This document shows, piece after piece, positions 1 through 64,000 of a stretch of DNA of 64,000 nt. The notes under the pieces were generated by a model. It was given only the letters and a program-made list of their open reading frames with translations, ran no database searches and was not told where the DNA came from. Both the position numbers and the translations under genes were made by a program. Source of the DNA: Sphaerochaeta sp. (GTDB taxonomy: Bacteria > Spirochaetota > Spirochaetia > Sphaerochaetales > Sphaerochaetaceae); NCBI GenBank assembly GCA_022482495.1, contig JAKVPA010000001.1, positions 434,001 through 498,000 on the forward strand, given 5' to 3'. Numbering within the stretch: position 1 is the stretch's first letter; each line of letters opens with the position of its first letter.

Positions 1-2
1 GA

Positions 3-2117
3 TTACAAGGCGGAGGAAAGCCAGAAGCCCCAGACGATTCCTCCGGTGGCGTTCTCATAGCCGCAGAACATCGTCAGCGGGAAATCTTTCAGGCCGAGGA
101 ACGACGGGTTGATCGTCATCTGGATGCCGGTGGAAAAGTACGCTTCGTTGATCCACAGGAAATCGAAGTATCCGGCGATGGAAGTATCCTTCAGGATCAC
201 CGCTTCGGCCACCGTCGGCTTGAACCCACGTGGGCTTCCATCCCAACGTCACGTTTGCAGGCCACCAGCACATTGGATGGATTCGAGGGAGCTCCGTGCC
301 CTTCCCGTCGGATCTCCAGGCTGTTGGTCCGGAATCCATCCTTGGCGAACAACGGGACATTCCCCTCCCCATCCAGCGCGAACCGGAATGTAGATGCAAG
401 ATTCAGGAAGACACTGGAGGGACGATGGGCAAGCTGCAACGAACTGCGGACGGCAAAAAACGGCCGGAAAGAATCAGTATTGCCAAATCCCTGGACGAAC
501 ACGTCAAGAGAACTCCCGCTGAAATTCCACTCTCCGTTCCCCTTTTGATCCTGATACGTCGACAACACCCCGGCATTGGCCATCATCGTCGTCCCGACAA
601 ACGTTTTCTCCTCCACCTCGCTTCGGAGCAACTCGGCGCTTCCGATGCCTCGGAGGATCAGGTGGTCACCCAACAGATGGTATCTGCTTTCCACGTTCGC
701 CCGGAGGTATACCGACGGAACGGCCGTTCCCTGGTCAAGGTTGGTGTCCAACAGGAACGTAAGGCGGGTATGGTTCCACGCATGGTAGGTGACGGCGGTG
801 GCGATCATCGGGGAGGCGCTGAACGCCTGGTCGCGGTAGGTGGTCAATGAGCTGGCGCCCAAAGCATAGAAGGCGAAATTCCCCCATTTCAGCTGGTATG
901 CCAGTCCTAATGCACCGGAGTCCTTCAGATAGCTCGCGTCATCGGTCAGGTACGACGAGAACTCGAAACTGAACGTATTGCTCAGTTTCGTCTGGCGCAC
1001 ATGGTTGTACAGGCTGAAGTTGGCGATACCCTGGTCAATGGATTTCTCCAGGTCATCACGCCGTTCTTTCAACGAGACGACCCCCAGAGAGGAGGGAAGC
1101 TTGGACAGCGCCTCCTGCTGTGCTTTTGCCGCCTCGTACCCTTTCTGTGCGATGGCATCCAGATTGGCGAAGTCCATGAACGAAACTTTCTCCACGTCGC
1201 AGCGGATCCAGATCATTTCCGGGTGGGCGATGATTTCGTTGACACCGGTTCTCCGTTTCTGGATGTCCAGCATGGTGTTCACCGCGGTGAGGGGATTGCG
1301 AAGATTCAGGTCGTTCCGGGTATTGAACGTGGTGGAGACGATCACATCATCCGAATACTGGTAGGCGACGTTGATCGGCGCCAGGTTGGTGATGCCGCCA
1401 TCGATCAACAGATGCCCATGGTATTCCACCGATGGAAAGTAGACCGGGATGGCAAAGGATGCGCGAAGGATGGTGGCGAAGTCCCCTTCGCTGACCAGAA
1501 TCTGCCGTTTGGTCACCAAATCCTCCTGCACCACGATGATGGGGATGCTCAGATCCTCCAGCCGGAGGCTCTTGGTATTGGAGCCATTGAGCAGACTGAC
1601 GGCATAAGAGGCCAGGGAATCCGCTTTCAGGAGCCCTCCTTCCAACGGCAACGTGAAGCTGATCACCTTGGACAGATCCATCGTGCTGATGCAACGCTCG
1701 ATCTGGCCGGGGCTCATGCCGGCTGCGTAGAGCAGTCCGACGATGGACCCCATCGAGTTGGAGACGATGTAGTCCGGAACAATCCCCTGCTCTTCCAGGT
1801 ATTTCAGCACGCCGATGTGGGCCATGGCGCGGGCGGAGCCACCGGAGAGCACCAGGCCGATGGCGGGACGCTTGCCTCCGGTCCGCTGCAAAATCCGTTG
1901 GCGGAACAGCTTCGTCCCCATAGGCCAGCGGATCACCGGAGAGGAGCAGGTCATCCGGGCTTTGCGTGGAGGAATTCTCAGATGACGTTGGCTCCACCGC
2001 GACCGAGGTGGTTTCCACCGGCTTTGTCTGGTCCTGCGTCACGCCATCCTCGGCGAACCCCGACGTCGCCAGCGCGAGCACCACCATCACTCCTATGCAG
2101 CGTCCGCGAGCTTTCAT
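3..2117 (-). CDS. Patatin-like phospholipase with C-terminal outer-membrane beta-barrel (two frameshifts)
   Basis: Predicted secreted lipid acyl hydrolase anchored in the outer membrane, arranged like the PlpD/type Vd autotransporters. The N-terminus (MKARGRCIGVMVV...SGFA) is a signal peptide. The patatin domain follows, with the oxyanion loop SGGSARAMAHIG, the nucleophile elbow SNSMGS and the catalytic Asp in LIDGGITN. The C-terminal half is rich in alternating aromatic/polar strands and ends in WGFWLSSAL, as expected for a barrel. The start ATG at 2117 is preceded by GGGAGGA. The reading frame breaks near 1918 (a CCCC run) and near 205, but the coding potential continues on both sides, so these look like base-calling errors. 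The elbow is SxSxG instead of GxSxG. Total length of about 705 residues fits the PlpD group. Function is inferred from domains. Confidence 0.75.
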
Positions 2118-2216
2118 GCACATTCCTCCCGTATGGGTCTCATTCTACAGGAAAACAAGAAAACACGAAAGATTCCATCACCAATTTTCATCTCACAAAG
2201 AGTTCCGTTCTTTTGG

Positions 2217-2245
2217 TTGATTTTTCTTTGGGGATTTGATAACAT
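2217..2245 (+). promoter_or_regulatory. Sigma70-type promoter of tRNA-Leu
   Basis: TTGATT (2217-2222), a 17-base spacer and TAACAT (2240-2245). Predicted transcription start is near 2252, just ahead of the tRNA. Confidence 0.55.
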
Positions 2246-2258
2246 ACCACCTTGTCAC

Positions 2259-2343
2259 GCCGGCATGGTGTAATTGGTAGACACGTCAGACTCAAAATCT
2301 GATGGCTGAGTAAGCCGTTCCAGTTCAATTCTGGATGCCGGTA
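2259..2343 (+). tRNA. tRNA-Leu (anticodon CAA)
   Basis: An 85-base class II tRNA. The acceptor arm GCCGGCA pairs with TGCCGGT (first pair is G-U). The anticodon stem TCAGA/TCTGA encloses the loop CTCAAAA, giving anticodon CAA, which reads UUG. A long variable arm is formed by GGCT/AGCC, and the T-arm carries GTTCAATTC. The 3' CCA is not encoded. Confidence 0.95.
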
Positions 2344-2349
2344 CTTTTC

Positions 2350-2385
2350 AACCCCTTATTCGTTTTGGTATAAGGGGTTTTTCTT
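2350..2385 (+). terminator. Rho-independent terminator of tRNA-Leu
   Basis: AACCCCTTAT (2350-2359) pairs with ATAAGGGGTT (2370-2379) and is followed by a T-rich tract, 7 bases after the tRNA end. Confidence 0.85.
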
Positions 2386-2393
2386 TGAGAAAG
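2386..2393. repeat. Target-site duplication, left copy
   Basis: TGAGAAAG directly abuts the left end of the insertion sequence. An identical 8-mer abuts the right end at 3816-3823. ISL3-family elements make 8-bp duplications. Confidence 0.75.
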
Positions 2394-2419
2394 GGTTATT
2401 CGCTGTTTATGGTGGGTAG
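2394..2419 (+). repeat. IS terminal inverted repeat, left
   Basis: Starts GGTTATTCGCTGTTTAT and matches the reverse complement of 3790-3815 at 22 of 26 positions; the mismatches are at positions 3-5 and 18. Confidence 0.8.
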
Positions 2420-2482
2420 GAATCAATCGAGTATTCATAAATAGAAGGTGTTCTGCTATGTTTAGAGCAAGGAGCAAAGCAG

Positions 2483-3787
2483 ATGATCGACCCGCATATT
2501 CAGAAACTTTTCAGCCTCGGATTGGGCCTTGAGGAACCTTGGCGCATCACTTCACTGGAGATGGTTCCGTCCGAGAAGCAGCCAACGCTGTTGGAACTCC
2601 ACATACGGATCGATTTTAAGGAAGGGTCGAGTTTCCAGTATCCAGGATTCGACCAGAGCTGCAAGGTCCACGATACCCGAGAAAGAACCTGGAGGCATCT
2701 CAATTTCTTCCAGTACCGTTGCTACATCACCGCAAAAGTCCCCAGAATCATCACGCCCGACGGCAAGGTGAGGACCGTTTCGGTGCCCTGGGCAAGAAGC
2801 GGCAGCGGCTTCACCTTGATGATGGAGGGGGTGATACTCACCCTGGTGAAGCACATGCCGGTCAGGACGGTTGCCCGGGAGATCGGGGAGCACGACACCA
2901 AGCTGTGGCGCCTGATCGACTACCATGTGGAGGAGGCCCTCAAGGACCAGGACTTCTCGGATGTCAGTGCGATAGGGGTGGATGAGTACAGCCACAAGGG
3001 CCACAACTACATAACGGTCTTTCTTTCCCATCCCGATGTCGCCACCGATGAGGCCGGAAGGTGCAGGCAGGCGGGGAAAGCGAGGGTACTCTTTGTGACG
3101 GAAGGAAAAGACAAGGATGCCGTGAAACGTTTTCTTGAGCGTTTCAAGGAGAAGGACGGAAAACCCGGGCAGGTGAAGGTTGCCACCAGCGACATGATCC
3201 ACGGCTACCGCAGCGCCCTGGGGGAGAGCTTTCCCGAGGCCGTCGTCACCGTGGACAAGTTCCATGTGGTCAAGAATTGTTCGGATGCGGTGGACAATAC
3301 CAGGAAACGGGAAATGCGCAGCAAGAACGCCGCAAAGACAAAGGACCTGAAAAAGACGCGGTACATCTGGCTGAAGAACCCCGACAACCTCACCGACAGG
3401 CAGCGGGAGCGGCTCGGCCAACTGCTCCAGGTCGAATATCTGGATACGGTCCAGGCCTACAGCTGCCGTCTTGAGCTGCAGGATTTCTATGAGACCCACA
3501 AGGCCTATGACGAGGACATGGTGTCTGACTTTGAGCGGCTGGCCATCAGATTCGCCAACTCGGCGGTCATGGAAATCCGCAAGTTTGCACAGTGCCTGAC
3601 AAGGAATGCGGTGGAGATTCTTAACTACTTCCAGACCCTGAGGACCAATGCAATCCTGGAGGGGTTCAACTCGAAGACAAGCATCATCAAGAGCCGTGCG
3701 AGAGGCTTCAGGAACATGAGGAACTTCATGAACATGATCTACTTCGTCTGTGGAGAATTGTCTCTCCCCCTGCAGCCAATCATGTAG
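2483..3787 (+). CDS. ISL3 family transposase
   Basis: 434-residue DDE transposase that moves the surrounding insertion sequence. The N-terminal part (about residues 30-100) has the ISL3 zinc-binding-like block (SCKVHDTRERTWRHL, then YRCYI). The catalytic triad is visible as the Asp in IGVDEYSHKG (about residue 166), the Asp in VTVDKFHVVK (about 258) and the Glu in ILEGFNSKTS (about 392). Length is normal for the family. The frame is uninterrupted and the stop lies 2 bases before the right inverted repeat, so the element is probably still competent. Confidence 0.93.
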   Translation: MIDPHIQKLFSLGLGLEEPWRITSLEMVPSEKQPTLLELHIRIDFKEGSSFQYPGFDQSCKVHDTRERTWRHLNFFQYRCYITAKVPRIITPDGKVRTVSVPWARSGSGFTLMMEGVILTLVKHMPVRTVAREIGEHDTKLWRLIDYHVEEALKDQDFSDVSAIGVDEYSHKGHNYITVFLSHPDVATDEAGRCRQAGKARVLFVTEGKDKDAVKRFLERFKEKDGKPGQVKVATSDMIHGYRSALGESFPEAVVTVDKFHVVKNCSDAVDNTRKREMRSKNAAKTKDLKKTRYIWLKNPDNLTDRQRERLGQLLQVEYLDTVQAYSCRLELQDFYETHKAYDEDMVSDFERLAIRFANSAVMEIRKFAQCLTRNAVEILNYFQTLRTNAILEGFNSKTSIIKSRARGFRNMRNFMNMIYFVCGELSLPLQPIM

Positions 3788-3789
3788 AG

Positions 3790-3815
3790 CTACCCACTAT
3801 AAACAGCGAAAGGCC
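3790..3815 (-). repeat. IS terminal inverted repeat, right
   Basis: The reverse complement starts GGCCTTTCGCTGTTTAT and is the partner of 2394-2419. Confidence 0.8.
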
Positions 3816-3823
3816 TGAGAAAG
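3816..3823. repeat. Target-site duplication, right copy
   Basis: TGAGAAAG, identical to 2386-2393. Confidence 0.75.
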
Positions 3824-3905
3824 AGAGAATCATGCACATGGTATGCGCCCGTTAGTTCGACGAAAGAAGGTGCGTACGCTCTCTTCCTGTATGTTGCCTC
3901 TCCCC

Positions 3906-5039
3906 TTACAGCAACGTCTGCTGATGTTCCTCCTGCCGGAAGGATGCCGCTTCTTCGATGACGACGCAACTCCGTCCCCTCCGCTTCGCCTCGTACAATG
4001 ATTCATCGGCATAGCGGAACATCTCGGGATACGAAGAGACGCCATCCCAGATCACCGCGCCGATACTGCAGGAAACATGTTCTTCCTGTTCCGTCAGGAT
4101 GCCGATGACCCGTGCCTCAACGGTATCAAGCAACACCACCAGATCATCCCGGCTAAGGGGACGATCCACCAAGATCATGAACTCATCCCCACCGGAACGC
4201 CCGATGAAATCCTTGTCGGCGAAGCAACTGCGCAGCACCATGCCGGTGCGGGATAACACGAAATCCCCCATCTGGTGGCCAAGCTGGTCATTGACCTTCT
4301 TGAAGTTATCCAGATCGATCAACACAAATACCCGTTGCGGCTTGTCCGTCGGTACATCAAACGCCTTGCTCATCTGCTGCACGATCGCCGCACGGTTATA
4401 CAAGCCGGTCAATTGATCCAATGAGGACATTCTGCGGTACTGTTCCTTGGCGATGCCCTCCTCGGCGCGGGAGTCGGTGATGATCACAGCGACAAGGATT
4501 CCGCAGGCAAGGCCGAACAGCGCGGAGAATCGGTCAATGCTGACATTCCATACCGGCTTGACCGATGCATCCAGAACGATATACAGCAGGTACGGCGCGG
4601 AAAGCATGGGGATATGCAGATACAGGGGAAAGATGAACATCGCCGGAGCGATGACGAACAACGGGGCCATGAACACGGAGATGCCTTGCGGATAGGGAAA
4701 GATGTCGACCACCATGCAGCTGATCATGACGATCAACTCAAAGAGAATGCAACTTGCCGTCACCGCCTTGGGATGGTCCTCCAATGCGGATCCGAACAGC
4801 CGGGTGGCGAGCAACATCACCCCGGAGATGGCAAAAAAAGCCCAGTATACCCCGCTGACCCTCCAGCCCGTCATGAACAACGGAGTGACCAGAAAGAACG
4901 CCCCGATGAGAATGAACAGGATGAACGCCAGGAACTGGAGGAGCGCGAGGTTGTGTTGGGTGATATCCTCATGGGATTGAGCGAAATAGATCTTCCGTTT
5001 GTGGAAAGAAGAACGGACCTGGGAAAGAAACAATTTCAT
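3906..5039 (-). CDS. Membrane-bound diguanylate cyclase (GGDEF)
   Basis: 377-residue inner-membrane enzyme predicted to make cyclic di-GMP from two GTP. About six hydrophobic segments occupy residues 35-205 and a cytoplasmic GGDEF domain fills residues 220-377. The substrate-binding stretch DLDNFKKVNDQLGHQMGD and the active loop GRSGGDEFMILV are intact. The RxxD inhibitory site that normally sits five residues before GGDEF is absent (ADKD), so product feedback may be weak. The ATG at 5039 overlaps the stop of the upstream histidine-kinase gene (ATGA) and has GGGAGG five bases ahead, which decides this start over the earlier Met at 5066. Co-transcription with the sensor kinase suggests a shared signalling pathway. 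Confidence 0.88.
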   Translation of the reverse strand: MKLFLSQVRSSFHKRKIYFAQSHEDITQHNLALLQFLAFILFILIGAFFLVTPLFMTGWRVSGVYWAFFAISGVMLLATRLFGSALEDHPKAVTASCILFELIVMISCMVVDIFPYPQGISVFMAPLFVIAPAMFIFPLYLHIPMLSAPYLLYIVLDASVKPVWNVSIDRFSALFGLACGILVAVIITDSRAEEGIAKEQYRRMSSLDQLTGLYNRAAIVQQMSKAFDVPTDKPQRVFVLIDLDNFKKVNDQLGHQMGDFVLSRTGMVLRSCFADKDFIGRSGGDEFMILVDRPLSRDDLVVLLDTVEARVIGILTEQEEHVSCSIGAVIWDGVSSYPEMFRYADESLYEAKRRGRSCVVIEEAASFRQEEHQQTLL

Positions 5040-8000
5040 GCCGACCTCCCTTGGAGCAAGGAACAAAGCTCGACATACAACGTCTGTTGGTCAAACGGCT
5101 TGGAAAGATACCCGTTCATCCCGGCATGCATGCAACGCTCTCGTTCCTGGGGGGAGTCTTCCGCCGTGACGGCGATGATGGGGACGGAGGCATCTGGACG
5201 GGATAGGGAGCGTATCTCTTTCGCCGCCTTGATACCATCCATCACCGGCATGTGCATATCCATCAGGATGGCATTGTATCTGCCATGCTCCCCTTCCCGG
5301 AACATCCGCACCGCTTCCGCTCCATCGTGGGCTTGCTCCACCACCATCCCCGCCTTTTCCAAAAGCCGGGCGGCGATCTCCGCGTTCAGCGGATGATCCT
5401 CGGCAAGCAACACCCGCTTGCCCTTCAGCATGGAATAATCCATCTCTTTGGATCGTACGGGAACGTCATAATCATCCACCCAAGTCATCGGGAAGGAAAG
5501 GAACACCGTCGTTCCCTTATCCAGTTCGCTTTCCAGCCTGACCGAACCGCCCATCAATGTCACCAGATACTTTACGATGGCAAGCCCCAGTCCGGTGCCA
5601 GGGATGGATCGATTCTCCCCGATCCGTTCCTGAGTGAACGGTTCGAACGCTTTCTTCAGAAATTCCGCCGTCATGCCGCACCCCGTATCACGCACCGCGC
5701 AATCCAGCCAACCAGAAGGATTCCCCCTGTCTCTGCAACTGAGTTCCAACGTAACGGAACCACCGGAAGGGGTGAACTTCACCGCATTGCCAAGCACGTT
5801 GACGAAAATCTGGATGAAGCGCAGGTCATCCACATGGATTTCCGTAGCGACGTTGCCTTCCACCACCGTGGTGAACAACACACCCTTTGCCTGACACTGA
5901 GGCTGGATGATGGCATCCAACGATTCCAAGAAATGGCTCATTGTCAGGAGCTGGGGGTGCAATTCCACTTTGGCAGCCTCGATACGGGACATATCCAGCA
6001 CGTCGTTGATCAACCCAAGCAGGTAGGTGCAGGACTCATGGATCTTGCGGAACGCATCCCGAGACTCCCGGTCATGCGTTTCCTCGATGCCCAGTTGGGT
6101 GAGCCCCAAAATGGCGCTGATCGGCGTGCGCATCTCGTGGCTCATCCGGGAGAGGAACTCGCTCTTCGTCGCGCTGGCCTTCTGCGCGGCATCCAACGCG
6201 GCCTGAAGCCGTTGTTGCTGCTCCGCTTCCTTCTGGACGATTTCCGTGACATCCTGGTCCAGACAGCAGATCTTCAGATGGGATTCATCCAGATAGGAGA
6301 ACGTCAGACGCACCCTGCCGTGTTGTTTGGTCAGGAAGGAAACGAGGTACCGCCCGTTGGCATCCAGTTCCTTGTTGATCACATCCAACGCCAGTTTCTG
6401 TTTCACCGAGTCCATCGGTTCATCGACGCCACCGGCGACATCCTCGATTTTTCCACCACCACAAGCGATTGGCGGTTGCCGTTCCGCACCAGCCGTCGCG
6501 TCCCTCCGGTGTGGGCGTCGATGATGTACAGATTCTTGTAGGTGTCCAGCGTCACGCTCCGGAACAACAGCTGGGAATCCACATCGTCATTGACATCGTA
6601 GACGGAACAGAACAGCAACAGATGCTTGGAATAGGGATGCACTACAAGAGAAAGCACCGCCTTGGCCCACCGGTAGTCCCCTTCGGCGAACCGGCAGCGA
6701 AAGGTGACGCTCAGCCGATGATCCCCGGCGGCGAACGCATGGATCAGACGGGAACGGGACAACGTATCCAGGAACGCCTGATGGTCATCCTGAAAGATGA
6801 ACGCATCAGCTTTCTGGATGAAGGCGTCATACTGGTCAATCTCCTTTTCATGGGGATCGGGAAACAGGAAGAAGCGTCGTGCCAACACTTTGTTCTCCGT
6901 CAGGTCCGCCTGCAACAGGAACAAAGCCTTTTCATTGAACAACGTCGGATGGTTCTGTTCCCGTTCAAACAACTCGACCTGTTTCTGCTGTTCCGTATGG
7001 TCCGTGGCGATCAAAATGGCACGGTCCGGTTTTCCGTCCACCTCGGAAATCGTCTGGAGCATCATCCGATACCAGGATTCCGGCCGGTCATTGGTCGGTG
7101 CGAACGCTACGTCCATGTAGACGGCAGGCATGCCGTTTTCGATGCTGCGCACGCCATCACGAAGCGAATCATGATAGGTGGGCAGGAGGATTCCCCGTCT
7201 CCAGCAACGATTCCGGAAATGCTTCAACGGTGTCGGGCAAACCCAATGAACGGCGCATGTTCTCCCCCACGTGCAGGATATGGTGGGGGACATCCAGCTC
7301 GGCGATGTACATGGAAGTCTGTTTGACGGCCATTTCCAGAATCTGCTGGCTTTCCTTCAGTCTGCGCATGTTTTCCAGATGCCTGCGGCGCAACACCACC
7401 ATGACGGCGATCACCACAAGGATAATCCCCACCACACCACAGAGCAGGTACACCACCGTCCGGTACCGGGCCACCAACAGGACGGGACGGTTGACCAGCA
7501 TGCTGTTTTTGGGAAGCCAGAACCGATGGATGCCAAAACGCCGCATCTGCCCCTCATCGAACAGGTAGGTGTACGGCATCGTCTGGATGGGGATGGAAGA
7601 CGGGGCTTCTCCGCCAAGCACACGAAGGGCCATACGGCCCGTCATACGCCCCATTTCGGTAAACGACAGGACAGCGCCACCAAAACTCCCGTCACCGACG
7701 GTGCACTCATCAATGCGGAACACCGGCACATTGGCCGCTTCGCTGATCATCGTCGCGGCCTGATGCAACGTATACCGGTTCCCGTTTTTGTCCTGGCTGT
7801 AATGGAGGAACAACAGGATCGTCTCATCTGTGAGATTCCCCAGAGAAGCCACAAACGCTTCCTTATCCATTTCTGATCCATCCAGGACTTCGAACCGTAG
7901 GGAAGGAAACTGATCGCCTAACGAACGGAACAATGCGCTGGCACCTTGCCCGGTGGGGGATTCGTCACTGATGGCCAGTACACGCTGGGCCCGTGGATAC

Positions 8001-8506
8001 AGCTGGGATGCCAGACGGACCGTCTCGGCGATGGGAAATGTCTGTACGATCCCGGTGGCGTTTCCCAGCTGGAACGCGCTTTCCGCCTTCTGGAGCGTAT
8101 TGACTCCTCCGAACACAATGGGGGAAGCGGAGAACAGATCGTTCTGATGAGCCAAGGCGAAATCCAAGGCTTCGTCGTCCGAAGTGACCACCAGATCGAA
8201 TTGCTCCCCCTGCAGGATCCGGATCGTCTGCTGTTCGGATTCTTCAGGAGACAGCTGCTTGGCGTCCATGAACACCCATTTGACATCGGCATTGGAGCGA
8301 ACCGACTCCTCAAACCCCTGCATCTGAAGTCTCGAAGCATCCCAATCATACGCATACGAACTGAGAAACAGCACGCGGGGGAGCGAAGAAGCGAATGCGA
8401 CCGGAAGAAAGCATCCCACCACAAGCAGGAACACGAGGATTCGATAACGTGATGCATGCGTCTGCCGCATACCGGCATGGTACCATGAACCACTTCCTCC
8501 GTACAT
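5036..8506 (-). CDS. Hybrid sensor histidine kinase with ABC-binding-protein-like sensor domain (two frameshifts)
   Basis: Roughly 1157-residue membrane sensor. Order of parts: signal/anchor segment (ILVFLLVVGCFLPVAFA); periplasmic domain of the ABC substrate-binding type (RVLFLSSYAYDW...); a membrane segment (VVYLLCGVVGIILVVIAVMVVL); PAS-like region; dimerisation/phosphoacceptor helix with FLSRMSHEMRTP; HATPase with the G-box GTGLGLAI; and a receiver domain with the acceptor Asp in LMDMHMPVMDG. The frame shifts near 7185 and near 6430, but coding continues, so this was read as one gene. The start at 8506 has GAGGAG eight bases upstream, and that site contains the iadA stop codon. The next gene down is a GGDEF enzyme. 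The ligand is unknown, possibly a sugar or peptide-like compound. Confidence 0.8.
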
Positions 8507-8511
8507 GACTC

Positions 8512-9645
8512 TTACTCCTCAAACATCCCTTTTCGGGTAATTTCTCCATTCCTGGCAAGAAATTCCCCTTGGCAGAGCACGGTTTTGGGCTTCCAATTTT
8601 CCAACACCACCAAATCGGCGCTCTTTCCCGGTTCAAGGGAGCCGATCATCCCGTCGAAGCCGAAGCGCCTTGGCCACGCTCTTCGTACAGGGCAGAAGCG
8701 CTTTCTCCCAGGTGAAGCCGAAATCATCCACCAGCGAGCGGATCGTCGACAGGAGCGCCGTCATCCGGCCGCGGTCCATCCCGATGATCTCCTTCTTGTC
8801 GTTCCACTTGGGCATTGAGCCGTTGGAATCGCTGGACATCGTCACCAGGTTCCATGCCGTCTCATCCAACCTTCCGGCAAGGTCGGCCAGATGGGCGGCC
8901 GCGTTGGTTCCCGTGGTGATGTCGGCGTAGCCACCCTTCCCGATCCACGCCAGCGCCTGCTCCAGGTGACGGCCCATGTGGGTCGGATGGAACTGGCTTG
9001 CCGGGATGGGCGAGTCATGAATGATGCGCATCAGCACTTCGATGCCGTTGGGGTCGGCTCCGACATGCAGGTGGAGCTCCCCTACCTTGCCTCCGATCAA
9101 GCCTCCCAGGCGGCACTGGCTGGCAAGCCGGGTCAGCTCTGCCTGGTCGGGGCAACTGCACCGTTGGTCACTGATGGCAATCTTGCAGCCGATCACCGGG
9201 TCGATGAAGATCAGGTCATCGGAGACCGAACCGGTCAACGTCGGCGACGGATACTCATAGGAACCGGTCAGGCACCAGGCGTGCACCCCCTGGTGGCGGA
9301 GCGCCATTGCGGTGGCGAACAGGTCGCGCAGCGTTTTGGTGTGGCAGTCCGTACCGAGGGTGCCGACCACCGCCGTCACCCCGGCTTTGGCCAGATCGCT
9401 GAACGGCCAGAGGGCTGGACGCGGCTTTCCGGCCCATCCTCCCCGCCTCCGCCGATGATGTGGACGTGCTGGTCGATCAGGCCGGGGATCACGTCCCGGC
9501 CTTCCAGGTCGATCACCTGCAGACCGGGCAGCGTGACGGAGAGGTTGTTCCCCATCGCCACAATGGTCGAACCGACCACCAGTATATCCTGGATTCCGAG
9601 ATCCTTCGGTTGATGAACATGCGCGTTGTGAAACAGATATGCCAT
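8512..9645 (-). CDS. iadA: Isoaspartyl dipeptidase (two frameshifts)
   Basis: Amidohydrolase that cleaves beta-aspartyl (isoaspartyl) dipeptides arising from damaged proteins. Three overlapping frames together give about 377 residues that follow E. coli IadA from end to end: the N-terminal metal motif PGLIDQHVHIIGGGGEDGP, the middle block VGTLGTDCH...LTGSYEYPS...GSVSDDLIFID, AISDQRCS, and the tail GSLEPGKSADLVVLE. Frameshifts lie near 9412 (a CCC run, probably missing one C) and near 8660. The ATG at 9645 has AAGGAGT upstream and starts 10 bases after the mltG stop. It is the third gene of the minus-strand run mltG-iadA-kinase-cyclase. Confidence 0.85.
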
Positions 9646-9654
9646 GATGACTCC

Positions 9655-10889
9655 TTACAAATACGTTTCCATGTTACGCTGATGCGCTTGGTAATCCACC
9701 GCGGTGTGGATGGCCCCATCCTTGCCATGAAGATAAAACAGCGCGTCCGTTTTCTGGGGATGGGCCGCCGCGGTAAGGGCGGCAAGGCCCGGACAGCTGA
9801 TCCCACTGGGAGGCAGGCCTTTGACCCTTCGTGTGTTGTACGGGCTTTTCTGCTCAAATACCGCGGGGTTGATGGGATGCTCCCAGTCTCCCGTCTCATA
9901 CCGGGTCGGTCGCGTCGATGCCCAAGGGGAATCCCCTGCTCCAGCCGGTTGTAGATGATGCCGGCGATCAACGGCATCTCATCGGGATTCTGCGTCTCCG
10001 CCTGGATCATCGAGGCGATGATCACCACCGCCTCCAAGCCATACTGGCGGACGGCATCGCTTCCCGAAAGCGGTCCCAATGCGTCCAGCATCGCCTGATG
10101 CATCGCCACAGCAAGGCTGGAAGCCACATCCCCATCCCGCACCGGATAGGTGCCGGGGAAGAACCATCCCTCAGCAAAACTCAATCCTTCTGATGCGGCA
10201 AGCGCCTTCGCCGCGGCGAGGAACGCCCCTTCCTTGGCATATCCCCGCTGTGCCAGGTAGGTGTCCACCTGGGAAAGCGTCTGTCCGGGGGTGACCACCA
10301 CGGAGAGCGCCGCGGGGTTGGAGGTGAGCAACCCTGCCACGGTCTGGTCGGACGAGCCCCGGGAGAACAGATACGTGCCGCTCCTTAGTCTCGAGGCGAG
10401 GTCATGGGAGACAAGATAGGAGATGAAATCATGCGCCGAGGAAACCACCCCGTTGTCCTCCAGCAGGACGGCAACCTGCCGGGCGCTCATTCCCGCCTGG
10501 ATGGAAAGGGCGATGGTCTCAGACGGAGCGGAAGGGGGCGCCGCCTCCGTCACCTGGGGTTTCCGCCTCCCCTGCCATTGGGTGACAAGCACCAGCGCCA
10601 GCAGGCAGAACCAGATGCTCAGCGTGATGATGAGGGCGAAACGGGAAATGGGAGACTGGTATCCTTTGCGCTTGCCCAGTTCAGGAGGCTCCACGTCCAC
10701 CCGGTGGGGCTTGGACGCGGTGCCTGCCGGTTTCTTCGGTTTGGGACGGGACAGGTTCTTCGCTTGTTCCCTGCCTGTAGTCCGTGGTGATGCGGGTTTT
10801 CTCTTGGCCTGGTTCTTTTTGGGCGAGGAACGCTTCTTTTTCGGTGTTGGGTGGTCACCCAGGTTCAGTTCCAATTGGGTATCAGCCAT
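9655..10889 (-). CDS. mltG: Endolytic murein transglycosylase MltG (frameshifted near its 3' end)
   Basis: Inner-membrane lytic transglycosylase that cuts nascent glycan strands and so sets their length. Residues 1-95 are a very basic, Lys/Pro-rich cytoplasmic tail (KKKRSSPKKNQAKRK), followed by one membrane segment (FALIITLSIWFCLLALVLV), a LysM-like region (QAGMSARQVAVLLEDNGVV) and the YceG catalytic domain with the key Glu in MIQAETQNPDEMPLIAGIIYNR. Two single-base shifts between about 9910 and 9935 break the frame. Beyond them the expected ending YNTRRVKGLPPSGISCPGL is present in another frame and stops at 9655. The ATG at 10889 has GGGAG and overlaps the preceding gene by 8 bases. Confidence 0.85.
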
Positions 10890-11937
10890 GGTCGGCTCCC
10901 GACAGGTCACGGATCTTTCTTCTCCGCTCGGCGATGGAGCGCTGCACCTCGGAAATCTGTTGCTCGATGGCTTGTTCCTGTTCCTCCAGATGGGCGATCT
11001 TCTGGTTGTCCAGTTCCATCTGGGCGTTCAGTTCGTCAATCTGCATCTGGTTGCGCAGACTTTGGATCCGTTGCTGCGTCTGTGCGATTGCATCCAGCCG
11101 TTGGACGATGGCAAGCCCCTGTTCGTAGGCGATCTGTCCGACATCGCGGGCGATCACATCAGGGGGGATCTGGTCGTACACGGCCTTTCCATACACCGAC
11201 GCAAGCTGCTGGAGCTTTGCCTGCATCACGGACAGTTGGGACTTGGCTTCTTCCAGCGCTTTCTTGCCGTTGTCCACCTCTTCCTGCAGGGAGGAAACGT
11301 TGCTCCGTGCGGCGGCAAGGTCCTCCGTCAATTCCTGCTGTCGGGAGACCAACAGGCTCGCTTCCTCTGCAAGATGCGCATCGGGCAGCAACGAACATTG
11401 GTCGTGATCAAGAAAATCCTCCCCACAGTGTTGAAACAACGCACCGGTGCGCCGGCGGAGCAGCGACAGCCGCGTCCGAGCCCACGACGCGACCACCCCA
11501 CCCTTGAGCAACATCGTCTCCAGGCGCTGGGTTTCCTTCAGATAGCCATCAAACCACGTTGCAGAAGCCGCGCGGAGCGCCTCATCCGCCACCCCGCTCT
11601 GATATGCCTCATACGCCACGGCGCCCAGTCTGCCTGCAAGTTCTTTTCTTTGTCGGGCGGCCAGCTGCAGATCTTTTTCCGTCTGGCGGATCCGCCCTTT
11701 CTTGTCGGAGATCAGATCCAGGCGCCGCTTCTGTTTGGCGCACACCTTCTCCAGTTCGGTGACCGATTCCAAGCAGGTCTCATATGCCTGCCATTCGTCA
11801 CGGCAACACCCAAGCGTCCGTTGCCGTTCGATCAACGCACAGCTCTCGCCGAACGCCGCATAGTCCGCGCCGAGCTGTTTCTTCAGGTCGGTGAGGTGAC
11901 GTTCCAATGCGACAATATCCTGTGAGGTGATCGCCAT
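10882..11937 (-). CDS. Coiled-coil protein of unknown function
   Basis: 351 residues without signal peptide or membrane segment. Most of the chain is heptad-like, with strongly helical stretches at about residues 10-110 (ELEKVCAKQKRRLDLISDKK) and 210-345 (EEVDNGKKALEEAKSQLSVMQ; EEQEQAIEQQISEVQRSIAERRRK). The middle (about 130-200) is less regular. It may be structural or an organiser of envelope growth, since mltG overlaps its 3' end, but that is inference from position only. I recognise no family. The start codon has no Shine-Dalgarno; instead an extended -10 box ends seven bases ahead of it. Confidence 0.75.
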   Translation of the reverse strand: MAITSQDIVALERHLTDLKKQLGADYAAFGESCALIERQRTLGCCRDEWQAYETCLESVTELEKVCAKQKRRLDLISDKKGRIRQTEKDLQLAARQRKELAGRLGAVAYEAYQSGVADEALRAASATWFDGYLKETQRLETMLLKGGVVASWARTRLSLLRRRTGALFQHCGEDFLDHDQCSLLPDAHLAEEASLLVSRQQELTEDLAAARSNVSSLQEEVDNGKKALEEAKSQLSVMQAKLQQLASVYGKAVYDQIPPDVIARDVGQIAYEQGLAIVQRLDAIAQTQQRIQSLRNQMQIDELNAQMELDNQKIAHLEEQEQAIEQQISEVQRSIAERRRKIRDLSGADHG

Positions 11938-11944
11938 GGCGCAT

Positions 11945-11953
11945 ATTCTACCA
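11945..11953 (-). promoter_or_regulatory. Extended -10 promoter just ahead of the coiled-coil gene
   Basis: On the minus strand TGG directly precedes TAGAAT, with seven bases to the ATG at 11937. Transcription would begin at or next to the start codon. Confidence 0.4.
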
Positions 11954-11985
11954 TAAAAGGAGACGCCAAGGCCATATGCGTTTCC

Positions 11986-12014
11986 TTGACAGAGCTACAA
12001 GCGGCGAGTATGCT
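11986..12014 (+). promoter_or_regulatory. Consensus promoter of the DbpA-domain gene
   Basis: TTGACA (11986-11991), 17 bases, TATGCT (12009-12014). The predicted 5' leader is about 85 bases, long compared with most genes here. Confidence 0.65.
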
Positions 12015-12105
12015 TTTTGCTATCTTGGACATACCGTTTGTACGCCCAGCGCATTCAGTACAGCCCATGCATACATCATGAGGATTGCAGGAAGGAGATT
12101 GCCCT

Positions 12106-12672
12106 ATGGACAATGAAAAGAACAAGGCCGATCAGGATCAGGCGGCCATCGCGAAAATCCAGATTCTCGTTGGGAAAACCAAAGCGGATCCCAATCCCGA
12201 AGAATTGGAACATCTGAAGAAACTGATTAAGAAAAACGTTCCGTTCACGTTACGCTCATATTTCATGGCTTACCTGTTCCGCGAGTTGCAGCAGGGCGGA
12301 CAACGAAGCCAGGCCCCAGCCCGGAGGAATCCGGCGCCACGGCCCCAGGCTCCACGCCCGGCCAAAGAAGCAACGGAAGGAACGACTCCGGAGCAGAAAC
12401 CGGAACGGGTGGAGAAACCGCTTCCCGAGGGAGCCAAGACGCTGTACCTGAACATCGGCAAGATGAAACGGTTGTACGCCAAGGAGCTCAGCCAGATTTT
12501 CCAGGACCAGCTGGGGATCACCAAGGATGACATCTACGCCATCCGGATCCATGACAAGTACAGCTTCGTCTCATTAAGCGGTGAGAACTGCGAGAAGGCC
12601 ATCGCCAAGATGAACGGCATGGACATCAAAGGCAGAACGGTCGCCGTCAGCTATTCCAACAAGGAGCAGTGA
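12106..12672 (+). CDS. Stand-alone DbpA-type RNA-binding domain protein
   Basis: 188 residues. The C-terminal third (about 113-188, LYLNIGKMKRLYAKELSQIF ... GRTVAVSYSNK) is the DbpA/CsdA RNA-binding fold normally found at the tail of DEAD-box helicases. Here no helicase is attached. The centre (about 65-105) is a Pro/Ala/Arg-rich linker (PAPRPQAPRP-like) and the N-terminus is a charged helical segment. It may bind rRNA or act as a helper of a helicase encoded elsewhere. The ATG at 12106 is set by GGAG upstream; the earlier in-frame Met at 12085 has no ribosome site. The stop overlaps the next gene's start (TGATG). Confidence 0.8.
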   Translation: MDNEKNKADQDQAAIAKIQILVGKTKADPNPEELEHLKKLIKKNVPFTLRSYFMAYLFRELQQGGQRSQAPARRNPAPRPQAPRPAKEATEGTTPEQKPERVEKPLPEGAKTLYLNIGKMKRLYAKELSQIFQDQLGITKDDIYAIRIHDKYSFVSLSGENCEKAIAKMNGMDIKGRTVAVSYSNKEQ

Positions 12673-13322
12673 TGTTCGTTGATCGTGTGGTGGTCGGGCC
12701 GTACCAGACCAACTGCTACATTCTCGGGGACGAGGAAACGGAAAGCGGCTGGATCATTGATCCAGGCGGGGATGCCAAGCGCATCATCGCCTGCGTCACC
12801 AGCCACAAGGTCCATCCCGTCGCCGTCTTGCTCACCCATACCCACTGGGATCACATCACGGCGCTTCCCGCCGTGAAGGACGCCTATCCGGACATTGAGA
12901 TTCTGGTAGGCCGCCTGGATGCGGGATTTCTCGGGAAGAACGCCTACCAGCGGTTCGATGAGACGATCACCGACCGCAGGTTCCTGGCGGTGTACAAGGA
13001 TCAACTGCAGCGGATGCCCGAGCCAACCACCCTTCTGGATGACGGGCAGATGTTGGATGACTGCCACATGCGGGTGCTCAGCACCCCGGGGCACACACCG
13101 GGCGGCGTCTGCTACTACCATGAGGCCGGACACTTCCTGTTCTCCGGAGACACACTGTTCTGTGGAGGCATCGGACGGACCGACCTGTACGGCGGTAGCT
13201 ACAGCGACATCATCCAAAGCTGCAAACGGCTGCTGGAACTTCCCGGCGACGTCCAAGTCCTCCCCGGCCACGGGCCGGAAACGACCATCGCCCAGGAACA
13301 GACCAACCCGTTCATCGTGTAA
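12672..13322 (+). CDS. MBL-fold metallo-hydrolase, glyoxalase II-like
   Basis: 217-residue soluble enzyme of the metallo-beta-lactamase superfamily. The di-metal motif LLTHTHWDHITAL is at about residues 55-67, and STPGHTPGG, FSGDTLF and VLPGHGPETT follow in the order seen in YcbL/GloB-like hydrolases. A thioester substrate is plausible but not shown. The start is the ATG at 12672, which overlaps the stop of the RNA-binding gene. The gene ends 9 bases before a shared terminator. Confidence 0.88.
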   Translation: MFVDRVVVGPYQTNCYILGDEETESGWIIDPGGDAKRIIACVTSHKVHPVAVLLTHTHWDHITALPAVKDAYPDIEILVGRLDAGFLGKNAYQRFDETITDRRFLAVYKDQLQRMPEPTTLLDDGQMLDDCHMRVLSTPGHTPGGVCYYHEAGHFLFSGDTLFCGGIGRTDLYGGSYSDIIQSCKRLLELPGDVQVLPGHGPETTIAQEQTNPFIV

Positions 13323-13330
13323 GAAAAAGC

Positions 13331-13352
13331 CCTCGGTTTCCCGAGGGTCTTT
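13331..13352. terminator. Bidirectional terminator between convergent genes
   Basis: CCCTCGG (13331-13337) pairs with CCGAGGG (13342-13348), with T-rich sequence on the plus side and an A-run (AAAAAG) on the other. It serves the MBL gene and the DksA/TraR gene. Confidence 0.8.
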
Positions 13353-13358
13353 TGTTGT

Positions 13359-13712
13359 CTAATAGCGGTGTGGCCGCTCTTCTTCGTTCTTGCAGTCCAG
13401 GCAGAGGACGGCGTACGGCAGTGCCCGGAGTCGCTCCTCGGGGATTTTCTTGCCACAGCGGAGGCAGGTGCCGTACCGACCTGCGTGGATTCTGTCCAAC
13501 GCCCCTTCGATGGCGCGAAGCCGGTTGGCTTCGTGTTTGTTGATCACTTCCAGCTTCTTGATGGCGATGTCATCCGCGGCGCTGTCAATACTGTCCTTGA
13601 TGCTCATCGTTCCCGCTATATCCTTGAATTCGGAATTGCTCTCAGCCATGTGCTCCAGGATCTCCTTGCGCATGTCCAGAAGCTTTTGTTCCATCTCCTC
13701 GTTGAACGTCAT
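13359..13712 (-). CDS. DksA/TraR family C4 zinc-finger protein
   Basis: 117 residues with an N-terminal helical hairpin (EEMEQKLLDMRKEILEHMAES) and a C-terminal zinc finger, CLRCGKKIPEERL...CLDCKNEE. DksA relatives enter the RNA polymerase secondary channel and adjust promoters with ppGpp. The tip residues of classical DksA (DxxDxA) appear as DSIDSAADDIA at about 42-51, consistent with a functional member. Spirochaete homologues are usually of this short type. A GGGGG run lies before the ATG. Confidence 0.88.
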   Translation of the reverse strand: MTFNEEMEQKLLDMRKEILEHMAESNSEFKDIAGTMSIKDSIDSAADDIAIKKLEVINKHEANRLRAIEGALDRIHAGRYGTCLRCGKKIPEERLRALPYAVLCLDCKNEEERPHRY

Positions 13713-13776
13713 AGAGTACCCCCAAAGGAATTTTCTCTAACATGGTGTTTCTTCGCAGGGAAGTCAATAGGTCAAT

Positions 13777-14004
13777 TCACGATTTCTCGTCATTTTTCTC
13801 TTTTTTTGTATCTGTCACATAGGTGCCCATTTTCCGTACCGTCCGTATCATGGCGGCAAGTACGACGACAACCAGAACGGTCATAACGGCGAGGATTCCC
13901 ACCTGGTCGCGATACAGGACGGCAAGCAGACAGTAGCCGACCAGCAGGCTGACGCAGAGCACCACCACCCACCTGACCAGCGAACGGTATTGTTTCTTAT
14001 CCAT
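13777..14004 (-). CDS. Small two-helix membrane protein
   Basis: 75 residues with two hydrophobic segments (about 12-30 WVVVLCVSLLVGYCLLAVL and 36-55) and a charged C-terminal tail (TDTKKEKNDEKS). The ATG at 14004 lies inside the last codons of thrH, 8 bases before that gene's stop, with AAGGAG seven bases upstream, so it is probably translated. No family recognised. Confidence 0.6.
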   Translation of the reverse strand: MDKKQYRSLVRWVVVLCVSLLVGYCLLAVLYRDQVGILAVMTVLVVVVLAAMIRTVRKMGTYVTDTKKEKNDEKS

Positions 14005-14603
14005 GGAGGAACTCCTTGATCACCGAGAGGAACGCGTCGTACGTCGTGACGATCTTCAGGTCGGGTTGTTCGGCGAGGATCCGCTCGGGCGCGCGGAACA
14101 GGCATCCGCCATCCGCCTTGCGGATCATGGCGATGTCGTTGTACGAGTCCCCTGCCGCGAACGTGCGGAAGTTCAGCGACCGCAGGGCGTCGATGGCCTT
14201 GCGCTTGCCATCTTCCAACCGCATCACGTAATCGGTGATCATCCCGCCCTCATCCACCTTCAGGCTGTTGCACCACAGCATCGGCCAGTCCAACTGACGC
14301 ATCAAGGGGAGAGCGAAACTCGCTGAACGTATCGGAGAGAAGCACCACCTGGGTCAGGGAGCGCAGTTCATCCAAGAAATCCTTGGCGCCTTCCAGCGGA
14401 TGCATCGTGGCGATGACCTGCTGGATGTCGGAAAGTTTCAGATGATGCTGCCTGAGCAGGTTGATGCGGTACTGCATCAGTTTGTGGTAATCCGGTTCAT
14501 CCCGGGTGGTCAGACGCAGTTCGGGAATCCCCGTCTTCTCGCTGAACGCGATCCAGATCTCCGGTACCAGCACCCCTTCCAAATCAAGACAGACGATGTC
14601 CAT
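13997..14603 (-). CDS. thrH: ThrH-type phosphoserine phosphatase / homoserine phosphotransferase (one frameshift)
   Basis: HAD-superfamily enzyme of about 202 residues that dephosphorylates phosphoserine and can pass the phosphate to homoserine. Motif I is MDIVCLDLEGVLVPEIW (nucleophile D6), motif II is VVLLSDTFSEF, and motif IV is AAGDSYNDIAMI. The frame breaks near 14317, where an extra base follows TTT, between SDTFSEF and PLMRQLDWPMLWCNSL; both halves match ThrH without other damage. It follows cobS by 18 bases with a GAGGAG ribosome site. Confidence 0.85.
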
Positions 14604-14621
14604 AGGCTCTCTCCTCTTTTT

Positions 14622-15359
14622 TCACCAAGTATTGCCATTCACGGCAAGAAAGACAAGAGCACCCAGAAGGGACGCCGTCTCCCCAAGCACCTCGCCTGCG
14701 CCCAGCACATCGCCGGTCACGCCCCCGATCTTCCGCCGGGACACCCGGCTGACGAGGAGCGTGCACACCAGAGCGGCCAGGGCCATGGCCGCGACCACCT
14801 TCCGCCCCCACACCCAGAGCAGCACGGCGCAGATGCCAAAGGCTCCCAACAGATGACGCTCCTTCGCGCCCCTCACCAGATCCCCCGCCGTCCCGTTCTC
14901 CCGTGCATAGGGAAGCGCCACGCAGAGGAGCACCTGCATCGTCCGGCCCAGGACCGGAGCGGCGAACAGGATGGACGCATCCTCCCCCACCGCCTGATAC
15001 AACGCGTACTGGAGAAGGAGCGTGACGGAGAGCGCCAGCATTCCGAACGAGCCGACATGGCTGTCCTTCATGATCTCAAGCCGCTTTTCTCTGGTGTATC
15101 CTCCGCCGAAGCCGTCAAACGTATCACACAGCCCGTCCCAATGAAAGCCACGGCTCATCCACGCCGTCCAGGCGAGGACCAACGCGCTTCGCACAGGAAG
15201 GGGGAACGGTAAAAAGAACAACAACAAGTCGCACAGGCCGTACAACGCCCCGACGACGGGAAACCAGTACAGGCTGGTGGACACATGGCGTGGTTCGGCG
15301 CCAGGAAACGGAAAGCGGGTCAGCGTCCGGAGGGCAGAAGAGAGCCCGATTCCGCTCAC
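14622..15359 (-). CDS. cobS: Adenosylcobinamide-GDP ribazoletransferase
   Basis: Integral membrane enzyme joining alpha-ribazole(-phosphate) to adenosylcobinamide-GDP, the last step of cobalamin assembly. The 245 residues contain the hallmark SRGFHWDGLCDTFDGFGGG (about 68-87), KDSHVGSFG, and several membrane helices. It starts with GTG at 15359, overlapping the cobU stop (GTGA), so the two are translationally coupled. Confidence 0.95.
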   Translation of the reverse strand: MSGIGLSSALRTLTRFPFPGAEPRHVSTSLYWFPVVGALYGLCDLLLFFLPFPLPVRSALVLAWTAWMSRGFHWDGLCDTFDGFGGGYTREKRLEIMKDSHVGSFGMLALSVTLLLQYALYQAVGEDASILFAAPVLGRTMQVLLCVALPYARENGTAGDLVRGAKERHLLGAFGICAVLLWVWGRKVVAAMALAALVCTLLVSRVSRRKIGGVTGDVLGAGEVLGETASLLGALVFLAVNGNTW

Positions 15360-15982
15360 AACAGCTTTCCTTTGATCGGCACAGGGATGCCGGCGATCAT
15401 CACGATGACGTTGCGGGCCAACGCGGCGACCTTCTGATGGAGCCGGCCGGCCTGTTCGACAAACAGCCTGCTCTCCGGATCGGCGGGAATCACTCCCAGG
15501 CCCGTCTCATTGGTCACCAGCACGATGTCGCATGGCGGGTTTTCAAGGACGGACAACAGGCTGTCCACCGCACCGTCCAGCGCTTTGTGGTAGATCAGAT
15601 TACCCATCCAGACGGTCAGGCAGTCAACGACGCACACCTGGGCGTCGGCGGGAAGCGAGCGGATCGCCTCGGCCAGTTTGATCGGCTCCTCGATGGTATG
15701 GAACCGTCCGGCCCGGGATGTCTGATGGGCGATGATCCTGCGGCTCATCTCATCATCCATCCGCTCCGCCGTGGCGATGAAGTACCGGCTATTGGTGTCA
15801 CTGGCGGCGTCCAACGCGTAATCCTGGGCGTAGGAGCTCTTTCCACTCCGCTCCCCTCCGATGATCAATGTGATGCGGCCACGGCTTTTCACCCGGATGC
15901 GCATTCCCCCGACCGCGCTTTCAATGGTATCCCTGTCCTCTTTCGTTTCCTTGTACAACTGATGAACGTCAATCGTCGCCAT
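15356..15982 (-). CDS. cobU: Adenosylcobinamide kinase / adenosylcobinamide-phosphate guanylyltransferase
   Basis: Bifunctional enzyme that phosphorylates adenosylcobinamide and then attaches GMP. The P-loop is IIGGERSGKSSYAQ (about residues 40-53), followed by YFIATAERMDDEM, HQTSRAGRFHTIEEP and VVDCLTVWMGNL, all CobU signatures. A 30-residue N-terminal extension precedes the usual start. I chose the ATG at 15982 because ACGAGG sits seven bases upstream; two earlier Met codons (15988, 16003) are possible. It overlaps the end of cbiR. Confidence 0.93.
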   Translation of the reverse strand: MATIDVHQLYKETKEDRDTIESAVGGMRIRVKSRGRITLIIGGERSGKSSYAQDYALDAASDTNSRYFIATAERMDDEMSRRIIAHQTSRAGRFHTIEEPIKLAEAIRSLPADAQVCVVDCLTVWMGNLIYHKALDGAVDSLLSVLENPPCDIVLVTNETGLGVIPADPESRLFVEQAGRLHQKVAALARNVIVMIAGIPVPIKGKLL

Positions 15983-16787
15983 GCTCATGCCTCGTGGGTG
16001 CAAGTATACGCCGTAACGGCTTCTCCAACAACGGTTTTGAGGAGAAAAACTTCTCCTGTCCGAACACCTCGATGGTCACCACCCGGTCCACGCCGTCCTG
16101 AGCTTCCTGCCGTACCACCTGGGACAGGAAAGCGTCAACCAGACGGGGATCTCCATCGGCAAGGCTCCGGTGGTCCTTGCCGTCCCGAACCCCGTGGATA
16201 TGGATGATACGGGCAGCAGGAAGCAATTGACGTGCCGCTCGCCCAGCGTCATAGCCCATCAGCCAGATGTGGCCGATGTCCAGCGTGACGGAAAGATGGT
16301 GACGGCGCACCAGGGGAAGCACCAGAGAAAACGGGTAGCTGAGCGTCTCGGCGCAGAAGCGCGAGGGATCCACCCCGCTCTCCCCGGTCAGCTCTTGCAG
16401 CGAGCGGTCCAGCTGGGAAAGCCAGCGGTCCATGTCCGTCGAGGGGACGGCGCCCCACGCCTCCGGAGTCAGATGAAGCACGTAGGAGAACACAGGAAGC
16501 GGATCGGTCAGGCGGATGATCCTCAGGTAGGTCTCCACCGCCGTTCTGCGGAGCGTCTCGTCCGCAGCCCCCGGCCAGACATCCAAGGGAAAATGAACCG
16601 TGTAGGTCAGATCCCCTTGCCTGGCAAGCAGAGCCAACGTCTGGATTTCCTGCGCTGTGGGGAGATTGCTCGCTTCCTTGCTTTCGAACAGCACCAGCTC
16701 GACATCCTGCACCTTGCCGGAGAGGAAACGGACGTTGGGGATGATGGCATCCGGGATGATGTAGCTGGTGGTTCCCAAGCGGATCAT
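15969..16787 (-). CDS. cbiR: Cobamide remodelling phosphodiesterase CbiR (TIM-barrel, AP-endonuclease superfamily)
   Basis: 272-residue protein of the xylose isomerase-like/AP endonuclease 2 barrel. CbiR cuts the nucleotide loop of coenzyme-B12 analogues so that the lower base can be exchanged. Visible features are MIRLGTTSYIIPD at the N-terminus, VQDVELVLFES, TVHFPLDVWPG, HLTPEAW, a metal-site-like CAETLSYPF, LDIGHIW and IIHIHGVRDGKDH, with His, Glu and Asp at barrel-strand ends. Placement between cobT and cobU with ATGA overlaps supports the assignment over a generic sugar-phosphate isomerase. The identification rests on pattern and context, not on an alignment. Confidence 0.72.
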   Translation of the reverse strand: MIRLGTTSYIIPDAIIPNVRFLSGKVQDVELVLFESKEASNLPTAQEIQTLALLARQGDLTYTVHFPLDVWPGAADETLRRTAVETYLRIIRLTDPLPVFSYVLHLTPEAWGAVPSTDMDRWLSQLDRSLQELTGESGVDPSRFCAETLSYPFSLVLPLVRRHHLSVTLDIGHIWLMGYDAGRAARQLLPAARIIHIHGVRDGKDHRSLADGDPRLVDAFLSQVVRQEAQDGVDRVVTIEVFGQEKFFSSKPLLEKPLRRILAPTRHEHGDD

Positions 16788-17803
16788 AGGATTCCCAGCT
16801 CCTTCAGGTGGCGGGTGCTGTCCGTCACCCCGAGGTCGCCAAACTCCTTCAGGTCACGAAAGAGGTGACTGGCAAGCCGCACCACCGGCCATGCCGCGGC
16901 GGCTCCGCTCCCTTCCCCGAGCTGCATGCCCAGGTCCAGCACCGGGGTGAGACCCAGTGTCTTCAGGACGAGATCGGAGCCAGGGGAAGCGGACCGGTGT
17001 CCGGCGATCAAATGACGCGGTACGGACGCATCCATAGCACAGGCGCAGAGGGCGGCGGCGTAGGTGATCAAGCCATCCAAAAGAATGGGGAGCCCTTCCC
17101 TGCTTGCACGGATCATCCCCCCGGCGATGGCCGCCGTTTCAAAGCCTCCAAACGAACAGAGCAAAGAGAACCCATCCCGGGCGGGATGGCGGGAAAGGGC
17201 TTGTTCGATCACCTGGATCTTATGGGCCAGTTCCGCGCTCCCCAGTTTGGAGGCGCTTCCCGTCACAAGGGAGGCGGGGACGCCGAGGCGCCGGGAGAGG
17301 ATTGCGGACGCGGAAGCGGAGTTCCCCACCCCCATCTCTCCGAAGAGCAGGATGTCGCATCCACGTCCCAACGCCTTGCCCACTTCATCCGACCCGATTT
17401 CCAATGCCCTGGCGCACTGTTCTTCCGTCATGGCCTCTTCCTGAAGGAAATCCCTGGTGCCACGGGCGATCTTCCGGTCGACAAGCAGAGGATCCGTCTG
17501 ATCGGTATCCAGTCCGACATCGATGACGGACAAAGAGATACGGTTCAAGGAACAGAACAGACCGGATACGCCGTAGCCATGGGCGAATGAGCGGGCCATC
17601 TGGAAGGAAATCTCCGTGGCGCTGTGCGTCACTCCTTCCTTGGTCACTCCATGGTCAGCGCAGAAAAGCAACAGTTCCGGTTGCTCCAGATTGAAGGAAC
17701 CCATCAACGCAAGACGCACGGCAAGATCCTCCATGGCACCCAACGCGCCAGGGAGCATCGCTTTGTGGAGCAATGCGGTTCGGTACTCCGATTCGGTAGG
17801 CAT
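16784..17803 (-). CDS. cobT: Nicotinate-nucleotide-dimethylbenzimidazole phosphoribosyltransferase
   Basis: Makes alpha-ribazole phosphate, the activated lower ligand of cobalamin. 339 residues. Typical blocks are LLLFCADHGVTKEGVTHSATE, GEMGVGNSASASAI, SFGGFETAAIAGGM and the catalytic-Glu segment DLGMQLGEGSGAAAAW near residue 307. The ATG at 17803 is preferred over a TTG at 17821. Neither has a Shine-Dalgarno, but TACAAT ends seven bases before the ATG. It is the first gene of cobT-cbiR-cobU-cobS-thrH. Confidence 0.93.
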   Translation of the reverse strand: MPTESEYRTALLHKAMLPGALGAMEDLAVRLALMGSFNLEQPELLLFCADHGVTKEGVTHSATEISFQMARSFAHGYGVSGLFCSLNRISLSVIDVGLDTDQTDPLLVDRKIARGTRDFLQEEAMTEEQCARALEIGSDEVGKALGRGCDILLFGEMGVGNSASASAILSRRLGVPASLVTGSASKLGSAELAHKIQVIEQALSRHPARDGFSLLCSFGGFETAAIAGGMIRASREGLPILLDGLITYAAALCACAMDASVPRHLIAGHRSASPGSDLVLKTLGLTPVLDLGMQLGEGSGAAAAWPVVRLASHLFRDLKEFGDLGVTDSTRHLKELGIL

Positions 17804-17810
17804 AGGTACG

Positions 17811-17840
17811 ATTGTACCCAACGCGGCTGCGGGAGGACAA
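17811..17840 (-). promoter_or_regulatory. Promoter at the cobT start (possible leaderless transcript)
   Basis: On the minus strand, TTGTCC (17835-17840), an 18-base spacer and TACAAT (17811-17816), seven bases from the cobT ATG. It lies between mutY and cobT. Confidence 0.4.
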
Positions 17841-17854
17841 GAGCGGACGGCTTC

Positions 17855-18721
17855 TCAGATGTCGTTGATCCGGTACCGGCATTCCGTCTCCGCCACCAAC
17901 CCTTCATCGGAAAGCCGCTTCAGCATGGAAGAGACCCGCTCCGGTTCAAACGGCAACTGGGATTCCAGTTGGGAGAGGGAACGTTCGCCGGTTTCGGCAA
18001 GCACATGCAGGAGAGCGCCGCGCACCTGCCGGTCGGAACCCTGGAACGTCGACTGGGTATGGTAGGAAGCGCTCCTTCGGTTGGGGTTGGGGATCAACCG
18101 CTTGAGGAGGACGCCGTAGTCCATCAGGGCGTAGTACCACGGTTTGGGATCCCCGCAGGAGGGGAAGAATGACGCAAGGAGGTTGGAGAGGACCTTGTCC
18201 TTCACCCCTTCCTCCCCCGGATGGAACACGTGAAGCAGCACCCTCCGGATATTGGTCTCCAGATAGATGTCCGGCTGATGGTAGCAGAAACAGCGGATCG
18301 CCGACGCGGTGGACGGCCCCACGCCGGGAAGAGAGAGGATCACTTCCTTGTCATCGGGAATCGTCCAGCCCCAGGCGGATGTCGCCTTGGCGGCTTGCTG
18401 CAACGCCCGGGCACGACGGTTGTACCCCAGTCCCAGCCAATGGGTCAGGAGGTCGGGAAACGGGGCTTCGGCCAACGCGCGGAAGTCCGGCCACAGGGCA
18501 AGAAATTCGGCGTACTTCGCCTCCACCCTGCCCGTCTGCGTCTGCTGGAGCATCACTTCGGAGAGCAGGACGCGGTAGGGATCATCCGTATCCCGCCAGG
18601 GAAACGAACGGCCGTGTTGATGATAAAAATGGAGAATGAACGCGACAAATTCCGTCTCGTCCGTCGGGGCGTCAAGATACGAGGCTGCTTCTTCTGGACT
18701 GAGGTCAGGAAAATCGGTCAT
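17855..18721 (-). CDS. MutY-like A/G-specific adenine glycosylase lacking the iron-sulfur loop
   Basis: 288-residue base-excision repair enzyme of the HhH-GPD superfamily. The recognition Glu lies in LLSEVMLQQTQTGRV (about residue 53), and the helix-hairpin-helix is LSLPGVGPSTASAI (about 127-140). Where MutY has LDGNVxRV with the catalytic Asp, this protein has YLETNIRRVL, with Glu in its place. The four-Cys [4Fe-4S] loop after the catalytic domain is missing, and a block with NPNRRSASYHTQ and FQGSDRQVRG follows, as in the clusterless subgroup. The ATG overlaps the stop of the AI-2E gene (ATGA). Confidence 0.78.
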   Translation of the reverse strand: MTDFPDLSPEEAASYLDAPTDETEFVAFILHFYHQHGRSFPWRDTDDPYRVLLSEVMLQQTQTGRVEAKYAEFLALWPDFRALAEAPFPDLLTHWLGLGYNRRARALQQAAKATSAWGWTIPDDKEVILSLPGVGPSTASAIRCFCYHQPDIYLETNIRRVLLHVFHPGEEGVKDKVLSNLLASFFPSCGDPKPWYYALMDYGVLLKRLIPNPNRRSASYHTQSTFQGSDRQVRGALLHVLAETGERSLSQLESQLPFEPERVSSMLKRLSDEGLVAETECRYRINDI

Positions 18722-19908
18722 TTCTTGTCGTCAAAGGAATCAGGGAAGATTGCGTCCACCTGTTGCATCGGTTTGGGAATGTCTACACCGCCACGCTTGT
18801 TCTTTTTCTTGTCTTTCCGTTCCTGGTCCCGCTGGCGCTGGTACGATTTGCCGCTGGACAGCAGAATGGCGATCGGCCGAAGCCGTTTGATGTTGGCGCA
18901 GAGGATCTCGGCACAACTGGTCAGCGGGACGGCGATGAACATGCCGACGATGCCCCAGATGTACCCCCAGATGGACAGGGAGATCAAAATCACCAGAGGA
19001 GAGAGGTTCAGCTGGCCGCCCTGCAGTTTGGGATCGATGATGTTGCCCAGAATCATCTGGGTGGAGATGGTCATCACGGCGACGAAAATCACCAGACCCC
19101 AATGGGGAGCGAATTGGATCAAGGCCATCACGACGGTCAACGCCGTCACGATGATCGAGCCAATGGACGGGATGAAGTTGAAGACAAACGCCAGAACTCC
19201 GTAGAGCATCGGCACGTCCATGCCGGCGATCAATGCGGTCAGGTAGAACATCAGACCGGTGAGAAAGCTGATCACCGCCTTGAGGAGCAGGTAGGTGGAC
19301 ACCTGTCGGGAAATACGCTCCCCCAGCATGGCGACCATCGGACCGTTGGAATCATTGAACGCATGGAGCACCTTGGGCATGAACAGTTGCTTTTCCATCA
19401 GCAGGAACAGCACGAACAGGATGACCAGCACGCACACCTTGATGACGGAGATCAACTGGGTGGAGACGGTGGTCACACCGCCGACCAGCATGTCCCTCCA
19501 CTGCACAGGAATCTGGGAAAGAAACGTCTTGCCCTCCGGCACTGTCACGTAGTTGGAGAACTTCTGGGTAAGCAACCGATCCAGCGCGGTGATCCGGTCC
19601 AGATAGACCGGCACCATTGAGACCAGCATGGAGACGGTCTTGTACAGCACCCACCAGGCAAAGCCAACGATGCACACCAAAAGCAGAAAGCAGATGGTGA
19701 TGCCGATGAAATGGGGTACGTGGAGTTTGTCCAGCCGATCCAACAGCGGGGAAAGCAGAAAAAAGATGAATACGGAGAGAACGATGGGAATGGCGATATC
19801 CTTGGTGGCTTTCAATGCCGCCAGGACGATGATCGCAGCGATGATGGCAAGGGTGGTCCCCCCTGTCCAATGCTGGGAATCGTCCTCTTTGATCGTGTAA
19901 TCTTCCAT
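18718..19908 (-). CDS. AI-2E family transporter
   Basis: 396-residue inner-membrane protein of the AI-2E/YdgG family, which includes autoinducer exporters and Na+/H+ antiporters; the substrate here is unknown. Paired hydrophobic segments near the N-terminus (LAIIAAIIVLAALKA, IVLSVFIFFLLSPLL) and a C-terminal group (FLTGLMFYLTALIAGMD, LAFVFNFIPSIGSIIV, LNLSPLVILISLSIWG) match the family's arrangement. The conserved FNFIPSIGS loop is present. The C-terminus is basic (RQRDQERKDKKKNK). The start at 19908 has an extended -10 box nine bases upstream rather than a ribosome site. It heads the mutY-cob-thrH run. Confidence 0.88.
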   Translation of the reverse strand: MEDYTIKEDDSQHWTGGTTLAIIAAIIVLAALKATKDIAIPIVLSVFIFFLLSPLLDRLDKLHVPHFIGITICFLLLVCIVGFAWWVLYKTVSMLVSMVPVYLDRITALDRLLTQKFSNYVTVPEGKTFLSQIPVQWRDMLVGGVTTVSTQLISVIKVCVLVILFVLFLLMEKQLFMPKVLHAFNDSNGPMVAMLGERISRQVSTYLLLKAVISFLTGLMFYLTALIAGMDVPMLYGVLAFVFNFIPSIGSIIVTALTVVMALIQFAPHWGLVIFVAVMTISTQMILGNIIDPKLQGGQLNLSPLVILISLSIWGYIWGIVGMFIAVPLTSCAEILCANIKRLRPIAILLSSGKSYQRQRDQERKDKKKNKRGGVDIPKPMQQVDAIFPDSFDDKK

Positions 19909-19917
19909 CTTGCGACC

Positions 19918-19923
19918 ATCATA
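19918..19923 (-). promoter_or_regulatory. Extended -10 of the AI-2E transporter gene
   Basis: The minus strand reads TGC then TATGAT, with nine bases to the ATG at 19908. No Shine-Dalgarno is seen. Confidence 0.4.
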
Positions 19924-19952
19924 GCATGAAGATTCCGTTTCATCCAGCAATC

Positions 19953-19981
19953 TTGGCTGATTTGGCGCATTCTGCTACAAT
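19953..19981 (+). promoter_or_regulatory. Promoter at the trmJ-like gene start
   Basis: TTGGCT (19953-19958), 17 bases, TACAAT (19976-19981) with an upstream TGC. Only eight bases separate the -10 from the ATG at 19990. Confidence 0.5.
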
Positions 19982-19989
19982 CGTTGGCC

Positions 19990-20730
19990 ATGGAGCAACA
20001 ACAGAATCTGGACAGGATTGAAATCGTTCTTGTCGGGACACAGGACGGCGCGAACATCGGTTCGTGCTGCCGGGCCATGAAAACGATGGGACTGACCCAT
20101 CTCACGTTGGTCACCGAACGGGAATACGCGGAAAACCGCGTCCGTGCCCTGGCCATCCATGCCAGTGACCTGTGGGAGGGCCGCAAGCAATACCCCACGC
20201 TGGAGGAAGCGCTGGCCGGCAGTGTGCTGACCGTCGCGGCGACCCGCCGGCACGGCAAATTCCGCAAGGGCACCTGCGTCACGCCGGAACAACTGGCCGA
20301 TCAGATATCCACGCTGGGGGACGGCAAGGTCAGCATCGTCTTCGGCCGTGAGTCCGACGGGCTTACCGACGATGAGGTGAACGCCTGCGCCGAGGTGGTC
20401 ACCATTCCATCCAGCGACAAGTTTCCGTCGCTGAACCTCTCCCAGGCGGTGCAGGTGATCACCTACACGCTGTTCTCACGGATCAAACCGAGTACCATCG
20501 GCATCGTGCCGGTTCCCCAGACGCGGGTGATCACCGCCACCGACCGGGTGACCGAAGCGATGGAGGCGATGGGATACTTCAAGCTGGATGACGAGCGTCG
20601 CTGGACGCGTCAGTTCCTCTCTGATATTTTCGAACGGGCCCAGATGTCGGAGACGGAAATACGGAAAATGGAAAAGGTGTTCACCAAAATGAGCACCATC
20701 GCCCGCTACAAAGGAACGGAAACAAAATGA
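19990..20730 (+). CDS. TrmJ-like tRNA/rRNA 2'-O-ribose methyltransferase (SPOUT)
   Basis: 246-residue SAM-dependent methyltransferase of the TrmH/SpoU superfamily. Motif 1 is IVLVGTQDGANIGSCCRAMKT, with the substrate Asn-Ile-Gly. Motif 2 is VSIVFGRESDGLTDDEVNAC and motif 3 is FPSLNLSQAVQVITY, both forming the knotted cofactor site. The C-terminal helical extension (about 165-246) fits TrmJ, which methylates position 32 of tRNAs. The ATG at 19990 is used in preference to a TTG at 19984. The stop overlaps the next start (ATGA). Confidence 0.87.
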   Translation: MEQQQNLDRIEIVLVGTQDGANIGSCCRAMKTMGLTHLTLVTEREYAENRVRALAIHASDLWEGRKQYPTLEEALAGSVLTVAATRRHGKFRKGTCVTPEQLADQISTLGDGKVSIVFGRESDGLTDDEVNACAEVVTIPSSDKFPSLNLSQAVQVITYTLFSRIKPSTIGIVPVPQTRVITATDRVTEAMEAMGYFKLDDERRWTRQFLSDIFERAQMSETEIRKMEKVFTKMSTIARYKGTETK

Positions 20731-21836
20731 GCACACTATCGAATGTCTATTTCACCAACCTCCGCAGCCATGCGGAGGAAAGCCGGCTGACCAAACTGAA
20801 GAAGGTGATCATGGCGGCAGGGATCGGGAAGCTGGATGTGGATGGCAAATTCGTCGCCATCAAGATGCATTTTGGGGAGCCGGGGAACCTGACGTTCCTC
20901 AGGCCCAACTACGCAAAGGTGGTGGCGGACGTCATCAAGGAACATGGGGGCAAACCGTTCCTCACCGACTGCAACACGCTGTACGTCGGCGGCAGGAAGA
21001 ACGCCCTGGAGCATATGGACAGCGCCAATCTCAACGGGTTCAACCCGCAGACCACCGGCTGCCAGATCATCATCGCCGACGGCCTGAAAGGAAGCGACGA
21101 GGCTTCCATCCCGGTGGAAGGCGGTGTGTACGTCAAGGAAGCGAAGATCGGCCGGGCGCTTGCCGACGCCGATGTGATCATCTCCCTTGCCCATTTCAAG
21201 GGCCATGAGGCAACCGGCTTCGGCGGTACGCTGAAGAACCTCGGTATGGGCGGTGGTTCCCGGGCGGGAAAGATGGAGCAGCATTGTGACGGGAAACCGG
21301 ATGTTGACCAGGCGCTGTGCATCGGCTGTGGGGCCTGCCGGCGGATCTGCGCCAACGACGCGCCGCAGATCGTCAACCACAAGTGCCACATCGACCACGA
21401 CAAGTGCGTGGGGTGCGGACGGTGCATCGCCGTCTGCCCGAAGGACGCCATCGCCAACCATGACAGCAGCTCCAACGACAAGCTGAACTGCAAGATCAGC
21501 GAGTACGCCAAAGCGGTCATTGACGGCAAGCCTGCGTTCTTCATCAATCTGGTCATCGACGTCTCCCCGAACTGTGACTGCCACAGCGAGAATGACACGG
21601 CCATCGTCCCAGACATCGGTTTCTTCGCCTCGTACGATCCGGTGGCGCTGGATCGTGCCTGCTGTGACGCCGTCAACAAGGCGACCCCGATGCCGAACAG
21701 CACCCTCTCCGACCAGAAGCCGATGGACGACAACCTGGATACCAACCACCCGGACACCAACTGGCGGGTCGGTCTGGAGCACGCAGAGCACATCGGACTG
21801 GGCACTCAGGCGTACCACTTGGTCGACATCAGCTGA
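20727..21836 (+). CDS. DUF362 ferredoxin-type iron-sulfur protein
   Basis: 369 residues. An N-terminal DUF362 domain (KMHFGEPGNLTFLRP, FLTDCNTLYVG, SLAHFKGHEATGFGGTLKNLGMG) surrounds two classical [4Fe-4S] motifs, CIGCGACRRICAND (about 193-206) and CVGCGRCIAVCPKDA (about 222-236). The C-terminal part (SPNCDCHSENDTAIVPDIGFFAS) is the usual DUF362 ending. Probable electron carrier; the partner is unknown. The start is coupled to the trmJ-like gene by a 4-base overlap. Its 3' end runs 8 bases into the convergent gene. Confidence 0.87.
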   Translation: MSTLSNVYFTNLRSHAEESRLTKLKKVIMAAGIGKLDVDGKFVAIKMHFGEPGNLTFLRPNYAKVVADVIKEHGGKPFLTDCNTLYVGGRKNALEHMDSANLNGFNPQTTGCQIIIADGLKGSDEASIPVEGGVYVKEAKIGRALADADVIISLAHFKGHEATGFGGTLKNLGMGGGSRAGKMEQHCDGKPDVDQALCIGCGACRRICANDAPQIVNHKCHIDHDKCVGCGRCIAVCPKDAIANHDSSSNDKLNCKISEYAKAVIDGKPAFFINLVIDVSPNCDCHSENDTAIVPDIGFFASYDPVALDRACCDAVNKATPMPNSTLSDQKPMDDNLDTNHPDTNWRVGLEHAEHIGLGTQAYHLVDIS

Positions 21837-24432
21837 GCGAGGAAGGAAGCAGGTTCACCAAAACGGTGAACGTCCAAGGATTCTCCTGTCCCCACTGGTA
21901 GGCAAGGGAGAATCCGAGGTATCCTGAGTCCGTTTCCAGCGCCGTGTTGTTCAGACTGGTATCCAGCGTACAGGACAGGACGGCGCTCCGTTGTTTCTCC
22001 CCGATATCCCAGGGAGAAAACAAGGGAAAATTCTCCGGCATGAAGGAACGGAGCCAGGTTTCTTCTGCGCTCAGGGTGACATTCAGACGCCGGAAGAACA
22101 GATGGACGACCGGCGTTCCCCGCTGGATCTCCCGACTGTACAGCACACAGCCGACCGACTGGGAAAGGACAACATATACCGATGGAGAAAGGGAGAGCGT
22201 CCACCAGATAGGAAGGTCAACCGTCATCTGTCGGAAATGGAACGGCAGCAGGGACGGAACCGCCACGGTGGCGGAAAGCCCCAGGTTCCACCAGGACCAA
22301 TCCATCGCAGGTTGGGCGTCAAAGGAAAGGGAAGCCGTCGTGGACAGGCCACCGTACGAATGAACCCCTTCGTGCCGCCTCCGAATCCCCTGATAGCCCA
22401 GCGACAACGTATCATGCCAGGCGCTCTGCGTACCGGAAGGTTTCTTTGATCCAAACCACCATGTGGTGTTGGACAATACCAACCGATTCCAAGGAATCTG
22501 CGCCCCCGCACCGAGCGCCCAGGAAGAAAGGCCGCTCTCCAGGAACGAGGTCTGGCCGAACAGCGCCCACCGCTCCCCGCTCGCCTCCCCCACCACGACA
22601 ACCGTCCCATCAGACGGATTCCAGCCGGAGCCCAGAAGCAGCGTCAGGCGATCCATCGGGTCTTTGGTCAACCGTGACAGTCCCAGCGCATACCCATCGG
22701 AAGAAAGGGAAAGGAAGCCATTTCCGCTGATCGTTACGGCGGAAACCACCGGCAGGAACATTCCCTTGGCCAACCAGGAAGCGGCATGGTACGGCATGCC
22801 ACGATCATGAACCTTTGCTGGAACTTGGAGACTTCCCCTCTCGGGAAGAACGTTCATCGTATTCCATGTGAGACGGGATTCATCCACCACCGAGAGCGCC
22901 GTGTGGTCGAAGAACGCTCCCTGTCCCACCAGCCCGATCCCATCCACCGTCTCCGCTTTGGTGATCCCCCCCAGCACGTCCTGCTCCTGCCAGCGCACCA
23001 AGCCATCCTGGATATTCAGCACAGCCAGGCGGGAAAGGGTTCCCATCTTCGCCCAGGTAAGCAGAATGCCGTCCTTCCCGGTACGGACCGAACCGACTTC
23101 CACGCCGTCAGGTACGGGGTAACGAACAAAGCTTCCATCCAAAACATCCAGAAGCAGGACAAACTGTCCTTTCCCATTCCATCGGGCCAACGCCAAAAGC
23201 CTTCCATCACCCAGAACATCCAACGAACGCAGGGAGAGATCGTTTGGAAGCGGAATCTCCCGCTGTACGACGCCCATGGCATCGCAGATGACCAGCGTCT
23301 CTCCACCGGAATTCTGGGTGAGCAAGACGACGTCCTCACCGGCAAACATCGCTTCCCGCACATGTTTCACACCCAACGTTTTCCATGAACCATGTTTCCA
23401 CAACCGAACACGATACCGGTCATCGGTATCGGTGATGAGCATCAGGACGGAGGAGCCGTCGGCACGCACAAAAGCGCCCCGCACCGTCGCATCCGAGGCG
23501 ATACGCCTGCCATTGAGCAGCAGGTTTCCCGGAATCGATTCCAGAGAAAGCAGGTCCTTCCCGTTGGAGTCCAACACTTCATCCCCGTACCCGGCAAGCG
23601 GCACGGTTCCATCCACCACGGAAACGGTTGGTATGGATGCAGAAAACCGTCCCCATGTCCTCTCCGGCCATACACCAAAGTTTTTGTGGAACCAGACGGT
23701 GAAATCCACGGGAAGGAGCATCGTGTTGCATTCCTTCAGGAACGCGCGGTACGCATCCATGCCGTACGCATCACGAACAGACTTCAGCCACGCTCCACCA
23801 AAGAGGTACGTCAAATCTCCGGTAGGCCGGGTATCCCGGATTCCCGTGATATCCAGATACGAGACGGGGAACTTTCCTTCCGCTTTCGCCTGAAGCAGTT
23901 TGGCCATCTGGAGCGGGCTGTTCAGCCGCCCTTCCCCACCTTCGCTTTCGTACAGCACGGCCGATCCTTCGATGACCGAACGTGACAGAGAAAGATAGAC
24001 CGGCGTGTACGGGTCCCCCAACACGGAGCCAATACTCCGGAGGAACGGTCCTTTCATGTTCAATGAAACCAGATGGAACGTCTCATGGGTGAACACCCCT
24101 CGGAGCGTATCCTTCCAGTACCCCAGAGAGGGAAACGGTTGGTCGTAGATCAAAATCTTGGCGTACGGCGCGTTGGTCTGGTAGGCGTTTTCCGTATCGG
24201 AAGGCGCAACGATGACCAGTGGGATATGTTTCATCCATATATCCATACCGAGATAGGTACAGATATTTGTATATACATCATCCGCATACGTAGAAAGCTC
24301 CGTTGCGGTGACGGCGCTTTTTTCCTCATCATAGATGATATCAAAATACCGGGTGGACAGGACGCTTTGCGCATACAGCGTTCCACTGATGAAAACCAGA
24401 AAGAGAATAGGGAGAAGACGCCGGATGCGCAT
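21829..24432 (-). CDS. Secreted peptidase MA-like metalloprotein with propeller and barrel-like regions
   Basis: 867 residues. Signal peptide MRIRRLLPILFLVFISGTLYA. About residues 20-250 resemble the peptidase MA (gluzincin) fold, with the zinc motif THETFHLVSL near residue 118 and YLFGGAWLKSV further on. Residues 270-560 are a run of WD/TolB-like beta blades (DGSSVLMLITDTDDRYRVRLW, LSLRSLDVLGDGRLLALARW). The last 280 residues are rich in amphipathic strands and end in TFTVLVNLLPSSLS, suggesting an outer-membrane barrel. Role and substrate are unknown. It converges with the DUF362 gene. Confidence 0.72.
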   Translation of the reverse strand: MRIRRLLPILFLVFISGTLYAQSVLSTRYFDIIYDEEKSAVTATELSTYADDVYTNICTYLGMDIWMKHIPLVIVAPSDTENAYQTNAPYAKILIYDQPFPSLGYWKDTLRGVFTHETFHLVSLNMKGPFLRSIGSVLGDPYTPVYLSLSRSVIEGSAVLYESEGGEGRLNSPLQMAKLLQAKAEGKFPVSYLDITGIRDTRPTGDLTYLFGGAWLKSVRDAYGMDAYRAFLKECNTMLLPVDFTVWFHKNFGVWPERTWGRFSASIPTVSVVDGTVPLAGYGDEVLDSNGKDLLSLESIPGNLLLNGRRIASDATVRGAFVRADGSSVLMLITDTDDRYRVRLWKHGSWKTLGVKHVREAMFAGEDVVLLTQNSGGETLVICDAMGVVQREIPLPNDLSLRSLDVLGDGRLLALARWNGKGQFVLLLDVLDGSFVRYPVPDGVEVGSVRTGKDGILLTWAKMGTLSRLAVLNIQDGLVRWQEQDVLGGITKAETVDGIGLVGQGAFFDHTALSVVDESRLTWNTMNVLPERGSLQVPAKVHDRGMPYHAASWLAKGMFLPVVSAVTISGNGFLSLSSDGYALGLSRLTKDPMDRLTLLLGSGWNPSDGTVVVVGEASGERWALFGQTSFLESGLSSWALGAGAQIPWNRLVLSNTTWWFGSKKPSGTQSAWHDTLSLGYQGIRRRHEGVHSYGGLSTTASLSFDAQPAMDWSWWNLGLSATVAVPSLLPFHFRQMTVDLPIWWTLSLSPSVYVVLSQSVGCVLYSREIQRGTPVVHLFFRRLNVTLSAEETWLRSFMPENFPLFSPWDIGEKQRSAVLSCTLDTSLNNTALETDSGYLGFSLAYQWGQENPWTFTVLVNLLPSSLS

Positions 24433-24455
24433 CGCTGGTCGTCCCTCGGCTGGCG

Positions 24456-25268
24456 TTATTTCAACAGCTTGTCGACATCAAGATTGGCGCTTTCGATGTC
24501 CTTGAAGTACTTGTAGGTGTCCAGCTTCAGTTCTCCGCAGGCCGCCTCATCACAGACGATGATCGCCTTGGGGTGGAGTTGCAGGGCGCTGCAGGTCCAA
24601 ACCTGGCTGACTGCTCCTTCCACCGTAGCCTGCAGGGCACGCGCCTTGTTGTGGCCGTTGACCAGGATCATCACTTCCTGGCTGTCCGTCACCGTCTTGA
24701 CGCCTACCGTCAATGCCTGGGACGGCACTTTGTTGAAGTCGTTGCCGAAGAACCTGCTGTTCATCACCTTGGTGTCGAACGTCAGGCTCTTCACCCGGGT
24801 CCGGGAAGAAAGGGAACTGAACGGCTCGTTGAACGCGATGTGCCCATCGGCGCCGATGCCACCCAGGAAAAGGCGGATGCCGCCGTAGGAGGCGATCTTC
24901 GCCTCATAGTCGGCGCATTCCTTGGCAAGGTCCTTGGCCATCCCGTTGAGAATGTGGATGTTTTCCTTTTTGATGTCGACATGGGAGAAGAAGTTCTCCC
25001 GCATGAACGTGTGGTAGCTCTGCGGATGATCATCCGGAAGCCCGACGTACTCGTCCATGTTGAACGTGACGACGTTCTGGAACGACACATATCCTTTCTG
25101 GTTCAATCTGATCAACTCAGCGTAGGTGCCAAGCGGGGATGAGCCGGTGGGAAGCCCCAATACGAACGGTTTCTGTTCCGTTGGTTCGAAATCCCTGATG
25201 GTCTTCGCGATGTACCGCGCAGCCCACAGACTCAATGTATCATATGTATCCTGAATGATGACCCGCAT
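24456..25268 (-). CDS. nagB: Glucosamine-6-phosphate deaminase
   Basis: Converts glucosamine 6-phosphate to fructose 6-phosphate and ammonia, the link from amino-sugar catabolism to glycolysis. 270 residues, the family's usual length. Signatures are [36 protein letters not shown] (catalytic Asp), [16 protein letters not shown] (His) and [21 protein letters not shown]. The ATG at 25268 follows AAGGAGT; a 31-residue in-frame upstream extension is not supported. It is encoded 49 bases after mnmA. Confidence 0.96.
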
Positions 25269-25317
25269 AACGACTCCTTCCTCGATCATTAAACCACATT
25301 GGGATGGCGTTGGCAAC

Positions 25318-26388
25318 TCAACGCGAACCGGTGATGATGCCTCCGCACAGGATGTGGTCATCCTGGTACAGCACCAGCGATTGGCCTTTGGTCACCGCCT
25401 TCACCGGAGCGATGAACGTTGCCGTCAATGATCCGTCAGGGTTCTCCCAGGCGGTCGCCTGGATGGGGAACCCGGTGGAGCGGATCTTCGCTTGCACCTC
25501 GATCTTCCCGTCGATGTGGTCGACGCCGCTCCACGCCACGTTGGACGCGTCGACGACCGTACTGGTCGTATCCTCTTCGTACCCCACCACCACCTGGTTG
25601 GCCTCCGGCTTGAGGTCCAGGACGTACAGCGGGCGGGGTGCGGCGACCCCCAATCCTTTGCGTTGACCGATGGTGTAGTGCCAGATGCCTTCATGGTGTC
25701 CGACCACCGTTCCGTCACGGAGCACGATGTCGCCTTTTTCATCCTTCACGTCCAAAAGATCGGTGTAATCGCCGGCGTAGAAATCCTGGCTTTCGTCCTG
25801 GTCGACGGAGTGGAATCCTTCCCTCACATCAATGGCGCGGACGTCTTTCTTCAGCATGCCTCCAAGCGGGTACACAATAGAGGAAAGCTGGTCCTGGTTC
25901 AGACGGTACAGGAAGTATGACTGGTCCTTCTTCTGATCCACCGCCCGGGCGATGGCAAGCCGGCTTCCCACCGGAACGATCCGGGCATAGTGGCCGGTGG
26001 CAAACTTGTCAAACGCCAGGCCCTTGGCCCGGGCATACTCCACCATCGCGCCGAATTTGATCTTCGCGTTGCACCAGACACACGGATTGGGCGTATGGCC
26101 GGAAAGGTATTCGTCATGGAAATTCTTCAGCACGACGTTCTCGTACAGCTGGGACAGGTCGACCGTCACGTGGGGGATGCCGATCTTCCCGGCGATCTCC
26201 TTGATGGCGGCAATGTCCTCTTCCTTCTCCGGACCGTAACAACTGTTGGAATGTTTGGGTACGGGCAGGTCCTTCCGGCCTCCCCAGATCAACATGGTAA
26301 CCCCGGTCACGTCGTAACCGGCCTGCTTCAGCAAGTATGCGGCCACGCTGCTGTCAATGCCACCGCTCATTCCCACCAACACCTTCAC
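25318..26388 (-). CDS. mnmA: tRNA 2-thiouridine synthase MnmA, CxxC variant
   Basis: ATP-dependent enzyme that thiolates uridine 34 of Lys, Glu and Gln tRNAs. 356 residues. The PP-loop is [15 protein letters not shown], then [14 protein letters not shown], the cysteine loop [23 protein letters not shown] and [11 protein letters not shown]. Usual MnmA has PNPDxxCN plus a second catalytic Cys in DSTGICFIG. Here the first site is CVWC and the second region reads DESQDFYAG without Cys; an extra Cys occurs near residue 50 (HSNSCYG). The start is GTG at 26388, set by GGAGG six bases upstream. Confidence 0.9.
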
Positions 26389-27292
26389 GTCATTCCTCCG
26401 GCGCACAGTGTACCCGAAACGGGACAGGTGGGCAACAGCACCTACAAAATGAATAATTAGGAAGGAAAGATTATTATATTCTTACTTATCACGTGATGAA
26501 GAGTTACATACCACTTTCCAAAGAAAGACAGGAATACGATTTCCAGTAAGGTAGGATTCCTTCCAAATCAACGTCACCCCCCATACCCAATGGGTAGCCA
26601 CCCATCCTTACCCCTGTACCCTCTCATGCAACACCAACGTCACGGTTTCCGTTTCTGGTCGTATCATTCCAGGTATGATCCTCCTTTGGGAAGGAAGCCT
26701 TCCCATCCAAGCGATGGTTTTTCCCGTATGCTTCCGTACGGGACCCATCATCCCAAGGAGCACCAGGATCCTTCCGACCGTTTTTTCGTACCGGTTTCCT
26801 TCCCTCTCTGAAGAATAGGATCGACGCGCTTCTTCGTACAAATTGGTACGGCGCAATTGAAGTCTCAGATTCCCAAACCTTGCACCCAGAAACAGAAAAA
26901 AGGACTCAGAGAAAACCTGTTGTTCCTCTCCCCGACCAGGCGGAGCGCATGATGCGACCCCCACATGAACACAAGGGGAAAACAACAACGAAAGACACAA
27001 AGGCACCACATCTTCCGGCCGAAACACCTCTTGCTTCCAAGGGATCTCATCCTGTGAAAAACTGAGGTGATCGGAACCACTACCGCTCTCTTTTGTCGTA
27101 TGATTCCACCCTCGTTGCAAAGGAAAAAAATGATGGTCGACGAAACAGGCAAAAAGCGTCATTTCTCCTTACCGGGCCCTTGCTCCGCCTCCCTTTTCTT
27201 TCCAACCAATGCACCTGACATTTCTCTGTCAGAACCGCTTCATTTCTTCCATCACTTTTTAGTTATGAAATGGATAGCCATTGTTCTTTGCA

Positions 27293-27330
27293 AATCATGC
27301 CATTCTGCCTGTCTGCAGAATGACATGATT
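27293..27330. other. Strong isolated hairpin
   Basis: AATCATG (27293-27299) pairs with CATGATT (27324-27330) and CATTCTGC (27301-27308) with GCAGAATG (27315-27322), with one mismatch and a 6-base loop. No T-run follows, so it is not an ordinary terminator. Confidence 0.55.
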
Positions 27331-27732
27331 CCCTATCGTTTTCAGAAAACCGGAGGGTCTTCAGGGACATTGCAATCCAATGACAATTGATCGAATCGTT
27401 TTTCTTCCGGGCAAAATGTACCGTGGGAAGGATTTCATGCACACCTGGGAAACCATATTCCCCTACCCTGGAACATATGGGGGAACGCGTCCATCAAACC
27501 GCCGTCAAGGGAGGAACACTGGCTCCTCTGCATCAGGAATTTTTCTCTCTCACAGGGTTCCTGCATTCTCTGTCGCCTACGCTTTACGTGCAGGGTCTGG
27601 CCATCCGGCATAAGAGAACGCAACCGTCATCAGCACGAGGAATGCACGTCCCTGAAGAAACATATCAGTCAGTTCTGGATATGTGATTCGTTGATGCTTT
27701 CATCTCCATTCCTCTGGCATCTTTGAGCATTC

Positions 27733-27850
27733 TCATTTTTTACGCACCAGCCGTCGTTTGGCGTAATCCATCGCTTCCGGTCAACCCACCCCATTCCCAG
27801 CGGCCACCGTAACCACTGAGGGCATTGGCGACATCCTCAAAAAAAACGCT
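27733..27850 (-). pseudogene. Possible broken gene tail
   Basis: Read with one frame change, the minus strand gives EDVANALSGYGGRWEWGG, then EAMDYAKRRLVRKK and a stop at 27733. This looks like a real protein C-terminus, but I cannot name the family and nothing upstream extends it. Low confidence. Confidence 0.25.
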
Positions 27851-27888
27851 GCATCAGTCTCTTTGCGGAGCATGGTTGTCCCGCACAA

Positions 27889-27924
27889 CAAAAAAGCGTG
27901 CAGTCACAACGCAACCACACGCTT
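27889..27924 (-). terminator. Probable terminator of the malic enzyme gene
   Basis: On the minus strand AAGCGTG and CACGCTT (plus 27918-27924 and 27894-27900) close a hairpin with a 17-base loop, followed by a T-run (plus-strand A-run 27889-27893). Confidence 0.5.
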
Positions 27925-27987
27925 ATATGAATTATTAATATTTTTTTCATTCCTATTTAGGAATTTTTGTATGTTGTTTCTATGGTG

Positions 27988-29274
27988 TTACGATTCCCAA
28001 TAGTGCGCCATCCGCCGTTTCAGGCTTTCCCGGTAGGCATCCCAATCGGTGATCGGCCTTTTTGCCAACCCTTCCTCACAGGCTGCCTTGGCCACAGCGA
28101 CCGCCTCATACTCGATGACACGGGGATCGAACGGTTTGGGAACGATGTACTCCCTGCCGAACGTGAAGTGTTTGCCGCCGTACGCCTTGCTGACGATCTC
28201 CGGCACCGGTTCTTTGGCAAGCGCAGCCAGTGCCTTGGCCGCCGCCATCTTCATCCCTTCGCTGATCCGTGTGGCACGTACGTCCAGCGCGCCGCGGAAG
28301 ATGAACGGGAACCCCAGCACGTTGTTGATCTGGTTGGGATAGTCGCTCCGGCCGGTCGCCATGATCAAATCACTGCGCACCGCCATCGCCGTGTCGTACG
28401 GGATCTCCGGGTTGGGGTTGGCCATGGCGAAGATCACTGGATCCTTTGCCATGGAAGCGACCATCTCAGGGGAGACACAGTCTGCGACGGAAAGCCCCAT
28501 CAGAAAATCCGAGCCTTTCAGCGCTTCAGAAAGGGTGCGGAGGCTGCTGGGATGGGCGAAGAGTTGCTTCTCCGGCGTCATATGATCCCTGCCCTGGTAA
28601 ATGACTCCGTGGGAGTCGACCAGCGTGACGTGTTCATTCCGTACGCCGGCAGCGATGAACATCTTGGCGCAACTGATGCCGGCAGCCCCGGCTCCGTTGA
28701 TGACGATCTTGATGTCCTGCAGGTTTTTGCCGATGACCTCGCAGGCGTTGATCAGGCCGGCGGTGGCGATGATCGCCGTGCCATGCTGGTCGTCGTGGAA
28801 CACCGGAATGTCACATTCTTCGATCAAACGGCGCTCGATGGCGAAGCATTCCGGACTCTTGATGTCCTCCAGATTGATGCCACCAAAGGTCACGCTGATC
28901 GCCTTGACCGCCTCGCAGAACTTGTCCACGTCCTTCTGGTCCACCTCGATGTCAAACACATCGATGTCGGCGAATCGTTTGAACAGGACGCCTTTGCCTT
29001 CCATCACCGGTTTGCTGGCAAGCGCGCCGCGGTCTCCCAAGCCCAGGATCGCCGTTCCGTTGGAAATGACCGCCACCAGGTTTCCCTTGTCGGTGTACCG
29101 ATAGGCATCATCCTTGTTCTTCTCAATCTCCAGCACCGGCTGGGCGACACCAGGGGTGTAGGCAAGACTCAGGTCATCCGCCGTCTGGCAGGGTTTCGAG
29201 GGGACGACGGTCACCTTTCCTGGCACCCCGCCCCGCTCGTGATATTCCAACGCACGCTCACGCAAATTGTTCAT
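27988..29274 (-). CDS. NAD(P)-dependent malic enzyme
   Basis: Oxidative decarboxylation of malate to pyruvate and CO2. 428 residues, the length of the short bacterial form without a phosphotransacetylase domain. Motifs: [15 protein letters not shown], the catalytic-Lys region [18 protein letters not shown], metal-binding [20 protein letters not shown], the nucleotide-binding [15 protein letters not shown] and [10 protein letters not shown]. The ATG at 29274 has GGAGG five bases upstream. It follows the TetR gene by 50 bases in the same direction, so it may be under that regulator. Confidence 0.95.
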
Positions 29275-29324
29275 AACGGCCTCCACGTACTTATAGCATA
29301 TTCGGCCAAATGATGCGACCGGTT

Positions 29325-29912
29325 TCAGCGGGCGTTGAACAGTTCGGAGGCCAATACCGCCTTGAGGATTCCTTTGACTTCCTCACGGGTTGTTTCCAAG
29401 GGAACCCCCTGCTCATGGCTGGTATGGATGAAGCCCCACAGGCCATAACTCAAGAACGAGTTGACCCGCTCCAGCGGATACTTGGGATGCATGCTGTGGC
29501 AGGTTTCCTCGGCGAACGTTTCGATCTGCTTCAGCATGAACCAGTAGAACGAGAAGAACAGGTAGGGATTGTCCCGTGAGTTCAGGTGTTTGAAGAATCC
29601 GTATTCCGTACGGAAATAGGTTTCCAACAACACGTCCATCAAATTGCAGAACGCCTGTACCGGATCATTGGTGGGGTTGGTCTTGCGCTGCAGGACGGCC
29701 ATCTCCTCCTTCACCGTGGCGAGGAACTGGTTGAAGATGGCGTCGACGAACTCGTATTTGTCACGGTAGTAGGTGTAGAAGGTGATGCGGCTGACATCCG
29801 CTTCCTTGCAGAGCGCCGTCACATTGATCCGTTCGAATGGCGTGGTGTCCAACAGGCGGATCATCGCGTCCTTCAGGCTTTGTTTTGTTTTCTTGATCCT
29901 TCGATCTTCCAT
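29325..29912 (-). CDS. TetR/AcrR family transcriptional regulator
   Basis: 195 residues. The N-terminal helix-turn-helix is clear ([42 protein letters not shown]) and the C-terminal half is a helical ligand domain with the aromatic-rich [21 protein letters not shown]. This resembles DhaS-like TetR proteins. The start at 29912 is the most likely ATG; GGAGG lies 13 bases upstream, a little far. A perfect 14-bp palindrome 25 bases ahead of the start is a candidate operator. Likely target: itself and the malic enzyme gene. Confidence 0.88.
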
Positions 29913-29936
29913 GAGAGATGACAATCCTCCTTTTTC

Positions 29937-29950
29937 GTACGGTACCGTAC
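29937..29950. promoter_or_regulatory. 14-bp perfect palindrome, candidate TetR operator
   Basis: GTACGGTACCGTAC lies between the divergent TetR and radical SAM genes. TetR proteins often bind such palindromes in their own promoters. Confidence 0.45.
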
Positions 29951-30043
29951 ATATCTCTATCGTAGTACAGAGACAGCAAAAAGGAAAGATACTATTATAT
30001 GTATATAAGTAAATATGCAGTTTCGGAGGTTCGTAGCGGGAAC

Positions 30044-31439
30044 ATGCGCATTGTTTGGATCATCCCCGCGCCGTTCATGCGGCGTATGAAGCCGTATCGG
30101 TGGGGCGGAAAGACATATGGAAAATCAAACAGCATCACCGGTCCGTTGATCCTTGGCGGCATGCTGAAGAAGGCAGGGACACCAGGTGAGCGTGTACGAA
30201 GAGCTCAATGGGGATGTGCCGTACGACCGTTTGATCCCTATTACCGATGTGTTTTGCTTTTCCATCATGACAAGCAACGCGCCGCGCGCCTATGAGCTGT
30301 GCGACCGCATCAGGAAGGGGAATCCCAAGGCGCGACTGATCATCGGCGGCATCCATGCCACCGCCATGCCCGAGGAAGCGGCCCTCCATGCCGACCAGGT
30401 GATGGTCGGCGAGGGGGAGACGGCCATCCTGGACGTCATCGAAGGGAGACGGACGGAGAAGATCGTCCATTGCCAGCCGCTTGAGGATCTTGACCAGGCG
30501 CCGTTTCCCGACTACTCCATCCTGAAGACCCCTTGCAAGGCGGCCAACATCATCACCAGCCGTGGCTGTCCGTTCCGCTGTACGTTCTGTTCCACCAGCA
30601 GGATGTTCGCCCCGTACCGCAAACGGAGCGTCGCCAACGTCCTGCAAGAGATACGGCAAGACAAGGAACAGGGGTTCCGGTACATGAACTTCGAGGACGA
30701 CAACTTCACGGCGGACAAGGAACGGGCAAAAGAGATTCTCCGGGGCATCATCGCAGGCCACCTGCAGTTCGACGAGACCTTCTTCTTCGGCCGCACCGAT
30801 CTGGCAAAGGATGAGGAACTGCTCGACCTTCTGAAGGAAGCACATCTGACCCGGGTGTTGATGGGCATCGAGTCGCTCAACCAGAAGGCGCTGGACCGGA
30901 TCCACAAAGGACAGAGCGTCCAGGACATCAAGGACGCCGCCGAGGCGTGCAGGAAGCACGGCATCCGGGTCATCGCCTCGATCGTCCTGGGCATCGACGA
31001 CGACAGCCTGTCGGACATCGACAAGGCGGTTTCGTTCGCCTCCCGCATCGACGCCTATCAGCTCCAACCTGCCATTCTCACCCCGTATCCCGGCACCCCG
31101 GTGTACCAGGAAATGAAGGATTCAGGACGGATTCACGTCAGCGACTGGACACGGTACGACATGATGAGCGTGACGTTCCAGCCCAAACAGATGACGGCGT
31201 GGCAGCTGCAGGAAGCGTTCTACCACGCTTCCGACCGTTTCTACACATTCCGTTCGGCGCTTCGCATCGGAAGATTGTTCGGCCACCGCTATGGCCGGCA
31301 GAGACTGAGGATGTGGAGCACCATGCGCCTGGGGACATTCGCGGCCCGGGTGCTCTCCCGCACCGTTACCAAGAGTCCGTTCTACCAGCTCCGGCACGCC
31401 GACTGGGCAAATCTCACCTACCAGAAGTCAGGCTCTTGA
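30044..31439 (+). CDS. B12-binding-type radical SAM protein (one frameshift)
   Basis: About 465 residues. The N-terminal Rossmann-like part (MRIVWIIPAPFMRRMKP..., GPLILGGMLKKAGHQV, LIIGGIHATAMPEEA, ADQVMVGEGETAI) matches the cobalamin-binding half, although the His of the DxHxxG motif is not obvious. The radical SAM core has SRGCPFRCTFCSTSRMF, FEDDNFT, and LMGIESLNQKALDRI. One extra base near 30178 (GGGACACC) splits the gene. No start-proximal break is otherwise seen. The substrate is unknown; relatives modify lipids or natural products. Its stop overlaps the promoter of the next operon. Confidence 0.8.
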
Positions 31440-31471
31440 CGGTCTAAACTGTATTCAATATAAATACAGTT
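31436..31471 (+). promoter_or_regulatory. Near-consensus promoter overlapped by a perfect inverted repeat (Rrf2-type operator)
   Basis: TTGACG (31436-31441), 17 bases, TATAAA (31459-31464). AACTGTATT (31447-31455) and AATACAGTT (31463-31471) form a perfect 9-bp inverted repeat with a 7-base centre that covers the spacer and the -10. The site fits autoregulation by the Rrf2 protein encoded two genes down. Confidence 0.75.
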
Positions 31472-31490
31472 AATCAAGGAGCGTGAAACC

Positions 31491-31802
31491 ATGTTTTTTC
31501 ATTCCACACATATTCGGCCGGAAGAGGCCAAGAAACTGATCGACAGCGGGGAAGCCGTGTTGTTGGACGTCCGGACCCGCCCGGAATTCCAGGAAGCCCA
31601 TATCCCGGGAGCGAAACTGCTCACCCTGGGAGACATGCCGAACAACTTCTCCGCCATTCCTGACAAGGCGAAGACGTACATCGTCTACTGTCATTCAGGA
31701 AGCCGCAGCATGATGGCCAAGAGGATCATGCAAAAGGCGGGATACACCAATGTCCAGGACCTGGGAAGCATCATGTCCTGGCCGTACGGCTATGCAAAGT
31801 GA
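31491..31802 (+). CDS. Rhodanese-domain protein
   Basis: 103-residue single-domain sulfurtransferase that carries persulfide on its active Cys. Motifs: LIDSGEAVLLDVRTRPEFQEAHIPGA and the catalytic loop VYCHSGSRSMMAKRIM, with Cys near residue 65. No signal peptide, hence cytoplasmic. GGAG lies nine bases before the ATG. It overlaps the Rrf2 gene by 11 bases, so a common role in sulfur or redox response is likely. Confidence 0.92.
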   Translation: MFFHSTHIRPEEAKKLIDSGEAVLLDVRTRPEFQEAHIPGAKLLTLGDMPNNFSAIPDKAKTYIVYCHSGSRSMMAKRIMQKAGYTNVQDLGSIMSWPYGYAK

Positions 31803-32241
31803 CTTCTGCGTGGCCGTCCACGCACTGGTCTGTCTGGCCCATACCAATGAGGCGTGGTCCAGCAGCAAGCTTGCCGAAAACATCCGTACCAGTTCCAGCC
31901 GGGTGCGCAAGGTGATGGCATCCCTGACGGGTGCCGGCCTGGTCACCTCCCGGGAAGGGGTTGACGGTGGCTATCTGTTGGCGAAAGATTCCAGGTCCAT
32001 CACGTTGCGGGAGGTTGCCGAGCTTCTCGGCGTCCAGTGTGTCTCCCTTTCCTGGGAGAGTGGAGGGACGGATCCCAACTGCGTCATTTCCCGTGGCATG
32101 GGACCGAAGATGCGTTCCATCGCCCAGGAGTTGGACGCGAAGTGCAAACAGTTCCTCCAGACGGTGACCATCCAAAGCATCGACGAGGAGCTGGAATCAT
32201 CAGGAGAGCGGGACGCCAAACAGCCCGTGGACCACCAGTGA
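31792..32241 (+). CDS. Rrf2 family transcriptional regulator
   Basis: 149 residues with a winged-helix N-terminus (HTNEAWSSSKLAENIRTSSSRVRKVMASLTGAGLVTSREGVDGGYLLAK), as in YwnA/NsrR/CymR. Cys residues occur at about 6, 83 and 97 (VQCVSLSW, DPNCVIS), more widely spaced than an IscR-type cluster ligand set, so thiol or persulfide sensing is more likely than Fe-S. The start at 31792 lies within the rhodanese gene; its 3' end overlaps the convergent chromate transporter gene by 42 bases. Confidence 0.85.
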   Translation: MQSDFCVAVHALVCLAHTNEAWSSSKLAENIRTSSSRVRKVMASLTGAGLVTSREGVDGGYLLAKDSRSITLREVAELLGVQCVSLSWESGGTDPNCVISRGMGPKMRSIAQELDAKCKQFLQTVTIQSIDEELESSGERDAKQPVDHQ

Positions 32242-32754
32242 TGCTGCGCCGCATCCGACCATGGCGATGATTGGATTGAGCTTGCGGAAATGGATCAGGC
32301 AGAATGCGGCGACCATCAGCACGATGCCGGTCAGGTCGGCGGCTTTGCCGTTGACCACCACCATCTGGACGATGGAAATCGTCGCCGAGGCGATCAAGGC
32401 TACGACCACCGGTCTGAGGCCGGAGAGCATGTCCTGGATCAACGGGAGCGAATGATACTTCCGGTAGGCGTAGGCCAAAAGAGAAACAATGAAGCAGGAC
32501 GGAAGGATGCAGCCGAACGTGGCGACGAACGCCCCGGGAATGTCTGCAACCTTGATGCCGACGAACGTCGCCGCATTGACGGCGATCGGTCCGGGAGTCA
32601 TCTCTGCGATGGTGATCAGATCGGTGAACTCTGAGAGGGTGATCCACCCGTGCGTGTCGATGATGGAACTTTTGATCAACGGAATGGCGGCGTATCCGCC
32701 CCCGACGCTGAACAGCCCCACCTGCACGAAGCTGAGAAACAGTTGGAACAGCAT
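32200..32754 (-). CDS. Chromate transporter, half-size subunit (second of pair)
   Basis: 184-residue membrane protein of the CHR family. The signature FSVGGGYAAIPLIKSS and MTPGPIAVNAATFVGIKV are near the N-terminus, followed by four to five hydrophobic segments. Short CHR proteins work as pairs. The ATG overlaps the stop of the partner gene (TGATG). Despite the name the physiological substrate may be sulfate or another oxyanion. Confidence 0.9.
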   Translation of the reverse strand: MLFQLFLSFVQVGLFSVGGGYAAIPLIKSSIIDTHGWITLSEFTDLITIAEMTPGPIAVNAATFVGIKVADIPGAFVATFGCILPSCFIVSLLAYAYRKYHSLPLIQDMLSGLRPVVVALIASATISIVQMVVVNGKAADLTGIVLMVAAFCLIHFRKLNPIIAMVGCGAASLVVHGLFGVPLS

Positions 32755-33332
32755 CAGCTTTTCCTCCCCTTCTGGATCCGTTTTGCCAGGTTCCCTGCCA
32801 ACACCAGGGCAAGCACCGTCAAAATAAGGATCGATGCGTTGACGTCATAGAGGTACGCTGCGAGGAACGAGGCGATCATCAGGACGATCAAAATCCAGGA
32901 TTTCTGCTTGAGGACGTTTCCTCCCAGAGTGAAGACCACATCCAGCATCACCGCCCCTACTCCGGCCTGCATGCCCCGAAGCGCCATGGCGACGATCCTG
33001 TTGGAGGCGAACGCCTGATAGGCGAACGAAATGGCCGTGATGATGGCCATCGGGGGAATGATGGCGGCCAGGACGGCGATCAGCATGCCTGCCAGCCCGC
33101 CTATCTTCCAGCCGACCAAAATGGACGCGTTCACCGCAATGGCTCCCGGTGATGACTGGGCCAGGGCGATGTAGTCCAGCATCTCCTCTTCATCAATCCA
33201 GTGGAGCTGGTCGACGAACTTCTTCTTCATGAAAGTGACGATGACGAATCCCCCACCAAAGGTGAAGGCGCTGATGTACAAGATGGAGAAGAACAGCGTG
33301 ACAAGGCTGGGCTTTCGTTCCTTCGTTTCCAT
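32754..33332 (-). CDS. Chromate transporter, half-size subunit (first of pair)
   Basis: 192 residues, paralogous to the next gene: FTFGGGFVIVTFMKKKF, QSSPGAIAVNASILVGWKIGG and about six membrane segments. AGGGGA precedes the ATG. It is divergent from the LysR gene, which is therefore the probable regulator of the pair. Confidence 0.9.
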   Translation of the reverse strand: METKERKPSLVTLFFSILYISAFTFGGGFVIVTFMKKKFVDQLHWIDEEEMLDYIALAQSSPGAIAVNASILVGWKIGGLAGMLIAVLAAIIPPMAIITAISFAYQAFASNRIVAMALRGMQAGVGAVMLDVVFTLGGNVLKQKSWILIVLMIASFLAAYLYDVNASILILTVLALVLAGNLAKRIQKGRKS

Positions 33333-33363
33333 ACGTTCCCCTTTTGTCCATCATACCGAGTTC

Positions 33364-33392
33364 TTGCACCATATGTAAAATGCTCTTATTGT
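33364..33392 (+). promoter_or_regulatory. Promoter of the LysR gene
   Basis: TTGCAC (33364-33369), 17 bases, TATTGT (33387-33392). The dyad CCATA..TATGG overlaps it, and ATCATACC occurs twice in the 100-base divergent gap, possible LysR contacts. Confidence 0.45.
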
Positions 33393-33431
33393 ATGGATAT
33401 CATACCAAAACAAGCATGGAGGAAAGAAACC

Positions 33432-34313
33432 ATGACGATCCGGCACCTGAGAATCTTCGTCACCGTCTACCAGAAGGGGAACATCACCCAGGCGGCACAG
33501 GAGCTGTCCATGACGCAGCCTGCCGTCAGCAGGAGCATCAAGGAACTGGAAAGTGGCTATGGGGTGCGCCTGTTTGACCGGATCGGCCACCGGATCCAGC
33601 CGACGGAACTGGCCAACCGGTTGTATGACCAGGCGCTGCACATCGTCGACGCGTTTGACCGGATGGAACATGGCGTGAAGGATTGGGATGAGGAAGGATT
33701 GCTCCGGATCGGATCAAGCGTCACACTGGGTGGTTTCCTGCTCCCTGAACTGGTCTCACGTTTCCGGCTTCAGTACCCGTCACTGGTGGTGAAGGTGCGC
33801 ATCGCCAATGCGGAGACCATCAAGGAAGGGATCTTCCGCAACGAACTGGACATCGGCATGGTGGAAGGCTTGGCCGACGAACCGTGGTTGCATGCCGAAC
33901 CGTTTTCCCATGACCGTCTGGTTCCCGTCCTGCCCCCGCATGATCCTCTTTTGGAGAACGACATGCTGCACCTTGAGGATTTCAAGGACAAGCCGATGTT
34001 GCTTCGGGAACCGGGCAGCGCGGGACGGACGTTTCTCGACCAGGTGTTCGCCATCCATGGCATGAAGATCGATCCACTTTGGGAGAGCACCAGCACCCAG
34101 GCGTTGCTCCAGGCGGTCGCCCATGGCATCGGTGTTTCATTTTTGCCATTCCAGCTGGCAGAGAACGCAATTGAGGAAGGGAGTGTGGCGACACGCCCCT
34201 TGGAGGGTGTATCGCTTGAGCGTACCCATTCGTTGATCTGGCACAAGGACAAGTACCTGAGCGCCTCGGCGCGTCAGTTCATCGCCCTCTGCCACACCGT
34301 CACGACTCGTTGA
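33432..34313 (+). CDS. LysR family transcriptional regulator
   Basis: 293 residues. N-terminal helix-turn-helix [40 protein letters not shown], then an inducer-binding domain with two periplasmic-binding-protein lobes ([33 protein letters not shown]). The start at 33432 follows TGGAGGA; a longer in-frame extension to 33201 would run through the divergent gene and was discarded. The gene ends 14 bases inside the convergent ABC ATPase gene. Confidence 0.93.
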
Positions 34314-35041
34314 ACCGGGAAAGGAAGTCCTTGGTGCGGGGGCTCTTGGGATTTTTGAAAATCTGCTCCGGACTTCCCTGCTCCTCGATCTTCCCGTCGG
34401 CCATGTACACCACCTGGGTGGACACCTCACGGGCGAAGATCATCTCATGGGTGACGACCAGCATGGTCATCCCCTCTTTGGCCAGAACCTTCATGACATC
34501 CAGCACTTCGCCGACCATCTCCGGATCCAGCGCGCTGGTCGGTTCGTCAAACAACAACACTTCCGGCTGCATGGCCAAGGCGCGGGCGATGGCCACACGC
34601 TGTTTCTGGCCTCCGGAGAGCTGGCGGGGCTTTGGCGTTGATGTACGCGGCCATCCCCACCTTGTCCAGATAGGTGATGGCGTCTTTCTTGGCGACGTTC
34701 TTTTCTTTCTTCAGCACCTTGACCTGCCCGATGACGCAGTTTTCCAGTACGGAGAGATTGTTGAACAGGTTGAAGCTCTGGAACACCATCCCGACCTTGG
34801 TCCGGTAGGAGTCCTCATCCACACCGCCGTCCAGGATGCTCTTGCCATGGAACAGGATGGAACCGCTTGTGGGATCTTCCAGCAGGTTGATGCAGCGAAG
34901 CAATGTGCTCTTGCCGGATCCTGAGGATCCGATGATCGAGGTTACATCGCCCTGCATCACGCGGAAATCAATATCCTTCAGCACCAGGTTGGTGCCGAAA
35001 CTCTTGGACAGGTGTTGGATGGACAGGATTTCCTCAGCCAT
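34300..35041 (-). CDS. Polar amino-acid ABC transporter ATPase (one frameshift)
   Basis: About 247 residues, GlnQ/HisP-like. Walker [22 protein letters not shown]-loop MVFQSFNLF, the signature [16 protein letters not shown], Walker [19 protein letters not shown] and the switch His in VVTHEMIFA. An extra base near 34632 (CCAAAGCCCCG) splits the gene exactly between YINAK and RQLSGGQ; both halves are otherwise perfect. Third gene of the binding protein-permease-ATPase set. Confidence 0.9.
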
Positions 35042-35841
35042 CAGAGCACCCTCCTCGTTTGGGCATCGTAGTGCTGCAGGCCGCTGGTGAACGCCAGCGT
35101 GTCATTGGTTGCAAGGTCGAAGTTCTCCGGCCCGTCCATCTTCTTCTCCACCTTGCGGAGGATCCGCGAACAGGAGAAGGTCAGCACGAAGTAGATGATC
35201 ATCGTGACGGTCGCCGCCTCGAAGTAGGTGTACAGCGCTCCGGAGATGCTCTTGAACGTGAAGAACAGCTCCACCGTACCGATGATGGAAAGCACACAGG
35301 TATCCTTGATGTTGATGATCAAGTTGTTGCCGATCTGCGGCATGATGTTCCTCAACGCCTGGGGAAGGATTACGTACATCATCGTCTGGAAGTGGTTCAT
35401 CCCGATGGAACGGGCCCCTTCCGTCTGGCCAGGATCGACGGAGAGGATGCCTCCCCGTACCGTCTCGGCCATGTACGCCCCGGTGTTCACCGAGACGATC
35501 AGGATTGCGGCAGACCACATTCCCATGTTGATGCCGAACAGCTGGCTTGCACCGTAGTAGATGAAAGCTGCCTGGAGCATCATCGGGGTTCCACGGAACA
35601 CCTCGACGTAGATGGTCAGGATCACCTTGAAGAACTTCAACAACGCCCGAGCCACCGGTCCAGTCTTTTTCTTCGGTTCCAGTGTCTGGACGATTCCGAC
35701 GGCGAAGCCGATGACACACCCAAGGGCGGTGCACACCAAAGCTATCACCATGGTGGTCGCCGCCCCTTTGGCCAGGGACAGGGAATATTTTTGGAAAATA
35801 TACCCCATCCGCTGGAAGAAATTCATTTGGGAAATGGTCAT
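35041..35841 (-). CDS. Polar amino-acid ABC transporter permease
   Basis: 266-residue HisM/GlnP-type permease. Membrane segments alternate with the family's conserved IYVEVFRGTPMMLQAAFIYYG near residue 85, and the EAA loop is AETVRGGILSVDPGQTEGARSIGM. The C-terminal 25 residues after the last helix are longer than usual. Its stop adjoins the ATPase start. Confidence 0.92.
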   Translation of the reverse strand: MTISQMNFFQRMGYIFQKYSLSLAKGAATTMVIALVCTALGCVIGFAVGIVQTLEPKKKTGPVARALLKFFKVILTIYVEVFRGTPMMLQAAFIYYGASQLFGINMGMWSAAILIVSVNTGAYMAETVRGGILSVDPGQTEGARSIGMNHFQTMMYVILPQALRNIMPQIGNNLIINIKDTCVLSIIGTVELFFTFKSISGALYTYFEAATVTMIIYFVLTFSCSRILRKVEKKMDGPENFDLATNDTLAFTSGLQHYDAQTRRVL

Positions 35842-35856
35842 GCCGCTGGCTCTCTT

Positions 35857-36705
35857 TTAGTTGGAAAGCGGCTGGACGGCGATCGCTTCGTTCATCATGC
35901 GATTGAAGTCATCCACCGTCAGCGTGGCGAGCACGCCGTTGATCGCTTTGGTCAACTCAGGATTCTTCTTGGAAACGGAGACTCCGATGTTGATCTCTTC
36001 CTGGCTGACCTGGTAGTCGTCATCAGTTCCGGCGAAATCCAGGATCTTCATGTTGGGATAGGCGACCAACGCGGCCTGGGCGGTCGGCATATCAGTGCAG
36101 ACGATGTCCACCCGTTTGCTGTTCAAGGCGACCAACATGGCGGGAGCGGACTCCTGGGCAGGCAGGATCTTGGCGTTGGGAATCTGCGGCAGGCAGTTGT
36201 CATACCAGATGGTTCCCAGCTGGCTGGTCGCTGTCGCTCCGGCGAGGTCCTTCAGGCCTTTGGCGTTGGCGTACTTGCTGTCCTTGTTGGTCAGCGTGAC
36301 GATGGAGGCGTAGTAGTACGGCGTGGTGAAATCAACCATCTGCAACCGGTCGCTGGTGATGGACTGGCCGGCGATGACGCAGTCGACGGTACCGGACTGG
36401 ACGGCGGGGACCAGGGAATCCCAGTCAAGCTTGACGATGGAGAGGTTGTAGCCGAGCTTCTCGGCGATCAACTTGGCCATCATGACATCATACCCATAGG
36501 CGTAATCAGTGGAATCCGCGATGGGAACGGCTCCGTTGGAGTCATCCGTCTGCGTCCAGTTGTACGGTGCATAGGCGCATTCCATGGCGACACGGAGCGT
36601 TTTCTTCTCCGGTGCGGCAGTGGCTGCGCTTTCCTTGGTGCCTTGGGCGAACACGCCAAAGCAGGCGATACAAACCATCAAAACGACAAGAATTGTTTTT
36701 TTCAT
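35857..36705 (-). CDS. Amino-acid ABC transporter substrate-binding protein
   Basis: 282 residues with signal peptide MKKTILVVLMVCIACFGVFA and the spirochaete-style continuation QGTKES. Binding domain of SBP family 3: LRVAMECAYAPYNW, YAYGYDVMMAKLIAEKLGY, DCVIAGQSITSDRLQMVDFTTPYY. The ligand is a polar amino acid; which one cannot be read from the sequence. The ATG at 36705 has AGGGGAG upstream. Confidence 0.92.
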   Translation of the reverse strand: MKKTILVVLMVCIACFGVFAQGTKESAATAAPEKKTLRVAMECAYAPYNWTQTDDSNGAVPIADSTDYAYGYDVMMAKLIAEKLGYNLSIVKLDWDSLVPAVQSGTVDCVIAGQSITSDRLQMVDFTTPYYYASIVTLTNKDSKYANAKGLKDLAGATATSQLGTIWYDNCLPQIPNAKILPAQESAPAMLVALNSKRVDIVCTDMPTAQAALVAYPNMKILDFAGTDDDYQVSQEEINIGVSVSKKNPELTKAINGVLATLTVDDFNRMMNEAIAVQPLSN

Positions 36706-36747
36706 AAGGAACTCTCCCCTACGGATCATCCGTATCTTTTGGGTGAT

Positions 36748-36776
36748 AGCATACTTTGTCGTTATTTAATAGTCAA
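36748..36776 (-). promoter_or_regulatory. Promoter of the amino-acid ABC operon
   Basis: On the minus strand TTGACT (36771-36776), 17 bases, TATGCT (36748-36753). A 13-bp palindrome (36721-36733) lies in the leader, and TGTTAT-TTAG-ATAACA (36799-36814) lies upstream of the -35. Confidence 0.65.
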
Positions 36777-36798
36777 CATGTTATGAAATCAAAATATT

Positions 36799-36814
36799 TG
36801 TTATTTAGATAACA
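36799..36814. promoter_or_regulatory. 16-bp inverted repeat upstream of the amino-acid ABC promoter
   Basis: TGTTAT, four bases, ATAACA; perfect arms, placed 22 bases upstream of the -35 box. Candidate activator or repressor site. Confidence 0.4.
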
Positions 36815-36874
36815 TTCTCGGAAGTTTTCTTTCCGTTGGGCGAAGTACATCAGCTCTGCGAAAACTGCATTTCC

Positions 36875-37087
36875 TTACGCTTTGGCACAAACAAACCGCA
36901 CGTATGCACCGTTTCCCGCTTGCGGCATTTCCTTGTCATAGGTTGCCTGCAACGTGATCCAAAACGAAGCATCAATATCAAATACCGAGGAAAGTGCCCA
37001 GGCCAACATACCAGAAATGGTTTCCTTCCCGGTGCCTACCCTATTTTTCCATCTCTTTCTGGAGCGTTCCACGGGATGGATGATCAT
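36875..37087 (-). pseudogene. HigA-type antitoxin remnant
   Basis: 70 codons that read IIHPVERSRKRW...ETISGMLAWALSSVFDIDASFWITLQATYDKEM. The latter part matches the end of HigA-like XRE antitoxins (ALxLSxxFxxSPEFWLNLQxxYD), and IHP near the start matches their IHPGE opening. The helix-turn-helix between them is missing or scrambled and no toxin gene is nearby, so this is probably a decayed copy. It lies in the 460-base gap between the two ABC clusters; nothing else is seen there. Confidence 0.5.
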
Positions 37088-37240
37088 ATCATTGGATACG
37101 TTCTTGCGTTGTTATGCCATGAAACCTGCCCCTTTCCTTTGTTTGGAGGGATTCTGCACGAATCTGTTTTTCCTCCCATGGTGCTCAGTAATACAGAGGC
37201 ACGGGGATGTCTCCACCCTCGTGCCTTCCTGAAAAACCCT

Positions 37241-38537
37241 TTACTTCAAAATGGCGTTTCCTTGATCCATGATGGCTTTCACGCCCTCATCCAGGCTGAC
37301 CCGCTTCATCAGGATAGCCATGGACTGGTCACGTACCATCTTCAGGAACTCACCAGCCTTCGGTGGATCCGGAGGATCAATGGCGCTGGAGTTGTCCGCC
37401 ACGTGTCCGACGTAGGCGAAGATCTCCTGGTTGACCTCATTGAGTTTGCCTGACATGTTCTCCCGGACTTTGGTGGCGACAGGAACGCCACGCTCGCCAA
37501 GCAAAATGTCGTTCATGGCGATGTCATTGGTGAATGCGCTGATGAATTTCGCCGCTTCATCCGGGTTCTTTGCCGAAGCAGGAATGGCGAAGAACATGGA
37601 TGCTTTGAGGAACGTGCCTTTCTTTACCGGGTTTTTGATCAACGGCAACAGCGCCAGCTTCAATGGACGGTTGGCACCCGCCTGATAGGCGACGAACTGG
37701 TTGGACCACAGCCACTCGACCCAACTGCGTCCTTTGGCGAACTCGGATTCGGCGGGCGTCGTGTTGACGAACGCGATCTCCGGGTCGATCAGGGCACCGG
37801 CATCCAACAGTCTGAGCTGAATGGCGTAGTACTCCTTCAGGACGGAAGGATCGGTAAAGCCGAGTCCGCTGCCATTGGGATTGTACGTGGCCGCTCCGCT
37901 CTGACGGATCAGGTTGTCGAAACCGACCTTCGGATCGGTGGCAAAGAACGGCATCGTCTTCACACCAGTCTTCTGGTAGATGGTCAGCGCGATCTTCTCA
38001 AAATCCTCCCACGTCCAGGTGGTGTCATCCGGCTCAGGAATGCCGGCGGCTTCAGCACGGCGGGATCATAGGTCAGACAGACCGCATTGGATCCCAAGGT
38101 TGACGCCGATACAGCTTCCCGTTCACCTTTCCTGATTCCAAGAACGATGGATTGACGTCAGACAGGTCGATCACTCCGCTCTTCACATAGTCATCCAGCG
38201 GTTTCAGCTGGTTGCGTTTGACCCACTGCAACATGTAAGCATAGTCGTGCTGCATCAGATCGGGCAACGAACCGGCAGCAGCCTGGGTGTTCATCTTGTC
38301 CCAGTAGCCGGACCATCCGGTGGTTTCCGTCTCAATCTTCACTTCCGGATGCTGTTGCATGTACAATTCCGCAGCTTTGATGGTACGCTCATCACGCGTG
38401 GGATTCCCCCACCATGCAAGCCGCATCGTCGTAGGCTCATCCGCCTTTTTCGCCGTGCTTTCACCCGAACCTTGGGCGAACACCGCAGTGGCAGCCAGCA
38501 ACAAGACCGACACCACAACACACCATTTTCTCTTCAT
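37241..38537 (-). CDS. Sugar ABC transporter substrate-binding protein, rhamnogalacturonan operon (two frameshifts)
   Basis: About 432 residues, SBP family 1. Signal peptide MKRKWCVVVSVLLLAATAVFA followed by QGSGES; then MRLAWWGNPTRDERT, the typical LYMQQHPEVKIETETTGWSGYWDKM, and C-terminal AAKFISAFTNDIA and GERGVPVATKV. Between 38053 and 38103 two single-base shifts interrupt the frame; the correct reading TLGSNAVCLTYDPAVLK bridges them. GGAGGA precedes the ATG at 38537, 13 bases after the GH28 gene. With the two permeases at 41.9-43.7 kb it forms an importer lacking its own ATPase, as is usual for MsmX-dependent systems. Confidence 0.87.
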
Positions 38538-38550
38538 AGTTCCTCCTATT

Positions 38551-39828
38551 TTAATGCGTATCCACGCATTGATTTCCTTGATACGGTATCTTTGCCCCAT
38601 CAATCCACACCTCCTCCATCGTACAGGAACCAACCCCTTTGATGGACAGATGGTGGGGATCGGCATGCTCCGTCTCCTCAAACCGGTCGTGGCGTGACAG
38701 GGACGCATCCCCTCCCTTGGCTGTGGTGATACGCACACGGCGTATCTCCAACCCTTCCACCACCGTCTGGGGAGGATCAGCCAAAATCACCCCGGGACTT
38801 TTCACGTCCGTCGCGGTGACATCCTGTACGACAAGCCCCCGGATGACAGAAGGCAACCCCTTTCCCAACACCTCATCCTGCCGGCTGATCCAAGGACGGA
38901 TGGAAAACACCCACCCGTCCTGCATGGTGATCTGTTCAAACCGAATTCGTTCAAACAACTGGTCGGTGTCCTCACGGAACTTGAACCGGACCAGCTGGTT
39001 TTCCCCGGTCACGTTCATGTCCCGGATGGTCACGTCGGAAACCCGGCACGCTTCGCTGCCGAAGGTCACCACACCATGCCCGAATCCCACGGTACATCGC
39101 TCGACGAGAATGTCGCTGGTAGGGGGATTGACCAGATGGGCGTCCGGTCCTTTTCCGCCTTTCAGGCAGATGCAGTCGTCATCCACACTGAAGGTGCAAT
39201 CACGGACCACCACATGACGCGACGCGTCAAGATCGATTCCATCGGTGGATGCTGCCCTGACCGGTCCATGCGGCGAGGTGACGGTAACTCCTTCCACCAC
39301 GACCTGCTCACAGTCGTACAGATGGATGTTCCAAAAGCCGGAATTCACCAGATGAACGTTCCGGATGGTGATGTTCCGTCCATGGGCGACATACAGCAAA
39401 CGGGGACGCGGGACATCATGGTTTACGAACGGTCTCCCCGCCTCGATGGCTTCTTCCCGCTTCTTCCAGAATTCCGCATAGAACGGAATCCCATTCCCGT
39501 CCAACGAACCCGTTCCGTCCAACACAAAGTGTTCCGCATCGATGACATTCAGGAGCGCGTCCGGCCATAGGGCGGTACGCCCTTCATACCGGGTTTCCCG
39601 TATCGGATAGTCCTTGATGTCCGCGCTTCCTTTCAACGTCCCATCAATAGTAAGGTTCACCCCATGGGGGACCATCAAGGCACCGGAGCAAAACGTGCCC
39701 TTGGGAACATACAACGTCCCGCCTCCCCCTGCCGCAAGGGAGTCAAACGCCTTCTGGATGGCATCCGTCTGTACCAGCGTGTCATCTGGTTGTATTCCGA
39801 AGCTGCACAGATCAAGCATCCGGTTCAT
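38551..39828 (-). CDS. Glycoside hydrolase family 28 (polygalacturonase/rhamnogalacturonase type)
   Basis: 425 residues forming a right-handed beta-helix. The GH28 catalytic motifs are all present: STDGIDLDAS, the paired Asp in SVDDDCICLKGG, the His in GFGHGVVTFGS and the substrate-binding RFKFRE. N-terminal block FDSLAAGGGGTLYVPKGTF is typical. No signal peptide, so it should act in the cytoplasm on imported oligosaccharides, probably releasing galacturonate from rhamnogalacturonan fragments. The ATG overlaps the stop of the GH105 gene (ATGA). Confidence 0.9.
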   Translation of the reverse strand: MNRMLDLCSFGIQPDDTLVQTDAIQKAFDSLAAGGGGTLYVPKGTFCSGALMVPHGVNLTIDGTLKGSADIKDYPIRETRYEGRTALWPDALLNVIDAEHFVLDGTGSLDGNGIPFYAEFWKKREEAIEAGRPFVNHDVPRPRLLYVAHGRNITIRNVHLVNSGFWNIHLYDCEQVVVEGVTVTSPHGPVRAASTDGIDLDASRHVVVRDCTFSVDDDCICLKGGKGPDAHLVNPPTSDILVERCTVGFGHGVVTFGSEACRVSDVTIRDMNVTGENQLVRFKFREDTDQLFERIRFEQITMQDGWVFSIRPWISRQDEVLGKGLPSVIRGLVVQDVTATDVKSPGVILADPPQTVVEGLEIRRVRITTAKGGDASLSRHDRFEETEHADPHHLSIKGVGSCTMEEVWIDGAKIPYQGNQCVDTH

Positions 39829-41882
39829 GCACGGCTCCTTTCCGCTTCGTCCAAGGCGATCAAAACGATGCCGATGCCATGGGTGTCATCAAGACGGGGA
39901 AGCAACCGATGCGCATAGTAGTCCGGCGAGAAGGAGAATTCCGACCCTCTGCACACGCCGTACAGGTGACCGTCGGTGTCAATGCAGCGGCTTTGCAACG
40001 CCGACACGGCATGTTCCGCCGCGCGAAGGTAGTGCGCATTATCCTCCAACCATCCGAAGCGGACGCCTCGGAAGTAGGATGCGGCAAACATCGCCGTACA
40101 ACTTGCCTCTTCATACGAATCCGGCATATCCAGCACCTGGTGCCACATGCCGTTCGCCCCTTGCACCTTCAGGAATCCCTGGGAAAGCGAACGGAACAGC
40201 CCAAGCAATGGGGTGTACTGAGGATGGCTTGGGGTGAGGTTCATCAACAGTTCGGACAGGCTGAACAGCACCCACCCGTTTCCCCGTCCCCAGGGAATTC
40301 CCGTGGCAAAACCACGTTTCAGGTCATAGACATGGGAAAACAACTGTTTCTCCGGCAGATACAACCGTTTGGCGAACCCCAGAAACTGACGGGCGGCGTC
40401 ATCCAACACGGAAAGATCATGGGTATAGGCCGCATACCGCACCAAAAACGGCACGGACATGTACAGGTCATCCGCCCACATCGTTCCATTGTGGAACGAA
40501 TGCATCTGGTCTTTCCGGTAGAAGGTTCCATCCTCCAGGCGCGCTTGATGATGCAGGATGTGCTCTGCAACGGCGTCCACCAAGGGAGCGTAGTCGGGAA
40601 GCTCATGATCCTTGGCGATCTCCAGCAAGGTGGAACAGAACGACCCGCAGTCGTCCAGGCTGTCCAGACTGGTCATCAGATGGTGCACCGCCGTCGCACC
40701 GCCCAGATGCGCCTTGTCCCACAGTGCGTAGCGATAGGTGGAGATGGAAGCTCCCAGGTGTGCGTTCAGATAGGCATGGATCCGGTCGGCGAATGAGGGA
40801 TCCTCCGAGCGGTACGCACGCTCCGTCATGCACAGCCCATACAACGTCACGCCCAGCGGATAATTCCAATGCCCGAACAGCGGGTTGTCGTTGTACATCC
40901 GCACCCAGCTCTCCGGCTGGTCAAGACGCCAGAACGACACCCCTTGGGTGGTTTCAAACACGTCATCCGTCCGGATGGACGCCAGTGCGGTGTCCAGGTC
41001 AGAAAAAGGTCCTGCGTAGCAGAACGCGAGGCTGCAGGGCCGGGTGAGCAATGCATTGGAACATTTGCCTTTCCCTTTGATGACAAAACCCCATCGCTCC
41101 CCTTTTCGGATTGAGGCGATCATCATCTGATGAGTTCCCTGGTCTACCATCGTGTGGTTGGGGACCGTGGCGCCATCCACCAACAGGGCATCCGCGCCAT
41201 TCACTTCCAGAGGTTCTGCTTCATGCGACGTATACGTGACCAGCGCGACAGCGCACTGGCCCTCTTTCGCCGTGGGAAACAACCGGCCAAAGACGTCCCC
41301 CGTTGGCCCTTCGTTCGTTTCACGTATCCATGGCAGGGAACGCAGCGCCATCGGCGAGAGATCATCCAGACGATGTTCCAGCGGTCGGGAGACCAAGAAG
41401 CCTTCTTCATCCTTCTTGGGAAGGAGGAAATAGTAGTCAAGTTTCCCTAGCCAAGTCCCGAATTCCCCTCCGAATCCCGCCACCGTTTTCTCAAAGCACA
41501 GCACAATGGAGTTGTTGCCTTTCTTCAGGGGAAGCGTGACGGAAATCGGTGTGGCGAACCGCTCCGCCTGGACAGAAACGGTAAGCAGTTTTCTGCCGTT
41601 CACATACAATTGGGCAGGACCATGGGGGATGAGCAACGCATCCTTTGGAGATCCGTCCACACTGGGAAGCCTCCCCCACAGGTAACAGACGCTGTGGAGA
41701 GGCGCATCCGGAAACCTTCGGGTGAGGTCCATGTCGTAGCGGTAATCCGGGCCACGCACGACCCCGGCCGTGGTGAACGGACGAAACGTGTACGGTTCCG
41801 GTGGGTTGGCATCCATGTACCGTGAGGCGATGATCTTGCGGGCATCCCCCCGCACCTGCCGAGCTTCTGGAAAGTATCGCAT
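39825..41882 (-). CDS. GH105-type unsaturated rhamnogalacturonyl hydrolase with N-terminal beta-sandwich domains
   Basis: 685 residues. Residues 1-330 are beta-rich modules (AQLYVNGRKLLTVSVQAERF, NNSIVLCFEKTVAGFGGEFG). Residues 335-685 are the (alpha/alpha)6 barrel of GH88/GH105: LWDKAHLGGAT, MWADDLYMSVPFLVRYA (catalytic Asp), IPWGRGNGWVLFSLSELL and EEASCTAMFAASYF. The YteR-like enzyme hydrates and splits unsaturated galacturonyl-rhamnose. The extra N-terminal half is unusual for YteR (about 370 residues). No signal peptide. AGGAAGG lies before the ATG. Confidence 0.85.
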   Translation of the reverse strand: MRYFPEARQVRGDARKIIASRYMDANPPEPYTFRPFTTAGVVRGPDYRYDMDLTRRFPDAPLHSVCYLWGRLPSVDGSPKDALLIPHGPAQLYVNGRKLLTVSVQAERFATPISVTLPLKKGNNSIVLCFEKTVAGFGGEFGTWLGKLDYYFLLPKKDEEGFLVSRPLEHRLDDLSPMALRSLPWIRETNEGPTGDVFGRLFPTAKEGQCAVALVTYTSHEAEPLEVNGADALLVDGATVPNHTMVDQGTHQMMIASIRKGERWGFVIKGKGKCSNALLTRPCSLAFCYAGPFSDLDTALASIRTDDVFETTQGVSFWRLDQPESWVRMYNDNPLFGHWNYPLGVTLYGLCMTERAYRSEDPSFADRIHAYLNAHLGASISTYRYALWDKAHLGGATAVHHLMTSLDSLDDCGSFCSTLLEIAKDHELPDYAPLVDAVAEHILHHQARLEDGTFYRKDQMHSFHNGTMWADDLYMSVPFLVRYAAYTHDLSVLDDAARQFLGFAKRLYLPEKQLFSHVYDLKRGFATGIPWGRGNGWVLFSLSELLMNLTPSHPQYTPLLGLFRSLSQGFLKVQGANGMWHQVLDMPDSYEEASCTAMFAASYFRGVRFGWLEDNAHYLRAAEHAVSALQSRCIDTDGHLYGVCRGSEFSFSPDYYAHRLLPRLDDTHGIGIVLIALDEAERSRA

Positions 41883-41891
41883 TTTTCCTTC

Positions 41892-42749
41892 CTAATTCTT
41901 CATGCCGGTGGTCACCAAGCCTTCGACGATGTATTTCTGGAATACCAGGAAGATCAAGATCACCGGGACAAGGGAAAGCGTTCCCATGGCGAACACGGCG
42001 GACCAGTCGGTGGAGGTCTGCGGATCGCTGAACATACGCAAAGCCAAGGAAACGGTGTACTGCTTCGGGTTGTTCAAGAAGAGCAACGGACCAAGGAAAT
42101 CATCCCATCTCCAGTAGAAACTGAAGATTGTACTGGTGATCACCGCCGGTTTGATCAACGGGAACAGGATTCTCCAGAAGACGCCAAACCGGTTGCATCC
42201 ATCAATCTTCGCCGAATCGTCCAGTTCGTACGGAATTTGCCGGATGAACTGGATCATCAGGAAGATGAAGAACGGCAGGCCGGCGAACTGCGGGATGATC
42301 AACGGTTTGAACGTATTCACCCATCCCATCTTTTGGAACAGAATGAACTGCGGCACCATGACGACCTGGTAGGGAAGCATCATCGTGACGAACATCAACG
42401 CATACCAGAAGTTCCTGCCTTTGAACGGAATCCTGCTGAATCCGTAGGCTACCAGGGAAGAAGCGAACACCGCTCCGAGGGTGCTGACGATCGTATAGAA
42501 GAACGAGTTCTTGAAAAACGTGGTGAACGTGATGGAATTGTTGAACTTCCATCCACGCACATAGTTATCCAAATGCCAGACCGTCGGCCAGAGGCGCGTG
42601 GTGTTGAAAATCTCCGTATTCGCCTTGAACGAGCTGAAGACCATCCAAAAGACGGGATACAGCATGAACCATCCCAGCAAAATGACAAAGCCGTGGAAGC
42701 AGATACGTCCTACAATGGTTTTTCCCATTCGTTTTGCGTGCGCGTTCAT
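41892..42749 (-). CDS. Sugar ABC transporter permease (MalG type)
   Basis: 285 residues, six membrane segments, with the EAA loop SAKIDGCNRFGVFWRILFPLIKPA at about 190-215. N-terminal GFVILLGWFMLYPVFWMVFSSFK and C-terminal FLVFQKYIVEGLVTTGMKN are typical. The ATG follows the TAA of the partner permease directly (TAAATG). Predicted substrate: rhamnogalacturonan-derived oligosaccharide, from context. Confidence 0.92.
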   Translation of the reverse strand: MNAHAKRMGKTIVGRICFHGFVILLGWFMLYPVFWMVFSSFKANTEIFNTTRLWPTVWHLDNYVRGWKFNNSITFTTFFKNSFFYTIVSTLGAVFASSLVAYGFSRIPFKGRNFWYALMFVTMMLPYQVVMVPQFILFQKMGWVNTFKPLIIPQFAGLPFFIFLMIQFIRQIPYELDDSAKIDGCNRFGVFWRILFPLIKPAVITSTIFSFYWRWDDFLGPLLFLNNPKQYTVSLALRMFSDPQTSTDWSAVFAMGTLSLVPVILIFLVFQKYIVEGLVTTGMKN

Positions 42750-43698
42750 TTATTTGCTCCCCTTGGATTCGTAGAACACCCAGCTGTCGCTGGTCTTGAA
42801 GATGATCCCGGTGAACACACCGATGATGATGACAAGCACCCATGCCATCGCGCTCGAGTAGCCCCATGTCAAAGTACTTGAACGCCTGTTGGTACAGGTA
42901 CAACGCATAGACCAACGTGGAGTTCAGCGGGTCTCCCGTTCCCCCCGAGACGACGAACGCCTGGGTGAAGACGGTGAAACCGTTGATCAACTGCATCACC
43001 AGGTTGAAGAAGATCACCGAGGTGATCTGCGGGAGGGTGATGTGGACGAACTGCATCCACCACCCTGCTCCATCAATCTCCGCCGCCTCATAGTACACTT
43101 TGGGGATCTGCCGCAGGCCTGCAAGGAAGATCAACATGGAAGAACCAAACTGCCAGACAGCCAGGAGAATCAGCGTCCAGATGGCGGTGGAAGGCCGTCC
43201 GATCCAGGAAATATTGCTCTGGATGCCCAGTTTGCCCAGAAACGCGTTGAATGCGCCGTCCGCCATGAACAGCCGACGCCACGTCACGGCGATGGCGATT
43301 GATCCGCCCACCACGGACGGGATGTAGTACGCCGCCTGATAGACCCGGATGATCCTGCTTCCCTTGTTGAACAGCAGCGCGACGAAAAACGCGAACACCA
43401 GTCGGAGTGGTACGGAAACAAACGCATAGTAGAACGTCACTTTCAGGGACTGCCAGAAGTTGGCGTCTCCGGCCATCTTGCGGAAGTTGGACAGGCCGGA
43501 GAACACTGGAGAGCCCAGGATGTCATAGTCACAGAACGCGTAGTACAGCGACAACAGCATCGGGATCAGCGAAAACAGCAGGAACCCGAGGAGCCATGGG
43601 CTGATGAACGCATACCCTGCGATGTTGTCCATCGAGTGGCTGCGCCGTTCGGAAAACGACGCAATCTTCGCTGAATGGTTGGAAAACAATTTCGGCAT
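42750..43698 (-). CDS. Sugar ABC transporter permease (MalF type; frameshift in a G run)
   Basis: About 316 residues. SPWLLGFLLFSLIPMLLSLYYAF, GSRIIRVYQAAYYIPSVVGG and the EAA loop AAEIDGAGWWMQFVHITLPQI identify the MalF-type subunit. Near 42863 the minus strand has GGGG where GGG would keep the frame; reading past it gives YSSAMAWVLVIIIGV...WVFYESKGSK and a TAA exactly before the next ATG. This is the clearest homopolymer error in the window. GGAG lies upstream of the start. Confidence 0.9.
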
Positions 43699-43710
43699 CA
43701 GGTTCTCTCC

Positions 43711-44505
43711 TTATAGGAATTCCGGGTTGAGCGTCACGCCGAAGGCATCGGCAAGCACCCTGAGGTCATCGTCGGTGATCGTATTGACGATCCCCACGCT
43801 CTTCGCCTTCAGGTAGATCTCCGCCGCCTTTTCGATGGTGTGCATCAGGCCGAACGCCTCGTCAAACGTCGCGCCGCTGGCGAACGCACCATGAAACGCC
43901 CAGACCACGGCGGGATACAGACGGATCAGCTTGGCCGTCGCTTCAGCAATCTCCGTACCACCGGGAACCATCCACGGCACCACGCCGATGCCCTGGGGGA
44001 ACACCACGGCGCATTCCGTCTCGCTCTTCCACAGGATCCGGGTCAACGTCCGGGCATCAGGGGGAATGCAATAGGTCAGCGCGGTGATGTTCGCAGGATG
44101 GGCATGGTAGATCACATGGCACTTCCCTCCGGTGGCCCGATACCGGACGGCATGGTTCAAAAGGTGGGTGGGAAGCTCAGAAGTGGGCCGCCCGCCGGAC
44201 AAGCCCCAAAGAATCTGGTATCCATCGCCGTCATCGTTGATGCGGATGATGCCGTAGCTGTGCTGCGGGTCGATGGAGACGTTGCGCATGAACCGTCCCG
44301 TCCCGGTGACCATGAAATAGACGCCGGCCACCTCTTTGATCGGCTTGGGAAGCTTGAACACCGGACCATCGGTGAACAGGCTCCACGCGTCCCGCACATC
44401 ATCATCACTCATCCGGTAGGACAGGTTCCCGCCGTTCCGCTCATGCCATCCCAGTGTCCACCCATCGGTGCACAACCGGCTGAAGCCTTCCATCGCCAAC
44501 GTCAT
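43711..44505 (-). CDS. rhaD: Rhamnulose-1-phosphate aldolase
   Basis: Zn-dependent class II aldolase cleaving L-rhamnulose 1-phosphate to dihydroxyacetone phosphate and L-lactaldehyde. 264 residues. The active region WTLGWHERNGGNLSYRM, the metal His pair in HVIYHAHPANITAL, FPQGIGVVPWMVPGG and WAFHGAFASGATFDEAF agree with RhaD. Start overlaps the rhaA stop by four bases. Confidence 0.95.
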   Translation of the reverse strand: MTLAMEGFSRLCTDGWTLGWHERNGGNLSYRMSDDDVRDAWSLFTDGPVFKLPKPIKEVAGVYFMVTGTGRFMRNVSIDPQHSYGIIRINDDGDGYQILWGLSGGRPTSELPTHLLNHAVRYRATGGKCHVIYHAHPANITALTYCIPPDARTLTRILWKSETECAVVFPQGIGVVPWMVPGGTEIAEATAKLIRLYPAVVWAFHGAFASGATFDEAFGLMHTIEKAAEIYLKAKSVGIVNTITDDDLRVLADAFGVTLNPEFL

Positions 44506-45749
44506 GATCCTCTCCTCCTCTGGACGTTTTTCTCATAGGCAGAGACTTTGTCCATCCATCCCATTCCCTTGTCCACCCCGTTCTGGTCAAGGAACTCATC
44601 CCAGACGGCGCCCATATCCAACGTCTTCATCTCCTCACCAAGGGCAAGCAGTTCGGTGAACCGGCAATCATCCTGCAGTTCCTTCATCTCATCCGAGGGT
44701 TGCAACAAGGCGTACAAAAGCGCCTTCTGCATGTTCCGCGTCCCGATGATCCAGGCGGCGATCCGGTTGATCGACGCGTCAAAGTAATCCAGGCCAATCA
44801 ACACCCGGTCGGTGGCATGATTGCGGACGATTTCCTTGGCGATCTCCTTCAGCTCATCGTCCAGGATCACCACATGGTCGCTGTCCCAGCGCACCGGTCG
44901 GGTCACATGGAGCGGCACATACTTGTTGAAGCAGAGCAACGCGGAAAGTTTCTCGCTGACCATCTCCGTCGGATGGAAGTGTCCGTTGTCCAATAGTTGG
45001 TAGACACCGGGATGGTGCGCCGCGTAGGCACCGTAGAACTCGTTGGAACCGACGGTGAACGACTCAAGCCCGATGCCGAACACCTTGGACTCCACACTGT
45101 CGATCACGCCGGGAAGCGGTTTGTCAAAAATCTTGTCCAGACTGTCCTTCAGCCGGAGGCGCGGCCCCAGCCGGTCGGCGGGAATATCCTTGTATCCATC
45201 GGGAATCCACAGGTTGCACAGGCTATAGTCCCCCAATTCCTTGGCGAACGACGAGGCGATGATCCTGCACCGCCGGGAATGCTCCACCCAGAATGCCCGA
45301 ACCCGGTCATCCGGACTGGAGAGGGTCAGGTTGTGCTGCACCATCGGATGGCTGAAGCAGGTCGGGTTGAAATCCAACCCCAGGTGCTGTTCCTTGGCGA
45401 ACTGCACCCACGCGGTGAAATGCTTTGGCTCGATGGCGTCGCGGTCCACTTCCTCATTGGTGACGAGGTAACTGGCATGGAGGTTCAGCCGCTTCTTTCC
45501 CCCGATCTCCGAGAGGGCCAATCTCAGGTCGTCCATCAGTTCCGATGGGGTGCGCGCCCTGCCTGGGTAGTTTCCCGTCGTCTGGATGCCGCCGGAGAGC
45601 GCCGTTCCGCCATGCTCGAACCCCATCACGTCATCGCCTTGCCAGCAATGCATCGAAATAGGAATGGAAGAAAGCGCCTTGAGCGCTTTGTCCGTATCCA
45701 CGCCGTATGCGGCGTACGCTTCTTTTGCCTGTTGATATCGATCCGTCAT
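44502..45749 (-). CDS. rhaA: L-rhamnose isomerase
   Basis: Interconverts L-rhamnose and L-rhamnulose. 415 residues, close to the usual 419. Diagnostic blocks: ISMHCWQGDDVMGFE, GGIQTTGNYPGRA, LHASYL, LGLDFNPTCFSHP, NLWIPDGYKDIPADRL, LLDNGHFHPTEMVSEK and GLDYFDASINRIAAWIIGTRN. The ATG follows AGGAGT. Confidence 0.97.
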   Translation of the reverse strand: MTDRYQQAKEAYAAYGVDTDKALKALSSIPISMHCWQGDDVMGFEHGGTALSGGIQTTGNYPGRARTPSELMDDLRLALSEIGGKKRLNLHASYLVTNEEVDRDAIEPKHFTAWVQFAKEQHLGLDFNPTCFSHPMVQHNLTLSSPDDRVRAFWVEHSRRCRIIASSFAKELGDYSLCNLWIPDGYKDIPADRLGPRLRLKDSLDKIFDKPLPGVIDSVESKVFGIGLESFTVGSNEFYGAYAAHHPGVYQLLDNGHFHPTEMVSEKLSALLCFNKYVPLHVTRPVRWDSDHVVILDDELKEIAKEIVRNHATDRVLIGLDYFDASINRIAAWIIGTRNMQKALLYALLQPSDEMKELQDDCRFTELLALGEEMKTLDMGAVWDEFLDQNGVDKGMGWMDKVSAYEKNVQRRRGS

Positions 45750-45758
45750 GTCTCACTC

Positions 45759-47132
45759 CTATAGGTCACAATCTTCACGGACCGGGACAGCACGTTTCCG
45801 TGCTTCCTGGATATCCGATAGTTCTCCTGATGCAAGCATCTGGGAAAGGAGGTTGCCATACCCCGTCCCTTCATCCGGACCGGCGGCCACTTCGCGTCCC
45901 GACGCGTTGGCCGTCAGCTGGCAAAGGAACCGGTCCTTGCTGCCTCCCCCGACGATGCAAATCTTCCGGAATTTTCGACCGGAAAGCCGTTCCAACTCGT
46001 CCAAGTTGCGGGCGTAGCCCTCGGCAAGGCTGTGGTAGACACATCCGGCAAGCTCCCCCAGACTCCGGGGGACCGGTTGTCCGCTCTCCCTGCAGGCAGC
46101 CTTCACTTCTTCGCTCATCGATTTTGGTGCCAGGAAACGGATGTTCTCCACATCCACACGGGATTTGATGTCCGCCGCTCTGGCCGCCTGTTCGATCGCG
46201 TCGAACGACGGTGCGTCTTCCTGTTCCTTCCGGATGGATTGGATCATCCACAAGCCCATCAGATTGCGCAGGAGCCGGATGGTTCCGTCGACTCCTCCTT
46301 CGTTGGTGAAATTGGCTTTCCTCGCCTGGTCGGTCAGGACGGGATGGTCCATCACGCACCCCAACAAGGACCAGGTACCACTGGAAAGGAAGGCACTCTG
46401 TTCGTCCAACGGACTGCCAAGCACGGCGCTTGCCGTATCATGGCTCGGGGCGGCGAGCACGGTGGCCTGGAATCCCAGCTTCCTGGATATCGGTTCGGAA
46501 AGCGGTCCGTAACTGTCCGTCGGATGGGAAAGGCGTCCAAACAGCCGCTGGGGCAGACCCAGGCGGGCGATCAAATCACGGTCCCAGCTTCCCGAAATGG
46601 CGTCGACCAAACCGGTGGTTGTGGCGTTGGTGTACTCCTGCCGCATCGTGCCGGTGAGAAGATAGGAAAGATAATCGGGAATCATCAGCAGGAACGCAGC
46701 CTGCTCCAACTGCTCCGGATGCTCCTGTTTCAGGGCAAGCAGTTGGTAAATCGTGTTGAACGGCAGGTGCTGGATTCCCGTGATCCGATACCGTTCTTCC
46801 TGGCTTACCGGGCAGAACACGCCATCGGTACGTTTGTCCCGGTAGGCGACGGCGTCCCCGATCCGTTTTCCATAGGCGTCCACCAGCACGAAATCCACGC
46901 CCCACGTGTCAATGGCGATGGTGTCGATCCGGCATCCCGCCTGCCTGGCCAATGCCAAGCCGGTGAGGATTTCCTGAAACAGGCGGTCGAGATCCCAGAC
47001 GAGGTGTCCGTCATGTTCGGACAAGCCATTGGGGAACCGATGGACAACGTGAGAGACGATTTTCCCTGAGTCCAAGTGGGCGCACAACATTTTGCCACTG
47101 GACGCCCCAATGTCGATGGTGCAGTGTTCCAT
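45759..47132 (-). CDS. rhaB: Rhamnulokinase
   Basis: ATP-dependent kinase making rhamnulose 1-phosphate. 457 residues of the FGGY family: CTIDIGASSGKMLCAHL (phosphate 1), ALARQAGCRIDTIAIDTWGVDFVLVD, VLAAPSHDTASAVLGSP, SSGTWSLLGC and ICIVGGGSKDRFLCQLTANASG. I chose the ATG at 47132 because GGAGG lies five bases upstream; a GTG at 47144 is also in frame. First gene of the 10-kb operon down to 37.2 kb. Confidence 0.96.
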   Translation of the reverse strand: MEHCTIDIGASSGKMLCAHLDSGKIVSHVVHRFPNGLSEHDGHLVWDLDRLFQEILTGLALARQAGCRIDTIAIDTWGVDFVLVDAYGKRIGDAVAYRDKRTDGVFCPVSQEERYRITGIQHLPFNTIYQLLALKQEHPEQLEQAAFLLMIPDYLSYLLTGTMRQEYTNATTTGLVDAISGSWDRDLIARLGLPQRLFGRLSHPTDSYGPLSEPISRKLGFQATVLAAPSHDTASAVLGSPLDEQSAFLSSGTWSLLGCVMDHPVLTDQARKANFTNEGGVDGTIRLLRNLMGLWMIQSIRKEQEDAPSFDAIEQAARAADIKSRVDVENIRFLAPKSMSEEVKAACRESGQPVPRSLGELAGCVYHSLAEGYARNLDELERLSGRKFRKICIVGGGSKDRFLCQLTANASGREVAAGPDEGTGYGNLLSQMLASGELSDIQEARKRAVPVREDCDL

Positions 47133-47200
47133 CCTTCCCTCCACTTGATACTATCGCCCGGAAATGGCAAGAACGCAATGAAGTTTTGTTTAGGTCATGA

Positions 47201-47228
47201 TTGATAAATTTTACGATTCTGCTATGCT
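47201..47228 (+). promoter_or_regulatory. Promoter of the AraC-type regulator gene
   Basis: TTGATA (47201-47206), 16 bases, TATGCT (47223-47228) with an upstream TGC. Six bases separate it from the ATG at 47235, and no Shine-Dalgarno is present. Confidence 0.5.
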
Positions 47229-47234
47229 TATGGT

Positions 47235-48218
47235 ATGGAATATTCCCAATTCATTGCACAATTTTCCGTTCTGAATGAGGAAGAGCTTGCCTATGAAGCA
47301 CTGTGGAAACAAGGAAAGCTCCCCCCGTTCCCGTCGTTCATCGCCCTGAGCGGTTCGGGTCTGGCGGACATCACGCTGGGGGACAGGCTGTTCTTCCCTA
47401 CAGACGACGGCAGGGACTGCCATGTGGAAAAACACACCCGATTCCTTCCCTCCTACATCCATGACCACCAGTTCCTTGAGATGGAATTCGTCATGAAAGG
47501 TTCCTGTGTCCAGGAGGTATACGGGAGGAAATTCCTGTTGGAAAAGGGCGATGCGATCATCATCGCGCCGCATCAGTACCATGCCATCTCCGTGGATGAC
47601 GAGAAGAGCATCGTGATGAATGTCCTGGCGAAGAGCACCATTCTGGACACGTTGCTCCCTCCGTTCTCCGAGGGGACGTCACCGCTGTGCGAATTCTTCG
47701 CGTCGTTGTTGGGACGCAAGCCCCTCTGCCCCTGTGTGGTGATCCATCATGCAGAGGAGACGTTTCCCCTCATCGCGCGACTATATCAGGAAGGGGGTCG
47801 GAGCAATCTGTTCTCCCTGTCCCTGCTTGCCCAGATCCTCTCCTTGCTGTTGTTGGTTCCCCAAGGGGATGTACAGTTCATCGACCAAGGCGAGGTGAAG
47901 GACAACCGGATCACCGCCATCCTCCACTACATCCGCGAGAATCCCGACCGCACCACGCTCTCCACCCTGGCCGAGGCGTTCGGCCTGACCCCGGCGTATC
48001 TGTCCGCGTTGATCAGGCAGTCCACCGGCTCGACGTTCTCCGCGCTGCTTCTCAGGCGCAAGATGGAGATCGCCCTGTCCCTGCTGGCCTCCGGTACGGC
48101 CACCTGTGGAGAAATCGCCCAGAAGATCGGATACGGAAGCGCCCAGCATTTCTGCCGGACGTTCCACAAGTGGTATGGGATGACCCCGATGGCGTACCGC
48201 CACAGTCAGGGCAGGTAG
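47235..48218 (+). CDS. AraC family regulator of rhamnose genes
   Basis: 327 residues. The N-terminal cupin domain (SYIHDHQFLEMEFVMKGSCVQEVYGRKFLLEKGDAIIIAPHQYHAI) binds the inducer. The C-terminal pair of helix-turn-helix motifs comprises TLSTLAEAFGLTPAYLSALIRQSTG and ATCGEIAQKIGYGSAQHFCRTFHKWYGMTP. It is divergent from rhaB and next to rhaM, hence the probable rhamnose-responsive activator. Its 3' end overlaps rhaM by 13 bases tail-to-tail. Confidence 0.92.
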   Translation: MEYSQFIAQFSVLNEEELAYEALWKQGKLPPFPSFIALSGSGLADITLGDRLFFPTDDGRDCHVEKHTRFLPSYIHDHQFLEMEFVMKGSCVQEVYGRKFLLEKGDAIIIAPHQYHAISVDDEKSIVMNVLAKSTILDTLLPPFSEGTSPLCEFFASLLGRKPLCPCVVIHHAEETFPLIARLYQEGGRSNLFSLSLLAQILSLLLLVPQGDVQFIDQGEVKDNRITAILHYIRENPDRTTLSTLAEAFGLTPAYLSALIRQSTGSTFSALLLRRKMEIALSLLASGTATCGEIAQKIGYGSAQHFCRTFHKWYGMTPMAYRHSQGR

Positions 48219-48523
48219 AACATCTCCACCAACGGAATGGAGACGGGGGATTCGTCGGGATTGGTCTCCATGATGTCCTTCATGTAGTGCCACCACCGCT
48301 TGATGGCTTCCTCCGACCCGACGTCCTGGCTTCCCACCTCACCTTTGGTGTGCTGGAAGGCGAACAACGTCCCGGTCTCCTCGTCCAGATAAATGGCGTA
48401 ATCGTAGACGCCGCTCTTCTGCAGGATCGCCTTCACCTCCGGCCAGATGGCCGCATGACGACGCTTGTATTCCTCTTTCATCCCCGGTTTCAGGTACATC
48501 TTGAACGCTTCACGTTTGTCCAT
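48206..48523 (-). CDS. rhaM: L-rhamnose mutarotase
   Basis: 105-residue dimeric enzyme interconverting the anomers of L-rhamnose. MDKREAFKMYLKPGMKEEYKRRHAAIWPEV, YAIYLDEETGTLFAFQH and RWWHYMKDIMETNPDESPVS carry the His and Trp residues of the family. The ATG at 48523 has AGGGG upstream, and TTGACA-18-GATGAT lies directly before that, so the leader is very short. An in-frame 42-codon extension is not supported. Confidence 0.94.
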   Translation of the reverse strand: MDKREAFKMYLKPGMKEEYKRRHAAIWPEVKAILQKSGVYDYAIYLDEETGTLFAFQHTKGEVGSQDVGSEEAIKRWWHYMKDIMETNPDESPVSIPLVEMFYLP

Positions 48524-48553
48524 GCCCCTATCATCGGAACACCAGTCCATCCC

Positions 48554-48583
48554 TGTCAAGCAGGGCTTGTTTTTCCATGAACG
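48554..48583 (-). promoter_or_regulatory. Promoter of rhaM
   Basis: The minus strand carries TTGACA (plus 48554-48559), about 18 bases, then GATGAT ending 6 bases before the rhaM ATG. The -10 lies at about 48530-48535, downstream of the span listed here, which marks the -35 region. Confidence 0.4.
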
Positions 48584-48750
48584 CAAAACCGTGACGCACT
48601 TCTTTTCAGCAGAACCCCATTGCCGGTTACGGTGAAGTACCTCTTCCAAGAGACAAAAACACTCCCGGACACAACAGCAGGACTGCAGTGTCCAGACTTA
48701 TCCAAAGAAGGAGAAACCCTGCCGGTACGGCAAAATCCATAAGAATTCTT

Positions 48751-48779
48751 TTGACAAATGCGAAAAGTCGGTGTACAAG
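48751..48779 (+). promoter_or_regulatory. Promoter of the second sugar ABC operon
   Basis: TTGACA (48751-48756), 17 bases, TACAAG (48774-48779). Predicted start near 48786, giving a leader of about 143 bases. The 180 bases between here and the rhaM promoter show nothing else. Confidence 0.6.
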
Positions 48780-48788
48780 ATAACTATA

Positions 48789-48907
48789 GTCGTGTACGTT
48801 AACGAAAAAGGAAGTTGTGGTGGGATAACGTACACGACAGCCAAAACGGTGACAGCACGGTGCGTTTCCGTTTTGGTCCAAGGAGCGCAGTTTAGCCGTC
48901 AGGCTAA
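48789..48907 (+). promoter_or_regulatory. Structured leader with three successive hairpins (candidate cis-regulatory RNA)
   Basis: Hairpin 1: GTCGTGTACGTTA (48789-48801) with TAACGTACACGAC (48826-48838), 13 perfect pairs. Hairpin 2: CCAAAACGG (48841-48849) with CCGTTTTGG (48868-48876), with GCAC/GTGC nested in the loop. Hairpin 3: TTAGCC (48892-48897) with GGCTAA (48902-48907). The ribosome site AGGAGG starts at 48917. The long arms could instead be paired protein-binding sites. Confidence 0.65.
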
Positions 48908-48928
48908 TGATATTTCAGGAGGTTCATC

Positions 48929-50068
48929 ATGAAAAAGGTAGGATTGTTGGTACTTTGCGTACTGCTCGCCTGTTCCTTCGTGTTCGCGAATGGACAAGGA
49001 GAGAAAAGCAGCGCGGCAGCGAAGAAACCGTTGATCGGCGTCTCCATCTGGAGTTCGACCGATACGTTGGGCAGCCAGTGCAAGTTGATCCTTGACGCTG
49101 CGGCAAAGGCATTGGACGTTGACATCATGTATGTCGACCAGGGACATATTTCCGAACAGGTCACCGCGTCGGCGGAAACGCTCAGCGCGGCGGGATGCGA
49201 CGGCATCATCATCTGCAACTCGGCATCCGCAGAGATGACGTCGGTCATCAACACCTGCACGGAGAACAAGGTGTACGTCGCCCAGTTCTTCCGGGCCATC
49301 AACCAGAAAGACAACCCCAACGAATACGCGCTTGCCTTGAAGTCTCCGTACTACGTCGGCACGGTGCATGAGAACGAGATCGACAACGGCAAGAACCTTG
49401 TCAAGATCCTCTGCGACAAGGGAGCGAGGAAGATCGCTCTGGAAGCGTGGGAAGCGGGTGACGCGACGTTCCTGCTCCGCTGGCAGGGTTACAAGGCCGG
49501 TATCGAAGCCTGGAACAAAGAGCATCCCAATGACAAAGCGGTTCTGCTTGATCCGCAGTACGGCGGCACCACCTCTGATACGGGCAGAGCCACGGCGGAA
49601 GCCATCATCAACGCCAATCCGGACATCGACGCCCTGATCGTCGCTGGTGGCGGCGGGGACACGCTGGTCGGAGCATTGGCAGCCATCGATTCGATGGGGC
49701 TGAAGGGAAAGATCAAAGTCGTTTCCACCGACTTCCTGGCCGACCTGGACAAACAGCTGGCCACCGGTGGCATGGCCGCGGAGTCCGGCGGGCACTACTG
49801 CGATCCGCTGTTCGCGTTCATGCTGGTGTACAACACCATCAAGGGAAACTACAAGACATCGACCAATTCGTTCTACGAGATCAACTTCCCGTACCTGTAC
49901 GTCTCCTCTCCTGAGGATTACGCCGCGTACGCCAAGTACTTCGTCGATGATCTTCCGTACAATGCGGACGAGCTTCGCGAGATGGCCACGCTCAGCGTGG
50001 AGGATCTGACCAAGAAGGCTGCTTCGCTGTCCATCCAGGACGTGCAGAGCCGCCGCAGTGGCAAATAA
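48929..50068 (+). CDS. Sugar ABC transporter substrate-binding protein (probable rhamnose)
   Basis: 379 residues. Signal peptide MKKVGLLVLCVLLACSFVFA then NGQGEKS. Periplasmic-binding-protein type 1 (RbsB-like): KKPLIGVSIWSSTDTLGSQ, VDQGHISEQVTASAETLSAAGCDGIIIC, ALIVAGGGGDTLVGALAAIDSMGLKGKIKVVSTDF. Located next to rhaM and the rhamnose regulator, so L-rhamnose is the likely ligand, though another sugar cannot be excluded. AGGAGG precedes the ATG. Confidence 0.88.
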   Translation: MKKVGLLVLCVLLACSFVFANGQGEKSSAAAKKPLIGVSIWSSTDTLGSQCKLILDAAAKALDVDIMYVDQGHISEQVTASAETLSAAGCDGIIICNSASAEMTSVINTCTENKVYVAQFFRAINQKDNPNEYALALKSPYYVGTVHENEIDNGKNLVKILCDKGARKIALEAWEAGDATFLLRWQGYKAGIEAWNKEHPNDKAVLLDPQYGGTTSDTGRATAEAIINANPDIDALIVAGGGGDTLVGALAAIDSMGLKGKIKVVSTDFLADLDKQLATGGMAAESGGHYCDPLFAFMLVYNTIKGNYKTSTNSFYEINFPYLYVSSPEDYAAYAKYFVDDLPYNADELREMATLSVEDLTKKAASLSIQDVQSRRSGK

Positions 50069-50187
50069 CCGGTAACAAACCGAAACGTGGGGCCGCGTCG
50101 CGGCCTCACGTCGTCTTTCCGTCGTGAAACAGGGAAACGCCAGGATACCTTGCCTTGACGCCTCCCCGCTTCGCATTGGTGGCATAC

Positions 50188-51153
50188 ATGAACGATGCAA
50201 TGAACAGATTCCAGAAAAACAGATTCTTCGGCCTGATCGTGCTGGTCGCCATGGCCGTTCTGTTCTGGGCGTTTTTCAAAATCCTCTCCCCTTCCAACTT
50301 CGGAACGGGAAAGCTGTTGGTAAGTTACCTGCAGACCAGCATCCAGTACGCCGTAGGAGGCTGCGGTCTGTACTTCATCGTCGTGATGGGGTTGTTTGAC
50401 TTCAGCATCGGCGCGAACATCGTCCTCTCCTCCCTGGTCGGCGTCCTGCTTTCCCGGCAGTTCGGCTACTGGGGCTTGGTGCTGGGATGCCTGATCTGCG
50501 GCACGTTGATCGGAGCGTTCAACGGCGTGCTGTACTCCAAGTTGCGCATCCCTTCGATGATCGTCACCGTCGGCCTGATGCTGGTGCTGGAAAGCGTCGC
50601 CAACTACGTGGTGGCGCTGGACACCTCCGGATTCCCTGGAAAACTGACCAGTCCGAACATCCTGGCGCTGAACCATGCGCCCTGGAACTACATCGTCGCA
50701 GGCCTGGCGTTTCTTTCCGTGGTGTTCATTTTGCGGTACACCAAAATCGGGACGTACTGCAACGCCATCGGGAGTAATGAGTATGTGGCGAAGAACATGG
50801 GCATCGACGTGGAGAAGTACAAGTTCATCGGATTCGTCCTGCTCCACTTCTTCGTCGGCGTGATGGCGCTTCTGACCGTCAGCTACGGCAAAGGCATGCA
50901 GGCGGTTACCGGCATGTCTTCCATGGACCGGAACTTCAAACCCCTGATGGGTACGTTCTTCGGTATCGCCTTCAAGAAATACGGGTACCCGGTGACGGCG
51001 ATCGTCATCGGAGAGTTCATCATCACGATGATCTTCAACGGACTGGTGGCGTTGAACGTTCCGACGACGATCAACGACTTCGTCACCGGTGCGGTGCTCC
51101 TGATCATCGTCACCCTGACCAACCGCGGCCGGATCGGCAGCGTGGTGAAATAG
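50188..51153 (+). CDS. Sugar ABC transporter permease (RbsC type, first)
   Basis: 321 residues with eight or more hydrophobic segments: FFGLIVLVAMAVLFWAFF, VGGCGLYFIVVMGLFDFSIGANIVLSSLVG, and GTFFGIAFKKYGYPVTAIVIGE. The Met at 50188 is preferred to 50155 because the extra 11 residues lack a ribosome site. The 119-base gap after the binding protein may reduce expression of the membrane parts relative to the binding protein. Confidence 0.9.
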   Translation: MNDAMNRFQKNRFFGLIVLVAMAVLFWAFFKILSPSNFGTGKLLVSYLQTSIQYAVGGCGLYFIVVMGLFDFSIGANIVLSSLVGVLLSRQFGYWGLVLGCLICGTLIGAFNGVLYSKLRIPSMIVTVGLMLVLESVANYVVALDTSGFPGKLTSPNILALNHAPWNYIVAGLAFLSVVFILRYTKIGTYCNAIGSNEYVAKNMGIDVEKYKFIGFVLLHFFVGVMALLTVSYGKGMQAVTGMSSMDRNFKPLMGTFFGIAFKKYGYPVTAIVIGEFIITMIFNGLVALNVPTTINDFVTGAVLLIIVTLTNRGRIGSVVK

Positions 51154-51163
51154 GAGCCAACAT

Positions 51164-52660
51164 ATGGAAGAACAGTTTCTGCGATCAGAACAGCTGAACA
51201 AATATTTTGGCATCACCCATGCTGTCAAGGATGTCTCCTTAGGATTCCACCGTGGCCAGATCCATGGCTTGATCGGTGAGAACGGCTCGGGCAAGTCGAC
51301 CTTCTGCTCGATGCTCTGCGGCATCTACTCCATCTCCAGCGGCAAGTTCGTGATGAATGAAAATGAATTGACCGTCAAATCCCAGGTTGAGGCGAACCGA
51401 AGCGGCGTGTCGATCATCGTCCAGGAGATGGGCACGCTCTCCGGCCTGACCGTGGCGGAGAACATCTTCCTCGGCGAGGAAGACCGATTCATGCACGGCA
51501 TCATCAAGAACACCGCCGAGATGAACAAGGAAGCGCAACGCCTGCTGGATTCCTACGGATTTTCCCGGATCAAAGCTCCGGTGATGATCGACCACTACAG
51601 TTTCGAGGACCGCAAGCTGGTTGAAATCGTCAAGGCGACGTACTTCAACCCCCAGGTGGTCGTGGTGGATGAGACCACGACGGCGTTGAGCCAGGAAGGC
51701 CGGAAGGAGTTGTTCAAGGTGATGGAGCGGATCAAAGCGCAAGGCAACACCGTCATCTTCATCTCCCACGACCTCAGCGAAGTATTGGAACACACCGACT
51801 GCATCTCCATCCTCCGGGACGGAGAGCTGGTAGGCACGGTGGATAGCAAGGATGTGACGGTGGACGACCTGAAACGGATGATGGTCGGCCGGGAACTGGG
51901 TGGACGGTACTACCGGACCGATTACGGTGAGCCGGTCTCTTCCGATCCGGTGCTCATCGCTTCCCATGTCTCTGTCCCGGGACAGCTCCAGGACATCTCG
52001 TTCACCCTGCACAAAGGGGAGATCCTGGGAGTCGGAGGCTTGTCCGAGTGCGGCATCCATGAACTGGGCAAGGCGGTATTCGGCGCCTCCTACGGAAGGA
52101 CAGGATCGGTCACGCTGGGAAACGGTGTGGCCATCACCTCAATCCCCCAGGCGATCAAGAGCAGCATCGCTTATGCGTCCAAGGACCGTGACAACGAGTC
52201 TGTGGTGCTGGCCGACACGATTGGCGAGAACATCTGTCTTCCTTCGCTGGACAAGCTGGCGTCCCACCACCTGCTCAGCCGGAAGAAGATGCGTTCGTTC
52301 GCCCAAAAACACGCCACGCTGATGAGCGTCAAGATGACCGGCATCGACCAGTATGTCTCCGATCTTTCCGGCGGAAACAAACAGAAAGTCGTTTTGGCCC
52401 GTTGGCTTGGCAGGGGCTCGGACATTCTGGTGCTGGACAGCCCGACACGGGGCATCGACGTCAAGGTCAAGGCGGACATCTACGCATTGATCTCCGACCT
52501 GAAGAAACAAGGGAAGTCGATCATCATGATTTCCGAAGAGATTCCGGAACTGCTGGGGATGAGCGACCGCATCCTGATCATGAAGGATGGAAGGATCAAC
52601 GGGGAATTCCTCAGATCCCAGAAGCTTGGCGAAGAAGATCTGATCGCCAAGATGGTGTAA
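51164..52660 (+). CDS. Sugar ABC transporter ATPase, double-domain (RbsA/RhaT type)
   Basis: 498 residues with two ABC domains. Domain 1: GLIGENGSGKSTFCSML, signature region YSFEDRKLVEIVKATYF (degenerate), VVVDETTTALSQEG. Domain 2: LGVGGLSECGIHELG (degenerate Walker A), LSGGNKQKVVLARWLGRG, ILVLDSPTRGIDVKVKADIY. One composite ATP site appears canonical and the other degenerate, normal for this family. Spaced 10 bases from the permease. Confidence 0.92.
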   Translation: MEEQFLRSEQLNKYFGITHAVKDVSLGFHRGQIHGLIGENGSGKSTFCSMLCGIYSISSGKFVMNENELTVKSQVEANRSGVSIIVQEMGTLSGLTVAENIFLGEEDRFMHGIIKNTAEMNKEAQRLLDSYGFSRIKAPVMIDHYSFEDRKLVEIVKATYFNPQVVVVDETTTALSQEGRKELFKVMERIKAQGNTVIFISHDLSEVLEHTDCISILRDGELVGTVDSKDVTVDDLKRMMVGRELGGRYYRTDYGEPVSSDPVLIASHVSVPGQLQDISFTLHKGEILGVGGLSECGIHELGKAVFGASYGRTGSVTLGNGVAITSIPQAIKSSIAYASKDRDNESVVLADTIGENICLPSLDKLASHHLLSRKKMRSFAQKHATLMSVKMTGIDQYVSDLSGGNKQKVVLARWLGRGSDILVLDSPTRGIDVKVKADIYALISDLKKQGKSIIMISEEIPELLGMSDRILIMKDGRINGEFLRSQKLGEEDLIAKMV

Positions 52661-52672
52661 GGAGACGAACGC

Positions 52673-53644
52673 ATGACGGAACATACACGCAATACCGCAA
52701 CCAATGAGATGAAAGTGAAGTGGTGGGAGCTTCCCTGGCTGAGAAGCTTCATGCCGCTGTTCGGATTCATCGCCATCATCGTGGTCTTCTCCATCCTGAC
52801 GGACGGGAAAATCATTCGGCCGAGGAACATCAATCTGATGCTCAGCCAGGTGTACGTCCTGATGATCGCCTCGATGGGAGTCTTCATGATCATGACGGTG
52901 GGAGGCATCGACTTCTCCCAAGGTTCGATCCTCGGACTCTCCTCCATCATCTTCTGCTGGGTTTCCCAGCGGAGCATCGGACTGGGAATCCTCGCCGCTG
53001 TGGCGGCGGGAGCCGCCATGGGCTCCTTCAACGGGCTGTTCCACGTGAAGTTCAAGATCGCCTCGTTCATCGTGACGATCTGTACGATGTACCTGTTCCG
53101 CGGACTGTGCAAGTACATCACCACCAGCGGACCGGTACCGGCCAGCGTGGACGTGGTGGCACTCAACCAGACATGGCTGAAAGTACTGCTCACCATCGTT
53201 GTGCTGTCCATCGGCTTCTTTATCTTGCATTTCACCCGGGTCGGGCATGACCTCCATGCCATTGGAGCGGGAGAAACGGCGGCGCGGTTCTCCGGATGTC
53301 GCCCGGATCTCACCAAGTTTCTGGTCTTCACCGCATCTGGAGCCATCACGGGCTTTGCATCGTTCATCAACGTGATCAAGGTAGGCTCCATCACCGGTAC
53401 GGCCGGAAGCCAGTTGGAAACGCAGATCCTCATCGCCCTGGTGCTTGGAGGCATGCCCATTTCCGGTGGCGCCAAGTCGCGGTTCTCCAACATCATCATC
53501 GGAACGCTCACCTACTCTGTCCTGGAGAAGAGCCTGCCGATGATCTTCCCCGTCTCCGCCACCCAGCAGTTGGTCAAAGGCATCGTCTTCCTGATCGTCG
53601 TCGCCTTGACCATCGACCGGAAGTCGCTTCGGGTGATCAAATAG
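52673..53644 (+). CDS. Sugar ABC transporter permease (RbsC type, second)
   Basis: 323 residues. MIASMGVFMIMTVGGIDFSQGSILGLSSII matches the RbsC core, with GSQLETQILIALVLGGMPISGGAKSRFSNIIIGTL near the C-terminus. With the other permease it forms a heterodimeric channel, as in the RhaP/RhaQ arrangement. The operon ends in a terminator 22 bases further on. Confidence 0.92.
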   Translation: MTEHTRNTATNEMKVKWWELPWLRSFMPLFGFIAIIVVFSILTDGKIIRPRNINLMLSQVYVLMIASMGVFMIMTVGGIDFSQGSILGLSSIIFCWVSQRSIGLGILAAVAAGAAMGSFNGLFHVKFKIASFIVTICTMYLFRGLCKYITTSGPVPASVDVVALNQTWLKVLLTIVVLSIGFFILHFTRVGHDLHAIGAGETAARFSGCRPDLTKFLVFTASGAITGFASFINVIKVGSITGTAGSQLETQILIALVLGGMPISGGAKSRFSNIIIGTLTYSVLEKSLPMIFPVSATQQLVKGIVFLIVVALTIDRKSLRVIK

Positions 53645-53665
53645 ACCAACCAATCCGCTTCCTCC

Positions 53666-53698
53666 GTGCGTTTTCCTTCGGGAAGGCGCACTTTTTTT
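53666..53698 (+). terminator. Terminator of the second sugar ABC operon
   Basis: GTGCGTTTTCC pairs with GGAAGGCGCAC around a TTCG tetraloop (two G-U pairs), followed by seven T. Confidence 0.92.
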
Positions 53699-53752
53699 GT
53701 CTTGCCATCTTTCTCCCCTCCATGGTACGGTAGGTTGCAAAGAAGGAGACCT

Positions 53753-54244
53753 ATGCATACAACCCCGACAATCCATTTCAGGGAGGCGGTCCGGGAGGAC
53801 ATCCCGTTGATCCTCGATTTCGTCAAACGTCTTGCCATCTACGAGCATCTGGAAGACCAGGTGACGGCCACCCCTGCGCTCTATGAACAATGGATATTCA
53901 ACCAGAAGGTCGCCCAGGTGCGGTTCGCCGTGGCCGATGGCAAGGAAGTGGGATTCATCCTGTACTTCCACAACTACTCCACCTGGTTGGGGAAAGGGGG
54001 AATCTACCTGGAAGACCTGTTCGTCCTGCCGGAATACCGGGGACGGGGGATCGGGAAAGCGCTTCTCACCCACCTGGCGTCCATCGCCGTGGAGGAAGGA
54101 TGCGGCAGGATGGAATGGAGCTGTCTGGACTGGAACGAACCAAGCATCCGCTTCTATCGCTCGCTGGGGGCCGTCCCGATGGAAGAATGGACGGTGTACC
54201 GGCTGACCGGAGACGCCCTTCAGAAGTTGGGAAGCCAGCAATAA
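53753..54244 (+). CDS. GNAT family N-acetyltransferase
   Basis: 163 residues similar to the diamine (spermidine-type) acetyltransferases. Acetyl-CoA motif A is LEDLFVLPEYRGRGIGKALLTHLASIA, and motif B is MEWSCLDWNEPSIRFYRSLGA. REDIPLILDFVKRLAIYEHLED at the start matches SSAT-like members. GGAG is positioned before the ATG at 53753. Substrate not certain. Confidence 0.88.
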   Translation: MHTTPTIHFREAVREDIPLILDFVKRLAIYEHLEDQVTATPALYEQWIFNQKVAQVRFAVADGKEVGFILYFHNYSTWLGKGGIYLEDLFVLPEYRGRGIGKALLTHLASIAVEEGCGRMEWSCLDWNEPSIRFYRSLGAVPMEEWTVYRLTGDALQKLGSQQ

Positions 54245-54270
54245 CCACATCCCTTGCCAAAGCGGAAAAA

Positions 54271-54292
54271 CCATGGTGAACTATTTCCATGG
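54271..54292 (+). promoter_or_regulatory. Repeated CCATGG palindromes before the Fur-family gene
   Basis: CCATGG occurs at 54271-54276 and again at 54287-54292, 16 bases apart, the second just ahead of the GGAGG ribosome site. Possible autoregulatory site. Confidence 0.3.
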
Positions 54293-54300
54293 AGGGATGC

Positions 54301-54690
54301 ATGCGGCAAACGAGACAGAAACGGCTGGTACTGGAGATCGTCACCACACGCAGGGATCATCCGACAGCTGACCAGGTGTTCCTGGATGCACGTGCGAAGG
54401 ATGGGAAGATCAGCCGTGGGACGGTGTACCGGAATCTCAGCCAGCTGACCGACCTTGGGTTGATCAGGCACCTGTACAGCCCGGTGGCCGACCGGTATGA
54501 CTGGCGGCTGGAACCCCACTACCACCTGGTGTGCACCTCTTGCGGCTCGGTCACCGACGCCGACATTCCGTACGACAAGGGGCTGGATGCAAACGCCGAG
54601 CAGCTCAGCGGTTACCAGATCACCCAGCACTGCACCACATTCGAAGGCATCTGCCCGGAGTGTCAGAAGAAGCAGAAACCGGAACACTGA
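54301..54690 (+). CDS. Fur/PerR family metalloregulator
   Basis: 129 residues. DNA-binding part MRQTRQKRLVLEIVTTRRDHPTADQVFLDAR, then ISRGTVYRNLSQLTDLGLI. Dimerisation/metal domain with PHYHLVCTSCGSVTD and the second zinc pair CPECQKK. The structural Cys4 zinc site is complete. Sensing of iron or peroxide cannot be told from the sequence; RYDWRLEPHYH with an Asp/His set is PerR-like. The ATG at 54301 follows GGAGG by five bases. Confidence 0.88.
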   Translation: MRQTRQKRLVLEIVTTRRDHPTADQVFLDARAKDGKISRGTVYRNLSQLTDLGLIRHLYSPVADRYDWRLEPHYHLVCTSCGSVTDADIPYDKGLDANAEQLSGYQITQHCTTFEGICPECQKKQKPEH

Positions 54691-54711
54691 ACCGGACAAC
54701 CACGGAATGAA

Positions 54712-54740
54712 ACACGGGTGCGTTTGGCACCCGTGTTCTT
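54712..54740. terminator. Terminator between the Fur gene and the aminotransferase gene
   Basis: ACACGGGTGC (54712-54721) pairs with GCACCCGTGT (54727-54736), followed by TCTT; it lies between convergent genes. Confidence 0.75.
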
Positions 54741-54743
54741 CGT

Positions 54744-55925
54744 TCAATGCTTGTCGTATCCTTTTTCCTTCCAGACATCCCTCAGACGGAGAATCTTCTC
54801 GCCGGCGGCGCGAAGCGTCTCGTCCTTCTTGGCAAAGTGGAAGCGGATCAAATGGTGAACCGGCTCACGGAAGAAACTGGATCCCGGAACAGCGGCGACC
54901 CCTGCTTCCTTGGCCATCCACTCGCAGAAACGGGTATCGTCGGTGGCGTCGAACTCGCTGATGTCCACCATCACGTAGTACGCCCCCTGCGGCTTGGTGT
55001 ACACCAGGTGTGCCTGGTCCAGATAGGACAGAAACAGGTTACGCTTTTCGGTGTACAGGTCACGCAACTCGTCGTAGTACGACCAAGGAAGCTTCAGACC
55101 AGAGACGGCAGCTTCCTGCAGTGGCGCGGCCGCACCGACGGTGAGGAAGTCATGGACTTTCCGCACGGCGGAGATGGCTTCGGCTGGACCGAGGACGTAC
55201 CCAAGACGCCATCCGGTGATGGAATAGGTCTTGGACAGGGAACTGCAGCTCAATGTCCGTTCGGCCATCCCGGGAAGGGAAGCGAAGTACACATGCTCAC
55301 CGGGCTGGTAGACGATGTGTTCGTACACCTCGTCGGTGATCACCCAGGTATCGTACTTCTTGGCCAGCGTTGCGATGATCTCAAGCTCCGAACGGGTGAA
55401 CACCTTGCCGGTGGGGTTGCCGGGATTACAGAGGATCAAGGCCTTGGGGTGCTGGCGGAACGCGTCTTCCAGCACCTCGGGATCAAAGCTGAAATCCGGT
55501 GGGGTGAGCGGCACGTAGATCGGATCGGCTCCGCTGAGGATGGCGTCCGCCCCGTAGTTCTCGTAGAAAGGGGAGAAGACGATCACCTTGTCTCCGGGAT
55601 CAACGACGGACAGGACGGAAGCCATCATCGCTTCGGTGGAACCGCAGGTGACGGCGATCTGGGTGGCCGGGTCGATGTCGATGCCCATGAAGTGCTTCTG
55701 CTTCGCCGCCAAGGCAATGCGGAAGTTCTCCGCGCCCCAGGTGATGGCGTACTGGTGGGGGCCGGCATAGGCGGCCTTGGCCAACGCTTCCTTCAATTGG
55801 TCGGGAGGATCAAAATCGGGATATCCTTGGGAGAGGTTGATGCTCCCCCATTGATTGGCGACACGGGTCATCCGGCGGATGACCGATTCGGTGAATCCTT
55901 TGGTTTTCTTACTGGTACCTGGCAT
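54744..55925 (-). CDS. PLP-dependent aminotransferase, methionine/aromatic type (YbdL-like)
   Basis: 393 residues, class I fold. INLSQGYPDFDPPDQL, CGSTEAMMASVLSVVDPGDKVI, LCNPGNPTGKVFT, VITDEVYEHIVY, the PLP-Lys in SLSKTYSITGWRLGYVLGP and HHLIRFHFAKKDETL resemble E. coli YbdL (methionine aminotransferase) and kynurenine/glutamine transaminase K. In an operon with methionine uptake genes, conversion of methionine to 4-methylthio-2-oxobutanoate is the natural guess. The ATG at 55925 follows GGAGG and starts next to the previous stop. Confidence 0.87.
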   Translation of the reverse strand: MPGTSKKTKGFTESVIRRMTRVANQWGSINLSQGYPDFDPPDQLKEALAKAAYAGPHQYAITWGAENFRIALAAKQKHFMGIDIDPATQIAVTCGSTEAMMASVLSVVDPGDKVIVFSPFYENYGADAILSGADPIYVPLTPPDFSFDPEVLEDAFRQHPKALILCNPGNPTGKVFTRSELEIIATLAKKYDTWVITDEVYEHIVYQPGEHVYFASLPGMAERTLSCSSLSKTYSITGWRLGYVLGPAEAISAVRKVHDFLTVGAAAPLQEAAVSGLKLPWSYYDELRDLYTEKRNLFLSYLDQAHLVYTKPQGAYYVMVDISEFDATDDTRFCEWMAKEAGVAAVPGSSFFREPVHHLIRFHFAKKDETLRAAGEKILRLRDVWKEKGYDKH

Positions 55926-55926
55926 C

Positions 55927-57009
55927 TCACGCCTCCTTGGTGGAGAGGGACTCCACCTTCGCGATGGCATCCTTTACCATCTTCGCGTCCACCGGGAACG
56001 GAAGCAGATGCATCGATTCGTGGGGAGCCAGAGAAGCCGCCACCACCTTGTCAATTTTCGCTTCGTCCGTCGGATCCACCCCAAGGTCCCGGAACGAAGT
56101 GGGAAGCCCCATCGTCAGGAACTTCTTGCGGAGCTTGATCAGTTCGTCTTCATCGTTCATCAGCACCGCCTGGACCAGAACGCCGTAAGCGACCTTCAGG
56201 CCATGCAGCTTGTCATGGGTTTCCGGCAGGACCGACATACCGTTGTGCAGCGCGTGGGCGGCGGCGACCCGGGTGTACTTCTCCCCCAGTCCTCCGACCA
56301 GTCCGCCGCCGGCGATGACGGCGTCAACGATCTTGATGAACACCGGATCCAGCTTGCCATCCTTCTGCGCTTTGAAGGCGGCGGGGCCTTCCTCAAGGAG
56401 CACCTCGACGATCCGCTTGGCCGTCAGCACGCCCAGCTCTGCGGTAAGGGGAAGAATGGGTCTTCCTTCGGAGAGGATCCGCGCTTCGTACCACTTGGCG
56501 ATGGTGTCGGCCACCCCAGCCTGCAGATAGACGGACGGTGCGTCCAGGATGATCTGGGGATCGACCAGGACGAGGAAAGCACCATGGGGAAACAATTCGT
56601 ACCCAAGCGCCTTGCCTTGGGGGGTGTACCAGACGGACAGCGGAGTCCATCCCGCGCAGGTCGCCGCGATGGTCGGAATGGAGACGAACGGCTTGCCGGA
56701 TGCGATGGACAACGCTTTGGCCGTGTCCAGCACCGTACCGCCGCCGGTACCGATGACCAGGTCAGCGGCTTTGGCCCGGGCTGTCAGGGCATCCACCGTC
56801 TCGTGGGTGCAGTGCCCTTCCAGAAGGTATCCGTCGGACACCTCCTTGGGGAGATACGGGCCCACCGCCTCTCCTGAACGCTTCCCATGGATCCACAGGG
56901 CGCGGGAGAGTTGTTCCTTGCTGAAGAAGTCATACAGATGATTGATGGCGCCGGCGTGGCAGTAGTAGTTGTCCGGGCCGGGTTGAATGCGAAGTACAGG
57001 ATATTCCAT
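55927..57009 (-). CDS. Iron-containing alcohol dehydrogenase family, HcxA/YbdH-like 2-oxoacid reductase
   Basis: 360 residues of the glycerol dehydrogenase/Fe-ADH superfamily. Nucleotide-binding VIGTGGGTVLDTAKALSIASGKPFVSIPTIAATCAG; metal ligands in ADTIAKWYE and in the His of VAAAHALHNG and HGLKVAYGV. The order and the NAD-binding GTGGGTVLD block resemble E. coli YbdH (HcxA), which reduces short 2-oxoacids and is encoded beside ybdL. Here too it sits beside the YbdL-like gene. Glycerol-1-phosphate dehydrogenase is an alternative. Confidence 0.82.
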   Translation of the reverse strand: MEYPVLRIQPGPDNYYCHAGAINHLYDFFSKEQLSRALWIHGKRSGEAVGPYLPKEVSDGYLLEGHCTHETVDALTARAKAADLVIGTGGGTVLDTAKALSIASGKPFVSIPTIAATCAGWTPLSVWYTPQGKALGYELFPHGAFLVLVDPQIILDAPSVYLQAGVADTIAKWYEARILSEGRPILPLTAELGVLTAKRIVEVLLEEGPAAFKAQKDGKLDPVFIKIVDAVIAGGGLVGGLGEKYTRVAAAHALHNGMSVLPETHDKLHGLKVAYGVLVQAVLMNDEDELIKLRKKFLTMGLPTSFRDLGVDPTDEAKIDKVVAASLAPHESMHLLPFPVDAKMVKDAIAKVESLSTKEA

Positions 57010-57068
57010 TGCAGTCTTTCCTTTCGGATCTGGAGAACGAGGGACGGCGATCCGGACCGTCCCATGGG

Positions 57069-57728
57069 TCAACGGGTGAAGATCCGCGCCACGCGGTCCC
57101 CGATGAGCTGGGCCAGTTGCACGACGATGACAAGCAGCACCACGGTGACCACCATCACGCCGGTCTCATAGCGGTAGTATCCGAACTGGATGGCCAGGTC
57201 CCCGATGCCGCCGCCACCGACGATGCCCGCCATGGCGGAGTAGCCGATCAGGCTGATGAACGTCACCGTGATGGCACGTACCAAACCGGGTCGGGCTTCC
57301 ACGAACAGGACGTCACGGACGATCAACGGGAGCGGGGCTCCGGTGACGACGGAGGATTCGATGACCCCTTTGTCAATCTCGGAGAACGCGCCTTCCACCA
57401 GACGAGCCAAAAACGCCGTGGAAGAGAACGTCAACGGAACCGTCGCGGCGATTGGTCCGATCGTCGTCCCGGTGATCCACCGGGTCAGAGGGATCAATAC
57501 AACGAGGAGGATGACGAACGGAACGGAGCGGATCACATTGACCACCGCTCCGGCGATGGCGTTTGCCGTCTTGTTCGGCGTGAGGAGCGGATGCTCCGTC
57601 AGGTACAACAACAGTCCAAGGGCTGTACCGAAGATGAGGGAGAAAAGCATGGAGAGAAGCACCATCTCAAAGGTTTCCCACGTCGCTTTCCCCAGGTACT
57701 GTTCCAGAATTTCCCATGTCTGTTCCAT
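57069..57728 (-). CDS. metI: Methionine ABC transporter permease
   Basis: 219 residues with five membrane segments. TWETFEMVLLSMLFSLIFGTALGLLLYLT, NVIRSVPFVILLVVLIPLTRWITGTTIG and SLIGYSAMAGIVGGGGIGDLAIQFGYYRYE are nearly diagnostic for MetI. The ATG at 57728 starts one base after the metN stop. Confidence 0.95.
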   Translation of the reverse strand: MEQTWEILEQYLGKATWETFEMVLLSMLFSLIFGTALGLLLYLTEHPLLTPNKTANAIAGAVVNVIRSVPFVILLVVLIPLTRWITGTTIGPIAATVPLTFSSTAFLARLVEGAFSEIDKGVIESSVVTGAPLPLIVRDVLFVEARPGLVRAITVTFISLIGYSAMAGIVGGGGIGDLAIQFGYYRYETGVMVVTVVLLVIVVQLAQLIGDRVARIFTR

Positions 57729-57729
57729 A

Positions 57730-58779
57730 TCAATCCGCCTCCTTGGCGGACACACGCTGTACGGAAGAAGCATGCTCCTCCAAATACCGCAGCGCGTCGG
57801 CCCTGGCCTGCTCCGATCCTTTCAGGGAGACGAGGAGCACACCGTACGGCTTGCCGGTGATGTACTCGATCTTCCCATGGAGGATGGACAGGGTGATGTC
57901 GAATGATTTGACCACGTCGCTGATGATCGCCTGATAGGCGTTCTCGCCGCGGTAGGTCAGTTTGACCAGCTGTTCGTCCCCTGCAAGGGGTGGCAGCACC
58001 GGTACGTCGATGTCCGCAACTTTGGAGACCAACCGCCGCACCGTTTCATGCTGCGGAGCGGTGAAGATCGTGTAGGTGTCCCCTGTTTCGATCACCGAGC
58101 CGTGGTCCATCACGGCGACGCGGTCGAACAGCCGTTCGGCCACTTCCAGCTGGTGGGTGATGAACACGATGGTCAGGTGCATCTTCCGGTTGATCTCCCG
58201 GAGGATGGAGACGATCTCTTCGGTCGTTTCGGCGTCCAGCGCGCTGGTCGCCTCGTCACAGAGGAGAATCTCCGGATTGTTTGCCAGGGCACGGGCGATG
58301 GCCACCCGCTGTTTCTGTCCACCGGACAGCTGGGACGGATACGCTTTTTCCTTGTCCCCCAACCCGACCAGCTGGAGCAGTTCCTTCACCCGGCCGGGGA
58401 TTTCGGCTTTCTTCCAGCCACCGGCCTTCAGGTTGAACGCGACGTTCTCCCCGACGGTCGAGCCACCGATCAGATTGAAGTGCTGGAAGATCATTCCCAT
58501 CCGTTTGCGTTCTTCGGCCAACGCCGTTCCGCTGTAGGAGGTGATGTCCTGGCCATCAATGATCACATTGCCGGAGGTGGGGCGCTGCAGCAGGTTGATC
58601 ACCCGCACCAGCGTGCTCTTGCCCGCCCCGCTCTGGCCTACGATTCCAAAAATCTCCCCCTTCTCCACCGTCAGGCTGACGTGAGAGACAGCGTGAAGCT
58701 CCTTTCCCCCGTCAAGAGGAAAGGAGACGCTGATGTCACGCAACTCGATGATGGGGATGTGCCGCATTCCTGCTTCCAT
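57730..58779 (-). CDS. metN: Methionine ABC transporter ATPase with C-terminal NIL sensor domain
   Basis: 349 residues. Walker A GIVGQSGAGKSTLVRVINLL, Q-loop FQHFNLI, signature [23 protein letters not shown], Walker B CDEATSALDAETT and the switch His FITHQLE. Residues 265-349 form the NIL domain, which binds methionine and inhibits transport when the amino acid is plentiful. It follows the metQ stop by three bases. Confidence 0.96.
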   Translation of the reverse strand: MEAGMRHIPIIELRDISVSFPLDGGKELHAVSHVSLTVEKGEIFGIVGQSGAGKSTLVRVINLLQRPTSGNVIIDGQDITSYSGTALAEERKRMGMIFQHFNLIGGSTVGENVAFNLKAGGWKKAEIPGRVKELLQLVGLGDKEKAYPSQLSGGQKQRVAIARALANNPEILLCDEATSALDAETTEEIVSILREINRKMHLTIVFITHQLEVAERLFDRVAVMDHGSVIETGDTYTIFTAPQHETVRRLVSKVADIDVPVLPPLAGDEQLVKLTYRGENAYQAIISDVVKSFDITLSILHGKIEYITGKPYGVLLVSLKGSEQARADALRYLEEHASSVQRVSAKEAD

Positions 58780-58782
58780 CGC

Positions 58783-59646
58783 TTATTTGCCCTCGCCGTA
58801 CTTGTCAACCCACCACTGCGGCCGGTCGAACGAGTTGAAGATACTGCCCGGTTTGGTGATGGCGTTGTAGAAGTCCTCCGACTCAACGGCGGCCTTCAGG
58901 TCACGTCCCAGCTGGGAATCCACATCCGGGGTCCGGACGGCGACGACGTTCTTGTACCCTTCGGCAAGCTTTTCGATGGCCAGTGCCTTGGTGAAATCAA
59001 GACCGGCGGCGATGGCGTAGTTGCCCGGCACGATGCCGATGGCCACGCTGTCCAAGCTCCGGGAGATCTGGGCGCCGTCAAGCGTCTGGAACTTCAGGTT
59101 CTTCGGGTTGGAGGCGATGTCGGAGAGGGACACCTTGGTGGGATCAATGCCGTCCTTCAGCGTGATGACGCCGAAGCGGGCAAGGATGCCAAGGCTGCGG
59201 GCCAGGTTGGTCACGTCACTGGCGATGGCCACCTGGTCACCGGTCTTCAGCTGGTCCAACGAGGTGTAGACGTGGCTGAATACGCCGGCACCGGCCGTCG
59301 GAACGATGATCACCGCGGCGAGGTCCAGGTTGTTCGCCTTGGAGAACGCGTTCAGGTAGACGGTGTGCTGCATCAAGTTCGCCTCGATCTCCCCGTTGTT
59401 CAACGCCTGGTCCGGCTGTACCCAGTCGGAGAACTGGACGACGGAGACGGTGTAGCCCTGTTTCTCCAGGTACGGCGCGATGGCCTGTTTGACCATGTCT
59501 CCATAGGGCCCGGGGCTGACCCCGATGCGGATCTGTTTCGTGGTGGTCGGCGAGGATGTTTCCTTCGCCCCGTTAGCGAACAGCGCGGCGGATGCCAGCA
59601 CTGCCGTGATGAGAAGTGTTACAAGAACTTTTTTTGTGGAACGCAT
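58783..59646 (-). CDS. metQ: Methionine ABC transporter substrate-binding protein
   Basis: 287 residues, NlpA family. Signal peptide MRSTKKVLVTLLITAVLASAALFA followed by NGAKETSS; then KQIRIGVSPGPYGDMVKQAIAPYLEKQGY, DWVQPDQALNNGEIEANLMQHTVYL and VPTAGAGVFSHVYTSLDQLKTG. No lipobox Cys is visible at the usual place, so it may be a soluble periplasmic protein. GGGAGC lies before the ATG at 59646. First structural gene behind a Met-rich leader peptide. Confidence 0.95.
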   Translation of the reverse strand: MRSTKKVLVTLLITAVLASAALFANGAKETSSPTTTKQIRIGVSPGPYGDMVKQAIAPYLEKQGYTVSVVQFSDWVQPDQALNNGEIEANLMQHTVYLNAFSKANNLDLAAVIIVPTAGAGVFSHVYTSLDQLKTGDQVAIASDVTNLARSLGILARFGVITLKDGIDPTKVSLSDIASNPKNLKFQTLDGAQISRSLDSVAIGIVPGNYAIAAGLDFTKALAIEKLAEGYKNVVAVRTPDVDSQLGRDLKAAVESEDFYNAITKPGSIFNSFDRPQWWVDKYGEGK

Positions 59647-59683
59647 ATATTGCTCCCTTGCTTGATATCGTTGTCGTTTCCTG

Positions 59684-59761
59684 CCGTAGCCGGATACTCC
59701 GGAAAACATACGGTTGCCTCGAACCTGATGAATCTATGGATGTCGTGTGGATATAAGTATG
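59684..59761 (-). promoter_or_regulatory. Alternative hairpins between leader peptide and metQ
   Basis: On the minus strand CATAC (plus 59757-59761) can pair with GTATG (plus 59707-59711), while CCGTA (59709-59713), overlapping the latter, can pair with TACGG (59684-59688) around an inner stem CCGGA/TCCGG (59698-59702 and 59690-59694). The two arrangements exclude each other, as in attenuators. No U-run follows. Confidence 0.4.
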
Positions 59762-59771
59762 TGTGCGCTTT

Positions 59772-59843
59772 TCAGCGCATCATCATGTGGGAGCGCATCA
59801 GGAACGAGGACTCAGCATGTGACAGGGTAATTGGTCTCAACAT
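59772..59843 (-). CDS. Met-rich leader peptide of the methionine operon
   Basis: 23 codons starting with ATG at 59843, five bases after a very good AAGGAGG site, and ending in SHMMMR and TGA. Five of 23 residues are Met, three of them consecutive next to the stop. A TGCGCT-GAAA-AGCGCA hairpin spans the last codons and the stop. The position, 125 bases before metQ on the same transcript, makes ribosome stalling on Met codons a plausible sensor of methionine or charged Met-tRNA. It could also be a chance frame, but the strong ribosome site speaks against that. Confidence 0.6.
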   Translation of the reverse strand: MLRPITLSHAESSFLMRSHMMMR

Positions 59844-59906
59844 GTGCTCCTCCTTCCAGACGGTGTCTGATTTGTTGTCCCTAACGTTGCCTTTCCGAAG
59901 AAAAAA

Positions 59907-59912
59907 TGTCAA
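59907..59912 (-). promoter_or_regulatory. -35 box of the methionine operon promoter
   Basis: A perfect TTGACA on the minus strand after the trpB-like terminator. A good -10 is not obvious at the usual spacing (CAACGT/ACGTTA region). The hairpin CAGAC-ACC-GTCTG lies between it and the leader-peptide ribosome site. Confidence 0.4.
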
Positions 59913-59952
59913 GAGGGTGCGACAAACTTTTTTACGAAGATTTGATGAAACA

Positions 59953-59981
59953 CAAAAGAGGGGGGTGTTTCCACCCCCCTC
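59953..59981 (-). terminator. Terminator of the trpB-like gene
   Basis: GAGGGGGGTG and CACCCCCCTC form a 10-bp stem with a GAAA loop on the minus strand, followed by TTTTGTG. Confidence 0.9.
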
Positions 59982-60012
59982 AGGGTATGATAGGAGGAGG
60001 TTGCCTTGTCTG

Positions 60013-61389
60013 TTATTTGTCACACTTGGGAAGATACTGCAGCGCGTCGGCGATGTCCTTGTCCGTCGGGATGGAGTCGGTCATCGTGCCGTCGTTGTAG
60101 CTCTTGTAGGCGGAGAGGTCGAAGTACCCGGTACCGGTCAGGCCGAACAGGATGTCCTTGCTCTCACCGGTTTCCTTGCACTTCATCGCTTCGTCGATGG
60201 CCACCTTGATGGCATGGCTGCTCTCCGGCGCCGGCAGAATCCCTTCGGTACGGCAGAACAGCTCGGCCGCCTCGAAGACGGAGGTCTGCTCCACCGCCCT
60301 GGCTTCCAGATACCCGTCGTGGTACAGCTGGGAGAGGATCGGGGACATGCCATGGAAGCGAAGGCCACCGGCGTGGTTGGGGGACGGGATGAACTGCGAG
60401 CCGATGGTGTACATCTTTGCCAGCGGGCACACCTCACCGGTATCGCAGAAATCGTAGGCGAACTTGCCGCGGGTGAAACTCGGGCAGGAAGCGGGCTCGA
60501 CGGCGATGAACCGGTAGTCCTTCTCCCCACGGAGCTTCTCTCCCATGAACGGGGCGATCAAGCCACCCAGGTTGGAACCGCCGCCGGCGCATCCGATGAT
60601 GATGTCCGGGGTGACGTTGTACTTGTCCAGCGCCGCCTTGGCTTCCAATCCGATGACCGACTGGTGGAGCAGCACTTGGTTGAGCACGCTGCCCAGCACG
60701 TAACGGTACCCCTCGTGGGTGGTGGCGTATTCCACCGCCTCGCTGATGGCGCATCCCAAACTGCCGTTGGTGCCGGGGTGGGCCTTCAGAATGGCACGCC
60801 CGACGTTGGTGGTGTCCGACGGCGACGGAGTGACCGTGGCGCCGTAGGTGCGCATCACTTCCTTGCGTGCTGGTTTCTGCTCGTAGGAGATCTTCACCAT
60901 GTACACCTTCAGGTCAAGGCCGAAGTAGGCGCAGCTCATGGAAAGCGCCGTGCCCCACTGCCCCGCTCCGGTTTCCGTCGTCACCCCTTTCAGACCCTGG
61001 GCCTTGGCGTAGTACGCCTGGGCGATGGCCGAATTGAGTTTGTGGCTGCCACTGGTGTTGTTTCCCTCGAACTTGTAGTAGATGTGCGCAGGAGTGTCCA
61101 GTTTTTTCTCCAGACAGTAGGCACGCACCACCGGGGACGGCCGGTACATGTGGTAGAACTCACGGATCTCATCAGGAATGGGGATGCGCCGGGTATCGTT
61201 GTCAAGCTCCTGCTCCACCAGTTCCTTGCAGAACACGTGATCAAGTTCAGTTGCGGTCATCGGCTGGAGGGTTCCCGGATTGAGCAGCGGCGCCGGTTTG
61301 TTCTTCATGTCGGCGCGAATGTTGTACCAGAAATCGGGTATCTCATTCTCCGAAAGGTAGATTTTGTAGGGAATGGTGTGCGTTGTCAT
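60013..61389 (-). CDS. TrpB2-type tryptophan synthase beta-like enzyme
   Basis: 458-residue PLP enzyme joining indole (or related nucleophile) with serine. The longer N-terminus (YLSENEIPDFWYNIRADM) and the block RPSPVVRAYCLEKKL place it in the TrpB2 group rather than TrpB1. PLP-Lys lies in EGNNTSGSHKLNSAIAQ, then TTETGAGQWGTALS, and the phosphate-binding CAGGGSNLGG. No trpA or other trp gene is near, so it likely salvages indole or acts as a serine deaminase. GGAG lies before the ATG. Confidence 0.93.
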   Translation of the reverse strand: MTTHTIPYKIYLSENEIPDFWYNIRADMKNKPAPLLNPGTLQPMTATELDHVFCKELVEQELDNDTRRIPIPDEIREFYHMYRPSPVVRAYCLEKKLDTPAHIYYKFEGNNTSGSHKLNSAIAQAYYAKAQGLKGVTTETGAGQWGTALSMSCAYFGLDLKVYMVKISYEQKPARKEVMRTYGATVTPSPSDTTNVGRAILKAHPGTNGSLGCAISEAVEYATTHEGYRYVLGSVLNQVLLHQSVIGLEAKAALDKYNVTPDIIIGCAGGGSNLGGLIAPFMGEKLRGEKDYRFIAVEPASCPSFTRGKFAYDFCDTGEVCPLAKMYTIGSQFIPSPNHAGGLRFHGMSPILSQLYHDGYLEARAVEQTSVFEAAELFCRTEGILPAPESSHAIKVAIDEAMKCKETGESKDILFGLTGTGYFDLSAYKSYNDGTMTDSIPTDKDIADALQYLPKCDK

Positions 61390-61490
61390 GTCGTTTCTCC
61401 TTCTTTTGTTTCTCTGTATAAAAACACCATATCATAATTCTCTGCATAGAAACAAGAGGCTGTCCCATCTTTTTTCACTTTTTTTTATTT
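61390..61490. other. AT-rich upstream region of the trpB-like gene
   Basis: Contains poly-T runs and presumably the promoter of the trpB-like gene (minus). No gene seen. Confidence 0.4.
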
Positions 61491-61562
61491 TTCCTCAGTC
61501 GGTGAACCCGATGGCCGCTTTTCCACCGCATGAGGAAAGTACGGCAGGGAAAAATCCTCCTT
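61491..61562 (-). repeat. Copy 1 of a duplicated AAA+ gene 3' end
   Basis: About 80% identical by eye to 62900-62971. Allowing one missing base, it reads ..FPHAVEKRPIGFTD and stops at 61495, a typical C-terminus of SpoVK/CbbX-like ATPases. No more of the gene is present; the following DNA to 61813 holds no recognisable gene. Confidence 0.65.
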
Positions 61563-61813
61563 GGGCGAGAAGGACCAACACACTCCATGACAGTGTACCT
61601 TCCTCATTATTGGACTCTGATCCAAGAGAAGATCAGCCTCATTTTCAAGGAGGGATGCATCCTCACATTCAAGAAATATAAAAGGCAACGCTGATTGCAT
61701 ACAACGTGAAAGGAATCAAGCCTCAGACTCAATGATGATGGTCTTGAGGATGTTAGCCTCCGACTACAGGGTTTTCTGACATCATGGAATAGTAGTATTA
61801 AAGCTATCACATT

Positions 61814-62422
61814 TCATACAGGCGGATACGAATCAACGTCAATTCTCGGAAGGAAATATGCCTTGATACAATTAGGATTCCTAATGCAAATTTGGATATG
61901 GTTTTTTTCTCTAAACCCCGCAGTAGGATATAATGAGTCTCCTTCAAAGAACACACCCCTAACGCTATCATAATAGTGCTTCTTTGTTTGTTCTTCCTTG
62001 AGTTTAATCAACGTTTCAATTACGGCACAATCCAAATACCTGACCAACCCATTACACTTGTTCTCAGGAATTGGTAAGTTTTGTTTGCTTGCATTCTCCA
62101 TAAAAATTGCATGGGCGGTTTTGAGAAGCATCAAATTACTTGATTCCAAGAAATCAAGACATTCACCAAGACAAATCACCGCACCAAGTACTGCAGGTTC
62201 ATGAATCTTTTGTTCTTTGTTATTGGGATGAGCTTTTGCATTCCGAGCCCATTCAAGAGCTCGTTGTTCATTATACTCCCAAAAATACATACCATGTCCA
62301 AGCCAGTCATACTCATTTACACTTGGACGAAGTTGCACTTGATTGCTCTGTATGATTTTATCACATACTTCTTTATCACAACCATGAAAACCAAAAACTA
62401 GTTCGTTTCTTCTTTGATACAT
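61814..62422 (-). CDS. ADP-ribosyltransferase-like protein (possible toxin)
   Basis: 202 residues of AT-rich composition, unlike the flanking genes. Three blocks fit the H-Y-E layout of PARP/DarT-like folds: ELVFGFHGCDKEV near residues 7-19, YDWLGHGMYFWE near 38-49 followed by ALEWAR, and RGVFFEGDSLYPTAGF near 156-171 with ICIRNPNCIKAYFLPR. AVICLGECLDF lies between. No signal peptide or membrane segment. The start overlaps the upstream small gene by 25 bases and has no ribosome site of its own, so translation is probably coupled. Function as toxin or defence effector is inference; the exact family is not certain. Confidence 0.6.
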   Translation of the reverse strand: MYQRRNELVFGFHGCDKEVCDKIIQSNQVQLRPSVNEYDWLGHGMYFWEYNEQRALEWARNAKAHPNNKEQKIHEPAVLGAVICLGECLDFLESSNLMLLKTAHAIFMENASKQNLPIPENKCNGLVRYLDCAVIETLIKLKEEQTKKHYYDSVRGVFFEGDSLYPTAGFREKNHIQICIRNPNCIKAYFLPRIDVDSYPPV

Positions 62423-62574
62423 AGACTGTTATGATAAGGCTTTGATAATCGTCCTTTTTTCGTGTACACCCCGGTTTTCCTGATAATTTCTGCAGCTAAC
62501 TCAGGATTGGCTGCTACGTTATCGCAAAACTGTATGAACTCTTGATAATCATCTTGTTTCCGCATGCAATCCAT
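62398..62574 (-). CDS. Small protein upstream of the ART-like gene (possible antitoxin)
   Basis: 58 residues from the ATG at 62574 (an ATG at 62583 is the alternative; AAGGA is better placed for 62574). Acidic helical first half (DDYQEFIQFCDNVAANPELAAEIIRKTG) and basic second half (VYTKKGRLSKPYHN). Small size, position before and overlap with the larger gene are those of antitoxins in type II modules. TTGAAG-16-TATATC lies upstream. No known family is certain. Confidence 0.55.
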   Translation of the reverse strand: MDCMRKQDDYQEFIQFCDNVAANPELAAEIIRKTGVYTKKGRLSKPYHNSLCIKEETN

Positions 62575-62596
62575 ATAATTCATCCTTATTCAAAGG

Positions 62597-62624
62597 GATA
62601 TATCAATCCTATCCGATGCTTCAA
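62597..62624 (-). promoter_or_regulatory. Promoter of the toxin-antitoxin-like pair
   Basis: Minus strand TTGAAG (62619-62624), 16 bases, TATATC (62597-62602), with the dyad GGATA..TATCC across the -10, which would suit autoregulation. Confidence 0.4.
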
Positions 62625-62899
62625 AGATACACAAGGGAAAGCAAAACTTTTCAGCAATGAATGTCATGAGATAATAGTGAAAGCTTCTTCTGCGTCATGT
62701 GTCAGCTCAACCTTACATGGCGATTCCCTTTGCTGTTTGTATCTTTTCTCGCTTAGTAATCCTTTGGAACAGGCAGAACCTGAATGGGAATTACCACAAC
62801 AACCATCCCAGAACTGTCTGTTTCAAAACTCTCTGTAGGGTATTGGAAGCTTATCCAAATTCATTGCCAAACATGGGGCAGATTGGTCTTTTTCATTTT
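62625..62899. other. AT-rich spacer without recognisable gene
   Basis: About 275 bases between the module's promoter and the AAA+ gene end. Short frames here have no family resemblance. Confidence 0.4.
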
Positions 62900-62971
62900 T
62901 CCCTCAGGCGGTGAACCCGATGGTTCGCTTTTTCACCGCATGGGGAAGATATGGCAGGAAAAGCCTCCTTG
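62900..62971 (-). repeat. Copy 2 of the duplicated AAA+ gene 3' end
   Basis: Counterpart of 61491-61562, here joined to the rest of the gene. Reads ..HAVKKRTIGFTA and stops at 62904. Confidence 0.65.
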
Positions 62972-64000
62972 AGAAGGGTGATCTCCGCTTCCTTGTCCGG
63001 CTCTCCCCCCCAGATGCATCAGGCGTCCCGCCTGGTGCATCCTTGCCTGCTCATACAGCGTCCGCACAAACCGGTCGTTGCCGAAATCCGGCTTGGTCCG
63101 TACGGATGCAAACATATCGGTGATGGTCCTCTCGGCATCCGGAGCGATAGCCATGATATCCCGGGTAGCCATCAAGCGGAGGATGTCCATCAGTTCATCG
63201 ACGGATAAATCGGGAAACGGGGCATGGAAGAGGCGATCCTACTGGATAGGCCGGGGTTAGCCGCCAGAAAATCTTCCATGGACTCAGGATAGCCGGCGAA
63301 GATGACGATAACATCCTCCCGGTAGTTCTCCATCTCCTCGACGATCGTGTTGATGGTCTCATCCCCGTACAACCCTTTGGATCCATCCAGCAACGCGTTC
63401 GCCTCATCGATGAACAGCACACCTCCTTGGGTTTTGGTGAACAGATTGCGCACATGGAGAGCAAGCCCTTCCACAAAGCGACCGACCACCCCGCTCCGCC
63501 CTACTTCCACTAAGTTTCCGCTTACCCACCCTTTCTCCTTCCTGATCTGGGCGAACAACCGGACCACGGTGAGCCTTGCCGTTCCGTGGTTTCCGGTAAA
63601 CACCATGTGCCGTGACGGTGTGGGCTTTTTACACCGAAGGAAGCATAGGCATGCTGCGCCTTGTTGGTATCGATGATCGTATCCCCCAGTTGCTTCACCG
63701 AAGAGAGGCCGATCAACGAGGAAAGCAACTCTCGTGCGGTGGGTTTCACCGTTTTGTTTTCCTCCTCGGGAGTGGGAAGATCTAGGTATTGTGGAAACTC
63801 CTCTTTGCAGAACAACTGGTCATACCAATACTCATACAGCGTATCCAGTTCATCGTGCGAAGTGAACGTACGGCTACCCACCGGTTCCTGCAATCCCTCA
63901 ACGGTCGGGATACGGGCTTCCTTCGCCTGCTGCAACACATACGCCAGGACATCCCTTGCCGTGATGTCCTTCTGGCGGATGACCACGAAGCGGATATCCG
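62904..64000 (-). pseudogene. SpoVK/CbbX-like AAA+ ATPase, degraded and cut by the window end
   Basis: Three or four frames on the minus strand join into one AAA+ ATPase whose 5' end lies beyond 64000. The N-terminal part includes ITARDVLAYVLQQAKEARIP and LIGLSSVKQLGDTI. The core has VFTGNHGTARLTVVRLFAQI, GVLFIDEANALLDGSKGLYGDE, EEMENYREDVIVIFAGYPESM and NPGLSSRIA, then FGNDRFVRTLYEQARMHQ. Walker A normally reads GNPGTxKT; here the Lys is replaced (GNHGTARL), so ATP binding is doubtful. Frame breaks lie near 63618 (A-run), 63225 and 63008 (a run of seven G). Substitutions plus shifts suggest real decay, though some shifts may be errors. Confidence 0.7.

Follow-up and report, generated by a model that had tools for sequence, protein, structure and literature searches.

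The leader of a sugar importer operon in Sphaerochaeta sp., the second sugar ABC operon in the 64-kb stretch of DNA that was analysed (hereafter the window), can be drawn as three hairpins between promoter and ribosome-binding site. The question that it raises is whether such pairing belongs to an RNA that acts in cis, as one part of the original prediction had it, or to binding sites in the DNA for a regulator of sugar uptake. The three stems are not one single thing, and the answer differs between them.

Layout of the leader and the extent of pairing

The promoter consists of a -35 element TTGACA (48751-48756, plus strand) and, after a 17-bp spacer, a weak, probable -10 TACAAG (48774-48779, plus strand), which was absent from a consensus promoter scan that demands a T at position 6. 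Transcription probably starts at ~48786, and with such a start all three stems would fall inside the transcript. Stem 1 is a 13-bp perfect inverted repeat with a 24-nt loop (48789-48801/48826-48838). Stem 2 has perfect arms of 9 bp (48841-48849/48868-48876), which as RNA would extend to 10 bp (48840-48849/48868-48877, spanning 48840-48877 on the plus strand) around an inner hairpin, with no U-run after it. Stem 3, with 6-bp arms and a 4-nt loop (48892-48897/48902-48907, plus strand), ends ~10 nt 5' of the Shine-Dalgarno sequence AGGAGG (48917-48922, plus strand), which is followed by the ATG of the binding-protein gene at 48929 (plus strand). The TTGACA, the 13-bp stem, the 9-bp stem with its nested hairpin and the 6-bp stem that had been predicted are all present in the sequence.

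The operon, all on the plus strand, encodes a sugar substrate-binding protein (Peripla_BP_4; 48929-50068), a permease (BPD_transp_2; 50155-51153) whose true start may lie downstream of the listed TTG, a sugar ABC ATPase (51164-52660) and a second permease (BPD_transp_2; 52673-53644). The substrate is not fixed by NCBIfam models and is predicted to be L-arabinose from the gene neighbourhoods of relatives. The operon adjoins a rhamnose cluster of mutarotase, rhamnulokinase, isomerase and aldolase genes with an AraC-family regulator (47235-48218). By eye, the binding protein of the first sugar ABC operon (37241-38738, minus strand) appears to be split over two frames (38073-38738 and 37241-37963) in a frameshift-like manner.

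Apart from stem 1, the whole window has no perfect inverted repeat that reaches 12 bp with a loop of 40 nt or less; when the window was shuffled 20 times with its dinucleotide content kept, one shuffle produced a 13-bp perfect repeat. The folding energy of the leader gave a z score of -4.3 (200 shuffles), with z of -4 or below in 6 of 900 window tiles. Stem 2, at 9 bp, shares the window with nine other perfect stems of at least 9 bp and a loop of up to 20 nt, and its 39 nt gave a z of -3.67, whereas the region of stem 3 (z -0.63) was on par with shuffled sequence. The claim that pairing of this density is unusual in the window therefore holds clearly for stem 1 and moderately for stem 2, which carry it in that order, and fails for stem 3.

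Operator-like sites in stem 1 and elsewhere in the genome

The most plausible reading of stem 1 is as a LacI-family operator, GTGTACGTTAAC, present twice in inverted orientation. Read as DNA, the arms yield the 12-mer in both directions, GTGTACGTTAAC at 48792-48803 on the plus strand and GTGTACGTTATC at 48824-48835 on the minus strand, and the GTKWACGTWMAC core is a CG-centred palindrome within a site of ~16 bp, of the LacI type. The predicted operator O1, TCGTGTACGTTAACGA (48790-48805, plus strand), is centred on 48797.5, or ~+12, while the predicted operator O2, its inverted copy with core GTGTACGTTATC (48822-48837, minus strand), is centred on 48829.5, or ~+44; stem 1 is formed by the outer parts of the two. 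The distance between centres is 32 bp, approximately three helical turns. Relative to the promoter the centre of O1 lies at +12.5, downstream of the -10 and overlapping the start region.

Support for the two copies is unequal. A symmetric weight matrix was trained on eight LacI-gene promoters from other genomes, using the best consensus-like 16-mer of each; these 16-mers were chosen with a consensus written after the window and the relatives had been seen, so that the independence of the matrix extends to its sequences but not fully to its conception. O1 was the top match in the 64-kb window at 17.7 bits, compared to 15.4 for the best of 20 shuffles. O2, which has an exact GTGTACGTTANC match and one mismatch in the core, ranked fourth at 10.9 bits, which is inside the shuffle range and not significant alone. 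The suggestion of paired operators was thus right for the 13-bp stem, as LacI-type, CG-centred palindromes just past the -10.

Exact matches to GTGTACGTTANC number four in the 2.25 Mb of the organism's own genome, namely O1, O2 and one copy each on contigs 2 and 7. The copy at C2:257177 is flanked by a TTGACA/AATACT promoter on one side and a sugar-isomerase gene (Fucose_iso_C) on the other. That at C7:62232 follows a TTGACA/TACAAT promoter and precedes an ABC ATPase frame that is truncated, then two permease genes and araA, whose product matched the NCBIfam L-arabinose isomerase model at 707 bits against a cut-off of 622. A further copy with one mismatch (C2:252329) is situated 17 bp 5' of a LacI-family gene, the candidate AraR-like repressor (contig 2, 251295-252311; G000:C2), after which follows an FGGY sugar kinase gene. 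The predicted regulon includes arabinose catabolic genes, with araA behind the contig-7 site and araA, araD and araB beside the regulator in relatives; no site was listed near the organism's own araD (C2:271244) in the pattern scan of its genome. The one-mismatch pattern was not enriched over a reversed control in the own genome (19 vs 22), nor was the site pattern in most genomes taken whole, and the argument therefore rests on the position of the copies.

Two other stretches were noted in passing. The ATPase of the contig-7 araA operon (G000:C7:61535-62293; L144:9536-10294, minus strand) retains the C-terminal half only (profile positions 277-491 of YtfR), with the promoter and site directly upstream, either because part of the gene is truly deleted or because the assembly is broken there. 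The same stretch occurs near two contig ends (G000:C8:119174 and G000:C12:30816), as a repeat or an assembly overlap, and by eye carries a single GTGAACGTAAAC site ahead of a reading frame that resembles phosphofructokinase.

The position of the copies also bears on the original choice of binder, which was the adjacent AraC-family rhamnose regulator (47235-48218). It is true that this gene and the rhamnose genes adjoin the importer, but the motif is missing from the promoter regions of rhaB/AraC and rhaM, where the best matrix scores were -2.3 and 4.0, respectively, compared to 17.7 in the leader, so that the idea fails its simplest test. The site moreover lies downstream of the -10, where activator sites are not typically found, and it follows the LacI gene and the arabinose genes. 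For AraC-type rhamnose regulators, in addition, the motifs are reported to be symmetric as tandem repeats (PMC3870299). That the repeats are operators of the rhamnose regulator is consequently very improbable.

Sites and folding in the leaders of relatives

Relatives with an orthologous locus were mostly Treponema and other spirochaetes, followed by Lachnospiraceae and Succinivibrio. A total of 80 loci were covered; the matrix was applied to at most 300 nt upstream of each, and the core pattern to at most 450 nt. Eighteen loci were titled Spirochaetaceae, Spirochaetales, Spirochaetes or Treponema; one with 40 nt upstream (L004), from a genome without a LacI orthologue, was dropped and the remaining 17, together with the window, G123 and G060, made up a spirochaete table of 20. 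The leader of L146 is identical in sequence to that of L007 and was counted once. Nine of the 20 spirochaete leaders bear the site (window, L003, L005, L006, L007, L014, L026, G123 and G060), and the top matrix score among the other 62 loci was 11.2 (L064). A TTGACA was also found upstream of the site in most of the relatives' leaders. Where a promoter could be called, in seven of these leaders, the first site was centred between +6.5 and +16.5; none was called for L084. The weakest site was that of the L007 leader itself, which was caught by a looser consensus and missed by the one-mismatch core scan, the latter detecting at this locus only a stronger copy that lies towards the divergent LacI gene. 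Five orthologous Treponema leaders without a LacI-type site (L009, L011, L016, L017 and L018) were seen by eye to have another palindrome-like stretch after the -10, approximately TTGAT...ATCAA, which suggests a different regulator at these loci.

Two sites are present in five of the nine site-bearing leaders, with centres 32 bp apart in the window, 21 in L005, 20 in L006, 21 in L014 and 20 in L026, and a single site in the other four. The paired sites match better as inverted copies in the window, L006 and L026 and better as direct copies in L005 and L014. Within the operator reading these counts bear on whether O1 alone is functional, with O2 and the perfect 13-bp pairing being a decayed or recent duplicate of no role. 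The score of O2, inside the shuffle range, and the sufficiency of a single site in four relatives are consistent with this, but the recurrence of two sites at spacings near whole helical turns argues for a role of the second, and the exact identity over 13 bp suggests upkeep or recent copying; a functionless O2 is accordingly considered unlikely, if the least unlikely of the alternatives.

The same leaders provide the evidence on whether the RNA itself regulates, the 13-, 10- and 6-bp stems controlling how the transporter mRNA is elongated, how stable it is or how well it is translated. Every stem would be transcribed, the leader as a whole and stem 2 fold better than shuffled sequence, and strong folding is likewise seen for the leaders of L006, L026 and L014 (z -6.4, -6.3 and -3.5, respectively). 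However, strong folding of these three is explained by the ability of two near-palindromic sites to pair as RNA, and the leaders of L003, L005, L007 and L084 gave z scores of only -0.6 to -1.7. The L145 leader has a z of -2.9, from other hairpins. The relatives' leaders do not align, and since four of the nine have one site they have no long stem, so that conservation tracks the DNA sites and not RNA pairing. Pairing was not conserved across the homologous leaders, stem 1 being absent from the four with one site and no homologue being found for stem 2. When Rfam 15 covariance models were run on the leader, a check proposed at the outset, the best score was 14.5 bits, where the cut-off is 50, and nothing credible was obtained at gathering or permissive thresholds. 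The notion of a cis-acting RNA thus finds for stem 1 neither a fitting family nor a stem in every site-bearing leader.

Little more was found for stems 2 and 3. The search for further copies in the own genome yielded one weak 27-nt match (E 0.05) in apparent coding sequence, which was rejected as chance. A search for DNA similar to the leader in 61 genomes gave only one other match, in G001, which falls on the first part of the coding region and outside the leader, and no homologous stem 2 or 3 was seen in relatives. Folds of the G123 and G060 leaders have strong hairpins of other sequence between the operator and the Shine-Dalgarno sequence. A hairpin resembling stem 3, of 5-6 bp with a 4-nt loop, lies 10-11 nt before the Shine-Dalgarno sequence in the window, L003 and G123 (L145), with differing sequences. 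As a general conserved feature such a hairpin, found in 18 of 33 loci vs 10.2 expected and partly made by the operators, is suggestive only. A terminator scan listed stem 3, with the tail TGATATTTCA, a poor T run, and did not list stems 1 and 2, neither of which has a trailing U-run. Stems 2 and 3 may be incidental or may be leader structure that stabilises the mRNA. Taken together, control by the leader RNA alone is improbable, and an equally small chance is given to a double device, in which inverted operator copies would be kept also to fold as a 5' RNA hairpin that, with stem 2 and the hairpin before the Shine-Dalgarno sequence, tunes mRNA stability or translation.

A LacI-type candidate regulator and its known parallels

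Orthologues of the contig-2 LacI-family protein were detected in the genomes of all eight site-bearing relatives (35-39% identity, E 8e-64 or better), and in three of the 11 site-less spirochaete genomes (L010, L012 and L015; 34-37% identity, E 3e-48 or better). The orthologue is thus present in nine of nine site-bearing and three of 11 site-less genomes (Fisher p 0.0014, with relatedness ignored). A search of eight genomes from the other 62 loci included two that gave only distant matches, of 23-24% identity. The site is found in the own promoter of ten of the 12 LacI orthologue genes, that of the own genome included, and in the remaining two cases (G123 and L003) the gene is behind araD. The helix-turn-helix, GVSIGTVDRVLHNRG in most, is closely alike among the orthologues and unlike in the ten other LacI proteins of the genome, the nearest being L138.

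The gene neighbourhoods point to arabinose. In L003 araA-araD-lacI is divergent from the transporter, in L007 araA directly follows the transporter, in G123 the order is araA-araD-lacI with the site in front, and in G060 lacI is followed by araB, the ribulokinase gene. Each of the nine site-bearing genomes has an AraA, that of G164 being partial, and AraA is lacking from the genomes of L012 and L015 (G172 and G174). In the L012 genome (L149; no AraA_N match) the LacI orthologue appears by eye to be divergent from an apparent binding-protein gene with a similar site, which suggests a changed substrate there.

Some observations count against this assignment. The genome contains ten other LacI-family matches besides the contig-2 gene, and in L010, L012 and L015 the LacI orthologue is present while the orthologous leader is without the site. 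The importer genes also adjoin the rhamnose cluster, which leaves control by rhamnose a small probability. Nonetheless, with the sites recurring at the organism's own arabinose genes and after the -10 in relatives, and co-occurring with the LacI gene, O1 and O2 are very probably an inverted pair of LacI-family operators at which the contig-2 AraR-like protein would repress the L-arabinose importer until released by an arabinose-derived signal. In such a lac-like working the repressor would bind O1 over the start region and would also occupy O2, three helical turns downstream, aiding the binding to O1; when bound it would block initiation or early elongation of the importer operon.

The analysis predicts a site and a regulator for the sugar importer beside the rhamnose cluster and names its probable substrate; in doing so it sketches a LacI-type regulon for arabinose in spirochaetes. 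It also carries the caution that adjacent palindromic operators can mimic an RNA hairpin. A literature search, covering titles and abstract openings with most subscription journals outside its coverage, returned no spirochaetal LacI-type arabinose regulator.

Parallels in other bacteria are available. In the E. coli lac system the primary operator O1 lies near +11 and repression is strengthened by auxiliary operators spaced 92 or 401 bp from it; the position of the primary operator is like that of O1 in the leader (~+12), whereas the spacing there is 32 bp. AraR of Corynebacterium glutamicum ATCC 31831 is a LacI-family protein that reportedly represses arabinose genes via promoter palindromes; it belongs to a different phylum, and the likeness is one of protein family and proposed mode of action. 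AraQ is a LacI-family arabinose regulator of bifidobacteria whose sites, inferred by comparative genomics, are described as preceding araBDA, araE and the gene for AraQ itself, and also araFGH in some other actinobacteria, with sites downstream of the -10 being read as repression (PMC5928203). The same account has AraQ also controlling central glycolysis genes (PMC5928203); its lineage differs from that of Sphaerochaeta. RhaS/RhaR-type AraC regulators resemble the locus in that the window too has an AraC-family gene beside rhamnose genes, but they differ in the tandem-repeat motifs reported for them (PMC3870299), the leader having a CG-centred palindrome. LacI-type control of arabinose genes is an ordinary and already known kind of regulation, and stem 1 is best read as belonging to it and not as a new regulatory RNA.

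Follow-up and report, generated by a model that had tools for sequence, protein, structure and literature searches.

The window, by which we mean the whole stretch of 64,000 nucleotides that was analysed, carries on its minus strand a metQ-metN-metI operon preceded by a short leader (Table 1). The names metQ, metN and metI rest on NCBIfam scores below the curated cut-offs, but they are backed by PF03180, the NIL domain and the gene order. Further upstream on the same strand lies a trpB-like gene, whose end is at 60013; a strong terminator hairpin (59981-59958) comes after it. The TTGACA hexamer of Table 1 lies downstream of that terminator, and a TTGACA is similarly placed before the leaders of the type ending in MMMR at L122-L125. 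The alcohol dehydrogenase gene and the methionine-aminotransferase-like gene follow metQNI in the window as a pair (54744-57009), and the same pair is found in a divergent orientation beside metQ in another genome (G021, L234); a role of this pair in methionine keto-acid salvage is possible.

The leader open reading frame (ORF) runs from an ATG at 59843 to a TGA at 59774-59772 and has the Shine-Dalgarno (SD) sequence GGAAGGAGGAG just 5' of its start. The initial annotation of this DNA had described a 23-codon frame with an excellent ribosome site upstream of metQ, three Met codons in succession near its stop, and a hairpin over the stop. All three features are indeed present, with a single further sense codon between the ATG triplet and the stop codon.

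Table 1. Features of the leader and of the metQ operon in the window (positions are those of the window).
Feature	Position	Strand	Basis
Probable -35 box (TTGACA) of the leader-metQ operon's own promoter	59907..59912	-	Sequence; window without a clear -10
Leader Shine-Dalgarno region, GGAAGGAGGA, 5' strand of P1	59848..59857	-	Pairing probability 0.86-1.0 except one mismatch; covariation test
Leader ORF, 23 codons, MLRPITLSHAESSFLMRSHMMMR followed by stop	59772..59843	-	Sequence; homologous frames in relatives; covariance-model match G000:C1:493748-493861
3' strand of P1, UCCUCGUUCC, inside the leader ORF	59801..59810	-	Pairing probability; covariation
Three consecutive Met codons (ATG), proposed ribosome stall site	59778..59786	-	Sequence
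P2 hairpin, GCGCU-GAAA-AGCGC, from the G of the last Met codon, contains the stop codon	59765..59778	-	Pairing probability about 1
Unstructured region low in G, 3' of the stop codon, includes CCACACGACAUCC (59750-59738); might be contacted by Rho or a protein (function inferred)	59735..59764	-	
metQ, NlpA/MetQ family methionine-binding lipoprotein, first regulated gene (regulation inferred)	58783..59646	-	PF03180, E 1.5e-64; closest NCBIfam model MetQ, below cut-off
metN, ABC ATPase with NIL domain	57730..58764	-	Closest model TIGR02314 ABC_MetN, below cut-off
metI, permease	57069..57725	-	Closest model MetI, PRK10782, below cut-off
Iron-containing alcohol dehydrogenase, likely same operon	55927..57009	-	PF00465; ORF position
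Class I/II aminotransferase, methionine-aminotransferase-like, likely same operon	54744..55925	-	PF00155; NCBIfam subfamily 'methionine aminotransferase', E 5e-103, below cut-off

Conservation of the Leader

The metQ homologues of the same GTDB family were collected together with their upstream DNA. Short Met-rich frames preceded by an SD are found upstream of metQ in these relatives, mostly at a distance of about 80-160 nt, which means that dozens of species have this leader in an equivalent position; MRDISNYIAHCNSSVSMMCYMMMR, MTSFTYSFSMSFFMMMP, MTVYRTSASTMMMSSMMMPVRA and MNVVSRQMCCMMSLMMPARA, each followed by a stop, are examples out of many more. The peptides are 17-27 amino acids long and methionine makes up 25% of their internal residues (58 leader peptides). 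They end in MMMR, MMMP or MMPxRA directly before the stop, and the distance from the last Met to the stop is five codons in 47 of the 58 peptides, two in 8 and six in 3. The N-terminal half of the peptide is not conserved, whereas the C-terminal MPxRA is strongly so. Judged by this comparison of sequences, the leader is far above chance, and its conservation across the relatives rules out a chance ORF.

A DNA pattern that consisted only of the AUG run and the P2 hairpin was also scanned over 84,980 species genomes, where at least 80 stretches matched. Spirochaetes account for 59 of the matches listed, and among these 57 sites have an in-frame leader preceded by an SD, with metQ following in all 55 spirochaete sites where the next gene could be read. 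The 21 non-spirochaete matches among those listed have neither such a leader nor metQ. The remaining two spirochaete sites (L136 and L171) keep the AUG run and P2 and lack P1, the helix described below. At these two sites (around 1756-1779 in L136 and around 3042-3065 in L171) no SD precedes the leader ATG, a -10-like sequence is at most about 10 nt away from it, and the mRNAs are possibly leaderless.

Distribution and Target Genes

Of the 139 genomes of the GTDB family, 80 have the leader according to a covariance model (R1), which was used for searches of the family and of the phylum; these genomes belong to 8 of the family's 22 genera. In a sample of 393 genomes of the phylum, the model finds the leader only within this same family. 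Two weak matches of the model (G021:C37:8402-8515 and G105:C168:2523-2623, both on the minus strand) have no recognisable leader ORF and are probable false positives; the latter lies near a feoA/feoB-like gene. A tblastn search of plasmids with the 23-amino-acid peptide, which is a weak test, gave no match.

The leader stands nearly always before metQ; the exceptions are few and have metNIQ, metY, metA or a peptide importer downstream. The genome of the window has two copies, both before metQ (the one in the window and one at G000:C5, locus L043). In species of the same genus, a leader of the same type precedes metN-metI-metQ (L238), and a Met-rich leader precedes an oligopeptide-type ABC importer at two loci (L232 and L233, in G001:C29 and G002:C45), which suggests that the response to methionine includes the uptake of peptides, if the link of this importer to methionine, which is assumed here, holds. 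Both metY (O-acetylhomoserine sulfhydrylase, L236) and metA (homoserine acyltransferase, L237) are preceded by the leader in one genome only. With the link of the peptide importer assumed, these different target genes share the supply of methionine, and this forms the strongest independent hint to the signal. Many family members lack the leader, including the sampled genomes of genus g3, in which metNIQ has a promoter and no leader. No leader was found within roughly 200 nt upstream of metY in the metYA operons that were checked (genus g16 and others), nor upstream of eight further metA genes.

Two observations on the metQ genes of the family may be added. In many cases, a metNIQ operon comes immediately after an rRNA operon (5S/23S matches; L043, L098, L097, L107, L110 and others). 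Some genomes (L141, L145, L155, L182, L185 and L239) encode a second MetQ-like protein of roughly 300 amino acids (KIGVPDDATNQARA) with a Met-rich leader of its own; at L239 this gene is followed by an M20-type amidohydrolase-like gene, which was named by eye.

Base Pairing in the Leader RNA

Two helices are conserved in the leader RNA. The first (P1), which had been missed in the initial annotation, pairs the leader's own SD with a segment immediately 5' of the Met codons; the variable body of the ORF forms the loop of this helix. The partner sequences of P1 differ among the relatives (GGAGGACAU with AUGUCCUCC in many, GAGAGACAU with AUGUCUCUC, and AGGAGGUAUGC with GCAUGUCUUCU), and they covary: the pairing score is 20.9 for own partners versus 15.6 for swapped partners, and none of 5000 permutations reached the observed mean. 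This permutation test is not corrected for relatedness, a problem that is lessened by a comparison with partners from other clades, in which the own partner scored higher in 41 of 50 leaders. In a MAFFT alignment, two-sided changes occur in seven of the nine P1 pairs, and 83% of the cells of P1 and P2 pair, versus 28-56% when the helices are slid. The region from the SD to the stop folds with a mean z of -2.6, and in the window both helices have pairing probabilities near 1 apart from the one P1 mismatch. The comparison that had been proposed as a check, i.e., whether related leaders keep the frame and the Met codons and have covarying stems, was passed: the related leaders retain the frame and its SD as well as the Met codons, and covariation is seen in P1.

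The second helix (P2) is nearly invariant. It occurs in the relatives as AUGCCC-NNNN-GGGCAU, as AUGCGCUAGCGCGCAU or in AUGCGC forms, starts at the last Met codon and has a variable loop. The conserved PxRA or MPxRA of the peptide is what the P2 palindrome AUGCCCNNNNGGGCA encodes, and this bears on two readings in which the peptide itself is the active agent. The product of the ORF might be a functional small peptide that acts in trans, with its place before metQ reflecting mere operon membership; the strong conservation of MPxRA would fit this. The palindrome that encodes these residues, the existence of MMMR and MMMP ends and the lack of conservation in the N-terminal half speak against it to such a degree that it can scarcely be maintained. 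The C-terminus might also be an arrest sequence of the nascent peptide, with methionine or SAM itself being sensed instead of codon supply, much as in TnaC or CGS1, and the conserved C-terminal residues, the stop just downstream and the G-poor stretch right after the stop, as in tnaC, point in that direction. Yet the MMPxRA, MMMR and MMMP ends are interchangeable between species, and the residues beyond the Met codons follow the base pairing of P2, which renders direct sensing by the peptide very improbable.

That the RNA of P1 and P2 is itself a ligand- or protein-binding element, for instance a new SAM or methionine riboswitch in which the Met codons are incidental, is also a view for which there is little room. 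Both helices are conserved and P1 covaries, and SAM or methionine as the ligand would fit the target genes. However, the element has just two simple helices with variable loops, it has no match in Rfam, and the frame, its start and the AUG run are kept without SD and P1 at L136 and L171. Moreover, pairing alone does not account for the AUG run, most of which is not part of either helix. A protein could find its site in the motif CACSACAT, which follows the stop in 9 of 50 leaders versus 0.06 expected. This motif lies in a region without structure (z of +0.2 for the 40 nt after the stop), in which G makes up 8% of the nucleotides compared to 15-17% around it (50 leaders) and which is U/A-rich and not strongly C-rich.

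Terminators and Known Regulatory Elements

Two alternative, mutually exclusive pairings before metQ had been proposed from the window. Such pairings can be drawn there (e.g., 59807-59796 with 59730-59719, z of 1.8) but they are not conserved in the relatives: pairing between the Met region and the region after the stop is at the level of shuffled sequences (mean z of 0.03; 50 leaders), and pairing of the leader anti-SD segment with the region after the stop does not differ between own and swapped partners (p = 0.29). No intrinsic terminator with a U-tract was found between leader and metQ in the window, and none is conserved in the relatives; the spacers of L046, L050, L092, L095, L102 and L130 have no mid-spacer hairpin whatever. 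A classical attenuator would have an SD-preceded ORF with codons of the amino acid of the pathway, which is the case here (58 leader peptides; translation is inferred), and a conserved antiterminator, which was rejected as the alternative pairings do not exceed those of shuffled sequences.

Searches for known elements gave no methionine regulator. No Rfam family reaches its gathering score in the region of the leader, and no methionine element of Rfam turned up in the window or at 40 related loci; a relaxed threshold yielded only matches at chance level. SAM-I (RF00162) has no match in the window, the 40 related loci or the genome of the window, and MetJ (PF01340) is absent from that genome. 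The only T-box match (RF00230) in this genome scores 89 bits, with a gathering score of 93, and lies upstream of a thrS-like (threonyl-tRNA synthetase) gene (G000:C13:16864-17098, L242). The earlier statement that no S-box/SAM riboswitch, methionine T-box or MetJ is to be seen at this operon consequently stands. Rho is encoded in the genome of the window.

Discussion

Taken as a whole, the leader is probably a methionine attenuator that works through stalling of the ribosome, an explanation in which the output is an inference and for which there are no expression, ribosome or RNA data. That the Met codons form the sensor seems very likely from the sequence comparison. The initial annotation had already regarded the locus as a leader-peptide sensor of methionine supply, and the kept frame, SD and Met codons, together with targets that are mostly methionine genes, support this, although the regulation itself remains inferred. 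The scheme would start from the translated-looking short leader with its AUG runs, which the comparison places before metQ and, in relatives, before a few other methionine genes. From the codon content and the target genes we infer that a shortage of Met-tRNA would stall the ribosome on the AUG run, where by its position it would cover the 3' strand of P1 together with the 5' strand of P2, holding both open and keeping the leader occupied. With ample methionine the ribosome would read through and leave at the stop inside P2; P1 could then close the leader's own ribosome site to the next ribosome and P2 would refold, so that untranslated, G-poor and unstructured RNA before metQ would be exposed. 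The structures invoked here are conserved, their effect is inferred. In the final step, also inferred, Rho would load on the exposed RNA and end transcription before metQ, whereas an occupied leader would block Rho and allow more methionine uptake on starvation.

Since there is no terminator and no pairing of the metQ SD, and since Rho is encoded, Rho-dependent termination is the most economical output. We propose it only tentatively, as there is no direct evidence for it and there are no data on Rho sites, and it may well turn out not to apply. In particular, it is not obvious how a ribosome stalled ahead of the G-poor stretch would stop Rho, and P1 could act on translation of the leader only, without an effect on metQ. 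The same Met-codon sensor might instead act on translation of metQ or on mRNA stability, with the stalled ribosome protecting the 5' end or keeping the ribosome site of metQ open as in ermC. In a few species (L044, L085, L093 and L096) the metQ SD does pair with part of the leader, and one output need not be common to all operons with the leader. Across 50 leaders, however, the metQ SD has no specific complementarity to the leader anti-SD segment (14.1 with its own versus 14.7 with swapped segments, p = 0.90) or to the region after the stop (p = 0.86), so that sequestration of the metQ SD by the leader, as in ermC, was rejected. A translational or stability output appears rather unlikely, and termination by Rho remains our working proposal.

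Attenuators that rely on a leader peptide with a codon run have been described for other amino acids (trp, his, leu, ilv, thr, phe), while control of methionine genes in bacteria is known via SAM riboswitches, T-boxes and DNA-binding repressors. The spirochaete leader shares with the classical attenuators a short leader preceded by an SD, with a codon run for the amino acid of the regulated genes and a place just upstream of them. It differs from them in that it uses methionine, has no U-tract terminator or conserved antiterminator, and has a conserved helix that closes the leader's own ribosome site. SAM-I (S-box), the methionine T-box and MetJ regulate genes for methionine uptake or synthesis elsewhere; in the genome of the window the first and the last are absent and the sole T-box match is the one before thrS.

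The nearest described cases are the Cys-rich leaders without terminators and the LEU element. Cys-rich leader peptides lie upstream of cys operons in mycobacteria and other actinobacteria, with the codon run near the stop and no obvious terminator, and Rho has been proposed for them (Seliverstov 2005, PMC1262725). No conserved hairpin able to be a terminator was reported for these leaders, and no RNA structures were found upstream of methionine operons in Actinobacteria (PMC1262725). The spirochaete leader has in common with them the codon run near the stop and the lack of an evident terminator, and differs in using Met instead of Cys and in occurring in another phylum. In the LEU element of actinobacterial leuA, the region of the regulatory codons pairs with the SD of the downstream gene (PMC1262725). 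The corresponding spirochaete segment, in contrast, pairs with the leader's own SD, and the metQ SD has no such pairing.

A decision by Rho that depends on ribosome occupancy of a small upstream ORF is known from tnaC of Escherichia coli, which responds to free tryptophan. In the toiL leader of topAI from the same species, Rho termination also depends on occupancy of the leader by ribosomes; this leader responds to ribosome-targeting drugs, and toiL pairs with the ribosome site of topAI (PMC12121999). Neither tnaC nor toiL has a run of Met codons, and Rho has been shown there, whereas for the spirochaete leader it is only inferred.

No methionine leader peptide or attenuator was found described in the open-access literature that was searched, a search that mostly leaves out subscription journals. 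It is reasonably likely that this is the first methionine leader-peptide attenuator, i.e., a codon-run sensor of a small regulon (metQ/metNIQ, metY, metA and a peptide importer) within one spirochaete family, with an unusual layout: the leader's own SD is closed by the segment beside the regulatory codons, and neither a terminator nor an antiterminator takes part. If this is true, methionine would join the amino acids that are sensed by the translating ribosome, and the architecture, a self-closing leader ribosome site without a terminator, would have an output mechanism that is directly testable. Being compact and having a recognisable sequence signature, the leader can also serve as a marker of methionine genes in uncultured gut spirochaetes. 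It would also explain how methionine uptake may be regulated in spirochaetes that have neither SAM-I nor MetJ.
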